64,000 bases of DNA from Lentisphaerae bacterium WC36 (GTDB taxonomy: Bacteria > Verrucomicrobiota > Lentisphaeria > Victivallales > SZUA-371), in contig CP085689.1 in NCBI GenBank assembly GCA_020683205.1, positions 806,001-870,000 on the forward strand. Direction: 5' to 3'. Both the position numbers and the translations under genes were made by a program. The notes under the pieces are model-generated. The model was not told the DNA's origin, made no database searches, and saw only the letters and a list, made by a program, of their open reading frames with translations. Numbering within the stretch: position 1 is the first letter of the stretch; each line of letters begins with the position of its first letter. This document shows, in pieces, positions 1 to 64,000 of this stretch.

Positions 1-1152
1 TAAATCATAATATCCATATTTGTCAATTGCTTTAATTGTCATATAACTAGTTGGTAACCACATTCCCCCACGCCAATATCTACCTTTCGGATCGAAATCT
101 TGGTCATTTCTTGCAATGGTTGGAATAGGTAAAAAACCACCTAGCGTTTTAGTGCTTTTTAATTGCTTAACCATTTCAGCAACTTGTTCCTTGCTAGCCA
201 TTTCTGCTAAAACTGGCCAAAATGAAGCTGGGGTCATAACTTTGACAAATTTATTATCTTTTAGTGAGATATCATAGTAAAATCCATCTTTTTTATCCCA
301 ATAGTATTTATTTACAATTGATTTGATCTTGTTATATTCATCTAGCCATTTTGCCGCTTTTTGCTCATCTCCTTGGTCTTTAAACATTTTGCTAATGTAT
401 AATGCAGATAGCCCTTGTTGAGCAATCGCATCAACCCACAATGTATTTGTATAACCAACTCCGCGACCACGTGGAGTATTGTCCATGCCGCTACTAATTC
501 CATTCCATGAGTAGCCATTTTTATGTTTTTGGACTCTGGTAGGAGCTGATTTACGTGGCCCTTTTGTGTAACGCCAGCCGTAAGGAACTGAATTGAACCA
601 CTTATAATGAGTTTGTAAATATTTCTTATTGTTTAATAGGTCTGAAATATGTTTTTTATTTCCAGATATTTTATAATTATCATATTCTACCCATGCAAAT
701 AATGGCGGATTGTCTGGGTGCCATACAACTAGTGGAGTTTTACCTTTATGCTGGCCATGTAATGTATCATAAAAATTTCTCAAGCTTTCAACTCCTGGAT
801 ATGCTTCAGGTGCATAGCGACTGAACATAACCATGAAGGCAGTATCCCAAATCCAGATAGTGTCATCCCATAAACCTTCATCAATATATGGGCTTTGTGG
901 TAATCCTGGCTGGAATTTTACTTTTGTGTTGGCAATTTTCCATGCTTTTTTGTAAAGCTCAACATATTCTGGGTGTTCGCTAAAAATTACTTCTGGAATA
1001 AATTGTTGGTAATTTTTAACGTTTTCTGCCTTAAAAACATCAAATGTTTCTGTTGCCTTAACTTCAGTAGTTAATGTACCACTTAACATTAATGAAGTTG
1101 CAAGAACGGTTGTCGATAGTAAACTTTTTTTAAATTTACAAGTTTTTGACAT
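1..1152 (-). CDS. Secreted GH63/MGH1-like glycoside hydrolase (3' part outside window)
   Basis: The first 384 codons are present; the reading frame is open to base 1, so the C-terminal part is missing. The protein starts with a classical signal peptide (basic start, hydrophobic stretch, cleavage near VKA-TE around residue 34), so it should act outside the cytoplasm. The (alpha/alpha)6-type clan GH-G pattern is visible: an early tryptophan-rich WDTAF stretch, and SGMDNTPRGRG around D224, matching the general-acid motif of GH63 and mannosylglycerate-hydrolase-like enzymes. The second catalytic carboxylate would lie beyond the edge. The start at 1152 is supported by an AGGGAG ribosome site 8 bases upstream. 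Substrate cannot be told; a trehalase-like or alpha-glucosidase/mannosidase activity is possible. It fits the other secreted glycan enzymes in the window. Confidence 0.8.
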   Translation of the reverse strand, partial: MSKTCKFKKSLLSTTVLATSLMLSGTLTTEVKATETFDVFKAENVKNYQQFIPEVIFSEHPEYVELYKKAWKIANTKVKFQPGLPQSPYIDEGLWDDTIWIWDTAFMVMFSRYAPEAYPGVESLRNFYDTLHGQHKGKTPLVVWHPDNPPLFAWVEYDNYKISGNKKHISDLLNNKKYLQTHYKWFNSVPYGWRYTKGPRKSAPTRVQKHKNGYSWNGISSGMDNTPRGRGVGYTNTLWVDAIAQQGLSALYISKMFKDQGDEQKAAKWLDEYNKIKSIVNKYYWDKKDGFYYDISLKDNKFVKVMTPASFWPVLAEMASKEQVAEMVKQLKSTKTLGGFLPIPTIARNDQDFDPKGRYWRGGMWLPTSYMTIKAIDKYGYYDL

Positions 1153-1301
1153 AATAATCTCCCTGGTTTTAATAGTATTGTACTATTAAATTTTTTTACT
1201 AATCCTTAAATTTCTAAGAATAACGGTGTTTTCTTAAAAATAATCCTAATCATAAATTGCATTTAATATAACATTATTATTTATGTCGTACAACCTTAAT
1301 A

Positions 1302-1342
1302 ATATAAAAAAGAAAATGTTTAGCAATTATTGCTAAACATTT
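1302..1342 (-). terminator. Intrinsic terminator of the cold-shock gene
   Basis: A perfect 13-bp inverted repeat (AAATGTTTAGCAA at 1314-1326 and its complement at 1330-1342) with a 3-nt loop is followed, on the minus strand, by a T-rich tail. It lies 47 bp downstream of the cold-shock stop codon. Confidence 0.85.
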
Positions 1343-1388
1343 CTATTGTCAATAAATCACTTTAAATATTAATTATTAGTGAAAGTTT

Positions 1389-1604
1389 TTATAGAACACA
1401 GACGTTTGAAGCTTGTAACCCTTTATGGCTATCAGAAAGAATGAATTCAACTTCTTGACCTTCTTCAAGAGTACGATACCCTTCGAGATCAATTGCAGTG
1501 TAGTGTACAAAAACATCTTCCCCACCATCACGCTCAATAAAACCGTAACCTTTTGAGCCGTTAAACCATTTAACTTTTCCACGTTGTTTTTCTTCAATTG
1601 ACAT
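1389..1604 (-). CDS. Cold-shock domain protein (CspA family)
   Basis: A 71-residue single cold-shock domain, the normal length for CspA-type RNA chaperones, which bind single-stranded nucleic acid in the cytoplasm. RNP1 is seen as KGYGFIER and RNP2 as VFVHYTAI, preceded by the typical [11 protein letters not shown] start of strand 1. I chose the ATG at 1604 because GAGGTG sits 6 bases upstream; a GTG at 1613 lies within that ribosome site and is less likely. It is monocistronic, with its own terminator and a long predicted leader. Which paralogue it is (cold-induced or constitutive) cannot be decided from sequence. Confidence 0.95.
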
Positions 1605-1765
1605 AATCAACACCTCTATTTAAACACATTTCTACGATACAATAGTAATTCATTTCTCATATATAACTCTCAAATTTAAGTTCATAAATAAAAATAAATT
1701 ACCACAAGGGAAAACCCTTAAAAACATACACCTTGACCCCATATAACCTACAAAAATCAAAGCCT

Positions 1766-1794
1766 CTTATAAATACTAACACAAATTAGCTCAA
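1766..1794 (-). promoter_or_regulatory. Candidate sigma70 promoter for csp, giving a ~155-nt leader
   Basis: On the minus strand TTGAGC (1794-1789) and TATAAG (1771-1766) are separated by 17 bp. Initiation near 1759 would give a 5' leader of about 155 nt, close to the long regulatory leader of E. coli cspA. A small hairpin (AAGGG, 4-nt loop, CCCTT) lies in it at 1706-1719. The background is very AT-rich, so chance matches are common. Confidence 0.4.
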
Positions 1795-2088
1795 AAGTCA
1801 AATACTATTATAATTAATATTTAATTTTTTTTTATAAAATATTAAATATACTAATTTTATAATAATTGAACTTAAAAACGCTAATCATATGCTACTTGTA
1901 TAATTTTATTTTTTTATAATATTTCAAAAAAAATTAAATATATGATTTTTTAATATAACTATTAATAGCTTTATTACAAATTATATGATTTAATACTTTA
2001 ATATATTAGCTATAGATTTCAACTAATAAATTGTTTGTTTTGTGACTGGGTATGTTATTTGGAAAATAAAAAAATGAGAGAGTAAAAG
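1795..2088. other. AT-rich intergenic stretch, no gene seen
   Basis: About 290 bp between the candidate csp promoter and the tRNA. It is dominated by A/T runs. I see no open frame with a ribosome site and no strong hairpin. Confidence 0.6.
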
Positions 2089-2162
2089 TGGTTACCCCAT
2101 AAGGACTCGAACCTTAACTAAGTGGACCAAAACCACTTGTGCTACCATTACACCATGGGGTA
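2089..2162 (-). tRNA. tRNA-Gln (anticodon TTG), CCA encoded
   Basis: The minus strand folds into a full cloverleaf: 7-bp acceptor stem (TACCCCA with TGGGGTA), D-arm GTGT/GCAC, anticodon stem AGTGG/CCACT around the loop TTTTGGT (anticodon TTG, reading CAA/CAG), and a 5-bp T-arm with loop TTCGAGT. The U1-A72 first pair is typical of bacterial tRNA-Gln. Discriminator A and a genomically encoded CCA end at 2089. Confidence 0.96.
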
Positions 2163-2354
2163 AACATTCTGCATTAAAGAAAACATTGAGTATCGTTTTC
2201 CTTGCTGAGTATATAAAATAACCTAATTAAACTATTTTTCAACTCAAAAAAAATAAAAAAATGAATATTTTTTTAAAGAAAAAGTTTCTTGAAATTTGAA
2301 AATGATTATAAATATATGATTAGTAGGCAACTGGGGGATTTTATAATTATAAGA

Positions 2355-2392
2355 TAAAATAAAAACTAAGAGCACCCAATTATAGTACTCTT
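2355..2392 (-). terminator. Intrinsic terminator of the MlaA-hydrolase gene
   Basis: Inverted repeat AAGAGCAC (2368-2375) / GTACTCTT (2385-2392), 8 bp with one wobble, followed on the minus strand by a T-rich tail. It is placed 26 bp beyond the stop codon at 2418. Confidence 0.7.
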
Positions 2393-2417
2393 AATTTTTT
2401 GGGAATCTATTATTAAA

Positions 2418-4604
2418 TTAATAAATGGAAACAATTTTATTGAAATATAACTGAAATATTTCAGTATTTAATTGACCTAAATGCCCACCATTACTAAAAA
2501 ACATATTGTTACCTTTGAAAGTTTTTTTAATCCAAATTTTTTCATCATCGTTTATTAAAAAATCATCGACATTATGGAAAACAAATACGTTCTTAGTTTT
2601 AGCTAGTTTTATAGAATAAGTTTGTAGGTCTGAATTTTTAACCAAGATATCTTTAACATCTTTTCGATTATACTTGCGTTGATAGAATGGAATTAAAACC
2701 TTATCCATGTATTGTTCGTAATCCCATTGTACCGCATAACTATAGAACTCTTTATAATCATCTTTATTAGCAACAGGAATAGATGTTAAATTATTATTAT
2801 GTTGATGTATCATATAAAGCACGTCAACAAGGGTTTGTTTAGTGTTAATTGAAATCATCGCAGCAGCTTCACGAGGAGTGAAAGGAATTGGTCCTTTATA
2901 CATCTGCTCCATAAATAGCGCAGCTTTTTGTTCATCGCTCAATTTTTTTGGATCAACTTTTTTGTTGTTATTTTTGTACTTCAATGGTAATGGAGCTGTT
3001 TCTTTAGTTGAGACCATGCCATATTTCATTGCTAAAAGCGACAGAAAAGGCAATTGTGTTTCATGGTCAACAGTTTTCCAAACGGCATTGATATTATCCA
3101 ATTCTTTAGCGCTATTCGTAAAACTAACAGCGGGATTAATTGCAATGTAACGATCGAAATTGCGATTTAGTAAATTAGTATCTTGCATCGCACTTAAAAA
3201 TAATGCCTGTGAACCACCCATTGATAAACCAACCATAATCTTTGTTGCTGGGTGTAGATTTTTACTTTTCTTTAAGTCCTTTTCAATTGTATTTAAAACA
3301 CGACTTAACATTCTACCATCTTCAGATAAATATCCTGGAATCCAGTTTCCTAATGTTGAATTGACAAATTCCCAATTCATTGTATTGGGTAAAGCTACCA
3401 CGCTATATCCCTTTTTATAGAGCAATTTAGCTAGTGCCGTAATTTGTTCACTTTTTAACCCAGATCCCATTCCTGGAATAATATATGCCATTGGTGAAGA
3501 AGTCGTTTCTTGTTCCCATAAAATGTATGGCAGGCGAGGGCGGCTAGCAATAATTTCAATTGAACGTTCTTCAAATTTAGTACCAAAATCGCTATTCCAA
3601 GGTGAAATTTTATTCCAGATGCTATCATCGTCATTTTGGTTAGTGAATTGCATGTAGCGTAATGTATCGACAAAAGCGCCTTGTGATTTAAAGTTAGTAA
3701 TTTTTACATCAATAAATTTTTTGTTTTCAGCATTTATGTCGGGAGTGCTTTGTTGAAGTTTGCCCAAGTCTTCTTTTAATAAATCTTGTTGAATTTTTAT
3801 GAAGTTTTCTTTCTGCATTAATTCATTAATTACTAAATTTCTTTGCGCATAGAAAAACATCTTTCCAATCACATAAGAGTCGGCAAACGTACGATTAAAA
3901 ACATCAAGTTTGTAATAATTATGGCTTGATGAATTAGCTCCTTTTACTGCTCCTGTTCCAACGCTAAGAGCTGGGCTATATAAGCCAATATAAGTGGTTG
4001 GGTCAAGAAATTTATCAACAATCATTCCGCTACCGTCGCGAGCCGTTGTTCCTCCTAAAACTGGGATGTTTACATAACAGCCTTCGCCCATACCCCATTT
4101 AGCCATCGTTTGACCGAAATCTTTTGAGCGAGGATTAACTTGATACCAATGTTTTGCTGGGTCATATAGACCAACAACACCTATAGTTGTATTTGTAACA
4201 AAGCGCAGAGATTCAGTTTTAGAAGCATCCCAGTCTGCTTGAAGTGCGCTGTTGATTAATCTTTTTGGATAAAGAAGGTTATCGAAAAATCTTTCGACAC
4301 ATTTAATCCCATGATCAGGCATAACTGTCGCCCAAGAGACCGCAATTGGTTGCATAACGTATTTTGCTGCAAATTTATTAAATGAATCAACTCCACGGTT
4401 CATGCCTTCAATAGATTCTTTGTCATTAATAAAATTAACAATGTGTGGATACTCTTCATTGTGAAATGTATTCTGAGTAGTAACAATAGTTTTTAATTCT
4501 TTTTCGGTGTCACCATAAGTAACCGTAAAAATACTAAATAATGCACCAACTGTTAAGAGCTGTTTGCTTATATTGAGGTTTTTGTTTTTAAAAAAATTCA
4601 TCAT
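2418..4604 (-). CDS. MlaA (VacJ)-like domain fused to alpha/beta hydrolase, exported
   Basis: A 728-residue protein with a signal peptide (residues 1-31, cleavage near TYG-D) and no lipobox cysteine. Residues ~65-225 resemble MlaA: MNRGVDSFNKF, RFFDNLLYPKRLIN, RFVTNTTIGVVGLYDPA and KDFGQTMAKWGMGEG follow the family pattern. MlaA removes mislocalised phospholipid from the outer leaflet of the outer membrane. Residues ~355-728 form an alpha/beta hydrolase: nucleophile elbow GLSMGGS with Ser461, a likely acid at D680/D681 and His708 in GGHLGQL. The combination suggests an envelope lipase or esterase acting on lipids captured by the MlaA part (inference). No mla transport genes are nearby. MMN offers two adjacent starts; the only good ribosome site is 38 nt upstream, across a hairpin. 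Ordinary MlaA is ~250 residues, so this is a true fusion. Confidence 0.8.
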   Translation of the reverse strand: MMNFFKNKNLNISKQLLTVGALFSIFTVTYGDTEKELKTIVTTQNTFHNEEYPHIVNFINDKESIEGMNRGVDSFNKFAAKYVMQPIAVSWATVMPDHGIKCVERFFDNLLYPKRLINSALQADWDASKTESLRFVTNTTIGVVGLYDPAKHWYQVNPRSKDFGQTMAKWGMGEGCYVNIPVLGGTTARDGSGMIVDKFLDPTTYIGLYSPALSVGTGAVKGANSSSHNYYKLDVFNRTFADSYVIGKMFFYAQRNLVINELMQKENFIKIQQDLLKEDLGKLQQSTPDINAENKKFIDVKITNFKSQGAFVDTLRYMQFTNQNDDDSIWNKISPWNSDFGTKFEERSIEIIASRPRLPYILWEQETTSSPMAYIIPGMGSGLKSEQITALAKLLYKKGYSVVALPNTMNWEFVNSTLGNWIPGYLSEDGRMLSRVLNTIEKDLKKSKNLHPATKIMVGLSMGGSQALFLSAMQDTNLLNRNFDRYIAINPAVSFTNSAKELDNINAVWKTVDHETQLPFLSLLAMKYGMVSTKETAPLPLKYKNNNKKVDPKKLSDEQKAALFMEQMYKGPIPFTPREAAAMISINTKQTLVDVLYMIHQHNNNLTSIPVANKDDYKEFYSYAVQWDYEQYMDKVLIPFYQRKYNRKDVKDILVKNSDLQTYSIKLAKTKNVFVFHNVDDFLINDDEKIWIKKTFKGNNMFFSNGGHLGQLNTEIFQLYFNKIVSIY

Positions 4605-4612
4605 AACATTTA

Positions 4613-4636
4613 GTTAGCAATAAGCAAATTGCTAAC
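4613..4636 (-). promoter_or_regulatory. Leader hairpin between ribosome site and start of the MlaA-hydrolase gene
   Basis: A perfect 8-bp inverted repeat GTTAGCAA / TTGCTAAC with an 8-nt loop lies between AGGAG (4647-4643) and the start codons (4604). Folding would shorten the distance from ribosome site to start from 38 to about 14 nt. The stem could equally be a DNA operator. Confidence 0.5.
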
Positions 4637-4691
4637 TTCTAACTCCTTTGTAAAAAATTAATAAAAAACGAAATAAAATACTTCTAAAATT

Positions 4692-4735
4692 GTAAAAAAT
4701 TATAGGGTATTTACTAGTTTTTTAGTTAAATACCC
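4692..4735 (-). terminator. Intrinsic terminator of the glyoxalase II-like gene
   Basis: GGGTATTTA (4705-4713) pairs perfectly with TAAATACCC (4727-4735). On the minus strand the stem is followed by TATAATTTTTTA. It sits 35 bp past the stop codon. Confidence 0.85.
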
Positions 4736-4769
4736 CTAATTTTATTTTTTAACAGATCTTTTAATTATT

Positions 4770-5405
4770 TTAAAAGCCTGCTAGGCTCTGATTGTACTTT
4801 TTTTCATTGCCAATTGAGCTGCTTGGTCCATGACCCGGCTTGACAACGATATTATCAGGTAATTTAAATAATTTACTCTTAATTGAATTTACCAATTGAG
4901 CAAAATCTCCTCCTGGTAAATCAGTTCGTCCAGTGCTATTTGCAAATAAAGTATCTCCTGAAAATAGGGTGTTAACATCAACAAAATAATAACAACAGCC
5001 TCCTCTGGTATGACCAGGTGTTCTAATAATTTCAATTTTATCAACATTGTTATTTAATTTGCTTAATTTAGAAAATTGGTTACAAGTTTTTGGTAAATTT
5101 GTTGCCCTTGGAAAATATGGTAGCATTTGATTATTAGGGCTACTATAAAGCTGTTCATCGTCTTCACAAAGGAAGAATTCCTCAATGTTTAAAAGCTCAT
5201 TTAGTTCTCCCAGTCCACTAATATGATCAAAATGAGCATGAGTTAATAACACAATAGCTTTTTCAAAAGGATATTTTTTTGTTGCTTCGGCAATAATGTT
5301 TGCATCGTTGCCTGGGTCAATAATATATAAAATTTTACTCTTGTCTGAGAAAATTAAATAACAATTCACTTCAAGCAATCCAACAATAATTCGTTCTTGT
5401 TTCAC
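4770..5405 (-). CDS. MBL-fold hydrolase, glyoxalase II-like
   Basis: 211 residues with the metallo-beta-lactamase fold signature THAHFDHISG, the downstream metal ligands in TPGHTRGG and FSGDTLF, and the final KPGHGP histidine motif: the full binuclear metal set of the hydroxyacylglutathione-hydrolase branch. It lacks the C-terminal substrate-binding extension of full-length GloB, so it belongs to the short YcbL-like group, whose physiological thioester is usually unknown. It is cytoplasmic. AGGAG precedes the start at 5405. It lies downstream of the GntR-type regulator in the same direction (70 bp gap) and ends at its own terminator. Confidence 0.85.
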   Translation of the reverse strand: MKQERIIVGLLEVNCYLIFSDKSKILYIIDPGNDANIIAEATKKYPFEKAIVLLTHAHFDHISGLGELNELLNIEEFFLCEDDEQLYSSPNNQMLPYFPRATNLPKTCNQFSKLSKLNNNVDKIEIIRTPGHTRGGCCYYFVDVNTLFSGDTLFANSTGRTDLPGGDFAQLVNSIKSKLFKLPDNIVVKPGHGPSSSIGNEKKYNQSLAGF

Positions 5406-5475
5406 GTTTTATATCTCCTTAAACACTTTTAATTAGAAGTGTTAAGTGTTTAATATTTTTATCTAAAAAGGGAAA

Positions 5476-6546
5476 TTAGACTACAATTTCAGGTAATATA
5501 CCTGTGGAACTTGTTCGGTTAGCTAATTTTCCCACTACTAATTTTTGTGCATTGATATCGTTGTTGATGTGTTCCATAATGCTATCAATGCACGTTACTG
5601 CATCTTTTTCAATGTCAATAGACATTGAAGATAGTGGAATTGGTAAAAATTTACTGAAAGGGTCATTGTTAGTTCCAATAATTTTAATATCATCAGGCAC
5701 CTTAAAACCACAATTTTCAGCCATTTTTATGACATATTGACCAACCGCATCGTTTACACAATAAATGGCGTCAACTTCATTAAAGTACTTTCTAATATTA
5801 TACATTGACGAATCCTTAAAAGAGCTAAAACGAAGCAAAAATCTTTTTGCAACATATAGCTTACGCTCCTTAAGAAGTTGTTTCATTATTCGATAGCGGT
5901 TTTCATAAATGCAGTAGTAATCAGACATAACACCAATTCTTTCACAGCCTAAATCAATTAATTTATCAGCAACCTTTTCAACCATTTTTTCTTCATCGTA
6001 TAATACATAGTTAAATTTGCTTAAACGTTTTTCATAAAAGCTTGAACCATAGAATAAAACGCTTAAACCACGATGTTTGATGTCAAGTCCATATTTCTTG
6101 AAAGCATTAAAATTACGGACAAAAATCACGCCTTTTAATCCTGGATATAGAACATCAAGTGTGTCAATTTTATCTTTTAAGTCACTTGAGTCTAATGCTA
6201 ATATTGTATAATCAAAATATTTATTATTGCATTCAATTAAAGCTGAAGCTAAAAAACGCAATGAAACCATATCTTCTCGTTGCATTGAATCATGTAAATC
6301 AGAAATAATCAAAATTGTATAGCGGCGTGATTTTGGAGCAACAAATGATCCACAACCGACACGCGAATAAACAACTCCACGCTTTTGTAATTCTAGTAAA
6401 GTACGTTTTGCCGTACTTTGTGAAATTTGAAAACGTTCAATAAATTCTTTAACTGACGGAATTTGTGTGTTAACTGGTAAATCGGCATATTCTTTTTCTA
6501 AATTATCGGCAATTTCCATAAATTTTTTTGATTTAGGATATTTCAT
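5476..6546 (-). CDS. GntR-type winged-helix regulator with LacI-like sensor domain
   Basis: 356 residues. The N-terminus (~1-75) is a GntR winged helix: PSVKEFIERFQISQSTAKRT is the recognition-helix region, followed by the wing VVYSRVGCGSFVAP. Residues ~75-356 look like a periplasmic-binding-protein/LacI sensor: KLIDLGCERIGVMSDY, a DAIYCVNDAVGQYVIKMAE stretch, and KVPDDIKIIGTNNDPFSKF before LSSMSIDIE. This AraR-like architecture normally senses a sugar and represses catabolic genes. The ligand is unknown. The nearest candidate targets are the secreted glycan enzymes elsewhere in the window, not the adjacent hydrolase. Confidence 0.88.
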   Translation of the reverse strand: MKYPKSKKFMEIADNLEKEYADLPVNTQIPSVKEFIERFQISQSTAKRTLLELQKRGVVYSRVGCGSFVAPKSRRYTILIISDLHDSMQREDMVSLRFLASALIECNNKYFDYTILALDSSDLKDKIDTLDVLYPGLKGVIFVRNFNAFKKYGLDIKHRGLSVLFYGSSFYEKRLSKFNYVLYDEEKMVEKVADKLIDLGCERIGVMSDYYCIYENRYRIMKQLLKERKLYVAKRFLLRFSSFKDSSMYNIRKYFNEVDAIYCVNDAVGQYVIKMAENCGFKVPDDIKIIGTNNDPFSKFLPIPLSSMSIDIEKDAVTCIDSIMEHINNDINAQKLVVGKLANRTSSTGILPEIVV

Positions 6547-6738
6547 AATTATACCTTTGACCCTTCTTTTTTAAACCCCACATGTTATTTTTTTAATTTT
6601 TAATTGGGTTTTAATTATATTATATAAATTTTTTTCAAAAACATTTCTAAACTTAAAAATACCATTTTAAACAACTGATTACAAACTAGAACATTGTCTT
6701 TAATTGAAAAAATCTTTGTTATTAATAGTAATTATACA

Positions 6739-8358
6739 TTATGTCCATGAATTATGATTATTTTCCAAATCATTTTGGTGATATTGCTGTTGATTTTTTG
6801 TTAACAGAGATTGCCTTTTTTCATAATTAATATCAAAATCAATAGCAATTGCTAACATTCTAAAACTGTCTGCACGATGACTAGCTAAATCATGAACTGG
6901 TTTGTCGCCCCAAATTCCATTTTTTGCGTCCCAACTTTTGCGATACATTTGTAACCCCTTGATTCCTAGTTCACATTTTGCTGCATCAAATTTACAAAAT
7001 GGTAAAATTTGACGTACCGCATTGATGCCATCCATTAAACTCATTCGCGGAGCAATATCAAAATTAAGTCCTAAATCTGCAGAGATTTCCCAACGACTGC
7101 GCCCGCTACTTAGTTCCCGTACCATAATGTCATGAGGAGCTACATGGCGCGAGTAATGGTATTTTTTTGCTTTTAAATCTTCAATAACCGAATTTAACCC
7201 TTTGTCAGTACATTCATAATAGTCAATAATACGAATTTCAGAATTTGTTTTTTGTGCAAACCAAATAGTCATTTCATCACGAATGCCTAAATCCCAGTAT
7301 GTTTCGACACCTAAATTTGGGTCATAGCCAACTTTATTAATAGCATTATTTTTATATAAATAATCTAGTTGAGTACTGTAATATGCTCCATCAATTGATT
7401 GTTCAAATGCTTCCTCTGCTGTAGATGGATATTCTCGCTTAATTTCATCGCCTTGCTCTGTTTCCTTTAAAGCATACCAAAGTTTTTGGTTTTCCGTCAA
7501 AATAATATTTTCATCTAGAGCTAATTTTGCAAAATATTCACTTAAACGTTCAGGAACAATAATTTGTTGTTGTTCTTTTGCTGAAACATTTAAACTATAA
7601 TCAGGGTTTTTCCACCACGGGAAAAAATGAAATTTATAATCTAGGGCAGTTAAAGGTTGACTTTTTTTTGCATTGTACATAGCTTTTTGGCACATGTCAA
7701 AAAATAATCCTTCACGCCCCTCAGCTGTTGATTCAATAATAACAATGCCGTCAGAGCTGATACTATTTAATGTTCCAGTTTTAATTTCAAGTGCTTTTTC
7801 AGGATATTTTGCTGCAATTTTTCCCAATTCAGAAATGTGTAGTAACTGCAATGTCCCTGAGCGTAGAGATGTTCCAACCCTAATGCCGGATAATTGTTTG
7901 AAATTATTATCATGAGCGATCAAAATTTCACCTGATTCATTTTTTTTTAATGGCAAAGCTTGCTTTAGATGAGAGTTTAAATTTTGATAAGCATATAGAA
8001 CTTTGTCTCGAAAAAAGACTTTGGCATCATCAACATTATGTGCTAATTGTCCAGCTCGAATACCACGATTAAACAAGCAGTAATCTAGGAGAAAAATCGA
8101 ACAAAAAGTAGTAAAACCAAATTGACGTGCTTTTAAAATAATATTTTTATTGTGCATTTCATGGAAAAATTGATTTTGAACGTTATTAAAGTTAAACTTA
8201 ATTTTTTGTCCTTTTTTATCTGAAATGCTGTATAAATTATTTAAGCGCCAAAATTGATTACTCAAGCATTCATTTAAAATACTTAAATCTTGTTTTTCTT
8301 TTGATTTTTTATTAAGCAAATTTCCCACTTCAAAATCAACTAAAATACTATGCTTCAT
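6739..8358 (-). CDS. Phage-type terminase large subunit (orphan)
   Basis: 539 residues from the ATG at 8358, which has a GGGG ribosome site and overlaps the small-subunit stop by 11 nt; an upstream start at 8409 lacks one. The ATPase part has the deviant Walker A of terminases, LKARQFGFTT (residues 75-84), a Walker B-like LLHISEL with E177, coupling motif ESTAEG (209-214) and REYPSTAEEAF. The RNase H-like nuclease keeps three aspartates, D356 (YWDLGIRDE), D410 (APHDIMVRE) and D497 (SHRADSFRM). All motors and nuclease residues appear intact, so it is not a decaying fragment. No portal, capsid, tail, integrase or lysis gene is found next to it. It may be a domesticated packaging motor, part of a gene-transfer-agent system dispersed over the chromosome, or the remains of a prophage. 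Confidence 0.87.
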   Translation of the reverse strand: MKHSILVDFEVGNLLNKKSKEKQDLSILNECLSNQFWRLNNLYSISDKKGQKIKFNFNNVQNQFFHEMHNKNIILKARQFGFTTFCSIFLLDYCLFNRGIRAGQLAHNVDDAKVFFRDKVLYAYQNLNSHLKQALPLKKNESGEILIAHDNNFKQLSGIRVGTSLRSGTLQLLHISELGKIAAKYPEKALEIKTGTLNSISSDGIVIIESTAEGREGLFFDMCQKAMYNAKKSQPLTALDYKFHFFPWWKNPDYSLNVSAKEQQQIIVPERLSEYFAKLALDENIILTENQKLWYALKETEQGDEIKREYPSTAEEAFEQSIDGAYYSTQLDYLYKNNAINKVGYDPNLGVETYWDLGIRDEMTIWFAQKTNSEIRIIDYYECTDKGLNSVIEDLKAKKYHYSRHVAPHDIMVRELSSGRSRWEISADLGLNFDIAPRMSLMDGINAVRQILPFCKFDAAKCELGIKGLQMYRKSWDAKNGIWGDKPVHDLASHRADSFRMLAIAIDFDINYEKRQSLLTKNQQQYHQNDLENNHNSWT

Positions 8359-8737
8359 AGGAATCCCCCATGAAGTTAAATTGCTGATTTTGATGTTCAT
8401 TTTTTGCATTATTTATAATGAACGAATCTCCTGTTTCAGTGATTATTTGTTGTAAAAATTGCTGAAGGGAATCAACTTTATTGTCTTGTTTTTCTTTCCA
8501 TCCTTGTAAAGTTGCTAATTGTTCGATAATAGCTTTTTTATCATACATTTTTACTTGTAGCTGATTCCCTTCTTTAGTTGGTTTGATGGTTAATTCACGC
8601 AAAGCGTGCTTATGTTTTTTTAGTTTTTTTGGGTCAATATTTAATTCTGAATCCAAAATATCGACAATGCTTGCGTTAGCCATTTTTGACAAAATTTCGA
8701 CCGCATTTTGTTTGGTTAATTCTTTTTTTTGTCTCAT
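8348..8737 (-). CDS. Terminase small-subunit-like protein
   Basis: 129 residues, basic and helical. The N-terminal half (ILSKMANASIVDILDSE) resembles the helix-turn-helix DNA-recognition region of small terminases. The middle KALRELTIKPTKEG followed by MYDKKAIIEQLATLQGWKEK matches the 'yDKlkAl..La..lG' signature at the oligomerisation region of the XtmA/Terminase_2 type. It overlaps the large-subunit gene by 11 nt, the normal TerS-TerL order. A run of Gs (GGGGGG) precedes the ATG as a ribosome site. Family assignment rests on both sequence pattern and position. Confidence 0.72.
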   Translation of the reverse strand: MRQKKELTKQNAVEILSKMANASIVDILDSELNIDPKKLKKHKHALRELTIKPTKEGNQLQVKMYDKKAIIEQLATLQGWKEKQDNKVDSLQQFLQQIITETGDSFIINNAKNEHQNQQFNFMGDSYEA

Positions 8738-8908
8738 AATTTCCCCCCCAGAAATTTAGTTTGTTGCTATTTCTTTGACATTGAACAATGCCTTGCTATA
8801 AAATATGTTTTTAAGAGTATTAATATAATCGTATAAAATATAAAATACAAATGTATAATTAAGAAAATTTAGATAAATTTGTACTTGCTACTTAAAACAA
8901 ATATAGAT

Positions 8909-9628
8909 TTAGGATAGTTTTTTAGCTAATTTTTCAATTGAAATTTGTAGTGATTTAGCTAAAACTTGTTGCTCTTTTTTGCGTTTGTAATTACGAACAG
9001 CACTCAAAAAATAGTAAAAGGGTAATTGTTTAACGCTGTAAAAACGCTCTAAATCAATCACAGCAATCAGCTTGTTGGTGGGGTTGTAAAAAAGATGTTT
9101 TACAAACCAGTCACGATAAAAATACTGTGTTTGTTGGATTTCTTTGAAACTAATGATTAATTTTTCGGCAAATTCATCAAAAATTTGTTGATACTTTTCA
9201 TCATTTTTTCTCATTTCATGTAGATCATATAACGAAATATAGTCGCTTAAATCTTTCATCAAAATAAAAGCTTGCTTTCCACTTTCATCAATTGCATGCG
9301 CAGAAAATTGTGAACTCGTCAGATCAAATTGTGGTAGGATTTCACGTGCCGTTAATTCATTTTTAACAGCAGAAAATGATTTGCCAGTTGAGCGTTTAAG
9401 AAAATATTTTTCACCATCAAGCTTTAGCATGCATGTTTCACGCAAAATAGTATTTCCGCCACGAACTTTGTGTGAACGTTTTACTTCTATACCCATATCT
9501 TTGGCAAATTTATTTGCCTCAATATTCCAGAAGTCGGTAAAATTTTTTAACTCAAATTTTGCTAATAATTCTTGTTCATTTTTATTTGTAAATACAACTT
9601 TATTTTTGTTATAGTTATTCTTGTTCAT
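8909..9628 (-). CDS. Lipopolysaccharide kinase-like protein (WaaP/InaA family)
   Basis: 239 residues with a protein-kinase-like fold. KYFLKRSTGKSF carries the ATP-binding lysine, AFILMKDLSDY corresponds to the hinge, YRDWFVKHLFY to the catalytic loop and AVIDLERF to the metal-binding Asp motif. WaaP-family enzymes phosphorylate heptose or Kdo in the lipopolysaccharide inner core at the cytoplasmic face. It overlaps the preceding glycosyltransferase by 14 nt, so the two are probably translationally coupled. The exact acceptor is not decidable. It is the last gene of the surface-glycan cluster. Confidence 0.82.
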   Translation of the reverse strand: MNKNNYNKNKVVFTNKNEQELLAKFELKNFTDFWNIEANKFAKDMGIEVKRSHKVRGGNTILRETCMLKLDGEKYFLKRSTGKSFSAVKNELTAREILPQFDLTSSQFSAHAIDESGKQAFILMKDLSDYISLYDLHEMRKNDEKYQQIFDEFAEKLIISFKEIQQTQYFYRDWFVKHLFYNPTNKLIAVIDLERFYSVKQLPFYYFLSAVRNYKRKKEQQVLAKSLQISIEKLAKKLS

Positions 9629-10715
9629 CTTTATCCTTTAAAACTTCATCAATGCCAAAAATACAGTCATTGACAGTAATTAATTTCATACAATCGTGAG
9701 CAACTGGACAATCTTTATAATCACATGGGCTGCAGTCAACTCCTAAATAAATATTATGTCGAGGTGCAGTCGTTTCTGGAGGATACCAACGATTGAAATC
9801 CCCAGGACCATATAACACTACAGCTGGAGTATTAACTGCACTAGCAAGGTGGCACGGTCCAGAATCTAAACCTACGAAAATATTGCTATAATGAATAATT
9901 AGAGCACTTAAATCTAGCGAAGTTTCGCCAGCTAAATTAATACTAACTTCCTGAATATTCGCTGTTAATTGCGCAATTAAACCGTTGATCATTATTCCTT
10001 CCGCGGGACCTCCTGCAAAAACTAGTTTTTCAATGTTTTTTTCTTTAATTAAATACTCACAAATTTTTGCCCATTTTTCATTGCTCCAATTTTTAGAACT
10101 TCTTTTTGCTGAAAATGGTGCAATAACAGCATAATTGTGTTTGTTAAAGTGGTATTTTCCCATTAAGTCAGCAAATTCATCATAACTTTCTTTTTTAAAC
10201 CAACTATATTCATAGCTTAAGTCTAAATGGTTTGGTAAATCAATATTCATATCTTCAAGCGCAGCACGAACAACGCTTGCACAATTTTCTGTTTCGGTTG
10301 CATCTGTTGAATATTTTGGCTCAATGTCAATAAATGATGTTAATTTTTCTTTTTTAGTTACTTGGCAATACTTAATTTTTTTGTTACCAATAATTTTTTT
10401 AGCGCCACCCATTAACGCCCACGGGACACGTCCCAAGTCTTGAGGAGAAATTAAAAAATAATCAATTCTTAAGCGTCTAAATTTACGAACTAACCTCATT
10501 TTTTCTTTTAAACTACGGTTTCTAACCGTGATAATTTCATCAACATAAGGACAGTTTTTAATTATTTCTACTCCTCCTGCATGTTTTGTTAAAAGTGCAA
10601 TATGTGCGTCAGGACAATATTGACGCAAATTACGTAGCGCAGGAATAAATGCGAGCATATCACCAATATTTTGTAGACGTGTAATTAAAATACTTAATTG
10701 ACCATTTTTTAACAT
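9615..10715 (-). CDS. Glycosyltransferase family 9 (heptosyltransferase-like)
   Basis: 366 residues with two Rossmann-like halves (GT-B). The C-terminal donor site reads FVGLDSGPCHLASAVNTPA then VLYGPGDFNRWYPP, the GT9 hallmark; KLVFAGGPAEG precedes it. A cysteine-rich tail (CSPCDYKDCPVAHDC) is common in GT9 proteins. Members add ADP-heptose to the lipopolysaccharide core. It sits between a GT4 enzyme and the WaaP-like kinase, which fits core assembly. Rfa-type adenylyltransferase for making the donor is encoded at 57967-58479. The ribosome site is weak (AAGGTT). Confidence 0.88.
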   Translation of the reverse strand: MLKNGQLSILITRLQNIGDMLAFIPALRNLRQYCPDAHIALLTKHAGGVEIIKNCPYVDEIITVRNRSLKEKMRLVRKFRRLRIDYFLISPQDLGRVPWALMGGAKKIIGNKKIKYCQVTKKEKLTSFIDIEPKYSTDATETENCASVVRAALEDMNIDLPNHLDLSYEYSWFKKESYDEFADLMGKYHFNKHNYAVIAPFSAKRSSKNWSNEKWAKICEYLIKEKNIEKLVFAGGPAEGIMINGLIAQLTANIQEVSINLAGETSLDLSALIIHYSNIFVGLDSGPCHLASAVNTPAVVLYGPGDFNRWYPPETTAPRHNIYLGVDCSPCDYKDCPVAHDCMKLITVNDCIFGIDEVLKDKDEQE

Positions 10716-10770
10716 AATTATAAATAACCTTATCGTGGTTTTTGTTTACAATATCAATTCATACATTAGC

Positions 10771-11937
10771 CTAGTTTTTTTTATTTGCAATTTTTATAAA
10801 AAGCTTTTCAATACTTTCGACATTTTTATTCCAATCAAAATTTTGTGCTGTTTTAATGGCATTTCTAGTAAAAGATTTTTTTTGTTCTGTATTCAAGTTT
10901 AGAAAATCATTAAGATATGCTGCCAAAGTGCTGCTATCGGTGCAGTTTTCTAAAAAGTAACCATTTTTTTTGTGATTAATGATTTCAGATGCTCCAACTA
11001 ATTTACTGGTAACTGCTGGCACACCACATGCCATTGCCTCTGTAATAACATTGCCAAATGTTTCAAATGAACCTGGATAAACTAATAAATCACTAATTTG
11101 ATAAATTTCATTTATACTGCGTTGCAATCCTAAAAACTTAATATCTATACTATTTAAATTGCTGTTATTTATTTTATTTAAATATGAAGTTGCATTATCT
11201 TTGCCAACGATCAATAAGGATAAATTTTTTAGAGATGACTTTTTATCTAACTTTAATAACGCTTCTAAAACGGTTGGTAACCCTTTTATTTTAAAGTTAT
11301 GAGCAACAAAAACGAAAACAGTATTTCCGCTTGGAATATTATACTTAGCTTTTAAATTTATTAATTTTTCTTTGTCATCTTTTATATTGTAAAATTTGTC
11401 GTGGTCGAGTCCATTATAGATGACAGAAATTTTTTCTTCTGGAACATCAAAGTTTTCCATTAATTGCGTTTTAAATAGTTGCGATATTACAATAAAATTT
11501 TTTGCTTTATTTTTGGTGAAAAGCTCTTTTTCTAATTTCAAAAGAAAACTATGCCGTGGATTTAAGCTTTGAATTTTATGATAATTCATTGGTAGCCATA
11601 TATGATGGATTTGTTCGGTAACTCGCATGACATCGACGGGGTAGGTGCGGCATAGCGAAAAAGTAATTTCAAATTTTTCTCGCAAATTTTCATTTTTAAT
11701 GATTTTCTGAGCTTGTTTGTGAAATGAATAAGTGCCACTAAATAATGAACGCTTTTTTGGAACTTTAATCCATTTTAAATTGTGATTTTCTTGTTCTTTA
11801 TCAATTGCAAATTTTTCTGATAAAATTGTAACGCAATGACCCCGTTTGATAAGTCCAAAAGCAATCTCGGTAGCGGCACGTTCCGCTCCTCCAGGTGATA
11901 TTGATGTAAAGTTTCTGCGAATTAATAAAATATTCAT
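10771..11937 (-). CDS. Glycosyltransferase family 4 (WaaG-like)
   Basis: 388 residues with a GT-B fold. The N-terminus RNFTSISPGGAERAATEIA is the acceptor-side glycine loop. The donor side has VFVAHNFKIKGLPTVLEALL and the E-x7-E motif within SFETFGNVITEAMACGVPAV. This resembles WaaG-like core glucosyltransferases of lipopolysaccharide. Its start overlaps the epimerase stop by 4 nt (ATGA type), so it is co-translated with it. The sugar and acceptor are not known; glucose, galactose or GlcNAc are all possible. Confidence 0.9.
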   Translation of the reverse strand: MNILLIRRNFTSISPGGAERAATEIAFGLIKRGHCVTILSEKFAIDKEQENHNLKWIKVPKKRSLFSGTYSFHKQAQKIIKNENLREKFEITFSLCRTYPVDVMRVTEQIHHIWLPMNYHKIQSLNPRHSFLLKLEKELFTKNKAKNFIVISQLFKTQLMENFDVPEEKISVIYNGLDHDKFYNIKDDKEKLINLKAKYNIPSGNTVFVFVAHNFKIKGLPTVLEALLKLDKKSSLKNLSLLIVGKDNATSYLNKINNSNLNSIDIKFLGLQRSINEIYQISDLLVYPGSFETFGNVITEAMACGVPAVTSKLVGASEIINHKKNGYFLENCTDSSTLAAYLNDFLNLNTEQKKSFTRNAIKTAQNFDWNKNVESIEKLFIKIANKKN

Positions 11938-12992
11938 TTTTTACCTTGAAAATTACTATCGAAATGATTAATATTCTCAATATACCATGCAACTGTTTTG
12001 GCTATTCCTTGATCAAAAGAATCTGTTACAGAATAGTTTAAAAGTCGCTTAGCCTTTGCTATATTTGCCAGTGAATGGGGAATGTCTCCAGCACGTTTTT
12101 GTCCATAAATTGGCACTATTTGAGCTAGCTCTGAACGGTTTGTTTTTTGAATTAAATTATTTTTTATTGCTGTAAAAAGTTCATCTAGAGAAATGCGATT
12201 TCCACATGCGATATTAAAAATATTATGTTTGACTTCTTCTTTTGCATATATTTTTTCTGTTGTAGTTGCTAAGGCTAATAAATTTGCATTAACGACATTT
12301 TCAACATAGGTGAAGTCACGGGAAAATGATCCATTATTATTATTAATTGTTGGCTGTTGATGCTTTAATAATTGGAGGATAAATTTTGGGATAACTGCTG
12401 CGTATGCACCATTTGGATTTTGATTTGGTCCAAAAACATTAAAGTATCTTAATCCAACAGTTTCAATGCCATAAACGCGCGAAAAGTTTTCTGCGAATAA
12501 TTCATTTGTAACCTTGGTTGCTGCATAAGGTGATAGAATTTTGCCAGTATTTTCTTCTGTTTTTATGTCATCAGTATTATTGCCATAAACTGAACTACTT
12601 GAGGCATAAACAAAACGCTTCACTTTTGCTTCTTTTGCCGCATTTAAAATATTAACAAACCCCATGGTGTTGGCATTTATAGATTTAAGAGGGTTTTCTA
12701 CTGAGCGTGGTACTGAGCCAATTGCGCCTTGATGTAAAACATAATCAATATTTTTAATCGCCTTTAAACACATTTGTTTACAGCAAATGGAACCTTCAAT
12801 TAATGAAAAATTACTGTTCTTGAAAAATGGTTCAATATTTTTTAATGAACCTGTTGAAAAATCATCTAAACAAGTAATATTAGCGTTTAATTGTAAAAGT
12901 TTACTAATAATATTGGAGCCAATAAATCCAGCCCCCCCAGTGATTAAGATGTTTTTATTGTTAAAAAAATTGTCATCTATTGTGTTCGTCAT
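11934..12992 (-). CDS. NAD-dependent sugar-nucleotide 4-epimerase (WbpP/Gne-like)
   Basis: 352 residues of the extended short-chain dehydrogenase family. The NAD site is ILITGGAGFIGSNI, the catalytic Ser/Tyr/Lys set is YASSSSVYG and SPYAATKVTNE, and LRYFNVFGPNQNPNGAYAAV matches the UDP-GlcNAc/GalNAc 4-epimerase branch (WbpP, TviC). It provides the activated sugar for the downstream glycosyltransferases. It is first in the four-gene minus-strand cluster; the promoter should lie in the 507-bp gap shared with nifJ. Strict substrate choice (UDP-Glc or UDP-GlcNAc) depends on residues that I cannot evaluate without an alignment. Confidence 0.88.
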   Translation of the reverse strand: MTNTIDDNFFNNKNILITGGAGFIGSNIISKLLQLNANITCLDDFSTGSLKNIEPFFKNSNFSLIEGSICCKQMCLKAIKNIDYVLHQGAIGSVPRSVENPLKSINANTMGFVNILNAAKEAKVKRFVYASSSSVYGNNTDDIKTEENTGKILSPYAATKVTNELFAENFSRVYGIETVGLRYFNVFGPNQNPNGAYAAVIPKFILQLLKHQQPTINNNNGSFSRDFTYVENVVNANLLALATTTEKIYAKEEVKHNIFNIACGNRISLDELFTAIKNNLIQKTNRSELAQIVPIYGQKRAGDIPHSLANIAKAKRLLNYSVTDSFDQGIAKTVAWYIENINHFDSNFQGKK

Positions 12993-13499
12993 AATCGAAT
13001 GTTCAACCTATCATTTATAGTCTGATATAACTTAAATTATTATTTACCAAGATTATTTTAAAATATACTCAAAAATAACATTTTAAAATAAAAAAGAGAA
13101 AAAATAAGTTAATTATAGCAAAAATGGTTAGACTTCAATATGTAATAGCATTGAAAAATATTTAACAGTATTATTTTTAAAGAAATACACCAAAAATGTT
13201 AAGTAAATAATTAAATATTAATAAAAAAATGCTAAAAAATTTGCATTAAGAGCTAAGTGCTTGAATATTATTTGACGCTGAATAGTTTTTATAGCAATAA
13301 TTTCAATTGCATTTGGAAAAAAAACTGTTATATTATTTCGGCAAAAAATTATTTATAAAAAATTAATTACCAATAGTTAAAGACTTTTGATGATTGTTTT
13401 TTATAAATACAAGGTCAAATTTTATTATTAGCTTAGCAATTTTTATAAATTGCTGGCAATTTAAGTTTAAACAAACAAAATCATTAATGGAGAATCATT
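12993..13499. promoter_or_regulatory. Divergent control region between epimerase cluster and nifJ
   Basis: 507 bp, very AT-rich, no gene. A candidate nifJ promoter is TTGCAT (13307-13312), 16 bp, TATATT (13329-13334). A perfect 8-bp hairpin AGCAATTT / AAATTGCT with a 4-nt loop lies at 13435-13454, inside the predicted nifJ leader. GGAG at 13490-13493 is the nifJ ribosome site. No clear operator for a known regulator is seen. Confidence 0.45.
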
Positions 13500-16400
13500 A
13501 TGTCCGGAAAAATGATGACAATTGATGGAAACTACGCTGCGGCATATGTTGCATACGCTTTTAGTGAAGTTGCTTCAATTTACCCAATCACACCATCTTC
13601 AAATATGGGTGAGTATGCTGACGAGTGGGCTAGTCAGGATAAAAAAAATGTCTTTGGTCAGAAAGTTAACGTTGTAGAAATGCAATCAGAAGCTGGTGCA
13701 GCTGGTGCTGTTCACGGTTCTTTAAGTGCTGGTGCTTTAACTACTACATTTACGGCTTCTCAAGGATTATTATTAATGATCCCTAATATGCACAAAATCG
13801 CTGGTGAAATGTTACCAACAGTTTTCCACGTTTCTGCGCGTTCAATTGCTGCACAATCTTTATCGATCTTTGGTGATCACTCAGACGTTATGGGTGTTCG
13901 TAATACTGGTTGGGCTATGACTGCTGCTGCATCAATTCAAGAAACTCATGACTTAGCTTTAGTTGCACATCTTGCAACATTAGAGAGCGAAATTCCATTT
14001 TTAAGTTTCTTTGATGGTTTCCGTACATCTCATGAATACCAAAAGGTAGAATTATTACCTTATGAAAATATTAAAGAAATGATCGACATGAACTATGTTG
14101 AACGTTTCCGTGATCGTGGTTTACGTCCAGATGCTCCATACGCAAAAGTTGGTGCTCAAAACCCTGATGTTTACTTCCAAGGGCGTGAAACAACAAATAA
14201 TCAATATGCTGATCTTCCTGAATTGGTTCAAAAGTATATGGATAAGGTTGGCGAAGTAACTGGTCGTAAATATAAATTATTCGATTACGTCGGTGCTGCT
14301 GATGCTGATAAAGTTATTATCGCGATGGGTTCTGCTTGCGATACTATTGATGAAACTTTAGAGTATTTATTGGCTAAAGGCGAAAAAGTAGGTGCGATTA
14401 AAGTTAGACTTTACCGTCCATTCAGCGCTGAAGCATTTATTGATCAAATTCCAGCAACTTGTAAAAAAATTGCTGTATTAGATAGAACTAAAGAGCCAGG
14501 AGCTCTTGGTGAGCCATTATACTTAGATGTACAAGCTGCATTAGCAAACAAAGACATCAAAGTTATCGGTGGTCGCTATGGTTTATCAAGTAAAGAATTC
14601 ACTCCAAGTGATATTTATGCTGTTTACAAACATTTAGATGGCGCTTGTACAACTAACTTCACAGTTGGTATTAATGATGATGTTAGTAATCTTTCGATCG
14701 AAGTTTCTGAGCAAATTGACACAGAGCCAAAAGACCGTGTTAGTTGCATGTTCTGGGGCTTAGGTGCTGATGGTACTGTTGGTGCTAACAAAAACAGTAT
14801 CAAAATTATTGGTGATCATACTGATAAATATGTACAAGCATATTTCGTATACGATTCAAAAAAATCTGGTGGTATCACAGTTTCTCATTTACGTTTTGGT
14901 GACAGCCAAATTAAGAGTGAATACTTAATTAACACTCCAGATTTCGTAGCTTGTCATAACCCAGCATACATTGGTCGTTATGATATGTTAAAAGGTTTAA
15001 AGAAAGGTGGTACTTTCTTATTAAATAGTGAAATTGCTAGCAGTGAAGTATTTGAACACCTAACTGCTGATATGCAACAATACATTATTGATAACGATAT
15101 TCAATTCTATAACGTTGATGCTTTAAAAGTAGCTGAAAGCGTTGGTCTTGGTGGTCGTATTAATACTGTTATGCAGACTTGTTTCTTCAAATTAGCAAAC
15201 ATTATTCCTGCTGAAGAAGCTATTGACTACATTAAACAAGCTATCACAAAAACTTTCAAAAAGAAAGGTGATGACATTGTTGCTATGAACTGTAGCGCTG
15301 TAGATAACGCATTAGCTGGTTTAGAAAAAGTTGAAATTCCAGCTGAAATGCCTGCTAAAGCATTTGTTGCTCCAAAATTAGTTCCAGAAGACGCAATTGA
15401 GTTTGCTACAGATATTTTAGAACCAATCATGCACTTAAAAGGTGATGATATTCCTGTATCAAAAATGAGCAAAGATGGTTCACTACCAATTGGTACAACT
15501 TCATTGGAAAAACGAGGTATCGCTCCACAAGTTCCAAAGTGGCTTAAAGAAAACTGTATTCAGTGCAACCAATGTGTTATGTCTTGTCCACACGCAGTTA
15601 TACGAGCAAAACAAATAGAGCCTGCTTCATTAGAGAATGCTCCAGAAGGTTTCGATGTATTGGATTCTAAGTGTAAAAACGATAAAGACTTAAAATACAA
15701 ATTACAAGTTTATATAGATGACTGTACTGGTTGTGGTGTTTGTATCGAAACTTGTCCTGCTAAAAATAAAGCATTAGAATTCTCTCCATTAGAAGAAGAG
15801 CACGCTGCTAACCAACGCGCATGCGCAGACTTCTTCCAAGAGTTACCAGATAACATCTTAGATGGCGCTAATGTAAATACTGTTAAAGGATCACAGTTTA
15901 AAACTCCTTTATTCGAATTCTCAGGAGCTTGTGCTGGTTGTGGTGAAACTCCTTATGTTAAGTTAGTAACTCAGTTATACGGTGAGCGTATGATTATCGC
16001 TAACGCAACAGGTTGTTCTTCAATCTACGGTGGTTCATTCCCAGTAGTACCATACTGTAAAGATAAAAATGGTCGTGGTCCAGCTTGGGCTAACTCATTA
16101 TTTGAAGACAATGCTGAATACGGATTTGGTTTCCGTTTAGCGGTTGATAGCAATCGTGAGCAATTAAAAGCTAACGTTGCGAAAGTTTTAGAAGCAGGTA
16201 CAACTGCTGAATTAACTGAAGCTTTAAACGTTGCAATGGAAAACTTTAATGGCAAAGATGACGTTGCTCTTGCAGCTCAAGATACAGTTGCGGCAGCATT
16301 ACCTGCAGCGGTTCAAGCAGCAAGTGGTGAAGCAGCTGTTGCTTTATCAAAAATTAATGAATTAAAAGACTACTTTGTTGACAAATCAGTTTGGATCTTT

Positions 16401-17015
16401 GGTGGTGACGGTTGGGCTTATGACATCGGTTTCGGTGGATTAGACCATGTTGTTGCATCAGGTCGTAATGTTAACATCTTAGTTGTTGATACAGAGGTTT
16501 ATTCAAACACTGGTGGTCAGGCTTCTAAAGCTACTCCAATTGGTGCGGTTGCTAAATTTGCTAACGCTGGTATGCGTATGACTAAGAAAAACTTAGGTTT
16601 CATGTGCATGAGCTATGGTAATGTTTATGTTGCATCTATCTCAATGGGTGCTGATCGTAACCAATGCTTAAAAGCTTTTAAAGAAGCTGAAGAGTGGGAT
16701 GGTCCATCAATTATCTTAGCATATGCTCCATGTATTGCTCATGGTATTGACATGATGAAGAGTCAAACAGAAGCTAAGCGTGCTGTTGAAGCAGGTTACT
16801 GGCCAATGTATCGTTTCAATCCTGCGAATGAAAAACCGTTCACATGGGATGCGAAACCACCTAAAGGTGACTTCCAAGAGTTTATCCGTAGTGAACGTCG
16901 TTATACATCATTATTCAAAACAGCTCCAGAAGAAGCTGAAGCAGTGTTCCAAGCTGCAGAAGAAGATTGTAAAAAACGTATGGACTTCTACCAAAAACTT
17001 GGAGATATCATGTAA
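13500..17015 (+). CDS. nifJ: Pyruvate:ferredoxin (flavodoxin) oxidoreductase, homodimeric type
   Basis: 1171 residues, the standard length of one-chain PFOR. It oxidises pyruvate with CoA to acetyl-CoA and CO2 and reduces ferredoxin. Domains in order: pyruvate-binding domain with YPITPSSNMGEYADEWA; CoA-binding middle region; a ferredoxin domain with two 4Fe-4S motifs, CIQCNQCVMSCP (~685) and CTGCGVCIETCP (~741); and the TPP domain with CAGCGE (~811, proximal cluster) and GGDGWAYDIGFGGLDHV (~967), with a further cysteine in APCIAHGID. All cluster cysteines are intact. The codon mix is richer in frequent codons (GGT, GCT, CGT) than neighbours, as expected for a highly expressed central-metabolism gene. 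A strong terminator follows. It is an indicator of anaerobic metabolism. Confidence 0.97.
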   Translation: MSGKMMTIDGNYAAAYVAYAFSEVASIYPITPSSNMGEYADEWASQDKKNVFGQKVNVVEMQSEAGAAGAVHGSLSAGALTTTFTASQGLLLMIPNMHKIAGEMLPTVFHVSARSIAAQSLSIFGDHSDVMGVRNTGWAMTAAASIQETHDLALVAHLATLESEIPFLSFFDGFRTSHEYQKVELLPYENIKEMIDMNYVERFRDRGLRPDAPYAKVGAQNPDVYFQGRETTNNQYADLPELVQKYMDKVGEVTGRKYKLFDYVGAADADKVIIAMGSACDTIDETLEYLLAKGEKVGAIKVRLYRPFSAEAFIDQIPATCKKIAVLDRTKEPGALGEPLYLDVQAALANKDIKVIGGRYGLSSKEFTPSDIYAVYKHLDGACTTNFTVGINDDVSNLSIEVSEQIDTEPKDRVSCMFWGLGADGTVGANKNSIKIIGDHTDKYVQAYFVYDSKKSGGITVSHLRFGDSQIKSEYLINTPDFVACHNPAYIGRYDMLKGLKKGGTFLLNSEIASSEVFEHLTADMQQYIIDNDIQFYNVDALKVAESVGLGGRINTVMQTCFFKLANIIPAEEAIDYIKQAITKTFKKKGDDIVAMNCSAVDNALAGLEKVEIPAEMPAKAFVAPKLVPEDAIEFATDILEPIMHLKGDDIPVSKMSKDGSLPIGTTSLEKRGIAPQVPKWLKENCIQCNQCVMSCPHAVIRAKQIEPASLENAPEGFDVLDSKCKNDKDLKYKLQVYIDDCTGCGVCIETCPAKNKALEFSPLEEEHAANQRACADFFQELPDNILDGANVNTVKGSQFKTPLFEFSGACAGCGETPYVKLVTQLYGERMIIANATGCSSIYGGSFPVVPYCKDKNGRGPAWANSLFEDNAEYGFGFRLAVDSNREQLKANVAKVLEAGTTAELTEALNVAMENFNGKDDVALAAQDTVAAALPAAVQAASGEAAVALSKINELKDYFVDKSVWIFGGDGWAYDIGFGGLDHVVASGRNVNILVVDTEVYSNTGGQASKATPIGAVAKFANAGMRMTKKNLGFMCMSYGNVYVASISMGADRNQCLKAFKEAEEWDGPSIILAYAPCIAHGIDMMKSQTEAKRAVEAGYWPMYRFNPANEKPFTWDAKPPKGDFQEFIRSERRYTSLFKTAPEEAEAVFQAAEEDCKKRMDFYQKLGDIM

Positions 17016-17053
17016 TTTAATAGCGCAATAGCGTTTTATTATAAAGATATTTT

Positions 17054-17091
17054 AATCCTAGTTTAGAAATTTCTAAACTAGGATTTTTTTT
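17054..17091 (+). terminator. Strong intrinsic terminator of nifJ
   Basis: A perfect 32-bp palindrome (16-bp half AATCCTAGTTTAGAAA, 17054-17069, and its complement 17070-17085) runs into an 8-T tract (17084-17091). It is 38 bp past the nifJ stop. Confidence 0.95.
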
Positions 17092-17126
17092 ATAAAGTTT
17101 TATTATGTCGTCTTTATCTTAAAAAT

Positions 17127-17154
17127 TTGACAAAATTTTTTAATATGTTATAAT
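17127..17154 (+). promoter_or_regulatory. Consensus sigma70 promoter
   Basis: TTGACA (17127-17132), 16 bp, TATAAT (17149-17154): a perfect match in both hexamers. Initiation near 17161 gives a ~34-nt leader to the ATG at 17195, which is preceded by AAGGAG. It therefore drives the frameshifted heparinase-like gene. Confidence 0.8.
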
Positions 17155-17194
17155 TTAATAAGTTATTATGTTGTCAAAGTTTAAGGAGTTAAAG

Positions 17195-20126
17195 ATGCAA
17201 TTAAAGACAATTTTTTCAAGAATAATGATAGGCATATCATTGCTTAATAGTTTGAATATATTAAAGGCTGAAGAAGATTCAGCTCCCAATAAATATGCTC
17301 GTTATCGTTTGCCGATGCCGAGTCAAAAAGTACTTGATAGCAATAAATCTAAAATTGATCGAATAATGAAGCTTACTGAAGGCGATTTACAAAAAAATAT
17401 TGCCAAGAATAATGTTGCTGACAACTGTTTAATTGAACGTGATACTTTTTACGTGGCGGAGGCATATCAAGTTACTAAAGATGAGAATTATGCTAAACGA
17501 GTTATTTTAGTTTTGAATAGTTTAGCTAATTATTATAGTAAACTGGATAATATTAAAAAAATATCCAAGTGCGACTTTAACTAAAGGGAATATAGCATCA
17601 CGAGTGCCATATTTGGCGGCACTTGCTTATGATGATGTCAAGGATTCTGCTGAATGGAAAAGTTTAAGTAAAAAATTTAGAGTTAATTTAAAAAAGAAAA
17701 TCACTAATTGGTTGAAAATTCATTCAATTTATTTATTGAAAGACCATTTTAAAAAACGAAAACCTAACAATGGTGACTTTATTCATGGAACAATTGATCT
17801 TAAAATTGGCAAAATGATTTCACCTCGTTGGATAAAACAGGCAGGAAATCAATACCCACAGCATTTAATGGTGCGTGCTATAGGAATAGGATTCATTTTA
17901 AATTCACCAGAAATTATGAACTATATTGCGATGGTGATTGAAGAAATATACAAAACTGGGCATTATTTTTATGCCGATGGAATGTGGAATGAGGGTACGT
18001 GGAGTTACCATAATTATATGTGGGGAAATATGGATACAGTTGTGCGTATGCTTCAACCATATCGTGTTCCAAAAGGGAAAGAATCAAAAGTTTTAGATTT
18101 TGCGTTAAATGGTACTTCATTGGTGGAACGTTACAAAAATGAAACTGATTTAATTTGGAAAAATCAGCCAAAAATGAAATTTCCAAATGGTGTGGCAATT
18201 TATTTGCATGACGGTAATGGCGGAGCTCCAGTAAAAACTTCAGTTCCACAAAAAAATATCGAAATGCATGATTATGGTTTGTATACTTTAAACTATGGTG
18301 ATGATGAAAATAGCACTCAATTATCTTTTCATAATTGTTTATTATCAAGTGGTGGATTTGGGCATCATCATACTGATAATTTAAATATTATTTATTGGAG
18401 TAAAAATCAAGCATTAATAGATGAACCAGGGCATCCAGGTAGCAATTATCGCTACTATAATATGGGAGCGGCTGCTCATAATATTCCATTAATTGAATAC
18501 AAAGGACGTGAGCAATATAAAACTGGAAGGTGGGCGCGAACTTCACTTTTAGCATATGATGACGGTACAAATTCACAGAAAATAGTTCAATATATTCTTG
18601 GGTCGAGTCCAACCGCTAAAGAGCGCATGGTTAGAATTCAAAAACGTGGTAATTTTTTAGTTGCAATTGATAAAAAAAATAGCTATATTTTTGATTTTGC
18701 AATGCTGTTAGGGGGGCATAAACATCGTTTTTTACAATTCTCGACCAAAGATGAAGAAGTTAGCCAACAAACAAATGCAATTTTGAACGCAACTGGTATG
18801 AAAGATGATTATTTTCCGATGGCTTTTAAATCAAATTTAAGTACAAAATGGCTACCAAATGGTAATTTAGCAAAGGCTAAGTTTGCTAAAGCTAATCAAG
18901 ATACGGTTTTTACTTGGACTGGAAAAAAATCGCAGAATAAATTAAAAACATTTATTAAAGGCCTTAAAGGTCAAATTATTTATAATAGTTTTTACCCAAG
19001 AATTGTTGTACAAAGATTTATGAATTCAAAAGATAAGGATAAATTCCTAGGGCGTCGTTTGGATTTATATCGAGCTGTATCTCCAGGTACTCCAACATTG
19101 TTTGCTAAAATTTATGAATCAATTTCAAAAGGGCAAGGTGATGCAATAAAAAAAGTGACATGGCTTGAAGTTGTTCCAAAGAATAGTTTTGCTACTGCAG
19201 TGAAAGTAGAATTAAACAATGGAAGAGTTGATTATATTTATATATCAAGTGATTATGTGTCGCGTAAAGTAGAAAGCTTAATTTTCAAAGGTAAAGCTGC
19301 CATTTATAGCAAAACTAGTGATAATAAAGAAGCATTTAGTTATGTTTTTGGCAATGCTGAAATTAGAACAGCAAGTAATCATTTAATAATAGCCGGAAGT
19401 AAGCCAGTCGTCGCTCGGATTTTAAAAATTCATCGTGTTCCAATTAGTAATGATGAATTTAATGGTTTTGATTTAGCTACTGACAAAATTTCAAATGAAG
19501 CTATTGGTGGAGAATTATATATTTTTAATGGAGATGGAAGTGGTAATGCTTATCGCATCAATAAAGTTGAAAAATTAACGAATGGTTGTCGAATTTATAC
19601 TGAACAAGCGCCTGCTATTGATTTAATTAAAGGAGGAGTGCGAAGAGCTTTTTTCCCTCGTGTTAAAATAGCTGGAACTCCAAAAGCTGCTTATCAAAAC
19701 TCAAAGTTTATTGCAAAAAGTAATACGATTAAAGAACTAATGGCATACAATAAAGTTTTTTATTTTTGGGACAAGAATGTGAAAATTACTGCTAATAAAA
19801 GTCAAAAAGAAGCTCAAAAATTAGTTAAAGATTCGTTTGGTAGATGGTTTATGAAAAAAGGACCCGGAGAGATAAAATTATCTTTTGCAGGTGAAGGGTA
19901 TAACTTGAAAAACTTGAGCATTAAAGGCTACTGGCGTCATAATTATAAATTAAAAATTTTAGCTTCTAATGATGATGAAAATTACCAAGAAGTTATTAGT
20001 GGTTCTTTCAATAAAGGTAAAGTCGGGTTTTTTATAAATAATAGCAAAGAAAAGTTTAAATATTACAAAATAATTATTAATTCGACAAGTTTCGTTGAAA
20101 TAAATCTGCTGAAGCTAACGTTTTAA
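17195..20126 (+). pseudogene. Secreted heparinase II/III-type polysaccharide lyase with one-base frameshift
   Basis: Two reading frames make one protein. The first runs from the ATG at 17195 (AAGGAG 6 bases upstream; signal peptide ending ILKA-EE) to TAA at 17582. The second is open from upstream of 17604 to 20126. They join at a run of seven A at 17555-17561: removing one A gives continuous KKYPSATLTKGNIASRVPYL. The joined protein (~976 residues) has the all-alpha toroid with EGTWSYHNYMWG, the beta-sandwich lyase region with GGFGHHHTDNLN and AAHNIPLIEYKG, and a C-terminal discoidin-like domain (~last 90 residues). These enzymes cleave uronate-containing polysaccharides by elimination. The remainder shows no other damage, so the break is recent, an assembly error, or bypassed by slippage on the A tract. 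A sulfatase follows, consistent with degradation of a sulfated glycan. Confidence 0.85.
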
Positions 20127-20181
20127 TTTAATGCATTATTGTAAAAGTGCTTCTGGAAAATATTTTTTTGAAGTATTAATC

Positions 20182-20216
20182 AAAAGGTGCTTTTTTACTT
20201 AAAAGTGCCTTTTTTA
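20182..20216 (+). terminator. Intrinsic terminator after the lyase gene
   Basis: AAAGGTGCTTTT pairs with AAAAGTGCCTTT (12 bp, two G-U) and is followed by a T run ending at 20215. It separates the lyase gene from the sulfatase gene. Confidence 0.8.
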
Positions 20217-20226
20217 TTATCAGTTA

Positions 20227-20254
20227 TTGTAGTTTGTAATAATAGTGCTATAGT
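20227..20254 (+). promoter_or_regulatory. Candidate promoter of the sulfatase gene
   Basis: TTGTAG (20227-20232), 16 bp, TATAGT (20249-20254). The sulfatase ATG lies 43 bp downstream with AGAGG as ribosome site. Confidence 0.45.
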
Positions 20255-20296
20255 GTGGTGTATGGTATTGTTCTAATAAAATGAGAGGAAATATAG

Positions 20297-21880
20297 ATGA
20301 AGGCTAATAAAAAAGTTTTAAATTGTTGTAAGACAGCCAGTATTATTGCATTAACAGCTACTTCGGTTGTTAATAGTTCACCAGCTACTGCTGCGGAGCA
20401 ACGCATCACAAAAAATAGTAAACCAAATGTAATTTTTATTTTTCCAGATCAGTTAAGACGTTCGTCAATGGGCTTCTGGAATAAACAAGAGTATGCAAAA
20501 TATTTGCAGGGAGCAGCTGACCCTGTAGTAACCCCTAATTTTGACCAATTTGCGGCTCAAGGTATTGTTTTAAATCGCGCTGTGAGCAATTACCCTGTTT
20601 GTAGTCCTTATCGAGGTATGCTGTTAACTGGAGCTTATCCTTCATTATCTGGTATTACTCAAAATTGTAAAACAAGCGTTGACGATTCAATCAATACTAA
20701 AATTGCTAGTTTGCCAATGACATATAAAAATGCTGGTTATAGTGTTGGTTATTTTGGCAAATGTCATTGGTTGAAGACTGAACCGCACTTTGATAAAAAA
20801 GGTAATTTTGTTGGTACTACTGATAAACCAGGAGGTCATTATATTAATAAATATGATACCTTTGTACCAGCTGGTAAAAATCGTTTAGGAATTGATTATT
20901 TTTTTCAAACAATTAAAGATTCACATTTTACTCCATATGCCTATAGCAGTGATCCAAAGCTCGTGAACGGTAAAAAAGATGGCGAAATGTTTCATACTAA
21001 ACAATTTTCAGCAAAAACCGAAGCTGAAGCATTAATTGAATATATCAAAAATAATCGCAATCAACGCATCAAAGGCGAACCATTTTTTGCAATGTGGGCG
21101 GCAAACCCTCCTCATCCACCATGCGATATGAAAAATACTTATATGGAGTTTTATAATAAGTACTATAGCCCAGAAAAAATCCCTAATAAAGATCTTTTAT
21201 TTACCCGAGGCAATGTAAATACCGAAAGATTTAAGCAAGTTAGAAGTTATTTTGCTAATGTCAGCGCTGTTGATAAATATTTTGGACAAGTCATGAAAGC
21301 ACTTAAAGAGGCTGGTCTCGAAGAAAACACTATTGTTGTATTAACCAGTGATCATGGCGAAATGCTTGGCAGTCATAATTTGACAGGTAAACCTCAACCA
21401 TATACCGAAGCATTTGGCATTCCATTTATTATTCGTTACCCAGAAAAACTACAGCATCGTGTTGATGATTTAATTTTGAGTGCGCCTGATGTAATGCCAA
21501 CACTTTTAGGTTTGAGTGATATTAAAGTTCCAGCAACAGTTCAAGGACATGACTATTCCAAACAGTTAATAGATCCAAATGCTGGTGTTAAAGATCGTCC
21601 AAAGTATGCGGCATATTATACAATGTATTCTTCAAATAAAATTCGTGGAGTTTATAGTGGTGACTTTACTCTAGTTATTAATTTAAACGGCAAAAATGAA
21701 TTAAAAGAAGCATATATGTTTAATAATAAAATTGACCCTTATCAGTTGAAAAAATATCAGTTCAACGATTATCCAAAAGAGAGCAAAGCTATGTTAAGAT
21801 TTTTAGCTAAGCACTTAAAAGATACTGATGATGTCTGGTATAAAAATAAAGTTGCTAAGGATTTAATTCCATATAATTAG
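20297..21880 (+). CDS. Secreted family S1 sulfatase
   Basis: 527 residues with a signal peptide (cleavage near ATAA-EQ, ~33). The alkaline-phosphatase-superfamily sulfatase core is clear: metal Asp in FIFPDQLRRSSMGF (D51), the formylglycine motif CSPYRG with Cys102 in YPVCSPYRGMLLTGAYP, and the second metal motif LTSDHGEMLGSHN. The CxPxR core with cysteine requires a sulfatase-maturating enzyme; none is in the window. The role is removal of sulfate esters from a glycan outside the cytoplasm. Its position after a heparinase-like lyase suggests a joint task, though each has its own promoter and terminator. The exact S1 subfamily and substrate are unknown. Confidence 0.93.
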   Translation: MKANKKVLNCCKTASIIALTATSVVNSSPATAAEQRITKNSKPNVIFIFPDQLRRSSMGFWNKQEYAKYLQGAADPVVTPNFDQFAAQGIVLNRAVSNYPVCSPYRGMLLTGAYPSLSGITQNCKTSVDDSINTKIASLPMTYKNAGYSVGYFGKCHWLKTEPHFDKKGNFVGTTDKPGGHYINKYDTFVPAGKNRLGIDYFFQTIKDSHFTPYAYSSDPKLVNGKKDGEMFHTKQFSAKTEAEALIEYIKNNRNQRIKGEPFFAMWAANPPHPPCDMKNTYMEFYNKYYSPEKIPNKDLLFTRGNVNTERFKQVRSYFANVSAVDKYFGQVMKALKEAGLEENTIVVLTSDHGEMLGSHNLTGKPQPYTEAFGIPFIIRYPEKLQHRVDDLILSAPDVMPTLLGLSDIKVPATVQGHDYSKQLIDPNAGVKDRPKYAAYYTMYSSNKIRGVYSGDFTLVINLNGKNELKEAYMFNNKIDPYQLKKYQFNDYPKESKAMLRFLAKHLKDTDDVWYKNKVAKDLIPYN

Positions 21881-21908
21881 TGCAATTCTAAAATAATGAA
21901 AATAAAAA

Positions 21909-21942
21909 AAACTCAAAAGGTTTAATACCTTTTGAGTTTTTT
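21909..21942. terminator. Bidirectional terminator between sulfatase and TPR genes
   Basis: AAACTCAAAAGG (21909-21920) and CCTTTTGAGTTT (21928-21939) form a perfect 12-bp stem with a T run on the plus strand and an A run on the other side, so it can serve both convergent genes. Confidence 0.88.
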
Positions 21943-22007
21943 GCTTATAATTTTGATTTTTTCTTCGCTGTCAGCAGGTATTAGTTCATGTCATTAATAT
22001 CAATAAT

Positions 22008-23087
22008 TTATTGAGATTTAGATTTATTTTGTTCAGCAAGTCTGTGTTTAGCTTTCTTAAGATTATTTTTAGCACAATAATCGTATGGTCGCAGTTTTAA
22101 ATTAATTTCAAAATCTTTTATGGCTTTTTGATATTCCTTCATTTTCATATACACATGACCACGACTATGATAAGCGTCACAATGCTGATTATCTAGCTCG
22201 ATGGCTTTATTAAAGTTTATAATTGCTTCATGGTATTGCTCTAATTTTGACTTCATTTTTCCACGGTTGCTAAAGATGCGTGCATTGGAGTCGTTTAACT
22301 TGATAGCCATATCAAAATCTTTAATTGCTTCTTCATATAATCCTAGCGATGATTTTGCTGTGCCGCGATTCCCATAATAATCAAAATTTTCAGGGTCAAG
22401 TTCAATTGCTTTATTGAAGTCTTTTATCGCTTTATGATATTCGTTTAAATCTAATTTAGTAAGTCCTCTGTTATTATAAGCTCTCTTATCTTTAGGGTCT
22501 AGCTCAATAGCTTTATTAAAGTCTATTATGGCATCGTGAAACTTATGAGAGCGTTTTTTTAAACATCCACGATTACCATAGGCTAGGCTGTCGTTAGGGC
22601 TTATTTCAATAGCTTTGTTTAAATATTTTAATGCTTCATGAAATTTTTTTAAGGACATATAGGCATTACCGAGGTTATTGTAGGCAACGTAATATTTGGG
22701 TTTGATTTTAAGAGCTTTGTTATAATCTTTTATTGCTTCGTAATATTTTCCTTGGTTATATTTTGCATTGCCACGATCTTTATAAAATTTACAATTATTA
22801 GAATTTAGTTCAATTGCTTTATTATAGTCTTGAATAGCTTCGTTATATTTTTTTAATTTTGCTTTTGCCAACCCACGATTATAATATGCTTCGCTATAGC
22901 TTGGGTTTGAATCAAGTATTTTATCGTAAGAATTAATTGCTTCGCGATATTTTCCTTGATCATATTTTGCAGTTCCATTTTTTAAAAGCACTTCTTTTGA
23001 TAAGCTGCAACTATTAATTAAAATTATAGTTAATGATAATGAAATACACTTAAAAAAATTCAACTTTAAATTTCTGTTATAAGACAT
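22008..23087 (-). CDS. TPR-repeat lipoprotein
   Basis: 359 residues. The N-terminus has a hydrophobic stretch followed by LINSCS, a plausible but not ideal lipobox (Asn at -2), so it is probably a lipid-anchored envelope protein. About nine tetratricopeptide units of 34 residues follow, each with the pattern Y-x2-AI-x-D-x-NKAIEL-x-P and YNNRG. Such superhelices hold protein partners; no enzymatic domain is present. AAGGAG precedes the ATG. It stands alone between a shared terminator and a dCMP deaminase gene 35 bp upstream in the same direction. Partner unknown. Confidence 0.88.
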   Translation of the reverse strand: MSYNRNLKLNFFKCISLSLTIILINSCSLSKEVLLKNGTAKYDQGKYREAINSYDKILDSNPSYSEAYYNRGLAKAKLKKYNEAIQDYNKAIELNSNNCKFYKDRGNAKYNQGKYYEAIKDYNKALKIKPKYYVAYNNLGNAYMSLKKFHEALKYLNKAIEISPNDSLAYGNRGCLKKRSHKFHDAIIDFNKAIELDPKDKRAYNNRGLTKLDLNEYHKAIKDFNKAIELDPENFDYYGNRGTAKSSLGLYEEAIKDFDMAIKLNDSNARIFSNRGKMKSKLEQYHEAIINFNKAIELDNQHCDAYHSRGHVYMKMKEYQKAIKDFEINLKLRPYDYCAKNNLKKAKHRLAEQNKSKSQ

Positions 23088-23122
23088 TTTTACTCCTTCT
23101 TGTTTATATGTTTTTACAGATA

Positions 23123-23638
23123 TTAATGTAATGCTCGTACGACGATATTTGCTTGTTTTAATAAACTCATCGAAATATCATCAATAGAGTAACGTTCATG
23201 GTAAACTACTTCTTTGATGCCGCTATTTATAATCATTTTTGCACATAATAAACATGGACTATATGTAGTGTATAAAGTTGCACCTTTTACAGCAATTCCG
23301 TGATAGGCTGCTTGAACAATGGCGTTTTCTTCGCCATGACTACAAATACAATCGCCTAAATTATTACCAGATTCAATATTTTCATTGTTACATCGTGGAC
23401 AACCTCCTTCATAGCAGTTTTTAATGCCACGAGGTGTGCCGTTGTATCCGGTTGAGATGATGCGATGATCTTTAACAATAACTGCTGCTACTTGGCGTCG
23501 TCCACAATTACTGCGGTGAGCCGCTACGTGAGCAATTTCCATAAAGTAATTATCCCAATCAGGGCGTTTTAAATTATTTTTTTGTTTATTGATAATTTTT
23601 TCTTTGTTATTTTCATTGCAATTGCTACACATTATCAT
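23123..23638 (-). CDS. dCMP deaminase family protein (ComEB-like)
   Basis: 171 residues. Zinc ligands appear as SHGEENAI (His and catalytic Glu) and PCLLCAK (two Cys); STGYNGTPRG and the inserted Cys/His cluster (NCYEGGCPRCNN, GDCICSHG) are typical of dCMP deaminases that bind a second zinc. The enzyme makes dUMP from dCMP for thymidylate synthesis; ComEB homologues belong to the same family. Starts at 23638 (ATG) or 23632 (ATG) are both reachable from AAGGA. A short CSNCNENN segment precedes the core, with no known function. Confidence 0.88.
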   Translation of the reverse strand: MIMCSNCNENNKEKIINKQKNNLKRPDWDNYFMEIAHVAAHRSNCGRRQVAAVIVKDHRIISTGYNGTPRGIKNCYEGGCPRCNNENIESGNNLGDCICSHGEENAIVQAAYHGIAVKGATLYTTYSPCLLCAKMIINSGIKEVVYHERYSIDDISMSLLKQANIVVRALH

Positions 23639-23803
23639 AAATCCTTTAGTTATTCAGTTATTTCAAATTATAAAGCCGAATTAATATAACGCAGAATCAA
23701 TTAAAACTATAGAAAAATGTTAATAAAAGTTGCAAAATTATTTTTTCAAAATATTTTAATAAGGTGTATTTAAATTTATAAAATAACAGAGAATTTTAAT
23801 AAA

Positions 23804-26404
23804 ATGACAAATATTAAAAATAGCGAATACGATTTCGCAAATATTGAAAAAAAATGGCAGGATTTTTGGGTTGATAATAAAATCTTTAAAACTGAAGATT
23901 TTTCAGATAAACCAAAGTTTTACGCATTAGATATGTTCCCATACCCAAGTGGTTCAGGACTACACGTTGGTCACCCAGAAGGTTATACTGCGACTGATAT
24001 TTTATGTCGCTATAAACGCATGCAAGGATTTAATGTTCTTCACCCAATGGGCTGGGATGCATTTGGTTTGCCTGCTGAGCAATATGCTGTTGAAACAGGT
24101 ACACATCCATCTATTACAACAAATAAAAATATTGATACTTTTAGAGAGCAGATTAAGGCATTAGGCTTTAGTTATGACTGGGATCGTGAAATTAACACTA
24201 CAGATAAGAATTATTACAAGTGGACGCAGTTCATTTTCTTAAAATTATATGAGCGTGGCTTAGCATATATTGATGAAGTTCCAGTTAACTGGTGCCCTGC
24301 TTTAGGAACAGTTTTAGCTAATGAAGAAGTTATTGATGGTTTAAGTGAGCGTGGTGGTCATTCGGTTGAACGTCGTCCGATGAAACAATGGATGCTTAAG
24401 ATTACTGAATACGCTGAGCAGTTATTAGAAGATTTAGATGATTTAGATTGGCCAGAAGGCGTTAAAGAGATGCAACGTAACTGGGTTGGTAAGTCAACTG
24501 GTGCTGAAGTTACGTTTAAGGTTGCAGATTTTGCTGAAAATTACGACATTACAGTGTATACAACACGCCCTGATACGTTGTTTGGTGCTACATATATGGT
24601 TTTAGCTCCTGAGCATAATTTAGTAAAATATATAACAACTGCAGAGCAGACTGTTGCTGTTGATAAATATGTGAAAGATGCGAGTTTGAAAAGTGATTTA
24701 GCACGTACTGAATTAGCAACTGAAAAAACAGGTGTATTCACAGGTGCATACGCAGTAAACCCTTTAACAGGCGAAAATATCCCAATTTGGATTGCTGATT
24801 ACGTGTTAGCGAGTTACGGAACCGGTGCTATTATGGCAGTTCCAGCTCACGATACCCGCGATTTTGAATTTGCTGAAACATTTAATATTCCAGTAAAATG
24901 TATTTTACAGCCAGACGCTAAAGAATTAAAATCTTCTAAAGTTGCAGTTGAAGATGTTTTGGCTGGAAAAGTTTGCTGGGCTGGTGGCGGTGTTGCTATT
25001 AATTCTGCAAATGAAGAGTTGGATTTAAATGGCTTAAGTGTTGATGAAGCAAAAGCTGCGACAATTAAATATTTAGAAGATAAAAACATCGGTAAAGGTG
25101 CAGTTAATTATAAATTACGTGATTGGTTATTTAGCCGTCAGCGTTATTGGGGCGAGCCATTCCCAATTATTCATATGGAAGATGGTTCAATCAAGACAGT
25201 TCCAGTTGAAGAGTTACCATTAGTGTTGCCAGAAATGGAAGAATTTAAGCCGTCAGGTACAGGTGAATCTCCATTAGCAAATGCTACAGAGTGGTTGAAT
25301 TACGTTGACCCTGAAACAGGTATGAAAGGTCGTCGTGAAACAAATACAATGCCACAATGGGCCGGGTCATGTTGGTATTACCTACGTTATATTGACGCAA
25401 CGAATGATATTGAGCCATTTAGTGCAGAGAAAGAAAATTACTGGATGCCTGTAGATCTATATGTTGGTGGAGCAGAGCATGCAGTGTTGCATTTACTATA
25501 TTCACGTTTCTGGCACAAAGTTTTATTTGATTGTGGTTTAGTTTCAACTAAAGAGCCATTCCAAAAGTTAGTTAACCAAGGAATGATTTTAGGTTTATCA
25601 TATAAAAATAGCCGCGGAGTTATTATTCCAACGGACCAAGTTGAACATAAAAATGATGGACATTTTGATAAAGAAACTGGAGAACAATTAGAAGAGTTCC
25701 CTGCAAAAATGTCTAAATCATTACGCAACGTAGTAAACCCTGACGATGTTATTAGTCAATATGGTGCTGATAGTATGCGTTTATACGAAATGTTCATGGG
25801 GCCTTTAGAAGCGACAAAACCTTGGAACACTTCTGGCGTTGAAGGTGTTTACCGTTTTTTAAAGAAAGCTTGGCGTTTGGTTACTGGGCATGAATTAGTT
25901 GACCGTGAGATGACTAAAGATGAGTTAAGAGTACTTCATGCAACAATTAAAAAAGTTACTAATGACCTAGAAGATTTAGGGTTTAATACAGCGATTAGTC
26001 AGTTGATGATTTTTGTTAATGAATTTAGCAAAGGTAAAGATTTACCGTTGCAAGCAGCGAAAGATTTTGTGCAAATGTTGGCGGTGTTTGCTCCACATGC
26101 AGGTGAGGAATTATGGCAGTACGTTAATGGTAACCCAAACGAAGATATGCCTGTAGAGAATACTGTTGCATACGTTGCATGGCCTCAATTTAATGAAGAA
26201 TACCTACAAGTTAGCGAAGTAGAAATTCTAATCCAAGTTTTAGGTAAGCCAAAAGCACGCGTGATGATGAGTGTGAATGCGACTCCTAAAGAGATGGAAG
26301 AGATTGCATTAAATTTACCAGAAATTAAAGAATTAATTCAAGGTAAAACAGTTCGTAAAGTTATTTGCGTACCAAAGAGCTTAGTAAATATTGTTGCTAC
26401 TTAA
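23804..26404 (+). CDS. leuS: Leucyl-tRNA synthetase
   Basis: 866 residues, the normal bacterial length. Class I signatures are present: the HIGH-type motif in [15 protein letters not shown] (~50-60) and KMSKS in [11 protein letters not shown] (~633). The inserted editing domain ([15 protein letters not shown], and [15 protein letters not shown]), [15 protein letters not shown] and the anticodon-binding and C-terminal regions are complete. It charges tRNA-Leu in the cytoplasm. The start ATG has a poor ribosome site. It is a single-gene unit ended by a terminator, directly after which an accessory repeat begins. Confidence 0.98.
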
Positions 26405-26424
26405 TAGTACAGATATTTAAGTAT

Positions 26425-26464
26425 AAAAAAAGAGTTGTTCAGTTAATGAGTGACTCTTTTTTTT
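26425..26464 (+). terminator. Intrinsic terminator of leuS
   Basis: An A7 tract and GAGTTGTTCA pair with TGAGTGACTC and a T tract (three G-U pairs, 5-nt loop). It lies 21 bp past the leuS stop and just before the left inverted repeat. Confidence 0.8.
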
Positions 26465-26467
26465 ATG

Positions 26468-26582
26468 TCTCCGACGGGCAACGTTTACCTCTTTGTTCTC
26501 ATACCTAAAGTTATTCGTTGTCGCAAGCTCCTCACCATTGCATCACGCCCAAATAGCATATGGTCGCATTGTACTGAGTTGG
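26468..26582. repeat. Left copy of a ~110-bp inverted repeat
   Basis: The first ~75 bp (beginning CTCCGACGGGCAACG) are nearly identical to the reverse complement of 28185-28265; similarity then falls but can be followed to about 26575 (GCATC...GGTCGCATTGTA against GCATC...GGACGCAATTTA). It is clearly more GC-rich than its surroundings. It begins 4 bp after the leuS terminator. Confidence 0.85.
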
Positions 26583-27158
26583 GTGTGATTTTGTTGCTAG
26601 AGCGAGTTTAGTGAGGTTGTTTTTGCTTCAAAATTAAGCAGAAAACTGTACAAAGTGCAGATTTATAGTTTGCTCCGCTTATTTTTATTTATCTTTAATT
26701 TTAAAACGATAGCACATTAGCAAAGCACCATTTTTCTGTTTAAATTAGAGTATCAATACGTTGTTGTAATTCCGCAGTGTAAATTGAAGTAAGCATCGCG
26801 AAACGTTGTGTTATTAATGTCAACTGATTAACTGTTTGTAGTGTTGTTGGTCGTTAAGCATGCAACGCAGGTAAAAATTTCCCATTTTGCACTCCGTAGC
26901 ACGGAGGGGCATTTTAATTCGCTAACGCTCATATTTGTAAAACCAGTTAATTAATGCTATTTTCAGGTATAAATTTTTATTAATTAATTCATAAAAAAAA
27001 GTCCACAAGTTTAAAGTTAACAAAATATAATCAAGTTTTTACACTTTTGTATAAAAAAACTTGATTATTACTCTTTTGTTGATTATACTAAAGTATATCG
27101 ATTATATAATTCATTTTTAATCATAACTTCAAAAGGAATAAAAAAAGGAGTCATAAGA
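26583..27158. other. Intergenic stretch with GC-richer blocks and hairpins, no gene seen
   Basis: 576 bp between the left repeat and the HNH-like gene. It contains a GC-rich hairpin CTCCGT-AGC-ACGGAG at 26892-26906, a GC-richer block around it, then a very AT-rich 3' part. No open frame with a ribosome site is found. The block looks like dispersed-repeat debris and not a decayed recognisable gene. Confidence 0.5.
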
Positions 27159-27989
27159 ATGGCTGTTAAAATAATTAATAAAAACAACAGTAAAAATGTT
27201 TTTCAAAAATTAAAAAAGAATAAATGCAACTTATGTGGAGAAAATAAGAAGCTATGTGAAGCTCACTTAGTACCAAAAGCTTTTGCAAATGATCTTAAAA
27301 ATAACAGTAAAAAAAATTTTATTTCACTAAAAGACCATCATGATCCCAAAAAAGGACACAAAGCTAAAATGACAAAACAAAACTTAGATTTTGATAAAAA
27401 TATCCTCTGTCGTGAGTGTGATAATGAAATTTTAAATTTATATGAAAGCCATTTTATTGAAAAAGTTAGAGAATATGCTCAATCTAATTTAAGAAATACT
27501 AATTTTTATAACCATGCTCGCGCATCAAAAATAAAACTAAGGTGTAATACAAGATTATTCCAATTAGCGTTAGTGTCAATCTTGTATAAGTGCTCTATTT
27601 CGAATATGTCTAATATTGATTTAGGGGATAAATATGAAACCATGTTTAAAAAGTGGCTTAAAAATAAGAAAATAGATAATAAAGAAAAGAACTTATGTGA
27701 AATTTATGTTCTAGGTTTTCACAAAAGTGAACAAAATTTAAATGGAATACTTTTCCCTAACTATATGGGAAAAAGTAAACTTAACCATTTATATAAATTT
27801 GAGCTATTAAATTTATCTTTTTTTATAAAAATAGGGCAAGGAAAAATATTATATGACTGGCCTACTATATTAGATAAAGATGATTTTATAAACATTGCCT
27901 TACTAGAAGGCAATGCTTGGAAAAATTTACATTATAGAGAAATGAATAAATTTAAACAGGCATTAAAAAAATCCAAGTTAAAACTATAA
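27159..27989 (+). CDS. HNH-like zinc protein of unknown role
   Basis: 276 residues, very lysine- and asparagine-rich. The N-terminus holds CNLCGENKKLCEAHLVPKAF followed ~45 residues later by NILCRECDNEILNLYESHF. A CxxC, an AH-x-PK histidine and a second CxxC match the zinc-stabilised HNH (beta-beta-alpha metal) endonuclease layout. The C-terminal two thirds are predicted helical and I do not recognise them. AAGGAG precedes the ATG. The gene is alone inside an interval bounded by inverted repeats and is more AT-rich than leuS or tcdA, which suggests acquisition by transfer. A phage-related or defence role is possible but unproven. Confidence 0.6.
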   Translation: MAVKIINKNNSKNVFQKLKKNKCNLCGENKKLCEAHLVPKAFANDLKNNSKKNFISLKDHHDPKKGHKAKMTKQNLDFDKNILCRECDNEILNLYESHFIEKVREYAQSNLRNTNFYNHARASKIKLRCNTRLFQLALVSILYKCSISNMSNIDLGDKYETMFKKWLKNKKIDNKEKNLCEIYVLGFHKSEQNLNGILFPNYMGKSKLNHLYKFELLNLSFFIKIGQGKILYDWPTILDKDDFINIALLEGNAWKNLHYREMNKFKQALKKSKLKL

Positions 27990-28065
27990 TATAAACTTAA
28001 AATTGATTTAATTTAACTAAGAGGTGTAGGGATATTTTTTTAATGCCCTCTCGAACATATTATGA

Positions 28066-28089
28066 GAAAAAAACTCAATTTAGATTGAG
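28066..28089 (-). terminator. Intrinsic terminator, minus strand, for the tatD-tcdA unit
   Basis: CTCAAT (28074-28079) / ATTGAG (28084-28089) with a 4-nt loop; on the minus strand the stem is followed by a T tract of seven. It would end transcripts that leave tcdA and pass through the right inverted repeat. Confidence 0.65.
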
Positions 28090-28152
28090 AATTAATCAGA
28101 ATTAAATCCACAATTTTAAACTCCATTACACAATTAAAAACAACCTAGTCAA

Positions 28153-28265
28153 TAAATTGCGTCCGAATGCCATTCAAGTGGGATGCAATGGTTAATGGTG
28201 AGGAGCTTGTGACAACGAATACCTTTAGGTATGAGAACAAAGTGGTAAACGTTGCCCGTCGGAGA
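28153..28265. repeat. Right copy of the ~110-bp inverted repeat
   Basis: Reverse complement of the left copy. Over the ~75-bp core (28185-28265) only a few substitutions and one short insertion (AACCATT region) are seen. It carries an imperfect local palindrome ATACCTTTAGGTAT. It lies between the tcdA stop codon (28286) and its terminator, so it is transcribed as part of that 3' UTR. Confidence 0.85.
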
Positions 28266-28285
28266 TAAATAACGTTATAAAAAAC

Positions 28286-29029
28286 TTAACTGTTTAATAA
28301 ATCTCTAATCACTACTGAAGCACAATTACAGCCAAAAACTGCTGGCATATATGAAATTGTTCCCACCATTGACTTATTCGTTCCGTCTTCAGTTTCGTAG
28401 GCAAAAACTGCATTTGGGTCGATATCTTCGGGTGAAAAAATCACCTTAATTCCTTTGCGAATCCCTCGGCGGTGTAGGCGTTTACGAATCGCCTTCGCTA
28501 ATTTACAATTATAACTCTTGCTAATGTCGGCAACTTCAACTTTTGTTGGGTCTAATTTGCCACCAGCTCCCATTGAGCTAATTATTGGGTAATTACACTC
28601 TTTTGTCTTAATAATCAAATTCAATTTTGGAGACAACGAATCGATTGCATCAACCACATAATCAAACTTTTCTTCTAAAATTTCATCAGTTAATTTATCT
28701 TTTACAAAAATGTGTTTAGCTGTTAAATCCAACTCAGGGTTGATATCTAAAAGTCGTTGCTTCATCACTTCTACTTTACTAACGCCCTCGGTACTTTTTA
28801 ATGCTAATAATTGGCGATTTCGATTTGTCGTTTCAACATCATCTCCGTCAATAATTGTCATTTTTCCCACTCCTGCACGACAAATTAGTTCAGCCGCATA
28901 GCCTCCAACTCCACCGACCCCAACAACTAAAACGTTTTTCTCTTTTAATTTTTTTAGCTTATCTTCACCAAACATTAGCGCACTACGAGTTTGCCATTTT
29001 GGAGTATTTTTAAATTCTAGATTATCCAT
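28286..29029 (-). CDS. tcdA: tRNA threonylcarbamoyladenosine dehydratase (ThiF/E1-like)
   Basis: 247 residues of the E1-like superfamily. The nucleotide site is VLVVGVGGVGGYAAE, followed by IDGDDVETTNRNRQLLAL (the Asp/Arg pattern of adenylating E1 enzymes) and VVDAIDSLSPKL. The TcdA-specific end includes the basic RKRLHRRGIRKGIKVIFS stretch. It converts t6A37 to cyclic t6A in tRNAs. The conserved CxxC of MoeB/ThiF is absent, as expected for TcdA. Its start overlaps the upstream TatD-like gene by 8 nt. Confidence 0.9.
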   Translation of the reverse strand: MDNLEFKNTPKWQTRSALMFGEDKLKKLKEKNVLVVGVGGVGGYAAELICRAGVGKMTIIDGDDVETTNRNRQLLALKSTEGVSKVEVMKQRLLDINPELDLTAKHIFVKDKLTDEILEEKFDYVVDAIDSLSPKLNLIIKTKECNYPIISSMGAGGKLDPTKVEVADISKSYNCKLAKAIRKRLHRRGIRKGIKVIFSPEDIDPNAVFAYETEDGTNKSMVGTISYMPAVFGCNCASVVIRDLLNS

Positions 29030-29747
29030 TATTTATTGAATCAATTCCTATTTTAAATATATGTGTAAAATTATCCTCAATAATATAGCTTAAAGTTCGT
29101 ACATTGTCAGCAACTTTTAGTTCATTAACTGCAAATTGATATAATTGAGCTAATTTTATATCATCATCAATATTATCAGTTTCGAAAAATATTTGATTTA
29201 ATGGTATTTTTTTTAGTAAGCTTTGTAATTTTTTATTCTCCAATAATTGAATTCCAAATGAAAAATAATTATTTTTATTTTTAAGTAATTCGTTGGTAAT
29301 TTGTTCATTAGCGTTATAATTGTGGAAAATCATTGTTAGGTGTTGTAAATTTAAATCTTTTCGCAGTTTAATTACTTCTGGGTAACTTTTTATACAATGA
29401 ACAATTATTGGTTTATTTATTTTATTAGCCAATTTGAGTTGCTCAGCAAAAACTATAGTTTGAATTTCAAATGGCATAATTGCATGTGATGAGCGATCAA
29501 GTCCACATTCGCCAATTGCTAAAAAATTGTTATTATTCATTGTTTTATTGACAAAATCAATAAATTGTTTTAGTTGAAATTCAAAATCACCTGAAATATA
29601 CCACGGATGAATTCCTATTGTTACTGGGATATTAAACAGATTTTCTTTAGCTCGAGTGATTTCATAAAAATCATAGGAATAAATTTTCAAAATTTCACTG
29701 TTAGTTGGGGTGCTATATTGTGAATGTGTATGAAAATTTATTAACAT
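29022..29747 (-). CDS. TatD-family metal-dependent hydrolase
   Basis: 241 residues with a TIM-barrel amidohydrolase fold. Metal and catalytic motifs: NFHTHSQYS near the start, GIHPWYIS, AIGECGLDRSSH, PIIVHCIKSYPEV, MIFHNYNANEQ and FFETDNID. TatD proteins are Mg-dependent nucleases (DNA/RNA 3' processing) or D-aminoacyl hydrolases. The protein is slightly short of the 255-265 residues usual for the family. It is the first gene of a two-gene unit with tcdA; stop and start overlap, so the two are co-translated. Confidence 0.82.
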   Translation of the reverse strand: MLINFHTHSQYSTPTNSEILKIYSYDFYEITRAKENLFNIPVTIGIHPWYISGDFEFQLKQFIDFVNKTMNNNNFLAIGECGLDRSSHAIMPFEIQTIVFAEQLKLANKINKPIIVHCIKSYPEVIKLRKDLNLQHLTMIFHNYNANEQITNELLKNKNNYFSFGIQLLENKKLQSLLKKIPLNQIFFETDNIDDDIKLAQLYQFAVNELKVADNVRTLSYIIEDNFTHIFKIGIDSINNG

Positions 29748-29852
29748 TGTGAAAATCCTTTTTGGTAAGCGCCCTAGTTTTTATTTTTAAATGTGATATA
29801 GTTATTATAATAGTTAATAATTAAATTAAAACAAAGATTTGATCAGAACTTT

Positions 29853-31682
29853 ATGAAAAAAAAATGGAAAAAAAAGATTATTTACAGTGCTTTTTTAATT
29901 CTTTTAATCATTGGAATTATTGCAATCTTTACTAAAAATAACCCCAAAAATGAGAAAACTGATAATATTTTAAATATTAGCATGGGTGCTGGAGTCAAGT
30001 CTTTAGATCCTGCTTTTGCGAGTGATTTTGTTAGTCAATATATGGTGGGGAATTTTTATGATACCTTGTTACAGTATAGTTATAAAAAACGTCCCTATCA
30101 GTTAGAACCATCGATGTTAGTAGAGATGCCAAAGGTTAATAGTTTATTAACCGAATATAGTTTTAGACTTCGTGACGATTTGTATTTTTCAAAAAATAAA
30201 TGTTTTGAGAAAAATGCCACTAAAGAGCAGCGTAAAGTAACTGCGAAGGATGTGAAATATACAATTTTACGAATAGCTGATAGTCGTTCTTATAGTCCAG
30301 TTTATTGGATGTTTAGGGGGCAAGTTAAAGGATTGAATGAATTTAGAGAATTGTCTAAAACTGTTGCTAAAGATGATTTTTCTATTTATGAAAATAATTT
30401 AGCAGGGTTTGAAATTATTAACGATCGTGAATTTAAAATTATTTTGACAGCTCCTAATCCACGATTTTTATATATGTTTGCATTGCCAAATTCGGGAATC
30501 GTTAGTCGTAAAGCAGTTAGGTTTTATAGCAACAATCTTAATGAAACCGTAGTTGGTTCTGGAGCTTTTTTACTCGGAAGCTGGCGTAGAAATTATGTAA
30601 TGAATTTAGTTCGTAATGATGAATATCGTACAGAATATTTTGTTGACGCAGATAATACAGTTGATCGCACTAAAAAATTGCCTTTAGTTGATAAAGTAAA
30701 ATGTATGATGGTGAAACAACCGTTGTCGTCATGGTTACTGTTTTTGCAGGGGAATTTAGACTTGAGTAATTTGGCGAAAGATAGTTTAGATGCGGTAATT
30801 TCTGAAGATGGTAGACTAATTAATTCCTTTAAAAAGCGTGGCATTGTCATGAGTCGTAATCCACAATTTGAAGTTCAATATATTGGATTTAATTTTCGTG
30901 ATCCAGTTTTGGGTAAAAACTTAAATCTACGTAAAGCAATTAGTTTGGCTTTTAATAAAGATTTACGTATTCGTTATTTAAATGGTCAAGCCCTAAAAGC
31001 TCAATCGCCGATACCACCAGGGGTTGCAGGTTATAATGAAAATAGCATTGGTGATTATGGAGATTATGACTTAGAAAAAGCAAAGAAATATATGGAGTTG
31101 GCTGGTTATAAAGGTGGGATCGATCCGCAAACAAACCAGCCGTTGAAATTAACATTTGATCAAAGTGGAAGTTCAACGGTGCATCGTCAGTTGGGTGAAT
31201 TGATGCAAAATGATATGAAAGAAATTGGCATTGATTTAGAAATAGGTCTTAATAATAGAGCACGTTTTTTTCAAAAAGTTCGTAGTGGCAATATTCAATT
31301 ATTTAGGCTGTCGTGGATTGGAGATTATCCTGATGCGGAAAATTTTTTACAGCTCTTTTATGGGGGAAATGTTAATGGTTGCAACCGTGTTGCTTTTAAT
31401 GACGATATTTATAATCAAATGTATGATGAAATTAAAAATTTGCCAAATAGTGAAAAAAGAACTAAGTTATACTGTAAAATGGTAGACTATTTACAAAAGC
31501 AATGCCCATGGATTTTTGAAAGTTATCCAATTACCTTTAGATTGACTCATTCATGGGTAAGGAATTATATTCCGCATGATTTTGCTTTTAGTCGTTGGAA
31601 ATATTTAGCAATAGATAGCAAAAAGCGGCAAGAAATGAAGAAAAATTTTAAACCATTGAGTATGAATGAATTGAGAAAATAA
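29853..31682 (+). CDS. Membrane-anchored family 5 solute-binding protein (OppA/DppA-like)
   Basis: 609 residues. A basic start and one membrane segment (~8-26, IIYSAFLILLIIGIIAIF) anchor the protein; no lipobox is seen. The SBP_bac_5 fold is clear: GAGVKSLDPAFASDFVSQYM, EYSFRLRDDLYFSKN, GSGAFLLGSWRRN, NLRKAISLAFNKDLRI and SWIGDYPDAENFLQLFYGGN. These proteins capture peptides (or nickel, sugars) for an ABC importer. No permease or ATPase genes are adjacent, so the transporter must be encoded elsewhere. It is divergently oriented to the TatD-like gene. Confidence 0.9.
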   Translation: MKKKWKKKIIYSAFLILLIIGIIAIFTKNNPKNEKTDNILNISMGAGVKSLDPAFASDFVSQYMVGNFYDTLLQYSYKKRPYQLEPSMLVEMPKVNSLLTEYSFRLRDDLYFSKNKCFEKNATKEQRKVTAKDVKYTILRIADSRSYSPVYWMFRGQVKGLNEFRELSKTVAKDDFSIYENNLAGFEIINDREFKIILTAPNPRFLYMFALPNSGIVSRKAVRFYSNNLNETVVGSGAFLLGSWRRNYVMNLVRNDEYRTEYFVDADNTVDRTKKLPLVDKVKCMMVKQPLSSWLLFLQGNLDLSNLAKDSLDAVISEDGRLINSFKKRGIVMSRNPQFEVQYIGFNFRDPVLGKNLNLRKAISLAFNKDLRIRYLNGQALKAQSPIPPGVAGYNENSIGDYGDYDLEKAKKYMELAGYKGGIDPQTNQPLKLTFDQSGSSTVHRQLGELMQNDMKEIGIDLEIGLNNRARFFQKVRSGNIQLFRLSWIGDYPDAENFLQLFYGGNVNGCNRVAFNDDIYNQMYDEIKNLPNSEKRTKLYCKMVDYLQKQCPWIFESYPITFRLTHSWVRNYIPHDFAFSRWKYLAIDSKKRQEMKKNFKPLSMNELRK

Positions 31683-31753
31683 AGATTTAAACAAATTAAA
31701 TTATAAAAAAAAGACACTCTAAAATATTAAGCGAACTTTTAAGGAGAGATATC

Positions 31754-32032
31754 ATGATTAATCAGGATGAAATCGCTAGAATTATTGATGAAAATAATAA
31801 ATTATCAGCAACAACTAAAGCAGATTTAAAAGCGGAGTTGAATGATATCAATGATAAAATTAAAAGTATGAAAAGCTCAATTGATAACTTAAAGAAGACT
31901 ATTGATGATGAAAAAGAGCTTAAAAATAGTCAAGAAAAATTATCATTAATAGAACAATTTGAAGTAGAGCATTCATCCTTTACTAAAGCTTTAAACAGTT
32001 TTTTTCAATTATTATCAAACAGTGGAATATAA
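31754..32032 (+). CDS. DUF4404-like small coiled-coil protein
   Basis: 92 residues, strongly helical with heptads in the middle (NDINDKIKSMKSSIDNLKK). The C-terminal pattern IEQFEVEHSSFTKALNSF and LLSNSGI resembles the DUF4404 family ending (F-E-x-EH ... L-x-x-x-GI). AAGGAGAG lies 7 bases before the ATG. It is 21 bp upstream of the Tim44/TerB-type gene in the same direction, so the two are likely co-transcribed. Function unknown. Confidence 0.65.
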   Translation: MINQDEIARIIDENNKLSATTKADLKAELNDINDKIKSMKSSIDNLKKTIDDEKELKNSQEKLSLIEQFEVEHSSFTKALNSFFQLLSNSGI

Positions 32033-32053
32033 AATGGGGGACATTTATTTTAA

Positions 32054-34246
32054 ATGAAGTTTTTTAAGAAGTTTGGCAGGTTTAATGTAGTTAGATTAAA
32101 AGTTTTTCAAATTCTAATTGTCGTTTTTGGTTTATTAATTTTAGCTATTGAAGTTGATGCTCGTCTTGGAGGGGGAGGTGGATATCGATCTTCGCGCAGT
32201 AGAGGATCTTCTTTTGGCGGTGGTGGAGGAAGTGGACTGTCATTTGGAGGAGGACGTAGTTTATCGTCAAGAGGCTCGTGGTCATTGATTGAATTTTTTA
32301 TTGCAATTGTGATTTTTGCAGTGATTTTCGTCATAAGTTGTTTTACAGAAAAGTATTCTATTCCTAAAAAAATAACGTCGCGAAGATTAAGAAAAGGCTT
32401 TTCTAATTTAGAAAACAAACGTATTCAGTCCGTATTGAATGCGATAAAGTTTCATGATGAAAATTTTGATTTAGAAAAATTTTTCTACCAAATGAAATTA
32501 ACCTTCATAAAAATGCAGTGGGCAATGGCTAACAATAAATTGGCATCATGCCGTCATTTTTTTAGTGATGGAATGTTTGAACGTGTTCAGCTATTAAAAA
32601 GATTAAATAAAGTGTGCTTTTTACATAATCATATTGAAAATATTGTCGTGAATAATATTGAAGTTATTGAAGCTCGACGCTCTGATGGTTATGAGCGCCT
32701 TGATTTAAAAATCGATGCTGCAGCACGTGATTATTATTTAGACTCTAGAAATGATCGTTTTGTGTGCGGCGATAAAAAACAGCAACAATTTACTGAGGTT
32801 TGGACACTTTTACGCTGTGGCGGAGTTAAAACTAATGTCAATAATGAAGGCCTATATAGCAAACATTGTCCGCATTGTGGTAGTGAATTAAAACTGATTG
32901 ATGAAGTCGTATGCGCATCGTGTAAGGTTAGGGTTAATACAGGGCAATATGATTGGGTTTTAACAGAAATTACTCAGTTTGAAGAATGGTTAGCACAGCA
33001 AGATGTTTCGCACCAAGCATTAAATGATATTAAAAGAGTTGATCCAAGCTTTAATTTAGCAAATGTTGAAGATAAGATTTCAGTTATATTTTGGCGTAAT
33101 ATTGCCGCTAGAATGTTGGCTGATATTAGAATAGTTAGCCGTTTTGCAGATCAACATTTTGTAGAAAAGTATAAAGATATTTATAAAAAGGACGTAAATG
33201 GTAAACGTGAGTTTTACACAGATGTTGCTGTTGGAGCTGTAGAGTTGCGTGAAATCGTCTTAAATTGTGATGATGGTTATGATCGCATTAGAGCGAAAAT
33301 TAAATGGTCATGTCGAGTAGTTAAAGAAAAATTACCCAAATTAATAAAACCAAATTTTGATAACGCTATTCATGTTGAAAACGATATGGTTTTGAAAAGA
33401 AAAGTTGGTGTCAAAAGTCCTGCAGTTAATACACTAAGTAGTAATATATGTTTAAATTGTGGTGCTGGTGAAGGTGAAAAATATTTGCCATATTGCGAGT
33501 ATTGTCATAAACCATTAAATGATGGTTCGTTGGATTGGGTGCTTGATGATCTTACAGTTTTTAACGATTATAGTACTAGTGGCGCAATGCGCAAAAAATA
33601 TTGCAAAAATGTTGACTATTCGCGATTGCCAAAAAAACCGCAACAAGTTAAAACTCAAGATAATAATGTATGTAGCATTGATGAGTTAGCTACAATGTTA
33701 TGGTTAACTCCACAGCAAGTTGATGCAAATGTGAATGATGTCAATAATGCTTTATTTGATAAAAAAGTTTCAAAAAAAGGTAACTGTGGGTTAGTAAATG
33801 ATGAAACCAATAGCAATATAATGCACCATGCTGAAAAACAAAATAGTGATTTTGAGCATGATATTATTAATATTAATAAACAAAATGTAATTTTCTGTGC
33901 AATTGCTGTAATGTATGCTGATGGTGTTATTGATGATAAAGAATATGAAACTTTGTTAGCGATTGGTAAAAGCGCAAACTTTGATAAAAAATATGTTGAT
34001 TATTTAATAGATCAAGTAGTTAAAGGTGAAAGCGTTATTGAACAACCTGAAAATGAACACCAAATTGATGAATTAATCAATGCAATGTGTGTGATGGCAA
34101 TGATTGATGGCATAGTTACAAAAAAAGAACGTGAATTAATTTATACTCTGGGTGAAGATTTAGGACGAAGCCATGCAGAAATTAATGTGACAATTAAACG
34201 TGTTGAGCGTGAATTGTTAAAAGAGATTAAGAAATTGACTAAATAA
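32054..34246 (+). CDS. Membrane protein with two Tim44-like domains, two zinc ribbons and TerB
   Basis: 730 residues. In order: an N-terminal hydrophobic signal-like segment (~16-35, ending VDA-R); a glycine/serine-rich stretch (~38-72); a membrane helix (SLIEFFIAIVIFAVIFVIS, ~78-97); a Tim44-like domain (~130-260); a zinc ribbon (CPHCG...CASC, ~272-294); a second Tim44-like domain (~320-425); a second zinc ribbon (CLNCG...CEYC, ~466-490); a TerB-like domain (~612-725, AVMYADGVIDDKEYETLLAI and AMIDGIVTKKERELIYTL, both with acidic metal-binding patterns). Each zinc ribbon leads into DWVL. Tim44 folds bind membranes or cargo in mitochondria; TerB is linked to stress and phage-related membrane complexes. 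The overall task is unknown. Confidence 0.75.
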   Translation: MKFFKKFGRFNVVRLKVFQILIVVFGLLILAIEVDARLGGGGGYRSSRSRGSSFGGGGGSGLSFGGGRSLSSRGSWSLIEFFIAIVIFAVIFVISCFTEKYSIPKKITSRRLRKGFSNLENKRIQSVLNAIKFHDENFDLEKFFYQMKLTFIKMQWAMANNKLASCRHFFSDGMFERVQLLKRLNKVCFLHNHIENIVVNNIEVIEARRSDGYERLDLKIDAAARDYYLDSRNDRFVCGDKKQQQFTEVWTLLRCGGVKTNVNNEGLYSKHCPHCGSELKLIDEVVCASCKVRVNTGQYDWVLTEITQFEEWLAQQDVSHQALNDIKRVDPSFNLANVEDKISVIFWRNIAARMLADIRIVSRFADQHFVEKYKDIYKKDVNGKREFYTDVAVGAVELREIVLNCDDGYDRIRAKIKWSCRVVKEKLPKLIKPNFDNAIHVENDMVLKRKVGVKSPAVNTLSSNICLNCGAGEGEKYLPYCEYCHKPLNDGSLDWVLDDLTVFNDYSTSGAMRKKYCKNVDYSRLPKKPQQVKTQDNNVCSIDELATMLWLTPQQVDANVNDVNNALFDKKVSKKGNCGLVNDETNSNIMHHAEKQNSDFEHDIININKQNVIFCAIAVMYADGVIDDKEYETLLAIGKSANFDKKYVDYLIDQVVKGESVIEQPENEHQIDELINAMCVMAMIDGIVTKKERELIYTLGEDLGRSHAEINVTIKRVERELLKEIKKLTK

Positions 34247-34453
34247 TAAAAAAAGTGATTATATAAAGTTGATTTCTTAATGAATAAAAGTTATTTTAAC
34301 AGATTAATAAAAATATTAGCTATAAAAGTATTTTTAATTACTTAGTATTGAAATTAAGTAACTTAATATTATGGCTTTATAAAATATTAATTTTTTTAAT
34401 ATGAATTGAAGATGAAAGATACAATTAACTTTTAAATAAGGGAGTAACAACAT

Positions 34454-35050
34454 ATGGCAGTAGAACTTCAAGGACTGTTAAACAAACTTCAGGAAGAGGG
34501 AGTTAAAAAGGCAGACCAAGAAAAACAAACGATTATTGACCAAGCTAAACAAGAGGCTGCTAAAATTGTTGCAGACGCTAAAAAAGAAGCTGAAGCAATT
34601 GTCAAAAATGCACAACAAGAAGAAGCGGATATTCAAGTTAAGGCTAAGGCCGCTGTTAATCAAGCTTCACGCGATATCATCATTGGGCTGCAAACTTCTT
34701 TGCAGGAGCGTTTGAATAAATTGGCAAAACAGAGTTCTCAAGAGGCAATGACTCCAGAGTTTATGCAAAAAGTAATTGCACAAATGGTTGAAAAATATGC
34801 TGATCAGGATGCACCTAGTATTGAAGTGATGGTTGCGCCTAGTGAATTAGAAACAATGACAAAATTGTTGACACAATCATTAATTGATGACATGAAAATT
34901 AACTGCGAAGTTGTTAAAGGTAATGATATTGCTGGTGGTTTAAAAGTTAGCTTTGATGGTGCGGATCTGTTTTTAGATTGTACTGAAGATGCGATTACTC
35001 AATTAGTTGCATCATATGTTGGTCCTCGTTTAGCAGATATGATTAAATAA
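34454..35050 (+). CDS. atpE: V/A-type ATPase subunit E
   Basis: 198 residues: a long N-terminal helix rich in K, E, Q and A (KQEAAKIVADAKKEAEAIVK) forms the peripheral stalk, and a globular C-terminal domain contacts the A/B head. It opens the V-type ATPase operon. GGGAG lies 9 bases before the start. The 207-bp gap upstream should hold the operon promoter; no convincing hexamer pair could be picked there. Length and order match PVC/spirochaete operons. Confidence 0.9.
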   Translation: MAVELQGLLNKLQEEGVKKADQEKQTIIDQAKQEAAKIVADAKKEAEAIVKNAQQEEADIQVKAKAAVNQASRDIIIGLQTSLQERLNKLAKQSSQEAMTPEFMQKVIAQMVEKYADQDAPSIEVMVAPSELETMTKLLTQSLIDDMKINCEVVKGNDIAGGLKVSFDGADLFLDCTEDAITQLVASYVGPRLADMIK

Positions 35051-35062
35051 TTAGCGAGGTCA

Positions 35063-35683
35063 ATGATGTCAAAAGAATATTATTATTTAATAAGTTCTTT
35101 ACCTGCATTAACAATTGATGAATCTAACAATAAAGCAAAGATTTCAATCGCTGATTTTGACGACCAATGTCGCGCAAATATTAGCGAAGAGGAAGCGGAA
35201 TTAATTGAGCAAATTTCATTAACCCCAACAGTTGCAATGCTTGAAGGTGATGGTGATAAATTCCTAACGAATAAGAATAATCCAACGTCAATTGATACAA
35301 CTGTTGTGGAAGATTTTTATAAATGGGAAATGCATTTACGTAATGCAATTGCTCGTAAAAGAGCGCCTCGAAATCGTGATTTGACGCATATTTTGCAATA
35401 CGATTATGATTTTCATGCGGAAATCGAACGTACTGTACAAAATGCGTATTCTATGACTAATCCACTAGACCGTGAAAATTTATTTGATAATTTACGTTGG
35501 AATTTTTTAAATGAATTAGAAAATTGTCATCAGTTTGATTTTGGATTTTTATGCGTTTATAAAATAAAGTTAATGATTGTTGCTAAACGTTTAAGTCGTG
35601 ACATTGAAGTTGCTTACGAATGTTTAGAAAATGTAGTTGAGAATTTACAGCAAAAGTCAAATACGATTGCGGAAAAAAGTTAA
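35063..35683 (+). CDS. DUF2764 protein of the V-type ATPase operon
   Basis: 206 residues, mostly helical, with SKEYYYLISSLPAL at the start and the conserved central WEMHLRNAIARKRA and DRENLFDNLRWNFL stretches typical of DUF2764. The family is confined to this operon type, always between subunits E and A. Because no separate subunit C gene is present, it may replace subunit C in the central stalk connection (inference from position and helical content). It begins 12 bp after atpE; ATGATG leaves two possible starts. Confidence 0.85.
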   Translation: MMSKEYYYLISSLPALTIDESNNKAKISIADFDDQCRANISEEEAELIEQISLTPTVAMLEGDGDKFLTNKNNPTSIDTTVVEDFYKWEMHLRNAIARKRAPRNRDLTHILQYDYDFHAEIERTVQNAYSMTNPLDRENLFDNLRWNFLNELENCHQFDFGFLCVYKIKLMIVAKRLSRDIEVAYECLENVVENLQQKSNTIAEKS

Positions 35684-35731
35684 TCACAAATATTGAAAAA
35701 TATTTATAACATTATAGGAGATGATAACAGT

Positions 35732-37471
35732 ATGCATCATGAAGGTAATTATGGAGCAGTAGTTGGTGTTAATGGTAACATGCTTACTGTCGAATTTGAT
35801 ACACTAGTTACGCAAAATGAAGTTGCATATGCGATTATCGGTGAAGATCGATTGAAATGCGAAGTTATTCGTGTTCGTAACAACCGTGCTGACTTACAGG
35901 TTTTTGAAGACGCACGTGGTTTGAAAATTGGTGATAAGGTAGAGTTTACCGGTGAATTGTTAAGTGTAGAGTTAGGTCCAGGTCTGTTAACTAGGGTTTT
36001 TGATGGACTGCAAAATCCATTAAATGATTTAGCTGAAAAAAGTGGATTCTTTTTACAGCGTGGCTTATATTTGCCAGCGTTGAATTATGAAAAAGAATGG
36101 AAATATACTCCAGTTGCTAATGTTGGCGATAGTGTTGTTGCAGGGGATGTGATTGGTACAGTCCCAGAGGGTATTTTTGATCATAAGATTATGGTTCCTT
36201 TTGAATTGCAAGGTACATGGACAGTTTCAACAGTAGAAAAAGCTGGGAGCTATAATATTGAGCATGTTGTTGCCGTTTTAGAAGATGAACGTGGTAATAG
36301 TGCTAATGTTACAATGGTGCAAAATTGGCCAGTAAAAGTGCCAATTAACGCATATCGTGAAAAATTAATGCCAAAAGAAAGTATGATTACGCAGACTCGT
36401 ACAATTGATACTTTCTTCCCCGTCGCAAAAGGTGGAACATTCTGTACCCCAGGTCCATTCGGTGCTGGTAAAACAGTTCTGCAGCATGCTATTAGCCGTT
36501 TTGCTGAGGCTGATGTAGTGATCATTGCTGCTTGTGGAGAGCGTGCAGGTGAGGTTGTGGAAATCCTTCGTGAATTCCCTCATCTTGATGACCCTCGTAC
36601 TGGTAAAACTTTGATGGACCGCTCAATTATCATTTGTAATACTTCATCAATGCCAGTTGCGGCTCGAGAAGCATCAGTATACACAGCGGTAACATTAGCT
36701 GAATATTATCGTCAAATGGGATTAAATGCTCTATTATTAGCAGACTCGACTTCACGTTGGGCTCAGGCATTGCGTGAAATGAGTGGTCGTTTGGAAGAAA
36801 TCCCTGGAGAAGAAGCTTTTCCAGCATACCTTGAATCACTAATCGCTAGTTTCTACGAGCGTGCAGGTTTAGTTCGTCTAAACGATGGTTCTACTGGCTC
36901 GGTAACAATTGGTGGATCAGTTTCACCTGCTGGTGGTAATTTTGAAGAACCTGTTACTCAAGCGACATTAAAAGTGGTTGGAGCATTTTTAGGTTTATCT
37001 CGTGAGCGTTCTGATGCACGTCGTTATCCTGCGATTCACCCACTGGATAGTTGGAGTAAATATAAATCAATCGTTGATGAAAAAGATATTGCAGCAGCTC
37101 GTAACGCATTGCGTAATGGTAATGAAGTTGGTCAAATGATGAAAGTTGTTGGTGAAGAAGGTACAAATATTAATGATTTTATTGCTTACTTAAAAGGTGA
37201 GTTTCTTGACTATGTGTATTTGCAACAGAATACTTTTGATGAAGTAGATGGTGCTACCAATGAAGAACGCCAAAATTATGTTTTCAAAAAAGTTATGGAA
37301 GTAATGGAAAACAAAAACTTCAAATTTGATTCAAAAGATGCAGCTCGGAGTTATTTCCTAGAATTACGTCAGCTATTTATCGATTGGAACTATATTGCTC
37401 AGAAAAGTGATGATTTCATTGCTCAAGAGAAGTTAATTGATCAAAAGATTATGGGGTGCGTAAATGCGTAA
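35732..37471 (+). CDS. atpA: V/A-type ATPase catalytic subunit A
   Basis: 579 residues from the ATG at 35732 (AGGAG 11 bases upstream); a TTG at 35693 lacks a ribosome site. The P-loop GPFGAGKT is at 241-248, after the non-homologous insert typical of V-type A subunits ([13 protein letters not shown] region). The Walker B region [16 protein letters not shown] and the arginine-rich [12 protein letters not shown] segment are intact. It hydrolyses or makes ATP in the soluble head. It overlaps atpB by 8 nt. Confidence 0.96.
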
Positions 37472-38759
37472 AGTTTATCATAGAATTATTCAAATTGCTG
37501 GTAACGTAATCACAGTAGAAGCTGATAATGTTGGTTACGGTGATTTAGCAGAAGTTACGAGTCGTCGTGGATCATCTTTAGCACAGGTTATTCGTTTGGA
37601 AGATGATAAAGTGTTTTTACAGGTTTTTTCAGGTGCACGTGGGGTTAGTACTCGCGATGAGGTGCGTTTTTTAGGTCACTCTATGAAAGTTGCTGCAAGT
37701 GAAAACTTGTTAGGTCGTGTGTTTACTGGTAGTGGTAAACCTCGTGATAATCGGCCTGAAATTAATGATAATTTAGTTGAAATTGGTGGACCATCGGTAA
37801 ACCCTGCAAAACGTATCATTCCAAAAAATATGATTCGTACGGGTATTCCAATGATTGACTTGTTTAATACATTAGTTGAATCGCAAAAATTACCGATTTT
37901 CTCGGTTGCGGGTGAGCCTTACAATGAGTTATTAGCTCGTATTGCGATGCAGGCTGAAGTTGATGTTATTTTGATTGGTGGAATGGGGTTAAAACATGAT
38001 GATTACCTATTTTTCCGTGATACATTGGATAAACATGGTGCGTTATCTCGTTCAGTAATGTTTGTGCATACAGCTAGTGACCCAGTAGTAGAGTGTCTAC
38101 TTGTTCCTGATATGGTGTTGGCAGTTGCTGAAAATTACGCACTAGAAGGTAAACGTGTATTATGTTTATTAACAGATATGACGAATTTTGCTGATGCAAT
38201 GAAAGAAATTGCGATTACAATGGAACAGATTCCTTCTAACCGTGGTTATCCTGGCGATTTATATAGTCAGTTAGCAAGTCGTTACGAGAAAGCAGTTGAC
38301 TTTGATGGTGCTGGATCGATTACAGTTCTAGCAACAACAACAATGCCTGGTGATGATGTAACGCATCCAGTTCCAGATAATACTGGATACATTACTGAAG
38401 GACAGTTTTATTTGCGTAATGGTCGTATTGAGCCATTTGGTTCATTAAGTCGTCTGAAACAGCAAGTTAATGCTGATACGCGTGATGACCATCGTGCGAT
38501 TATGGATACTATGATTCGATTGTATGCAGACTACAAAGAAACTTTAGAGAAACAATCGATGGGTTTCAGTATGAGTAGTTGGGATCAAAAATTATTGAAA
38601 TATGGTGATTTATTTGAAAATCGTATGATGGATTTATCGGTAAATATTCAGCTTGAAGATGCGTTAAACCTAGGTTGGCAGACCTTAGCAGAATGTTTTG
38701 ATAAAACTGAAACTGGTTTGAAATCAGATCTTGTAAACGAATATTGGCCAAAAGCTTAA
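37464..38759 (+). CDS. atpB: V/A-type ATPase regulatory subunit B
   Basis: 431 residues. It is homologous to subunit A but lacks a functional P-loop, as usual for B. Typical stretches are [33 protein letters not shown], and [17 protein letters not shown]. It forms the non-catalytic interface of the head. Its start lies within the 3' end of atpA (translational coupling). Confidence 0.95.
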
Positions 38760-38833
38760 CGTTTATATAAAAGCGTTAGGTATTTGAGAAAGTTTTATTT
38801 GCGAATTAAAAAAACAATTGGGATTAAATACCA

Positions 38834-39439
38834 ATGGCAAAAATAAAATTAACAAAAACAGAGTTGAAAACTCAACGTGATGCATTAAAGCAGTTTAGCC
38901 GTTTTTTACCAACTTTACAGTTGAAAAAACAGCAGCTACAAATGGAATTGCGTTTGAGTAAGAAACTACTGCAAGAAAATGAAGCTGCTGATCAAGCATT
39001 AAGGGATGGTTTAGCTAGTTGGATTGTACTGTTTGGAGATAAGGCTAATATTGAAGATAAGGTTGCAAATTATTTAACAATCGAAAAGATTGACTGCGAT
39101 AAAACAAATATTGCAGGTGTGACAGTACCAGTTTTTAATGAAGTGTTATTTTCAGTTACAGAATACGATTTATATAGCGAAGAACCATATCTGGATGATG
39201 TGATTCAGGCAGTAAAAGATGTTATTTCAATACGCGAAGCTCATAAAGTTTTGGAAGAGCAGTTTCGTCTTTTAGAGAATGAATTAAGGTTGACAACTCA
39301 GCGTGTTAATTTATTTGAGAAGGTGAAAATTCCAGAATGCAAAGAGAATATTCGTCGTATTCAAATATATTTAGGTGATATGGATACAGCGGCAGTTGCC
39401 CGTTCAAAAATTGCTAAAGGCAAGGGGGTAGCGGCATGA
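38834..39439 (+). CDS. atpD: V/A-type ATPase central-stalk subunit D
   Basis: 201 residues forming two long helices at the ends (LTKTELKTQRDALKQF at the start; RVNLFEKVKIPECKENIRRI at the end), the rotor shaft pattern of subunit D. ATGA overlap with atpI. No subunit F gene accompanies it, as in related operons of this order. Confidence 0.92.
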   Translation: MAKIKLTKTELKTQRDALKQFSRFLPTLQLKKQQLQMELRLSKKLLQENEAADQALRDGLASWIVLFGDKANIEDKVANYLTIEKIDCDKTNIAGVTVPVFNEVLFSVTEYDLYSEEPYLDDVIQAVKDVISIREAHKVLEEQFRLLENELRLTTQRVNLFEKVKIPECKENIRRIQIYLGDMDTAAVARSKIAKGKGVAA

Positions 39440-41373
39440 TTGTACCAATGTATAAAGCAGCACTTGTATGTATGAATAGTGATAAAGATAATGCATTAAA
39501 GAATTTGCGTGATTTTGGTGCAATGCACGTCGAAGTTGATGCAAACAATGAATTATCACATACATTACAAGAAACTGTTCAGCGTTATGATGCTTCAAAG
39601 TTAATGATGCTAATGGTTAAAGAGCATGAGCATGTTGCTGCAAATATTGAGAAAAAGGAGTTAGCAAACTTAAAAAAAGAATCAATTGAACACATTTTCG
39701 ATAATGCGTTGCATTTGGTGGCTAGAGACAATGATATTGCTAAAGAAATTGATTCTTTAAGACAAGATCATGAAGTTTTAAGCGCATGGGGTAATTTCTG
39801 TAACGACCAGTTAAAAGAATTGGAAAATCGTGGAATTTACGTTTATTTATGTAGTGCTCATGAGAAAGACTATTTAGAATTTGCTGATAAATATGTTACA
39901 CAGTTAATTTCTTTTTCAAAGAAAGCGCATAAGTTTGTGATTATTAGTGAAGATCAGCTTGATATTGATGAATTGATGTTGCCAGTTGAAAATTTGCCAA
40001 CAAAATCTTTGGATGAAGTTGATGCAACACTAAAGCATTTACGCAAAGAACAACGCAAAAATCAAGAAATTCTAGGTTCTTATAACCATCGTTATGAGGA
40101 TTTAAAATTTTATCAAGCCGAAGTAATGGAGTTAATTGAATTCGTTGCGAATCAAGATTCTATGAATGATAGTGAATCTGGAGATTTGAGTTTTATTCAT
40201 GGCTATATTCCAAAGGAAAATGCTGATGAATTTAAGAAGTTCGCTTTAGAGCATGGTTGGGCGATTCAGTTTGAAGAACCTGCTGACGATGACCGCCATG
40301 TACCAACATTCTTAAGAGTACCAAAAATCTTTAGAATTTCACAACCAATTTTTGATTTCATCGGAGTTTCACCAGGTTATAAAGAAAATGATATTAGTAT
40401 CTGTTTTTTAATCTTTTTAACAATTTTCTTTGCGATGATTGTTGGCGATGCTGGTTATGGAATGTTATTTTTAAGTGCAGCGATTGCTGGAAAGGTTTTC
40501 CTAAAAAATCCAAAGATGAAATTGACGCTAAATTTAACAATTGTTATGAGTACAGCGACAATCATTTGGGGTATTCTAAATGCAAGCTATTTTGGTATTC
40601 CAGCTGAAGTTTTACCAAAGTTTTTAATTGGACCAACTAAGCTATTTACAACTTTACCAAGTTGGGTGCATGGAACAATGGTTGAAAGCTTTCAGAATAA
40701 ATTAACTAATTTACCTAATATTGCAGATGAGGTGGTTCGTAAGGCTAAAGAAACTGAGATTTTAGGCATGATTAAGCAGAATAATGTTATTTATTTATGT
40801 TTCTTGTTAGCTGCAATTCATTTATCAATTGGTCGGTTTTGGATATTTTTAGTTGATTTTAAGAAAAATTTCCGTGTTGCATTGGGTTGCATAGGTTGGG
40901 CATTGTTTGTATGGGCTAACTTTTTCATGGCTGTGGATTTAGTAAGTTATACAGGCTCATTTCCGCAAATAGGTTACTATTTTTATGGAATTGGAATTGT
41001 CTTGATGTTAGCAGGATTGACTAAAGATGATGTTATGAATTTCCCATTTGCAGTTATAGGTAGCTTTGTTGATGTTCTTAGTTATATTCGTCTATTTGCA
41101 GTCGGATTAGCTGGATTTTACATTGCATATAACTTTAATGTATTAGGTGCTGATTTAGTTAAAGGTGGCGGGTTAGGATCTGCTCTTGGAGTGGTTGTAA
41201 TCTTATTTGGTCACGCTTTGAATATTACTTTAGCATTATTGGGAATTTTAGTACATGGAATAAGGTTGAATACATTAGAATTTTCTAATCATATTGGTTT
41301 GCAATGGTTGGGAATTAGATACAATCCTTTCAAAAGAAAAATAGAAAATAACGAGATTATTGATAGTAAATAA
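39436..41373 (+). CDS. atpI: V/A-type ATPase membrane subunit I (a-subunit)
   Basis: 645 residues. The N-terminal half is a soluble peripheral-stalk arm with helices; the C-terminal half has about seven to eight membrane segments (e.g. CFLIFLTIFFAMIVGDAGYG, IVLMLAGLTKDDVMNF). GDAGYGMLF and SYIRLFAVGLAGFYIA are family signatures; the arginine in SYIRLF is the essential stator residue facing the K-ring. It is the ion channel half of the motor. Confidence 0.95.
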   Translation: MIVPMYKAALVCMNSDKDNALKNLRDFGAMHVEVDANNELSHTLQETVQRYDASKLMMLMVKEHEHVAANIEKKELANLKKESIEHIFDNALHLVARDNDIAKEIDSLRQDHEVLSAWGNFCNDQLKELENRGIYVYLCSAHEKDYLEFADKYVTQLISFSKKAHKFVIISEDQLDIDELMLPVENLPTKSLDEVDATLKHLRKEQRKNQEILGSYNHRYEDLKFYQAEVMELIEFVANQDSMNDSESGDLSFIHGYIPKENADEFKKFALEHGWAIQFEEPADDDRHVPTFLRVPKIFRISQPIFDFIGVSPGYKENDISICFLIFLTIFFAMIVGDAGYGMLFLSAAIAGKVFLKNPKMKLTLNLTIVMSTATIIWGILNASYFGIPAEVLPKFLIGPTKLFTTLPSWVHGTMVESFQNKLTNLPNIADEVVRKAKETEILGMIKQNNVIYLCFLLAAIHLSIGRFWIFLVDFKKNFRVALGCIGWALFVWANFFMAVDLVSYTGSFPQIGYYFYGIGIVLMLAGLTKDDVMNFPFAVIGSFVDVLSYIRLFAVGLAGFYIAYNFNVLGADLVKGGGLGSALGVVVILFGHALNITLALLGILVHGIRLNTLEFSNHIGLQWLGIRYNPFKRKIENNEIIDSK

Positions 41374-41433
41374 AATTTGTAATAAATATTAAAATAAATA
41401 TAATATAAAATAATTCATAAGGAGAATTGAACA

Positions 41434-41898
41434 ATGGAATCAGTAACGATGCAAGCATTAGGTTTGGCTGGAGCATTCGCAGCAGTAGGATTATCAGCAG
41501 TAGGATCTGCTTTAGGTACAGGAGCTGCAGGAGCAGCAACAATTGGCGCATGGAAAAAATGTTATGCGGCTAATAAACCTGCACCATTCTTATTAATGGC
41601 TTTTGCTGGTGCACCAATTTCTCAAACAATTTACGGTTTGGTTTTAATGTTTAGTATTATTTCTAAAGCTCAAGCTTTACCTGCTTCATGGGCTGCATAC
41701 TTAGTTGTGGGTGTTTTAGCTGGTATTGGAATGGGATACTCTGCATGGTTTCAGGGCAAAGCAGGAGCTGGTGCTTCTCAGGCGTTTGCTGAGACAGAGC
41801 AAGGTTTTGTTAATTACCTAACAGTTTTAGGTATTATTGAAACTGTGGCGATTTTCGTACTTGTTTTAGCAATGGTGTTATTAAATAAAATTGCTTAA
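41434..41898 (+). CDS. atpK: V/A-type ATPase rotor subunit K (proteolipid)
   Basis: 154 residues with four membrane helices from a duplicated hairpin; only the second has the ion-binding carboxylate, E136 in GIIETVAIF. Other polar residues at ion-site positions are S63-Q64 (APISQTIYG) and Q107 (WFQGKAG). Q107 and E136 are spaced 29 residues apart, like Q110 and E139 of Enterococcus hirae NtpK, a Na+ enzyme. AAGGAG precedes the ATG. It closes the operon and is followed by a strong terminator. Confidence 0.95.
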   Translation: MESVTMQALGLAGAFAAVGLSAVGSALGTGAAGAATIGAWKKCYAANKPAPFLLMAFAGAPISQTIYGLVLMFSIISKAQALPASWAAYLVVGVLAGIGMGYSAWFQGKAGAGASQAFAETEQGFVNYLTVLGIIETVAIFVLVLAMVLLNKIA

Positions 41899-41917
41899 TG
41901 TCAAGTTGCTTGACAAT

Positions 41918-41964
41918 AAAAAAAGAGTGAAGTTCATTTAAAAAAAACTTCACTCTTTTTTTAT
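41918..41964 (+). terminator. Intrinsic terminator of the V-type ATPase operon
   Basis: AAAAAAGAGTGAAGTT and AACTTCACTCTTTTTT form a perfect ~16-bp stem around a 12-nt loop, followed by T residues; 20 bp past the atpK stop. Confidence 0.93.
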
Positions 41965-42113
41965 TTAGAAGTCTTTAAAATAAACGAAAATAAAAAAATA
42001 ATATTATGTCAAAATTATTAGAAAAATAAACACCTTTAAAAAATAATATTATAAAAATTTAAATCTTGAAAATACAGTTCTAGAAATTAACTGAAGACAG
42101 TGAAACTGTGGTG

Positions 42114-42151
42114 ATAAAAAAGGTGCTGCTGAAATGAATTAGTTCAGCAAC
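42114..42151 (-). terminator. Intrinsic terminator of the Hsp70 operon
   Basis: GCTGCTGAA (42125-42133) pairs with TTCAGCAAC (42143-42151), one wobble; on the minus strand the stem is followed by ACCTTTTTTATC. Confidence 0.82.
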
Positions 42152-42179
42152 GATTATTATTAAATATACTATTTAAAGT

Positions 42180-45098
42180 TTATGAATTAATGCTTAAACT
42201 TAACCCTATTGGAAGGTTTTCACCAAAAGTTTTGCTTTGTTGAGCTAATTTATCATTACTATTAGTTGCACCCTTGAGCAGTTCAAGGTATCGTTGTGCA
42301 TCATCGCTATTAAGCGCATTTACTTTTATAAAATCTTTAATTTTATCAAAGATGTCAACATCTATATCAATATCGCGATTGCTAGTTTTTTGCGCTAAAA
42401 TTGCTAATGCAAATAGCAACATATCAAGCTTTGCATTTTGTTTTTTATTGAATTGACTCATTTTAATATTTAATAATTCAATAATAATTTTTTCAACTTG
42501 TTTTGTATTTAATAAATTATTGACAGGCGCATGAAATAACGCTCGATTTCCAAGTCGACCTAAAACCCACAGTTCAAAATCTCCAACTTTGTTAAGACGC
42601 TTAAGCAATACCTTTACAATACCTATTTTTTGTTCTGGTGTTAATAATTCCAACGAACCTAGTGTGCGCCACATTTCAGTTTTTGCGTGTAATTTATTTT
42701 TAAATTTATTATTGTAAACGCCTTTGGGCATTAATTCTTTAATTAACGCTTGATATAAAGTTCGCTGATGCCCTCCACGTAGACCAGCCGCAACTCTGCG
42801 CCAAAAAATCCACCATTCTGCTAAGGTTTCTGGGTTATTAGCATCTTTTAATGGTAAATAATACAATTTCCATACTTTTTGCAAACGTAGTTGATCTTCA
42901 ACATCGCCAAAACCAGGGCGCAAACAAAATCCAGTAATATTTAGGTATTGTTTTTCATTTTGCGCTGGAATTGATTTGAAGCAAATTTCTAATAGAATAT
43001 CAGCTAGACTTCTTAATAATGAAATTGACCAATCTTTACGCTTTAATTTAAAAATTTCTTCAAGTTTTTTATTTAAATGTTTGGTTTGTAATTGATTGTC
43101 ATTAGTAAAAAAATCATTGATAACCTTTTGTGCTTTAGCTATTTTATTACTATCAATAATATAATCAGAAGTTTGACTCTTAATTGTTGATTCATTGTTA
43201 TTTTCGCTCAAAACACGCACATCAAAATGTAATGGCCAACGATGTTCTGACTCTTGAGAAATTAAGGTTACAGCTAAAACTCCACTGCTTGAAACAGTCG
43301 ATTCGATGGTGATTTTAATACTTTTATTTTGCTCGTTTTTTGCTCTATTGCCAAACATAAGCATTGCATTTAATGAAGCTACTTCACTCATTTCTTCTTC
43401 ATTAAAATCAACAATATCACCAACTTTATCATGAAGACGACTTGAACTACTAACTAGTGGGAACTGTACATTACTATTAGCAATAGCCTTAAATGTATTG
43501 TCGGAGATTTTAAATGATTGATTTTCTTCTGCACCTCGTGGGGCAACGCATAAACATTTGCCTTTTTTATGATTTTCTGATGGAGCTAAATTTAAATAAA
43601 ATGCCTTCGTTAAACCACTTTTAATTTGTACAGCTTCTCCGCGGCGTGATAATCCATAAAATGCTGCTCCTTTGGCAACTGCTAAATTTAAATCTTTAGC
43701 ATCAAGCACCGTTAATTGCTTATTATTATCACCACTAGTAGTTTTACTCCAACTACTAATCATTTCAGTGATTTGATTTTGTAGTTGGTTTGGAATCATT
43801 GTTCCGCCATTAAACAAAATAAAATTTGGGACAACAATTTGCTGTGAATTTTCTAAATTGGAAAATAGTACTTCATCTCTTTCCGCGGTGATTTTATAGG
43901 CATTACGCAAAAATTTTATTAGATGGCGGGTGATTGCAGGGTCTTTTTCGTACGGTAAATTCATTGACCTCAAAGCACTTTTATTTTCGGGAATTTTTTC
44001 GTCAATTGGTAATTTTATAAAAAAACCGTCATGTAATAATTTCTCGAGTTGTATTCTAGAGAAGGAAGACTTTTGCATTCCCCCAATAATTGAACTTCCA
44101 CGACCAAATAAAACAATGTCGCTTGACGCTAAATTTTCATTGTTTAACAATTGTTCTTTAGCTTCTCGACATCTTAAGCATAATGTTGTCCAATCATTTG
44201 TTGATAATTTATTTGGCAATGTTTGCTCAATGATCTGGGCAATTGCCATATCGATATTGTCACCACCTAATAATAGATGGTTTCCGCTTACCGTTCGGTT
44301 TAACACATTTTTTGAATCAACTTCTAATAGTGAAAAATCGGTTGTCCCTCCGCCAATGTCTGCAATTAAAATTTTGGCATTTTCATGAAGTATTTCAGTA
44401 TAATTTTCGTTATTTTTTGCCAACCAACTGTAGAATGCTGCTAAAGGTTCTTCTAATAACGTAATATTTTTAAATTTGGCTATCTTTGCCGCTTCAATGG
44501 TCAACTCACGTGCGCCTTCATCAAAACTTGCTGGAACTGTAATGATGATTTGTTGTTTTTCAAATAAACAAAAATCGCCATGAGTATCCTTTTTCTTAGC
44601 AAATGTGTAATTCCAGCTATTTTTGATATGCTCTAAATATTTTGCGGTTGCTTTTAGTGGTGAAATTGCCCAACTTTGTTCACGACTAATCCACGGTAAA
44701 ATATCTTTGGTGCGGTCAACTCCTGCGTGGCATAGCCATGATTTTGCTGAATTGACAAACCTTGCAGGTTCGCTACTGCCTTGCTTTAAGGCATACAAAC
44801 CAATTGTTTCGATGTTTGAAATATTTTTATTTTCAGCCGAAGTTGAGTTTTTTTCCCACGGTAATTTTAGTGATTTACTATCAACTCGATTTGCATCAGC
44901 AGCGTAATATGTCGCTGGTAATAATTTATTTTTAGTTATTTCATTATCATTAATTAATTGATGAATTTTAAAGGATTGAATATCATAATTTTTTTCTGTA
45001 TCAATGTATGACACAGCAATATTAGTTGTACCTAAATCAATACCGATGATGTAACGGCTATTTAGCAAACTGTGTGCTTTATTTGTTTCATTGCTCAT
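42180..45098 (-). CDS. Hsp70-family protein with C-terminal DUF3731
   Basis: 972 residues. The first ~560 form an Hsp70 ATPase: phosphate 1 YIIGIDLGTTNIAVSYID, phosphate 2 ILIADIGGGTTDFSLLE, and adenosine motif FILFNGGTMIPNQL. The region after ~640 is not the DnaK substrate domain; EWWIFWRRVAAGLRGGHQR and FELWVLGRLGNRALFH fit DUF3731. This Hsp70 type occurs in bacteria next to DUF2760, with an unknown client. It lacks a recognisable lid and EEVD-like tail. It starts 22 bp after the other Hsp70 gene. No DnaJ or GrpE gene is near, so it is a specialised chaperone-like ATPase or scaffold. Confidence 0.9.
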   Translation of the reverse strand: MSNETNKAHSLLNSRYIIGIDLGTTNIAVSYIDTEKNYDIQSFKIHQLINDNEITKNKLLPATYYAADANRVDSKSLKLPWEKNSTSAENKNISNIETIGLYALKQGSSEPARFVNSAKSWLCHAGVDRTKDILPWISREQSWAISPLKATAKYLEHIKNSWNYTFAKKKDTHGDFCLFEKQQIIITVPASFDEGARELTIEAAKIAKFKNITLLEEPLAAFYSWLAKNNENYTEILHENAKILIADIGGGTTDFSLLEVDSKNVLNRTVSGNHLLLGGDNIDMAIAQIIEQTLPNKLSTNDWTTLCLRCREAKEQLLNNENLASSDIVLFGRGSSIIGGMQKSSFSRIQLEKLLHDGFFIKLPIDEKIPENKSALRSMNLPYEKDPAITRHLIKFLRNAYKITAERDEVLFSNLENSQQIVVPNFILFNGGTMIPNQLQNQITEMISSWSKTTSGDNNKQLTVLDAKDLNLAVAKGAAFYGLSRRGEAVQIKSGLTKAFYLNLAPSENHKKGKCLCVAPRGAEENQSFKISDNTFKAIANSNVQFPLVSSSSRLHDKVGDIVDFNEEEMSEVASLNAMLMFGNRAKNEQNKSIKITIESTVSSSGVLAVTLISQESEHRWPLHFDVRVLSENNNESTIKSQTSDYIIDSNKIAKAQKVINDFFTNDNQLQTKHLNKKLEEIFKLKRKDWSISLLRSLADILLEICFKSIPAQNEKQYLNITGFCLRPGFGDVEDQLRLQKVWKLYYLPLKDANNPETLAEWWIFWRRVAAGLRGGHQRTLYQALIKELMPKGVYNNKFKNKLHAKTEMWRTLGSLELLTPEQKIGIVKVLLKRLNKVGDFELWVLGRLGNRALFHAPVNNLLNTKQVEKIIIELLNIKMSQFNKKQNAKLDMLLFALAILAQKTSNRDIDIDVDIFDKIKDFIKVNALNSDDAQRYLELLKGATNSNDKLAQQSKTFGENLPIGLSLSINS

Positions 45099-45120
45099 TG
45101 TTTAACCCCATACCATAGCT

Positions 45121-47076
45121 TTATACATTATCAATAAAATCTTCGTAACTAAGTGTTCCATTAAATGATGGAATTGTTGTATCGTTGCCTTGTTCCTCTT
45201 CAACATTATTATTTGTTGAAGCACTAAATTTTTCCTTATCTCCTCTTAATTCAAATTCAAGTTGATAATTTTGTTCTTCCTCTAATGTATTAATGCAACT
45301 TAAATATAAAGTCCCACTTTCTAAAAGTTCACTATGTAATTTAATTGGCACTAATGTTGCATCATTTGAACTATTTTCGTTTTTGGGCAAAAACGCTTTT
45401 AATGTTGGCATTGCAGTAAATGTTTCGTCGTTAAAATTATCGATGTTTTCAACAATATCGCCAAATGTATCACTAGTACGCTCGGTTGAAGAGTATAAAT
45501 TAAAATGGCTTTCTTCTCCTAAAAGTAATCCTAACCCATCGACATTAATATCACTGTTTGAACCTTCTTCCATACCAATTGGTACAATGCAAACTCCATT
45601 CATTGGCGGAGCAAAACCTGGAATCGCCGGCATTGATGATTCGATACCAATATAATATGCATGTGAGCTTCCTGCCTTTACTTTTAAATTTTTACTACCA
45701 TTTTTTACTAATGCATATCCAACAGCGCCGTGTGCCACTGCCATGTTTGGATTTTCATCATTTAATACGCAAATCTCATTATTATTGGTCCATTTCATTA
45801 ATAACTGAGTAATACGGCTACGCACTAATTCGGAATTAGTAACTCCACCATTAAATAAAATTTTATTTGGCATTTCTTCGTCACTATGACAATGATTTTT
45901 GATAAAATGTGCCAAATGTTTACTAATAGCTGGATCTGATTCGTATGATAATCCAAAGGTTTTCAAACCTGCAGAGGTACGTTTTTGCGGTTCATCATGA
46001 AGTTCACATTCAGGGAAAAAGCCGTTCAAAATTATATTAATGATTTCATTGCGGTTAATTTCAACGAAAATGCTACCGCCTATCAATGAACTACCAGCAC
46101 CTAAAACTGTTAATTTTGCACTATTGTTATTGTCAATTGAAGAAGAAGTGCGGCTTAATAATTGTTCTTTATTCATTCGGCATGCATGAATTAAGCCACT
46201 AATTTGCTGTTGATTTAAATTAACATTCTGCTCTTTTTGAAATTTTGCCGCAGCTGTGTAGGCTGTTGCAAAATCCATATTATCACCACCTAAAAGTAAA
46301 TGATTTCCAACCGCTAAACGTTCTAGTTCTAGCTCTTTAGATTCATTGTTTTCAGAAGCTTTGATTAATGTAAAGTCAGATGTTCCACCTCCAATATCAC
46401 AAATTAGCACAGTGTCTCCAACTTCAATTTGTTCGCGCCATGAGTTTTCATTTTTGAATAACCAGCTGTAGAATGCAGCTAAAGGTTCCTCTTGAATTGT
46501 AATATCTAGATTTAATTCTAGTGCCGCTTCCATCGTTAGTTCACGAGCGATTGCATCAAAAGAGGCTGGGACTGTCACAACGATAAATTGCTTGGCAAAT
46601 TGATTGTTTTTATCGTTGTTTTGGGCAAATTGATTGTCCCACGCTTTTGAAATATGGTCAAACATCAAGGTAGCTGCCTTTAAAGGTGAAATTTTTTCTC
46701 CACCATCAGCACGACTCCAAGGTAAAATATCACTTTTACGGTTAACTATATTTTGTGACAGCCATGATTTTGCACTAAAAATAACTTGTTGGGGCAGTGT
46801 CGCAGAATTTTTTGCAGCAAAAGAGCCTACTGCATATTCTATTGAGTTATCCCATGGAAGTGAAAGTTTTTCTTTATCATCACTACTTTGCGGTAAAAAA
46901 ATAAATGATGGCAATGACTCCAAACTTTTATATTCATTAAACTCAGTAATTTGTGGGATTGCGAATGTTTTAATTTCTTGGTCATTATTTTTTAAATTAA
47001 TATAATTAACAACAGTGTTAGTTGTTCCTAAGTCTATGCCAATTAAAAAATTATGGTCAGTTGGATTATTGTTCAT
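45121..47076 (-). CDS. Hsp70-family protein (DUF2760-linked)
   Basis: 651 residues from the ATG at 47076, which has GGAG 9 bases upstream; a start at 47109 would overlap the DUF2760 gene and lacks a ribosome site. ATPase motifs: FLIGIDLGTTNTVVNYI, LICDIGGGTSDFTLI, and KILFNGGVTNSELV. A beta-rich C-terminal part resembles a short substrate domain, with an acidic tail (NNVEEEQGND). It shares clear similarity with the adjacent 972-residue protein over the ATPase, including inserted stretches (EEPLAAFYSWL in both), so the pair comes from an old duplication. Confidence 0.9.
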   Translation of the reverse strand: MNNNPTDHNFLIGIDLGTTNTVVNYINLKNNDQEIKTFAIPQITEFNEYKSLESLPSFIFLPQSSDDKEKLSLPWDNSIEYAVGSFAAKNSATLPQQVIFSAKSWLSQNIVNRKSDILPWSRADGGEKISPLKAATLMFDHISKAWDNQFAQNNDKNNQFAKQFIVVTVPASFDAIARELTMEAALELNLDITIQEEPLAAFYSWLFKNENSWREQIEVGDTVLICDIGGGTSDFTLIKASENNESKELELERLAVGNHLLLGGDNMDFATAYTAAAKFQKEQNVNLNQQQISGLIHACRMNKEQLLSRTSSSIDNNNSAKLTVLGAGSSLIGGSIFVEINRNEIINIILNGFFPECELHDEPQKRTSAGLKTFGLSYESDPAISKHLAHFIKNHCHSDEEMPNKILFNGGVTNSELVRSRITQLLMKWTNNNEICVLNDENPNMAVAHGAVGYALVKNGSKNLKVKAGSSHAYYIGIESSMPAIPGFAPPMNGVCIVPIGMEEGSNSDINVDGLGLLLGEESHFNLYSSTERTSDTFGDIVENIDNFNDETFTAMPTLKAFLPKNENSSNDATLVPIKLHSELLESGTLYLSCINTLEEEQNYQLEFELRGDKEKFSASTNNNVEEEQGNDTTIPSFNGTLSYEDFIDNV

Positions 47077-47099
47077 AAGTAAACTCCAAATTAAGATGG

Positions 47100-47648
47100 T
47101 TATTGACAATTAACATCGGCAGCTTTTAATACAGAACAATCAAAAGCATTATTAATTTGTGGTAAATTAATCTCAGTAGCATGCCATCCTTGGTGCTCCA
47201 AAATTCCTTCATATGGCGCTTTATTTGGAACACTACCAGATAATTTATATAAATTTGAACTAATTTCATTTTCTGAGATTGTAATATTTGCTCCTTCATT
47301 AACATCTTTTACAATTTTTTCAATTGTCATATATTCAGTTAAAACATCAGAGCAGTTTTGGTGAATTAAACGCACTGCTGCTCCAACTTGTGTATCATCA
47401 AAATTACTCAAATCTTCCTGTAAAAAGTCAATTAAACGCCCCTCACGTTGTAACAAATGAAGCATATATAGAGCTCCATTATTAAAAAGAACATCATTGC
47501 TAGAAAAATTGTATTTAACCAAATCACTGTCATTTTTATTTTGATTTGTTTCATTTTCTGGAGTGCTTGGTAAAAGTGTTTGTACAGTATCACCTTTGCC
47601 GCCCAAAATTAAGAAAAAAGCTTTAAAAGCTGTAAATAGTTGTTTCAT
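47100..47648 (-). CDS. DUF2760 protein
   Basis: 182 residues. The family core ALYMLHLLQREGRLIDFLQ, TQVGAAVRLIHQNC and the C-terminal YEGILEHQGWHATEINLP are recognised. A short hydrophobic N-terminal helix (AFKAFFLILGG) suggests membrane association. It is first in the operon, 23 bp ahead of the first Hsp70 gene. DUF2760 is known almost only from this neighbourhood, so it likely works with the two Hsp70 proteins. Function unknown. Ribosome site weak (AAAGGT). Confidence 0.85.
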   Translation of the reverse strand: MKQLFTAFKAFFLILGGKGDTVQTLLPSTPENETNQNKNDSDLVKYNFSSNDVLFNNGALYMLHLLQREGRLIDFLQEDLSNFDDTQVGAAVRLIHQNCSDVLTEYMTIEKIVKDVNEGANITISENEISSNLYKLSGSVPNKAPYEGILEHQGWHATEINLPQINNAFDCSVLKAADVNCQ

Positions 47649-47919
47649 ATTTTGTTTATTACCTTTTTATTTGAAATAAATTATTAAATGTCATAAATTT
47701 AACCTCAAAAATAGCTTAAAACAAATATTTTTCGTTAATATTAGCTATAATTATGGAAAAAGGCGATAAAAAGGCTAAATTAATATTAACTTAATTTGCA
47801 AAAGTTAAAATTTAGTTTGAAAAATTTTAGTTTCGAATTTAAAATATTTCTTAAAATTGACATTTTAATAAAAATATTAATTTATTGCAAAGTTCGCAAA
47901 AAAAAGGAAATGAAAGATA
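47649..47919. promoter_or_regulatory. Divergent promoter region, DUF2760 operon and CBM9-like gene
   Basis: 271 bp, AT-rich, no gene. A TATAAT at 47747-47752 (plus strand) is present without a good -35. No CIRCE or heat-shock-type inverted repeat is seen. Confidence 0.35.
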
Positions 47920-48996
47920 ATGATAAAAAAAATGTATCATAAGGGTGCGTTGCTATCACTTACAGCAACAGCCTTGTTTTTTAGTAGTCAGATTGTTGAG
48001 GCAAACAACAGTGCATGCAAAAATATTATGGTAAGTAAAGCTACTATTAATTTACCTCAAAATAATTTGTTAATTCGTCCAAAAAATTTCATTGTTAATC
48101 CCTCAACAGGTCCTGTACATGAAGTGATGGTGACTAATTTTAATAATAAACCTTTTTCTGGAATAATTGAAATTAAGTATGATAAAGCTTGGACTTCGAC
48201 TCCAAAGTTTCACAAGGTTTTTTTAAAGGCAGGTGAAACAAAGAAGATTTCTCAAGCAATTACTAAAGCAATCGATTATACGAGTAATTCATATCCAGTG
48301 CATATTGTTATGAAAAGCAGTGGTGGCAAAATTGTATATGATAAAAAATTTATAACAAGATGCTTTAGTGCTCCATATTATGAAGTAGATATTAACGGTT
48401 CACTTAAAGAATGGAGTGATGCTATTCCAGTATCATTTGTGACTAAAGGTAAAAAAACAACTCTAAGAAGTTATTGGGGTCGTGATAATTTTTATATTGC
48501 AGTTGAAGTGCAAGAAGATAAATTTCTAGGAACAAGCGACTCAAAAACTCCAGATTGTATTCAAATTTCAATGTCTGGTAGAAAAGAAACAAGTCATACT
48601 AATCAGTTTGTTGCGGTAGGCTCAAATTCAATGTGGAGTGGGGATAAAGTTTATGTTGTTAGCGAGGATGGGAAAAGACCAAAAGTAGTTGAAAATTCAC
48701 AAATTGATGTGGATCGTGATGACGATAAAAAAATTACAACTTATGAAATTGCAATTCCATTTGCGGCAATTAAAGGTGTTAGACCTACTGCGGGCAGGGG
48801 ATTAAATTTTTCAATTGTAGTCCAAGATCCTGATGGAACAGCTATTCGAGAATTAGCTAGTATTATGAATATGGCTACACTAAAAACACGTGCTAATAGA
48901 TGGTTTTCAGGTGAAGTTGATTCATTTAGTGTTAATGCACGTGAGGCAAAGTTTAATGATCGTGTAGATTTTGGTTTTTGTTCGTCTTTACATTAA
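47920..48996 (+). CDS. Secreted protein with CBM9-like/DOMON domain
   Basis: 358 residues, signal peptide cleaved near VEA-NN (~30). Residues ~45-140 are a beta-rich Ig-like region; ~150-350 match the carbohydrate-family-9-like fold: YYEVDINGSLKEWSDAIPV, RSYWGRDNFYIAVEVQEDKF, PDCIQISMSG, and TTYEIAIPFAAIKGV. Such domains bind sugars or haem outside the cell and occur beside hydrolases in Lentisphaerota-like genomes. No enzymatic residues are seen. It may be a substrate-capturing surface protein. Confidence 0.78.
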   Translation: MIKKMYHKGALLSLTATALFFSSQIVEANNSACKNIMVSKATINLPQNNLLIRPKNFIVNPSTGPVHEVMVTNFNNKPFSGIIEIKYDKAWTSTPKFHKVFLKAGETKKISQAITKAIDYTSNSYPVHIVMKSSGGKIVYDKKFITRCFSAPYYEVDINGSLKEWSDAIPVSFVTKGKKTTLRSYWGRDNFYIAVEVQEDKFLGTSDSKTPDCIQISMSGRKETSHTNQFVAVGSNSMWSGDKVYVVSEDGKRPKVVENSQIDVDRDDDKKITTYEIAIPFAAIKGVRPTAGRGLNFSIVVQDPDGTAIRELASIMNMATLKTRANRWFSGEVDSFSVNAREAKFNDRVDFGFCSSLH

Positions 48997-49067
48997 AAAA
49001 ATTATTTTTATAACTACATTATTTAAAATATAGCAAAAAAGAAAAATTAAAATTATGGAGACATAAA

Positions 49068-50156
49068 ATGAGTAAAACAATTTTAAAAAAATTATCATTA
49101 GTAACAACGTTGTCGGTGGCTGTAGCGACTGCAGCAACATTAACAGGATGTTTAACAATTACACAATCACAAGAAAATATTGCAACCGCTTTTCCAGTTA
49201 AAAATGGCACAGTAAAAGCAGTGTCAGCAACAGTGGAAAATAGCGACGCATATAAAGCTGGAAAAACTGCTGCACACCGTGTGAAAGCTCGTTTAGGCGG
49301 GACTGAGCCACATATTATTGTTGTGGTTGACTCATATGGAAAATTAGAGCAGAAAAAAGAGTTAATTGACGGAGTAGCAAGCGTTTTTAAGCGTGATAAA
49401 ATTATTGGTGGAGCTGTTTATGGGGTTTATTCTCAAGATGGTGCATACGAAAATGATGGCGTCGGCATTTTAGCATTCGGCGGTGATGGTGTGCAAATTG
49501 AAACAGCATTGATCCCAAAAATGAATGCAACAAATTTATCAATGGAGAAAGATTTAGCAAAATTAACTCAAGCTCTAGGTAATGCTGGTAGTACTTTGGC
49601 TAAAAAATTACCAAACGCAAAAAGTGCAGATTTCATGTTTATTATGGCTGATGCACATTCACCAAAAAATCAATTATTTTTAGATGGTATTCAAAAAGTT
49701 GTTGGTGACAGATTGCCAATTACTGGTGGCTCAAATAATAAAAATAATGGTTTAAACTATGTTTATTATCGTGGTGGATTTTACCAAGATGCAGCGTGGG
49801 GTATGACTGTAAAAGGTAATGATTTTGTTGTAAAACAAACTGGGTTACAAGCTAAAACCAATGATGATGTTATTGCTACAGCAAAGAAGGGAGCAAAACG
49901 TGTGTCTAAAGAGTTAGCAAGTGCGAAAGCAAAACCGTTTTTGTTATCTGCAGTTGATTGTGCTGGTCGTATGGGTAAATTAGATGACTTAAACGATGAA
50001 TTAACAGCAATTAAAAAGGCTGTTGGTACAGAACTTACAATTTTTGGTAATTATTGTGCAGGGGAGTACGGTGTTGCTGAAGATAAAGGTAAAAAAACTG
50101 CTAAAAGTGTTGGTAGAGGCTGGCATGTAATGTTTTCAATTTTAGGTCAGAAATAA
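49068..50156 (+). CDS. FIST-domain lipoprotein
   Basis: 362 residues. A lipoprotein signal peptide ends in ATLTGC with Cys28 as lipidation site. The mature part matches FIST-N (AAHRVKARLGG, PHIIVVVDSYGK, KIIGGAVYGVYSQDG, GVGILAFGGDG) followed by FIST-C (FLLSAVDCAGRMGKLDD, FGNYCAGEYGVAED). FIST domains are regarded as small-ligand sensors, usually cytoplasmic and linked to signalling proteins; here the protein is exported and has no output domain, so it may bind a ligand or form part of an envelope complex. GGAG precedes the ATG. Confidence 0.8.
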   Translation: MSKTILKKLSLVTTLSVAVATAATLTGCLTITQSQENIATAFPVKNGTVKAVSATVENSDAYKAGKTAAHRVKARLGGTEPHIIVVVDSYGKLEQKKELIDGVASVFKRDKIIGGAVYGVYSQDGAYENDGVGILAFGGDGVQIETALIPKMNATNLSMEKDLAKLTQALGNAGSTLAKKLPNAKSADFMFIMADAHSPKNQLFLDGIQKVVGDRLPITGGSNNKNNGLNYVYYRGGFYQDAAWGMTVKGNDFVVKQTGLQAKTNDDVIATAKKGAKRVSKELASAKAKPFLLSAVDCAGRMGKLDDLNDELTAIKKAVGTELTIFGNYCAGEYGVAEDKGKKTAKSVGRGWHVMFSILGQK

Positions 50157-50188
50157 TTTAAATCTGATTTTGTTAAAAGTAATAAAAG

Positions 50189-50217
50189 GCACTGCAAAAA
50201 TTGTGGTGCTTTTTTTT
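50189..50217 (+). terminator. Intrinsic terminator after FIST gene
   Basis: GCACTGCAA / TTGTGGTGC (two G-U) with a short loop and an 8-T tract. Confidence 0.82.
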
Positions 50218-50219
50218 AT

Positions 50220-50248
50220 TTGCATTTTTTGCAAATATTGGTTATAAT
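50220..50248 (+). promoter_or_regulatory. Sigma70 promoter of the cbiK-like gene
   Basis: TTGCAT (50220-50225), 17 bp, TATAAT (50243-50248). The leader (~53 nt) contains AAGGAG at 50253-50258 and a 15-codon frame at 50286-50333 that overlaps the cbiK start. There is no room for a cobalamin riboswitch. Confidence 0.7.
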
Positions 50249-50307
50249 TAGAGAAGGAGTTAATAATTTAAAAAATAATTAGCACATGGATAATTACGCA
50301 AGAAGAG

Positions 50308-51144
50308 ATGGAAATGAATTGTTTAAAAAATAAAACTAATTGCCGTGAGGCTATTTTATTGGTTGCTTTTGGCTCAACAGTCAATAGTAGCGCTCATCTT
50401 GCTTATGACAATATTGAAAAACAAATTACTTACGCATATCCAGATGCAAAAATTTATTGGGCGTACAGCTCAAGGTTTATGCTTAAGCACTTTGCTAAAA
50501 AAAATATTAAAAAATTTGATATTGAGCAAGCTTTAGAGCAAATTATTGCCGATGATATTACAAAATTAACTGTACAAAGTGTTTATTTTAATATTGGCAA
50601 AGAGCATATAAAATTATGTGAAAAGTTGCAAAACTTAATTGAAGAAAAACAATATAATTTGACAGAGATAAAACTTGGACTTCCATTATTAATAAATGAC
50701 CAAGATGTTGGTGAATTTGTTGCAAATATTTTAGCAGATGTTCCTATTCAAACTGATAGAGAGGAAGCTATTGTATTTATAATGCATGGTAGTGTTAGTG
50801 GTTATGGTGAAAAAATTTTCAATAAGTTACAATGTCAATTTAAAGCAATCAATGAAAATTATTTTATGACTTCAATTGAAGGGCAGCATCGTTTTGATGA
50901 ATGTGTAAAAAATTTAGCTTTAAAGAAAAGTTTGCATAAAATTTACTTAGTACCGCTATTAATTGCGGCAGGATTTCATGCCAAAAAAGACATTGCTGGA
51001 AATGAAGCCAATTCTTTATTATCAATGATTCATTATGAAAATAAAGAGCTTGAAATTATTCCTTTATTAAAAGGATTAGGTGAATATAATGATATTGCGC
51101 AGATGTTTATACAGCGTATAAAAGATGCTAATGGTTTTCTTTAA
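50308..51144 (+). CDS. cbiK: Anaerobic cobalt chelatase, CbiK-like
   Basis: 278 residues of the class II chelatase fold. The catalytic set is visible: VFIMHGSVSGYG (His), SIEGQHRFDE (Glu) and IAAGFHAKKDIAGN (His), matching H145/E175/H207 of Salmonella CbiK. AILLVAFGSTVNSSAH opens the N-terminal half. CbiK inserts Co2+ into sirohydrochlorin in the anaerobic cobalamin pathway; some relatives act on other metals or haem. No other cobalamin gene is near. It has no signal peptide. Starts at 50308 and 50314 are both possible; the second has better spacing to AAGAG. Confidence 0.85.
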   Translation: MEMNCLKNKTNCREAILLVAFGSTVNSSAHLAYDNIEKQITYAYPDAKIYWAYSSRFMLKHFAKKNIKKFDIEQALEQIIADDITKLTVQSVYFNIGKEHIKLCEKLQNLIEEKQYNLTEIKLGLPLLINDQDVGEFVANILADVPIQTDREEAIVFIMHGSVSGYGEKIFNKLQCQFKAINENYFMTSIEGQHRFDECVKNLALKKSLHKIYLVPLLIAAGFHAKKDIAGNEANSLLSMIHYENKELEIIPLLKGLGEYNDIAQMFIQRIKDANGFL

Positions 51145-51164
51145 ATTTTATATTGTTGACAATT

Positions 51165-51203
51165 TAAAAAAGCCGAAGATAATTTTCAGTTATCTTCGGC
51201 TTT
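51165..51203. terminator. Bidirectional terminator between cbiK and the RND pump
   Basis: AAAGCCGAAGATAA (51169-51182) and TTATCTTCGGCTTT (51190-51203), a perfect 14-bp stem. The minus strand has the better T run, serving the RND gene; it also closes cbiK. Confidence 0.9.
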
Positions 51204-51248
51204 AGATTAATTTAAAAATATTTTTTTAAATTAATCATTGGAATAAAT

Positions 51249-54200
51249 TTATTCCGTAATCTCTTTTTCTTCTTTATGTTCTAAGGAATTTTTCCCTATT
51301 AATTTATATATCATTTCACGACCAGACTGGAAAAATACATACATTGCAGGGATTAATACAATTCCAACAATTGTCGCAGCCAACATACCCCAGAAAACTG
51401 GTTTGCCAATTGCTTGGCGGCTTGCTGCGCCAGCTCCTGTTGCCTCCACTAGAGGATATACTCCGATGACAAAAGACAAGGCAGTCATCAAGACCGCACG
51501 GTAACGAGTTTTTGCGGCATCAAGACCAGCTTCAAACACTGAAAGTCCTTCTTCGCGTCGTTGTTTAGCAAATTCAACAATTAAAATACCATTTTTGCTT
51601 GCTAAACCAACTAGCATCACCAAACCTAGTTGTGCATAAATATCAAGTGTTCCACCAAATAGTTTTAGTGCTAACAGCGCTCCAAGAGTTGCCACGAAAA
51701 TTGATAAAATTACTGGCATTGGAATAGTCCAACTCTCGTACTGAGCAACCAAAAATAAATACCCCATAATCAATGCTAAAAACAATAATTGAAGAATTTT
51801 ATTCTCATTACCTTTTTCATGATATGCAGTACCCAACCATCTAACTTGATAGCCAACTGGTAATTTTTTTGCAACTTTCTCAACCATTTTAATATATTGA
51901 CCGCTAGTTACTCCTGGTTTTGGCATTGCATTAATTCCTGCACCAGGGTTTTGGTTATAGCGTTGAATGATTTGTGGACCTACAATAGGTTTTAATGTCG
52001 CAAAGCTAGTGATTGGAACCATGTCTCCAACATCATTTTGAACATGAATACTACGAATATTTGTGAAACTTTTACGTAAATCGTTTTCTGCTTGAATTTT
52101 TACCTGATACGTACGACCGTATAAATTAAAGTCATTGACATATAATGAGCCAAGTTGTGCCTGTAATGTTGAAAATACTCTATTAATAGGAATTTTTAGA
52201 GCCTCAGCTTTATCACGATCAAGTTCTAAGAATAGCTGTGGTGTACTTGCTTCATAAGAACTAAATGCGAACATTGTTAATGGATTTTGCATTAACATCC
52301 CCAGCATACGCATAGTATTACCTTCTAACTGGAATGGATTATCGCCGCTAGTCGTTTCAATATTAAATTCAAGCATATCAGATCCACCTACACCCATAAT
52401 TGCTGGTGGAGTAAACATTCTAACCTGTGCTTCAGGTAGAGCAAAGCAAATTTTTTCAATTTTGCTTTTTATAAAATTAATATCAAGTTCAGGGTCTTTC
52501 TTAATAGGACGTTCATCCCAGTGATTAAGCATCACAATTAGTAATGCTTTATTTTCTCCTGTTCCGCCAATTAAGCTAAATCCTCCAACACAGATGACTT
52601 CTTTAACGCCTTTAATATTTTTTGTGATTTGATAAACTTGCTCAATCACTTCATTTGTACGTGTAATTGTTGCTCCAGCTGGTAGTGCAATATCACCAAA
52701 TAACACCCCTTTATCTTCATTTGGTAAAAATCCAGTTGGGGTAGAATTATAGCTTTTTACATTCATATAAACTATAAAGCTAATAATTACCATCGCAACA
52801 ATTGCAAATTTTGCAACATAACGTGTAACAAGTAAATAGCTTCCGCGAGTGATGTTTAGTCCAACATTAAATGGCATAAACATAAATTTATTGAACTTAC
52901 CCATCGTGGAGTTTTCATTATGTGGTTTTAAAATAATTGAACATAATGCAGGACTCAATGTTAGTGCATTTAATGTTGAAAATGACACTGCCGCACAAAT
53001 TGTAACTGCAAACTGCTTATAAATTGTTCCAATCATTCCTCCATAGAAGCCGATTGGGGCAAATACTGCTAAAAGTACCAATGTTGTTGCAATTACGGCT
53101 CCAGTTACCTGTTGCATCGCTTTAATTGTTGCTTGACGAGGCGATAATTTTTCTTCTTCAATCAGTCGCATTACATTTTCTACCACTACGATTGCGTCGT
53201 CTACTACGATACCAATTGCTAAAATTAATGCAAATAATGTTAATGTATTAGCACTATATCCTAGTAAGCTTAATACCAAGAATGTTCCGATTAATGATAC
53301 AGGAATTGTTGCTGCTGGTATAACAGTTGCACGAATATCTTGTAAAAATAAATAAGTGATAATAATTACTAACGTTACTGTAATTAATAGCGTTACAACA
53401 ATTTCTTTAAGAGTAACTTTTACAAATTCGGTTGGGTCATAAACTAAGCGCCATTTGATTCCTTTCGGGAAATTTTCAGCTTCTTTAGTAATCATTGCTT
53501 TAATGTTATTAATAACATCTAAGGCATTAGCTTCACTACTACGGTATACCGCAACAGATGTCGCAGGTGAACCGTTATAAAAACTGTCGTTGGAGTAATT
53601 TTTTGCTCCTAACTCAACACGTGCGACATCTCTAGTTTTTACAGTTGCACCATCTTCTCCAGTTTTAATAATAATATTTTCAAATTCGCTAGCACGCTTT
53701 AAACGCCCTTGGGCATTTAATTTATATTGAATGTAACCACTACTCTTTTCAGAACCAACTGAACCAATTGCAGCTTGAGTGTTTTGTGAAGTAATTGCAT
53801 TTCTGATTTCGTCTGAGGTTATATTTAATGCCGCCATTTTGCTATAATTTAGCCAAATACGCATACTGTAGGTCAATTCACCAAAAATTGTTACACTACT
53901 AACCCCATCAATATTACCAATACGATCTTTGATATTACGTGAAACAAAGTTACTCAAATCTAATTTTGAATAGCTTTCATCTGGTGAATAAAAAGTAAAC
54001 ACTCCTAACATATCATTTGATTGCTTTTTTACAGTTAAACCAATATTTTGTACTTCAGTGGGTAATAATGCTTGAGCTTGATTAACACGATTTTGAATAT
54101 TCACCTGAGCAATATCAGAATCGTAGCCAGGCCTAAACGTAGCTGTTAGTTGATATTGACCACTATTATCACTTTTTGATGAATAGTAAATCATTCCTTC

Positions 54201-54419
54201 TACACCGTTAACCTGTGACTCAATTGGAGCAGCAACAGTGTTAGAAATTACTTCAGAAGATGCCCCAGGATACGTCGCATTGACTGTAATAGTTGGTGGA
54301 GCCACTTCTGGATATTCAGCAATAGGTAGCTGAAAAAGACACAACGCCCCTGCAAGCATGATAACTATACTTATCACAATTGCAAATCGTGGTCTATTAA
54401 TAAATATTTTTGAAATCAT
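51249..54419 (-). CDS. RND multidrug efflux permease (AcrB/MexB type)
   Basis: 1056 residues, the usual length of HAE1 pumps. Twelve membrane helices with two large periplasmic loops. Proton-relay residues: the Asp pair in TM4 (GIVVDDAIVVVENV) and the Lys in TM10 (LASKNGILIVEFAKQRREEG). The N-terminus FINRPRFAIVISIVIMLAG and PEVAPPTITVNATYPGAS are typical. It drives drug/bile or lipophilic substrates out with proton influx. It needs an outer-membrane channel (TolC-type), which is not encoded here. It is the last gene of the MarR-MFP-RND operon. Confidence 0.95.
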   Translation of the reverse strand: MISKIFINRPRFAIVISIVIMLAGALCLFQLPIAEYPEVAPPTITVNATYPGASSEVISNTVAAPIESQVNGVEGMIYYSSKSDNSGQYQLTATFRPGYDSDIAQVNIQNRVNQAQALLPTEVQNIGLTVKKQSNDMLGVFTFYSPDESYSKLDLSNFVSRNIKDRIGNIDGVSSVTIFGELTYSMRIWLNYSKMAALNITSDEIRNAITSQNTQAAIGSVGSEKSSGYIQYKLNAQGRLKRASEFENIIIKTGEDGATVKTRDVARVELGAKNYSNDSFYNGSPATSVAVYRSSEANALDVINNIKAMITKEAENFPKGIKWRLVYDPTEFVKVTLKEIVVTLLITVTLVIIITYLFLQDIRATVIPAATIPVSLIGTFLVLSLLGYSANTLTLFALILAIGIVVDDAIVVVENVMRLIEEEKLSPRQATIKAMQQVTGAVIATTLVLLAVFAPIGFYGGMIGTIYKQFAVTICAAVSFSTLNALTLSPALCSIILKPHNENSTMGKFNKFMFMPFNVGLNITRGSYLLVTRYVAKFAIVAMVIISFIVYMNVKSYNSTPTGFLPNEDKGVLFGDIALPAGATITRTNEVIEQVYQITKNIKGVKEVICVGGFSLIGGTGENKALLIVMLNHWDERPIKKDPELDINFIKSKIEKICFALPEAQVRMFTPPAIMGVGGSDMLEFNIETTSGDNPFQLEGNTMRMLGMLMQNPLTMFAFSSYEASTPQLFLELDRDKAEALKIPINRVFSTLQAQLGSLYVNDFNLYGRTYQVKIQAENDLRKSFTNIRSIHVQNDVGDMVPITSFATLKPIVGPQIIQRYNQNPGAGINAMPKPGVTSGQYIKMVEKVAKKLPVGYQVRWLGTAYHEKGNENKILQLLFLALIMGYLFLVAQYESWTIPMPVILSIFVATLGALLALKLFGGTLDIYAQLGLVMLVGLASKNGILIVEFAKQRREEGLSVFEAGLDAAKTRYRAVLMTALSFVIGVYPLVEATGAGAASRQAIGKPVFWGMLAATIVGIVLIPAMYVFFQSGREMIYKLIGKNSLEHKEEKEITE

Positions 54420-54431
54420 AATAATTTTTTC

Positions 54432-55679
54432 CTACTTACTATTCTTTTTAGCTTTAGTTTCTTTTTTATTTTTTGTCGGCTTTTTAGTTCCTTGAGCCTT
54501 TTGTTGTGATGCTTGAATTAATTGCTCACGGGTCATAACTTTTTTAGTTTGAGGAAAAATTTTATGCATACCTTCAGTGATTACTAAGTCGCCGGCTTTC
54601 AAGGTTGTTCCTTCAATAAAAATATATCCTGCGCTAGCACCAGCCACAGTAATATGCTTTTTTATAGGTTCGCTTTTTTTGTTCACAATATAAATAAAGT
54701 TTCCTTTATTATCGGTCCTTAGGGCATTAACAGGGAATTTTAAATAATTTTTTGATTTACTGTTTGAAACGTATAACGACACAAAACCACCTGGTTTTAA
54801 AATTAAGTCGTTATTTTTGATTTTTGTCCAAATTTTAATTGTATTAGTATATTTATCTACTTTGTTATCAATAAAGTCTGGGATTGCTTCAAATTGGTAT
54901 TTATTACCATCTGCCAAAAGAACAGAGATTTTTGCGTGTTTTTTGAATTCTTTATCACTACCAAACATATTCAAAAATTCAGTTTCGCTAATTGAAAAAC
55001 TAATCCTAATAGGGTCTAGCTGTACAATATAAGCTAAGCTTGGGCTACTAGTATTTACAATATTACCTGTGGATATATTGATTTTACCAATCATACCTGT
55101 AATTGGGGCATAAATTTTAGTATAGCTTAATAAGTTATCTTTTTCTTGAAGAGTCGCTTCAGCTAGGGCTAAATTAGCAGCAGCTTCACGTAATTGTGCT
55201 ACAGCAACCTCTTTTTTTAACTGTGCATCCTCAAGTAATTGCATTGAAACTACATTCTTTTCCTGTAATTTCTTTTGACGCTTAAGGTCTTTTTGGGCAA
55301 AAATAACATTTGTTTCATTTTGAATAATTTTTGCCTGAGCCATTTCTACTTGAGCTTTCGCTGCTTCTACTTGAGCTTTATATTTAATATCTTCAATTTG
55401 GAACAATAGATCATTTTTTTTAACAAATTCACCTTCTGTAAATTTGATATCTAAAATTTCACCTTCAACACGAGCTTGCAATTGAACTTCTTCGATGGCT
55501 TCAACTCTACCAATATATTTATTTTCTTGAAAATATTTGGCTTTTTGAATTTTTTCAATTTTTACAATTGCTGGAGGCATTTCAAACGCTTTAACGTTGA
55601 GAGCTGTAAAACTAACGATTGCCATACAGAAGATGAAAGCAGTTAATTTTAAGTATTTTTTACTTTTGATCATTGTCAT
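54432..55679 (-). CDS. RND efflux membrane-fusion protein (AcrA type)
   Basis: 415 residues. Signal peptide ending NVKA-FE (~31). The barrel-sandwich hybrid (GEILDIKFTEGEFVKKNDLL) is split by a long helical hairpin, then TKIYAPITGMIGKINIS and the beta-barrel. The C-terminus is unusually lysine-rich (KKPTKNKKETKAKK). It links the permease to an outer-membrane channel. Its start overlaps the MarR-type gene by 20 nt (or 14 if ATG 55673 is used); an AGGAA precedes it. Confidence 0.93.
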   Translation of the reverse strand: MTMIKSKKYLKLTAFIFCMAIVSFTALNVKAFEMPPAIVKIEKIQKAKYFQENKYIGRVEAIEEVQLQARVEGEILDIKFTEGEFVKKNDLLFQIEDIKYKAQVEAAKAQVEMAQAKIIQNETNVIFAQKDLKRQKKLQEKNVVSMQLLEDAQLKKEVAVAQLREAAANLALAEATLQEKDNLLSYTKIYAPITGMIGKINISTGNIVNTSSPSLAYIVQLDPIRISFSISETEFLNMFGSDKEFKKHAKISVLLADGNKYQFEAIPDFIDNKVDKYTNTIKIWTKIKNNDLILKPGGFVSLYVSNSKSKNYLKFPVNALRTDNKGNFIYIVNKKSEPIKKHITVAGASAGYIFIEGTTLKAGDLVITEGMHKIFPQTKKVMTREQLIQASQQKAQGTKKPTKNKKETKAKKNSK

Positions 55680-56142
55680 TATTCCTATTTTCCTGACTTT
55701 GTTTAATCTTTTGCTGAATTTTACTTAAGCTTGCAAGAAATATTTCTTTTTCGTTTTCAGCAAGCTCTGCAAGCAATTTATTAAAAGTTTTAGAAAAACT
55801 TTCTTCACTTATTTTGCATTTTTTTGAAGTTTCTTTTTCCAATTTGATGCAAATAGAGCGTCTATCAACCGTAGAACGTTCTCGTGTTAAAAATTTTTGT
55901 TTAACTAAGTTATCAACTAATTCAGAAACAGTAGCAGGAGATAAATCTAATCTCTTTGCCAGTAATTTTAGGCTAATTCCATCAGGATATTCACTTTCTA
56001 AGCGTCTAACTAAAACTAAGGCATCTTTTTGTTTTAGTGTTAATCCTTCAAATTTTCTTTTATCTGAACTAGAAAATAATCCATCGCTTTCACTTCTTAA
56101 ATGACTTGCAATATCATAAATTGTTATCCAATCATAATCCAT
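55660..56142 (-). CDS. MarR-family transcriptional regulator
   Basis: 160 residues with a winged helix: GISLKLLAKRLDLSPATVSE as recognition region, and the wing FLTRERSTVDRRSICIKL with the conserved DRR. It is the first gene of the efflux operon and overlaps the next gene, so it probably represses its own operon and is released by a pump substrate. A palindrome at 56344-56355 is a candidate operator (see separate entry). Confidence 0.9.
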   Translation of the reverse strand: MDYDWITIYDIASHLRSESDGLFSSSDKRKFEGLTLKQKDALVLVRRLESEYPDGISLKLLAKRLDLSPATVSELVDNLVKQKFLTRERSTVDRRSICIKLEKETSKKCKISEESFSKTFNKLLAELAENEKEIFLASLSKIQQKIKQSQENRNNDNDQK

Positions 56143-56343
56143 TAATATTATATCTCCTTCAGTTTAAAACAATAGTTCGGCTTTACTAAATATATTGTGT
56201 TCCTAACTAATTTCAATATAAAAATACAAAATTATAGAAATTATTGGAGAAAATTGTAATTATAAAAAAAAAGTATGCTAGTTACATTTTTTAATAATAA
56301 TTGCAAATTTTTCAAAAAATTAATAAATAAAGTTCCTTGATAT

Positions 56344-56355
56344 ACTAATATTAGT
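56344..56355. promoter_or_regulatory. Palindrome ACTAATATTAGT, candidate operator
   Basis: A perfect 12-bp palindrome in the 278-bp divergent region between the MarR-type and cupin genes, 66 bp before the cupin start. It could bind the MarR-type protein; AT-rich background makes chance possible. The rest of the gap shows no gene. Confidence 0.35.
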
Positions 56356-56420
56356 TATATTATAGTATGAATATAATATTTTTGTAAAAATTTGGACCAC
56401 TTTTAAAAGAATATTGTGAG

Positions 56421-56999
56421 ATGAAAATTATGGTCGAGTTTATAAAGAAAAATAGTAAAATTGAAAAAATAATAATCCCTCGTAATGGTTATATTCCAAA
56501 CAATGAAATTTATCCAGTAATTATTTATCGAAAAATTTTTGCTGGATCATCTCTGCGTTTGGCAAAATTTATTGAAAAAACAATTACAGGAAATAAATGG
56601 CCAAATATGTGGCGCAGTTGTATATATAGTTTTCATCACTATCATAGCAAAACTTTTGAGTTTGTTGGATGTTATAGTGGTAGTGCTAAACTTCAACTGG
56701 GAGGTGAGGGAGGGCTTATCGCTGAAGTTAATATTGGTGATGCGGTTGTGATTCCACCTGGGGTTGCTCATAAACAAATTTCAAGTATGGACAATTTTAT
56801 GCTTGTAGGCGGTTATCCATATGGTGATTATCCAGACATGATGTATTGTAAAAAGAATGAATATGAAACAGCGCTTAAAAATATAGCTAAGGCATTTGTT
56901 GCCAATCATGATCCAGTTTTAGGTGAAAAATTTAGAGAGTTATTGAGTAAAAAGGATGCAAAATTTTATAAGTTTGAAAATAACAAAAGAGAAGATTAA
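56421..56999 (+). CDS. YjlB-like cupin protein
   Basis: 192 residues. A single cupin barrel with metal ligands in FHHYHSKTFEFVG and IPPGVAHKQ, and the YjlB features YSGSAKLQLGGEGG and VGGYPYGDYPDM. Function of YjlB is not known; small-molecule binding or dioxygenase-like chemistry is possible. The gene reads into uvsE: its TAA overlaps the uvsE ATG (TAATG). The ATG at 56430 is an alternative start with a better spaced GAG. Confidence 0.82.
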   Translation: MKIMVEFIKKNSKIEKIIIPRNGYIPNNEIYPVIIYRKIFAGSSLRLAKFIEKTITGNKWPNMWRSCIYSFHHYHSKTFEFVGCYSGSAKLQLGGEGGLIAEVNIGDAVVIPPGVAHKQISSMDNFMLVGGYPYGDYPDMMYCKKNEYETALKNIAKAFVANHDPVLGEKFRELLSKKDAKFYKFENNKRED

Positions 57000-57902
57000 T
57001 GTATAGACTAGGATTTTAAAGAAGAAAAAATAAAATTTCGAACCACAACAGCGACCTATTGTTTAAAATTAAGCGATAATGAGCTTATAGAAAAGCTTGA
57101 TGGTTTGGTAGTTAATAATAGCCAGTCATTGGTAACTGCACTTGAGTATTGTGCAGCTAATAATATTGGTGCATTTAGAATTTTGTCACAAATTTTACCT
57201 CTTTACACTCATCCAGAAGTTGGTTATGAATTAAAAGATTTGCCAAGTTATGAATTAATTTTAAGTAATTTTGCAGCTGCTAAACAGTTTGCAATTGATA
57301 AAAATATTCGTCTAAGTTTTCATCCTGACCAATTTGTAGTGCTATCTTCGCCAAAAGAGCAGGTGGTCGTATCATCTCTTAAGGAACTTGAATATCATGC
57401 TGTAGTTGCTAATTTGGTTGGTGCTGATATGATAAATATTCATGCTGGTGGAGTTTATGGTGATAAAAAAAGTGCCCTAGAACGCTTTGTGGAAAATTTC
57501 AAACGCTTAAAGCCTTTAACACAAAAACTCATGACTGTTGAAAATGATGATAAATCATATACTCCTAGTGATTTAATAAAAATTTGTGAAAAATTAAATA
57601 TTTTAATGGTTTATGATGTACATCATCATCGTTGTAATCTAGATAATTTATCGGAAAAAGAAGCGACTTCAGTTGCTTGTGATTTAGCAACAAAAGTTAA
57701 TAAACAACCGCATTTTCATATTTCAAGCCCACTTGAACCATGGGGAAAGGTTTGTGGTCTTCATCGCAATCACGCAGATTTTATTGATATTAATGATTTT
57801 CCAAAAATTTGGAAAAATTTATCAGTTGACTATACCGTTGATATTGAAGCTAAAGCTAAAGAATTAGCAGTTAAAAAACTTTATAGCCAGCTTTCTTGTT
57901 AA
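56999..57902 (+). pseudogene. uvsE: UV damage endonuclease, frame broken after six codons
   Basis: From 57021 the frame is a normal UvsE: KIKFRTTTATYCLKLS, AFRILSQILPLYTHPEVGY, LSFHPDQFVVLSSP, INIHAGGVYGDKK, LMTVENDDKSYTP, VYDVHHHRC and the Glu in VDIEAKAKELA. These are the metal-binding His/Glu/Asp residues of the TIM-barrel nuclease that nicks at UV lesions. The expected N-terminus MYRLGF is found at 56999-57016 in another frame, its ATG overlapping the cupin stop, and ends at TAA (57017). About 11 bases appear deleted at GGATTTTAAAGAA, probably between short T runs. The only internal starts (e.g. TTG at 57105) would omit the first strand and ~40 residues. It is likely non-functional, or carries a sequencing error. 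Confidence 0.8.
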
Positions 57903-57966
57903 GCTATGAAATATTAATGATTGTGATTTAAAATTATTAGATTACAAAAATATCATTAAGTAATTT

Positions 57967-58479
57967 TCATTTAGACATTTTTTCAATGGTGTTAGTAGTA
58001 GAGAATCCATCAACAAAATTGATGAATTTGATGTCTGCTCCAACAGCAAAAAGTGCTTGTCGCTCTTCACTATTAAGCGTTTCAACAGTGTAATCTCCAC
58101 CTTTTACATAAATATCTGGACGAATAGCTTTGATTTCTGTAGTACAACGTTCTCCTGAAAAAATCACCACCGCATCGATACATGCAAGAGCTGCAACAAC
58201 ATAAGCTCGACTACGTTCGTCATTAACTGGGCGATTTGATCCTTTGATGGCACGCACGGATTCATCTGAATTAATTAATAATAGTAATTTATCACCTTTC
58301 TTGCGCGCCTCATATAAATATTTAACATGGCCTCGGTGTAATAAATCAAAACAGCCATTAGTCATTACTAATTTTTCGCGATTGTCTTGTAATTCACTGC
58401 GCCAGTTAATAGCTTCATCTAAAGTTAAAATTTTTAGTTCAGGGTCGATTAATGTTTGTTGAGTCGTTAAATTTGTCAT
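57967..58479 (-). CDS. rfaE2: D-glycero-beta-D-manno-heptose 1-phosphate adenylyltransferase
   Basis: 170 residues, a stand-alone nucleotidyltransferase of the HldE C-terminal type. The HxGH motif is in VMTNGCFDLLHRGHVKYL; INSDESVRAIKG, the RAYVVAALACIDAVVIF stretch and IYVKGGDYTVETL complete the site, as in RfaE2. It makes ADP-heptose for lipopolysaccharide core and fits the GT9 gene at 9615-10715. Heptose kinase (RfaE1), GmhA and GmhB are not in the window. No strong ribosome site. Confidence 0.93.
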   Translation of the reverse strand: MTNLTTQQTLIDPELKILTLDEAINWRSELQDNREKLVMTNGCFDLLHRGHVKYLYEARKKGDKLLLLINSDESVRAIKGSNRPVNDERSRAYVVAALACIDAVVIFSGERCTTEIKAIRPDIYVKGGDYTVETLNSEERQALFAVGADIKFINFVDGFSTTNTIEKMSK

Positions 58480-58539
58480 AATTAGGTTTAATACTCTATG
58501 TGATTATTAATTTAAAATTTAGTCAATCTTTTGAGAGAG

Positions 58540-59145
58540 TTATAAAGTTGTTTGGTCTTCTGGGTCAAGTGGTCTGAATAATGTTTCATCAAATCTGTAA
58601 TTTTCCTCAATATTAATTAAGTTATTCAAAACATTCATAACACCTTTAATTTCATTATTGGTGCAGGAAATACATGTTCTAGTTCTGACACCTAGTAAAT
58701 TTGCAGCATTGAGAAAAATTAAAGTATTTAAATTTTCAAATTGATCCGATAATACATATTCATGACTGTGAATGTTGCTACCATTTTGTTCAGGACTTGC
58801 GTTAAAACTATAACCTCTGGTATCGCTAGATTGGTCGGTATATAGCTCTGCTGTAAAAAACTCTGAGTCGCCCGCATAGCCTGCATTTTGCCGATCATCT
58901 TGAGTGAAATTTAATTCATCTTCGCCTGTGCTGACATACTCAACGTGATGCGGGGATTTATTATATTGCTCCATAACTAGTTTTTCTTGAGATACCAACA
59001 GGGCCTTTAAACTTTCTCTATTTATAACACAGAAAAAAATAGTAAAGCAGAAAATCAATATAATCGGAATTAAGCAAACTGCTGTTTCTGCAATAGCTTG
59101 CCCTTGTATGTTGTTATGAATTTTGTATATTGCTTTTTTAAACAT
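58540..59145 (-). CDS. TadE-like pseudopilin-type protein
   Basis: 201 residues from ATG 59145 (GAG 8 bases upstream). The N-terminus QGQAIAETAVCLIPIILIF is the TadE/TadG pattern: GQA-E followed by one membrane helix, with the rest outside. The C-terminal portion is polar, with a short disulfide-like TCISC and no known domain. TadE proteins belong to Flp/Tad pilus systems; none of the tad genes (tadA, tadB/C, rcpA) occurs in the window. Confidence 0.7.
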   Translation of the reverse strand: MFKKAIYKIHNNIQGQAIAETAVCLIPIILIFCFTIFFCVINRESLKALLVSQEKLVMEQYNKSPHHVEYVSTGEDELNFTQDDRQNAGYAGDSEFFTAELYTDQSSDTRGYSFNASPEQNGSNIHSHEYVLSDQFENLNTLIFLNAANLLGVRTRTCISCTNNEIKGVMNVLNNLINIEENYRFDETLFRPLDPEDQTTL

Positions 59146-59368
59146 GATTAATCTCAAATAAATTTAACATTTCAAATACACCTCTAATGGAAATATAACT
59201 ACATAAATCATAAAAATCAATGTTTTTTAGTATAAATAAAATTGTTTTATAGATAATAAGACCTATATTAGTAGGTAGTTTTTTTAGTATAAAAAGTTAC
59301 ACATTTGTATGAAAAAAAAGAAAAATTATAAAATACCCTAAATATTGATTGTTTTGAGGAAAATATTA

Positions 59369-60898
59369 ATGAATAGTGAAAAATGTCCGACGAAAATTTT
59401 TTTTGGAAATAATATTAAACGAAATTTTTTGATTTTTTTTATAGCGTTTATAATAATTAGATTGCTATTAAACTTTGCAATTCCTGTGACTGACCAAACT
59501 GAAGGTCGTTATGCTTTAATTGGTTATGAAATGGTTAATAAAAGTGATTTTTTGACTCCAATGTTCCATCATAAAGGGGATTTTGTTGCTTTTAAAGGAA
59601 AACCTCCATTAGCATTTTGGTGTGAAGCTTTTGCAATTAAATTTTTTGGTGTAAATAGTTTTGCGGTAAAGCTACCTTCTAGTTTAGCAGCATTTTTATT
59701 GCTTGCTTTGATCTACTTTGTGTTGAAACGGTATAAAAATAGTTATGTGGCGCGTAATGCGGTTATTTTTACTGGATTAAGCGGATTGTTTTTTGTTTAT
59801 AGTGGTAGCGTTATTGTTGATATGGTGCTACTATTTTTTATTGCGTCGTCGTTATTAGCGTATATGGCATTTCTTGAAGAAAAAGATAAACGGATTAAAA
59901 TTTTCTGGAGTATCGCAGTTTTTATCTTTGCGGCTGGTGGTTTTTTAACTAAAGGGCCAATTGCAATTTTTGAATTTGGTTTACCAGTTTTTTTATGGAC
60001 TTTAATCAATAAGCAGTGGAAAGGATTAAGAGATCATTCATGGGCATGGGCCATTGGGCCATTGTTATTTTTTATTATTGTTATACCTTGGTTTTACTTA
60101 AGTCATAAAAATGATGCAAATTTTTTAGAATACTTTTTCGTGAACGAAAATTTTAAAAGATTTATCTCTAAAGATTATGGTGATAAATATGGGGCCGGGC
60201 GTGAATTTCACTATTTTGCTGCTGTTTGGATGTTCTTATTATCTACTTTGCCGTGGGTGTTATTGCCGATTTATTCATGGTTTAAAAAAGGACAACAAAA
60301 TATTTTCAAACAGTTTTCATGGAATATTTTTAAAGACCCTATTTCTGGTATTTCTTTGTTGGCATTTTCTTCAATTACTTTATTTTGGTCATTAACTAGC
60401 CGTAGTCCAATTCATTATTTGCTACCAACAATTCCGATGTTTGCTGTTTATTTAGCGGTAAAATGTGATGAAAAATTTGAGCGTGAAAAGTTTGTAAAAA
60501 ATTTAATGCTTGGTGCTTGGGGAATGCTAATTTTATTAACGATTGGATTAAGTTCAATGGCTGTGTTTGTGCGCTTTGATAACAGTACAACGAAGTATGT
60601 TTTAGGAGAAGTTAGAGAATTGCAAAAACAATATCATTCTTTACAAAATAGTCAAGTTTACTTTGTTCGCGAAACACCATATTCTGCATATTTCTATGAC
60701 CATGATTTGATTATTAATCATAAAAATGAAGCTGAAGATTATAGTGTGAAAATAAATGAAAATACACAAAATATTTTGATTATTCGCTCGAAATATTTGA
60801 GGCGTGAAAAAGTTAAACCATTAGTTAAAGGTAGAACAATTTATCCAGTTGGCGCATGGAATATAATATTGCCTAAAGAGGTAAACAAAAATCAATAA
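59369..60898 (+). CDS. GT39/ArnT-like membrane glycosyltransferase
   Basis: 509 residues from ATG 59369 (GAGG upstream). About 11-12 membrane segments in the PMT_2 pattern. The first periplasmic loop carries the acidic motif VTDQTEGRYALIGYEM, as in ArnT and related polyprenyl-phosphate-sugar transferases, followed by GKPPLAFWCEAFAIKFFG. ArnT relatives decorate lipid A with an aminosugar; other members glycosylate proteins. Acceptor unknown. It converges with the AraC gene, 10 bp from stop to stop, without a terminator between. Confidence 0.85.
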   Translation: MNSEKCPTKIFFGNNIKRNFLIFFIAFIIIRLLLNFAIPVTDQTEGRYALIGYEMVNKSDFLTPMFHHKGDFVAFKGKPPLAFWCEAFAIKFFGVNSFAVKLPSSLAAFLLLALIYFVLKRYKNSYVARNAVIFTGLSGLFFVYSGSVIVDMVLLFFIASSLLAYMAFLEEKDKRIKIFWSIAVFIFAAGGFLTKGPIAIFEFGLPVFLWTLINKQWKGLRDHSWAWAIGPLLFFIIVIPWFYLSHKNDANFLEYFFVNENFKRFISKDYGDKYGAGREFHYFAAVWMFLLSTLPWVLLPIYSWFKKGQQNIFKQFSWNIFKDPISGISLLAFSSITLFWSLTSRSPIHYLLPTIPMFAVYLAVKCDEKFEREKFVKNLMLGAWGMLILLTIGLSSMAVFVRFDNSTTKYVLGEVRELQKQYHSLQNSQVYFVRETPYSAYFYDHDLIINHKNEAEDYSVKINENTQNILIIRSKYLRREKVKPLVKGRTIYPVGAWNIILPKEVNKNQ

Positions 60899-60908
60899 AA
60901 AAATTATT

Positions 60909-61760
60909 TCAAGATGATTGCTTACGATATTTTAATGGTGGAGTTTTATAATGCTTTTTGAATTGACTGGAAAATTCGTATTGTGATGAATATCCTAGTT
61001 GCTCGGCAATAACATAAATTGGCGAATTAGAATTTTTTAGCATTGAACATGCTGCTTCCATTTTTCTTTTTATGCGATATTGGTGAGGTGAAATACCTAA
61101 ATAGTTTTTAAATTTTTTCCTAAAATGTTCATAACTATATCCATTACGGCGGCAAAAATCATCGATAGAAATTTTTTTATCTAAGCTTGAACCTAAAAAA
61201 AGACAACCTTTTTCTATAATTTGATTTGAATATTCTTCATCTTTGTCATTAAGAAATTTATTTTGCATTAAACAATCTGTTATTAATGAAAAAATATTTG
61301 GAAAAAGTGAATATATTTGGGCATCTGTAACATTACTTAATGCATGTGTTATTGACTCAAAGCGTTCTAGCAACGCTTTATTAATATTTACTATTCCAAC
61401 AGGATTATTTTTATTACAACAATTGAGCTGTTTTAATAATTCATAAGCGGTAGGAGGAATTTCAATAAAACATTCCTTCCAATCACTATTTGGATTAATA
61501 ATATTACTATGTCGGTGATTTGGGAAACGCTGAAAGAACATTCCGCTTTTTAATTTATAACGTTTGTTATTTTCTTCGTCGATATATTCTCCCTCACCAT
61601 TAATAACTACAACTAAAACATAATTAATCCATATCGCATTTTTAAAATCTATTGATATATCATTTTTATCAATAAAACCTGCGCTATAGTATTCAAAATT
61701 TTTCATCTTTTTTGTTGATCTAGCAAAGGAGCATTCATTTAAAAATTCACCAATATTCAT
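60909..61760 (-). CDS. AraC-family regulator
   Basis: 283 residues. N-terminal cupin-like sensor (~25-110) and C-terminal pair of helix-turn-helix motifs: IDDFCRRNGYSYEHFRKKF with GISPHQYRIKRKMEAACSML, then VIAEQLGYSSQYEFSSQFKK and PPLKYRKQ. It is divergent from the GH2 gene, only 107 bp apart, so it probably activates GH2 expression in response to a sugar. Confidence 0.92.
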   Translation of the reverse strand: MNIGEFLNECSFARSTKKMKNFEYYSAGFIDKNDISIDFKNAIWINYVLVVVINGEGEYIDEENNKRYKLKSGMFFQRFPNHRHSNIINPNSDWKECFIEIPPTAYELLKQLNCCNKNNPVGIVNINKALLERFESITHALSNVTDAQIYSLFPNIFSLITDCLMQNKFLNDKDEEYSNQIIEKGCLFLGSSLDKKISIDDFCRRNGYSYEHFRKKFKNYLGISPHQYRIKRKMEAACSMLKNSNSPIYVIAEQLGYSSQYEFSSQFKKHYKTPPLKYRKQSS

Positions 61761-61867
61761 ATCTTATTTTACCAATTTTAATATTTTAGTAGCCAATATA
61801 AAGTGTATAATATCTAAATATACAGTGAAACAACTATAAATAATTGCAAACTAAAAAGAGTATAATT

Positions 61868-64000
61868 ATGGAAAATTCATCAAAATATCAGCGAAATGTA
61901 TCAATTTTAAAGAATGATTGGTATTTTTTGAATATGACTAACGCAAATGACATTTCAATAAAGAGTATTATAAATAATGGTTGTGAATTTGATGGAGAAA
62001 ATTGTGCTTGGCAAAAGGTTTGCGTGCCTCATGATTGGGCAATCACTGGAGATTTTTGCCGCTTCAATGACCTACAAATTACCAAAATCACTCAAGATGG
62101 AGAAGAGAAGGCGCATGAACATAATGGACGTACTGGTGGTTTGCCACATGTTGGCTCTGCAATTTATTGCCGAGTTATAACTTTTTCTGCTAATGATTTA
62201 GACCAAAAAACAGTTTTTTTTGATTTTGATGGTGTTATGAGTTGTTGTGAAATATATTTTAATGGAAAAAAAATTGGTAAAAATTTATATGGCTATACCT
62301 CATTTAGAGTTGATGCAACCTCAGCCGCAAAAGAGGGCGATAATTTATTGGTGGTTGTAGTTGAAAATCTGCCTGAAGCTTCGCGTTGGTATCCTGGAGC
62401 AGGAATTTATCGCAAAGTAACTTTAAATATCGTAGAGCAAGTTCATTTTAGTCAATGGGGAATTTTTGCATTCTGTGACAGGGAGCAGGTTAGTGCTGGG
62501 CAAGCAACTGTAAATTTACAATTAGAATGTCAAAACTTTAGTCAGAAAGCGATAGATTGTATGCTTAAAGTTAATTTAACAACGCCTGATAATGTTAAGC
62601 TAGGAACTGTTGCAATTTTAGAAAATATTAAAATTAATAATGATCAAGAAGTTGCAAGCTTTTTAACTAATTTTAATATTCAGAACCCACAATTATGGGG
62701 TATTGATAATCCTCAACAATATATAATCGAAGTTGTATTAATTGATGTTAATGCGAATAAAATTATTGACAAACAAAAAGTCTTATTTGGAGTGCGCAGT
62801 ATTAATTTTAGCAATGAAAACGGCTTTGAATTAAATAACAAGTGTGTTGAAGTACGTGGTGTTTGTATGCATCATGATTTAGGTCCATTAGGTGCGGCTG
62901 TTAATTATCGAGCAATTGAACGGCAAATTGAATTATTACAAAGTATGGGTTGCAACGCTATACGTACATCGCATAATCCCCCAGCAGTTGAATTGCTTGA
63001 TATTTGCGATAAAAAAGGGGTGTTAGTAATTGATGAGGCATTTGATGAATGGCGCAAAAAAAAGGTTAAAAATGGTTATCATACTATTTTTGAAGAAAAT
63101 GCTGAATATGATTTAACGTCCTTAATTCGCCGTGACCGTAATCATCCGTGTGTTATTGCTTGGAGTATTGGCAATGAAATTCAAGATCAAGATATTGCAG
63201 AAGGCGCTGCTACAGCAAAGTATTTAGCTGATATTGTCAAGAAATTAGATAAAACACGACCAATTACTATTGGATTTGATCATCCTGATGATGCTATTAA
63301 AAATAAATTAATTGATGAAGTTGATTTAGTCGGTTGGAATTATAAACAGCATCGTTATCATGAATTTCATAATTTAAACAAAAACTGGATCTGTTATGGT
63401 AGTGAAACAATGTCAACAGTTAGTTCGCGAGGCATTTACCATTTCCCAGTCAAAGAACAAACGATGTGGCATGAGTCTTATAGTGATGATTTGCAATTGA
63501 GTTCTTATGACTTAATTGCCCCTCCATGGGCATGTTTAATGGAAAGTGAATTTCACTATCAAAGCGTGTCGCCATTTATTTTTGGGCAATTTGTTTGGAC
63601 CGGATTTGATTATATAGGAGAGCCAACTCCTTTTGGAGAGCAATGGCCAGCTCGGAGTTCATATTTTGGCATTTTTGATTTGGTTGGTTTACCAAAAGAT
63701 CGCTTTTATATGTTTAAAAGTTTGTGGTGTGAAGGTGAAGATGTTTTGCATATTTTGCCTCATTGGACATGGTATGGGCGTGTTGGTATGAAAACACCAG
63801 TGCATGTTTATGCTAATTGCCACGAAGTTGAACTGTTTTTAAACGATCGTTCCCTTGGACGTAAAAACAAAGATTGTACTTTATCAAATTTATTATATCA
63901 TTATCGATTTATATGGGAAGATGTTTTATATGAACATGGTGAATTAATAGCAAAAGGTTATGATAAAAATAATAACTTAATTTTAGAACAAAAAATACAA
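61868..64000 (+). CDS. Glycoside hydrolase family 2 enzyme (runs off the window)
   Basis: 711 codons are present and the frame is still open at base 64000. AAGAG precedes the ATG; a TATAAT is at 61806-61811. GH2 layout: jelly-roll (CVPHDWAITGDF; YNG-type FNGKKIGKNLYGYTSFRVD), Ig-like domain, then a TIM barrel with acid/base E437 in WSIGNEIQ and nucleophile E513 in YGSETMS, and a further Ig-like region with MKTPVHVYANCHEVELFL. Substrates of this type are beta-galactosides or beta-glucuronides. There is no signal peptide, so it should act on imported sugars. It is divergent from AraC. Confidence 0.93.
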   Translation, partial: MENSSKYQRNVSILKNDWYFLNMTNANDISIKSIINNGCEFDGENCAWQKVCVPHDWAITGDFCRFNDLQITKITQDGEEKAHEHNGRTGGLPHVGSAIYCRVITFSANDLDQKTVFFDFDGVMSCCEIYFNGKKIGKNLYGYTSFRVDATSAAKEGDNLLVVVVENLPEASRWYPGAGIYRKVTLNIVEQVHFSQWGIFAFCDREQVSAGQATVNLQLECQNFSQKAIDCMLKVNLTTPDNVKLGTVAILENIKINNDQEVASFLTNFNIQNPQLWGIDNPQQYIIEVVLIDVNANKIIDKQKVLFGVRSINFSNENGFELNNKCVEVRGVCMHHDLGPLGAAVNYRAIERQIELLQSMGCNAIRTSHNPPAVELLDICDKKGVLVIDEAFDEWRKKKVKNGYHTIFEENAEYDLTSLIRRDRNHPCVIAWSIGNEIQDQDIAEGAATAKYLADIVKKLDKTRPITIGFDHPDDAIKNKLIDEVDLVGWNYKQHRYHEFHNLNKNWICYGSETMSTVSSRGIYHFPVKEQTMWHESYSDDLQLSSYDLIAPPWACLMESEFHYQSVSPFIFGQFVWTGFDYIGEPTPFGEQWPARSSYFGIFDLVGLPKDRFYMFKSLWCEGEDVLHILPHWTWYGRVGMKTPVHVYANCHEVELFLNDRSLGRKNKDCTLSNLLYHYRFIWEDVLYEHGELIAKGYDKNNNLILEQKIQ

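Follow-up and report, generated by a model that had tools for sequence, protein, structure and literature searches.

Can a single bacterial polypeptide draw stray phospholipid out of the outer membrane and also destroy it? This question is raised by a gene of Lentisphaerae bacterium WC36, a member of the Victivallales (Lentisphaerota), that lies in the stretch of DNA analysed here (the window, 64,000 nucleotides), which is part of a single-contig genome of 3.66 Mb. The original prediction was that the gene joins an MlaA-like region to a complete alpha/beta hydrolase with Ser461, Asp680 or Asp681, and His708 as catalytic residues, that the MlaA part lacks the lipid anchor of E. coli MlaA, and that such a fused lipase could replace or add to the Mla pathway. 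We followed these claims from the architecture of the protein to its distribution and its possible function.

Two halves of one polypeptide

Both halves proposed for the polypeptide were found, based on the Pfam match of the first, the homology of the second to MlaY and the fold of both (Table 1). The profile search that had been suggested for MlaA gave a match to PF04333 with an E value of 4.4e-48 and 164 bits, where the cut-off is 25, covering model positions 4 to 193 of 195. The NCBIfam MlaA model also matched (1.7e-23), under the cut-off of that model. An AlphaFold model built with 26 fused sequences (mean pLDDT 82.7, pTM 0.83) gives one compact two-domain protein, and a model of a Verrucomicrobiota homologue (mean pLDDT 88.4, pTM 0.86) has no low-confidence stretch between the halves. 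The first half superimposes on MlaA 5nuo_D (VIA-align Z 19.9, 2.7 A, 197 residues), and the match to MlaA structures stops at residues 260 to 275. It is also homologous to P. aeruginosa MlaZ (E 1e-25). In the alignment to 8i8r_D, the conserved Gly171, Gly173 and Gly175 correspond to the G-x-G-x-G of the E. coli MlaA gating hairpin, whose two strands are placed by the model at residues 177 to 180 and 184 to 187. The second half matches alpha/beta hydrolase structures with Z scores of up to 19.3.

Table 1. Position and basis of the features of the fusion gene (window coordinates)
Feature	Coordinates	Strand	Basis
MlaA-hydrolase fusion gene, ATG start, 728 codons (728 aa)	2418..4604	-	Open reading frame, Pfam MlaA, homology to MlaY and MlaZ
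Signal peptide, residues 1-31 (by eye), cleavage near TYG/DT, without lipobox Cys	4512..4604	-	Sequence
MlaA domain, residues 64-256	3837..4415	-	PF04333 and fold match to 5nuo_D
Predicted MlaA gating beta-hairpin, residues 171-187	4044..4094	-	Alignment to 8i8r_D, strands of the model
Junction, residues 261-293: short helix and low-confidence linker	3726..3824	-	pLDDT, DSSP
Segment 294-356, N-terminal part of the hydrolase	3537..3725	-	Alignments
Alpha/beta hydrolase homologous to MlaY, residues 357-728	2421..3536	-	BLASTP, profile, fold
Predicted catalytic Ser461 (GLSMG nucleophile elbow)	3222..3224	-	Aligns with MlaY Ser187, invariant; after strand 455-460
Predicted catalytic Asp681	2562..2564	-	Aligns with MlaY Asp388, invariant; after strand 673-678
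Predicted catalytic His708 (GGHLG)	2481..2483	-	Aligns with MlaY His415, invariant

The family of the hydrolase half was harder to recognize. The Pfam scan gave weak matches below threshold (Abhydrolase_1, 0.011), and PF12048/DUF3530, considered as a candidate family, was absent from its results. The NCBIfam search returned nothing useful for this half, and searching PDB sequences with a profile of the hydrolase found no significant relative (the best, at 0.021, was hornet phospholipase A1). That this half is an unrelated hydrolase was ruled out when a split Victivallales hydrolase was searched against plasmid records and recovered, in P. aeruginosa, an alpha/beta hydrolase gene with a VacJ-family gene after it. 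The 453-residue hydrolase encoded there carries Ser187, Asp388 and His415 exactly where the catalytic triad of MlaY has been published (PMC11977310), and we therefore identify it as MlaY. In the literature the P. aeruginosa pair is named MlaY (PA3238) and MlaZ (PA3239) (PMC11131202, PMC12569750, PMC11977310). One of these papers likens MlaY by homology to the beta-barrel PldA of E. coli (PMC11977310); we set this aside, as the sequence is that of an alpha/beta hydrolase. BLASTP aligned residues 357 to 716 of the window protein with MlaY at 26% identity (E 2e-28), and the split Victivallales hydrolase family matched MlaY with a profile probability of 100.

The predicted catalytic residues align exactly with the S187/D388/H415 triad of MlaY. 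None of the three varies among 23 fusions or in a second alignment, which has 26 sequences, and Asp and His are spaced 27 residues apart in MlaY as well as in all 23 fusions. Of the two aspartates first put forward, Asp680 is D or N in relatives, so that Asp681 must be taken as the acid residue. In the AlphaFold model the three residues occupy the canonical places of a hydrolase fold, His708 following the strand of residues 700 to 703. Segment 294-356 is common to the fused and split Victivallales members, and other PVC members show it more weakly or not at all; hydrolase matches outside Victivallales begin at model positions 27 to 66, mostly 37 to 50.

The claim that the MlaA part is without a lipid anchor is correct for the window protein, which has no cysteine before residue 64 and hence no lipobox. 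As a general difference from E. coli MlaA it does not stand: a cysteine occupies the lipobox position in 21 of the 23 aligned fusions, and the exceptions are the two copies of this genome. The missing anchor is thus a quirk of WC36. It does not speak against membership of the MlaA family, because several MlaA proteins are reported to be without a lipoprotein signal (PMC11131202). P. aeruginosa MlaZ likewise has no lipobox, and in split Victivallales pairs it is mostly missing on both partners. LspA was found in the WC36 genome, which therefore probably makes lipoproteins. Absence of LolA as the cause of the lost lipobox was ruled out, since LolA escaped detection in roughly half of the relatives, some of which have a lipobox.

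No further partner is suggested by the genes directly next to the fusion gene, which are those for tRNA-Gln, a metallo-beta-lactamase-fold protein and a GntR/LacI-type regulator. A perfect 9-bp inverted repeat (AGTTAGCAA/TTGCTAACT; window 4612-4637, minus strand) separates the start codon (4604) from an AAAGGAG site (4643-4649). Elsewhere in the window we observed an isolated phage terminase large subunit (6739-8737, minus strand; PHROG 2, 4.7e-28) with a small upstream partner in non-phage surroundings, possibly a prophage remnant, and an 840-codon open reading frame with no Pfam match (17604-20126, plus strand).

Distribution and evolutionary history

The survey of PVC genomes that had been proposed showed that the fusion recurs in dozens of independent genomes. 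This rules out a sequencing or assembly artefact, as does the second fused copy in WC36 itself (G000:C1:183500-190500, L032:2192-4522, plus strand), which encodes 776 aa and is without a lipobox. The architecture is not unique to this genome. Among 60 relatives, MlaA was present in 50, mostly in open frames of about 660 to 880 codons, and the large majority of the loci read in these relatives hold the same MlaA-hydrolase fusion. In 11 of the 60, a separate MlaA gene of about 250 to 330 codons is directly followed by a hydrolase gene, overlapping with it or within about 30 bases. A sample of the phylum comprising 288 genomes includes 75 Victivallales, in which hydrolase and MlaA coincide fully: 64 have both and 11 have neither. 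Fusion is the usual arrangement in the order, and certain families have the two as neighbouring genes. Among the 288 genomes, the hydrolase was also found with a strong score in 16 further genomes of the same class and in 3 elsewhere in the phylum, and in the loci read among these it is fused, with MlaA first. The remaining MlaA genes of the phylum mostly stand alone, in short frames. Fusions also occur on contigs named as Akkermansiaceae, Verrucomicrobiaceae and other Verrucomicrobiales, in two metagenome-assembled genomes labelled Planctomycetes/Planctomycetota and in one labelled Omnitrophota (labels as deposited). In one relative (G281), a second fused copy (L088:2087-4161, plus strand, the same as L127) is broken into two overlapping frames of 92 and 624 codons, which is a frameshift or a sequence error.

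A full-text literature search, whose range did not include the primary MlaYZ paper (Guest et al. 2023, PNAS), found no paper on an MlaA-hydrolase fusion. According to a published survey, MlaABC is mostly limited to Proteobacteria, and the passages of it considered here do not include the MlaA-hydrolase type (PMC10665443).

In the hydrolase tree, the fused Victivallales members form one clade (support 98) and the split ones another (80), with the other PVC fusions outside both. This tree requires two changes, which could be two fusions or an old fusion followed by a fission. The MlaA half gives a tree that requires three changes and is compatible with one origin. Distances in the two trees agree, with r 0.80 for the split pairs and r 0.86 for the fusions, values that none of 2000 permutations reached in either set. 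The window copy, its paralogue in the same genome and the second G281 copy form a separate long-branched group. The substrate of the window copy may have drifted, because it is without the lipid anchor and both this copy and its paralogue have long branches.

A candidate route for capture and hydrolysis of phospholipid

No match to PF05494, the MlaC family, was found in the WC36 genome, and MlaC was not found in 59 of the 60 relatives. The only one among these 60 Victivallales genomes is in an assembly with 6% contamination (G014), in an MlaA-MlaC-RND cluster (L052:87-4009, minus strand) with no paired hydrolase there. PldA likewise gave no match in WC36. Of the canonical MlaA-MlaC-MlaFEDB pathway, WC36 has MlaE and MlaD family matches with an ABC ATPase frame between them (MlaF-like, as read from its sequence) at about 2.598 to 2.601 Mb, whereas MlaC is missing. 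In E. coli MlaA, C-terminal helices and a tail helix bind MlaC (PMC10719372). The fusion chain continues into the hydrolase after the MlaA helices whose E. coli equivalents recruit MlaC, and the junction at residues 261 to 293 has the position of the recruiting tail. From this topology we infer that the hydrolase occupies the place of MlaC on MlaA.

We consider it likely that the window protein is a naturally fused MlaZ-MlaY, in which capture and hydrolysis of mislocalised phospholipid are combined in one chain in place of the MlaC branch. The MlaZ-like domain, presumably located in the outer membrane, would draw stray phospholipid of the outer leaflet through its channel. The attached MlaY-like hydrolase would be placed at the periplasmic opening of the channel, which in E. 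coli MlaA is the docking place of MlaC, and Ser461, Asp681 and His708 would cleave an acyl ester of the captured lipid. In this way the fusion would stand in for the MlaC shuttle in WC36 and in nearly all Victivallales. We infer such a direct handover of the substrate, and with it the phospholipase activity and the biological role, from the Rosetta-stone pattern of fusion and co-occurrence as neighbouring genes, the homology to MlaY and MlaZ, the exact triad and the absence of MlaC and PldA. A fused lipase that replaces or adds to the Mla pathway is therefore supported by analogy with MlaY and MlaZ and by the missing MlaC. Only the MlaC branch would be replaced, as the MlaE, MlaF-like and MlaD genes are still present.

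The MlaE-MlaF-MlaD operon without MlaC also allows another explanation, in which the fusion passes phospholipid on to the MlaEFD transporter and the hydrolase has degenerated into a structural adaptor that replaces MlaC. A non-catalytic adaptor has no need of a triad that is invariant in all aligned fused and split members, and we give this explanation very little credence. Alternatively, the MlaA half may be nothing more than an outer-membrane anchor or localisation module, with the hydrolase acting on another envelope lipid and none passing through the channel. The sequence does not reveal the substrate and the fold is an equally good match to many esterases and lipases, so that acyl chains of lipid A, acyl groups of lipoproteins, or a storage or dietary ester would be candidates. 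Features of the channel that are superfluous for anchoring have been kept, such as the glycines of the gating hairpin, and outer-leaflet phospholipids and cardiolipin are the reported substrates of the homologous MlaY and MlaZ (PMC12569750, PMC11977310); we find a role as a mere anchor unlikely. The fold of the second half is, furthermore, common to acyltransferases (2vat), and a triad alone is not diagnostic. The hydrolase half could thus work as an acyltransferase or transacylase and hand an acyl chain of the captured phospholipid to an acceptor other than water. PagP, for example, transfers an acyl chain to lipid A. Transfer is even less probable than anchoring, however, as the homologous MlaY is described as a phospholipase or lipase (PMC11131202, PMC12569750, PMC11977310).

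A natural single-chain form of MlaZ-MlaY is widespread in Lentisphaeria, as the architecture, homology, conservation and gene content show, and it most likely serves to capture and hydrolyse mislocalised phospholipid. A broader proposal is evenly balanced in our opinion: in Victivallales, and probably in other Lentisphaeria, this one polypeptide would be the main exit for mislocalised outer-leaflet phospholipid, with the MlaA channel feeding the hydrolase at the MlaC dock, capture thereby coupled to destruction, and no carrier needed. In P. aeruginosa, a transfer of outer-leaflet phospholipid from MlaZ to MlaY, which would destroy it, has been proposed (PMC12569750, PMC11131202), and in the literature this handover has so far only been a proposal. 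Independent evidence for direct handover comes from the fusion, which has been kept over much of the PVC group with the hydrolase on the docking side of MlaC and with MlaC itself missing. The fusion also offers a single protein in which transfer from channel to active site can be viewed by structure and tested by mutation. Moreover, MlaA is not confined to MlaC-dependent transport, and in Lentisphaeria a hydrolase is its usual partner.

Comparison with known systems

With E. coli MlaA and its relatives (PF04333), the fusion shares the fold and the gating-hairpin glycines. E. coli MlaA has a lipid-modified N-terminal cysteine and a C-terminal tail that recruits MlaC, whereas the window protein is without a lipobox and has the hydrolase in place of the tail. 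The closest likeness is with MlaY-MlaZ of P. aeruginosa (PA3238-PA3239), an alpha/beta hydrolase and an MlaA-family protein that are both homologous to the fusion halves, with the same Ser-Asp-His triad and the same Asp-His spacing. There, however, the two proteins are encoded by two genes, hydrolase then MlaA, whereas the fusion is one polypeptide with MlaA first, and P. aeruginosa also has the canonical MlaA-MlaC pathway. Pairs of the MlaY-MlaZ type in Skermanella and Fusobacterium vincentii are likewise separate genes, with the hydrolase gene directly followed by the MlaA gene; the order in Victivallales, MlaA first, permits the MlaA-hydrolase fusion described here. The F. vincentii pair (L069:3839-5879, plus strand) lies downstream of a polC-like gene and has a lipobox on the MlaA partner only. 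OMPLA/PldA also removes outer-leaflet phospholipid by hydrolysis, as proposed for the fusion, with a beta-barrel fold that is unrelated to the alpha/beta hydrolase. A link between capture and hydrolysis is not new in kind, as MlaYZ is already known; in WC36 and many of its relatives the two would be joined in one chain.
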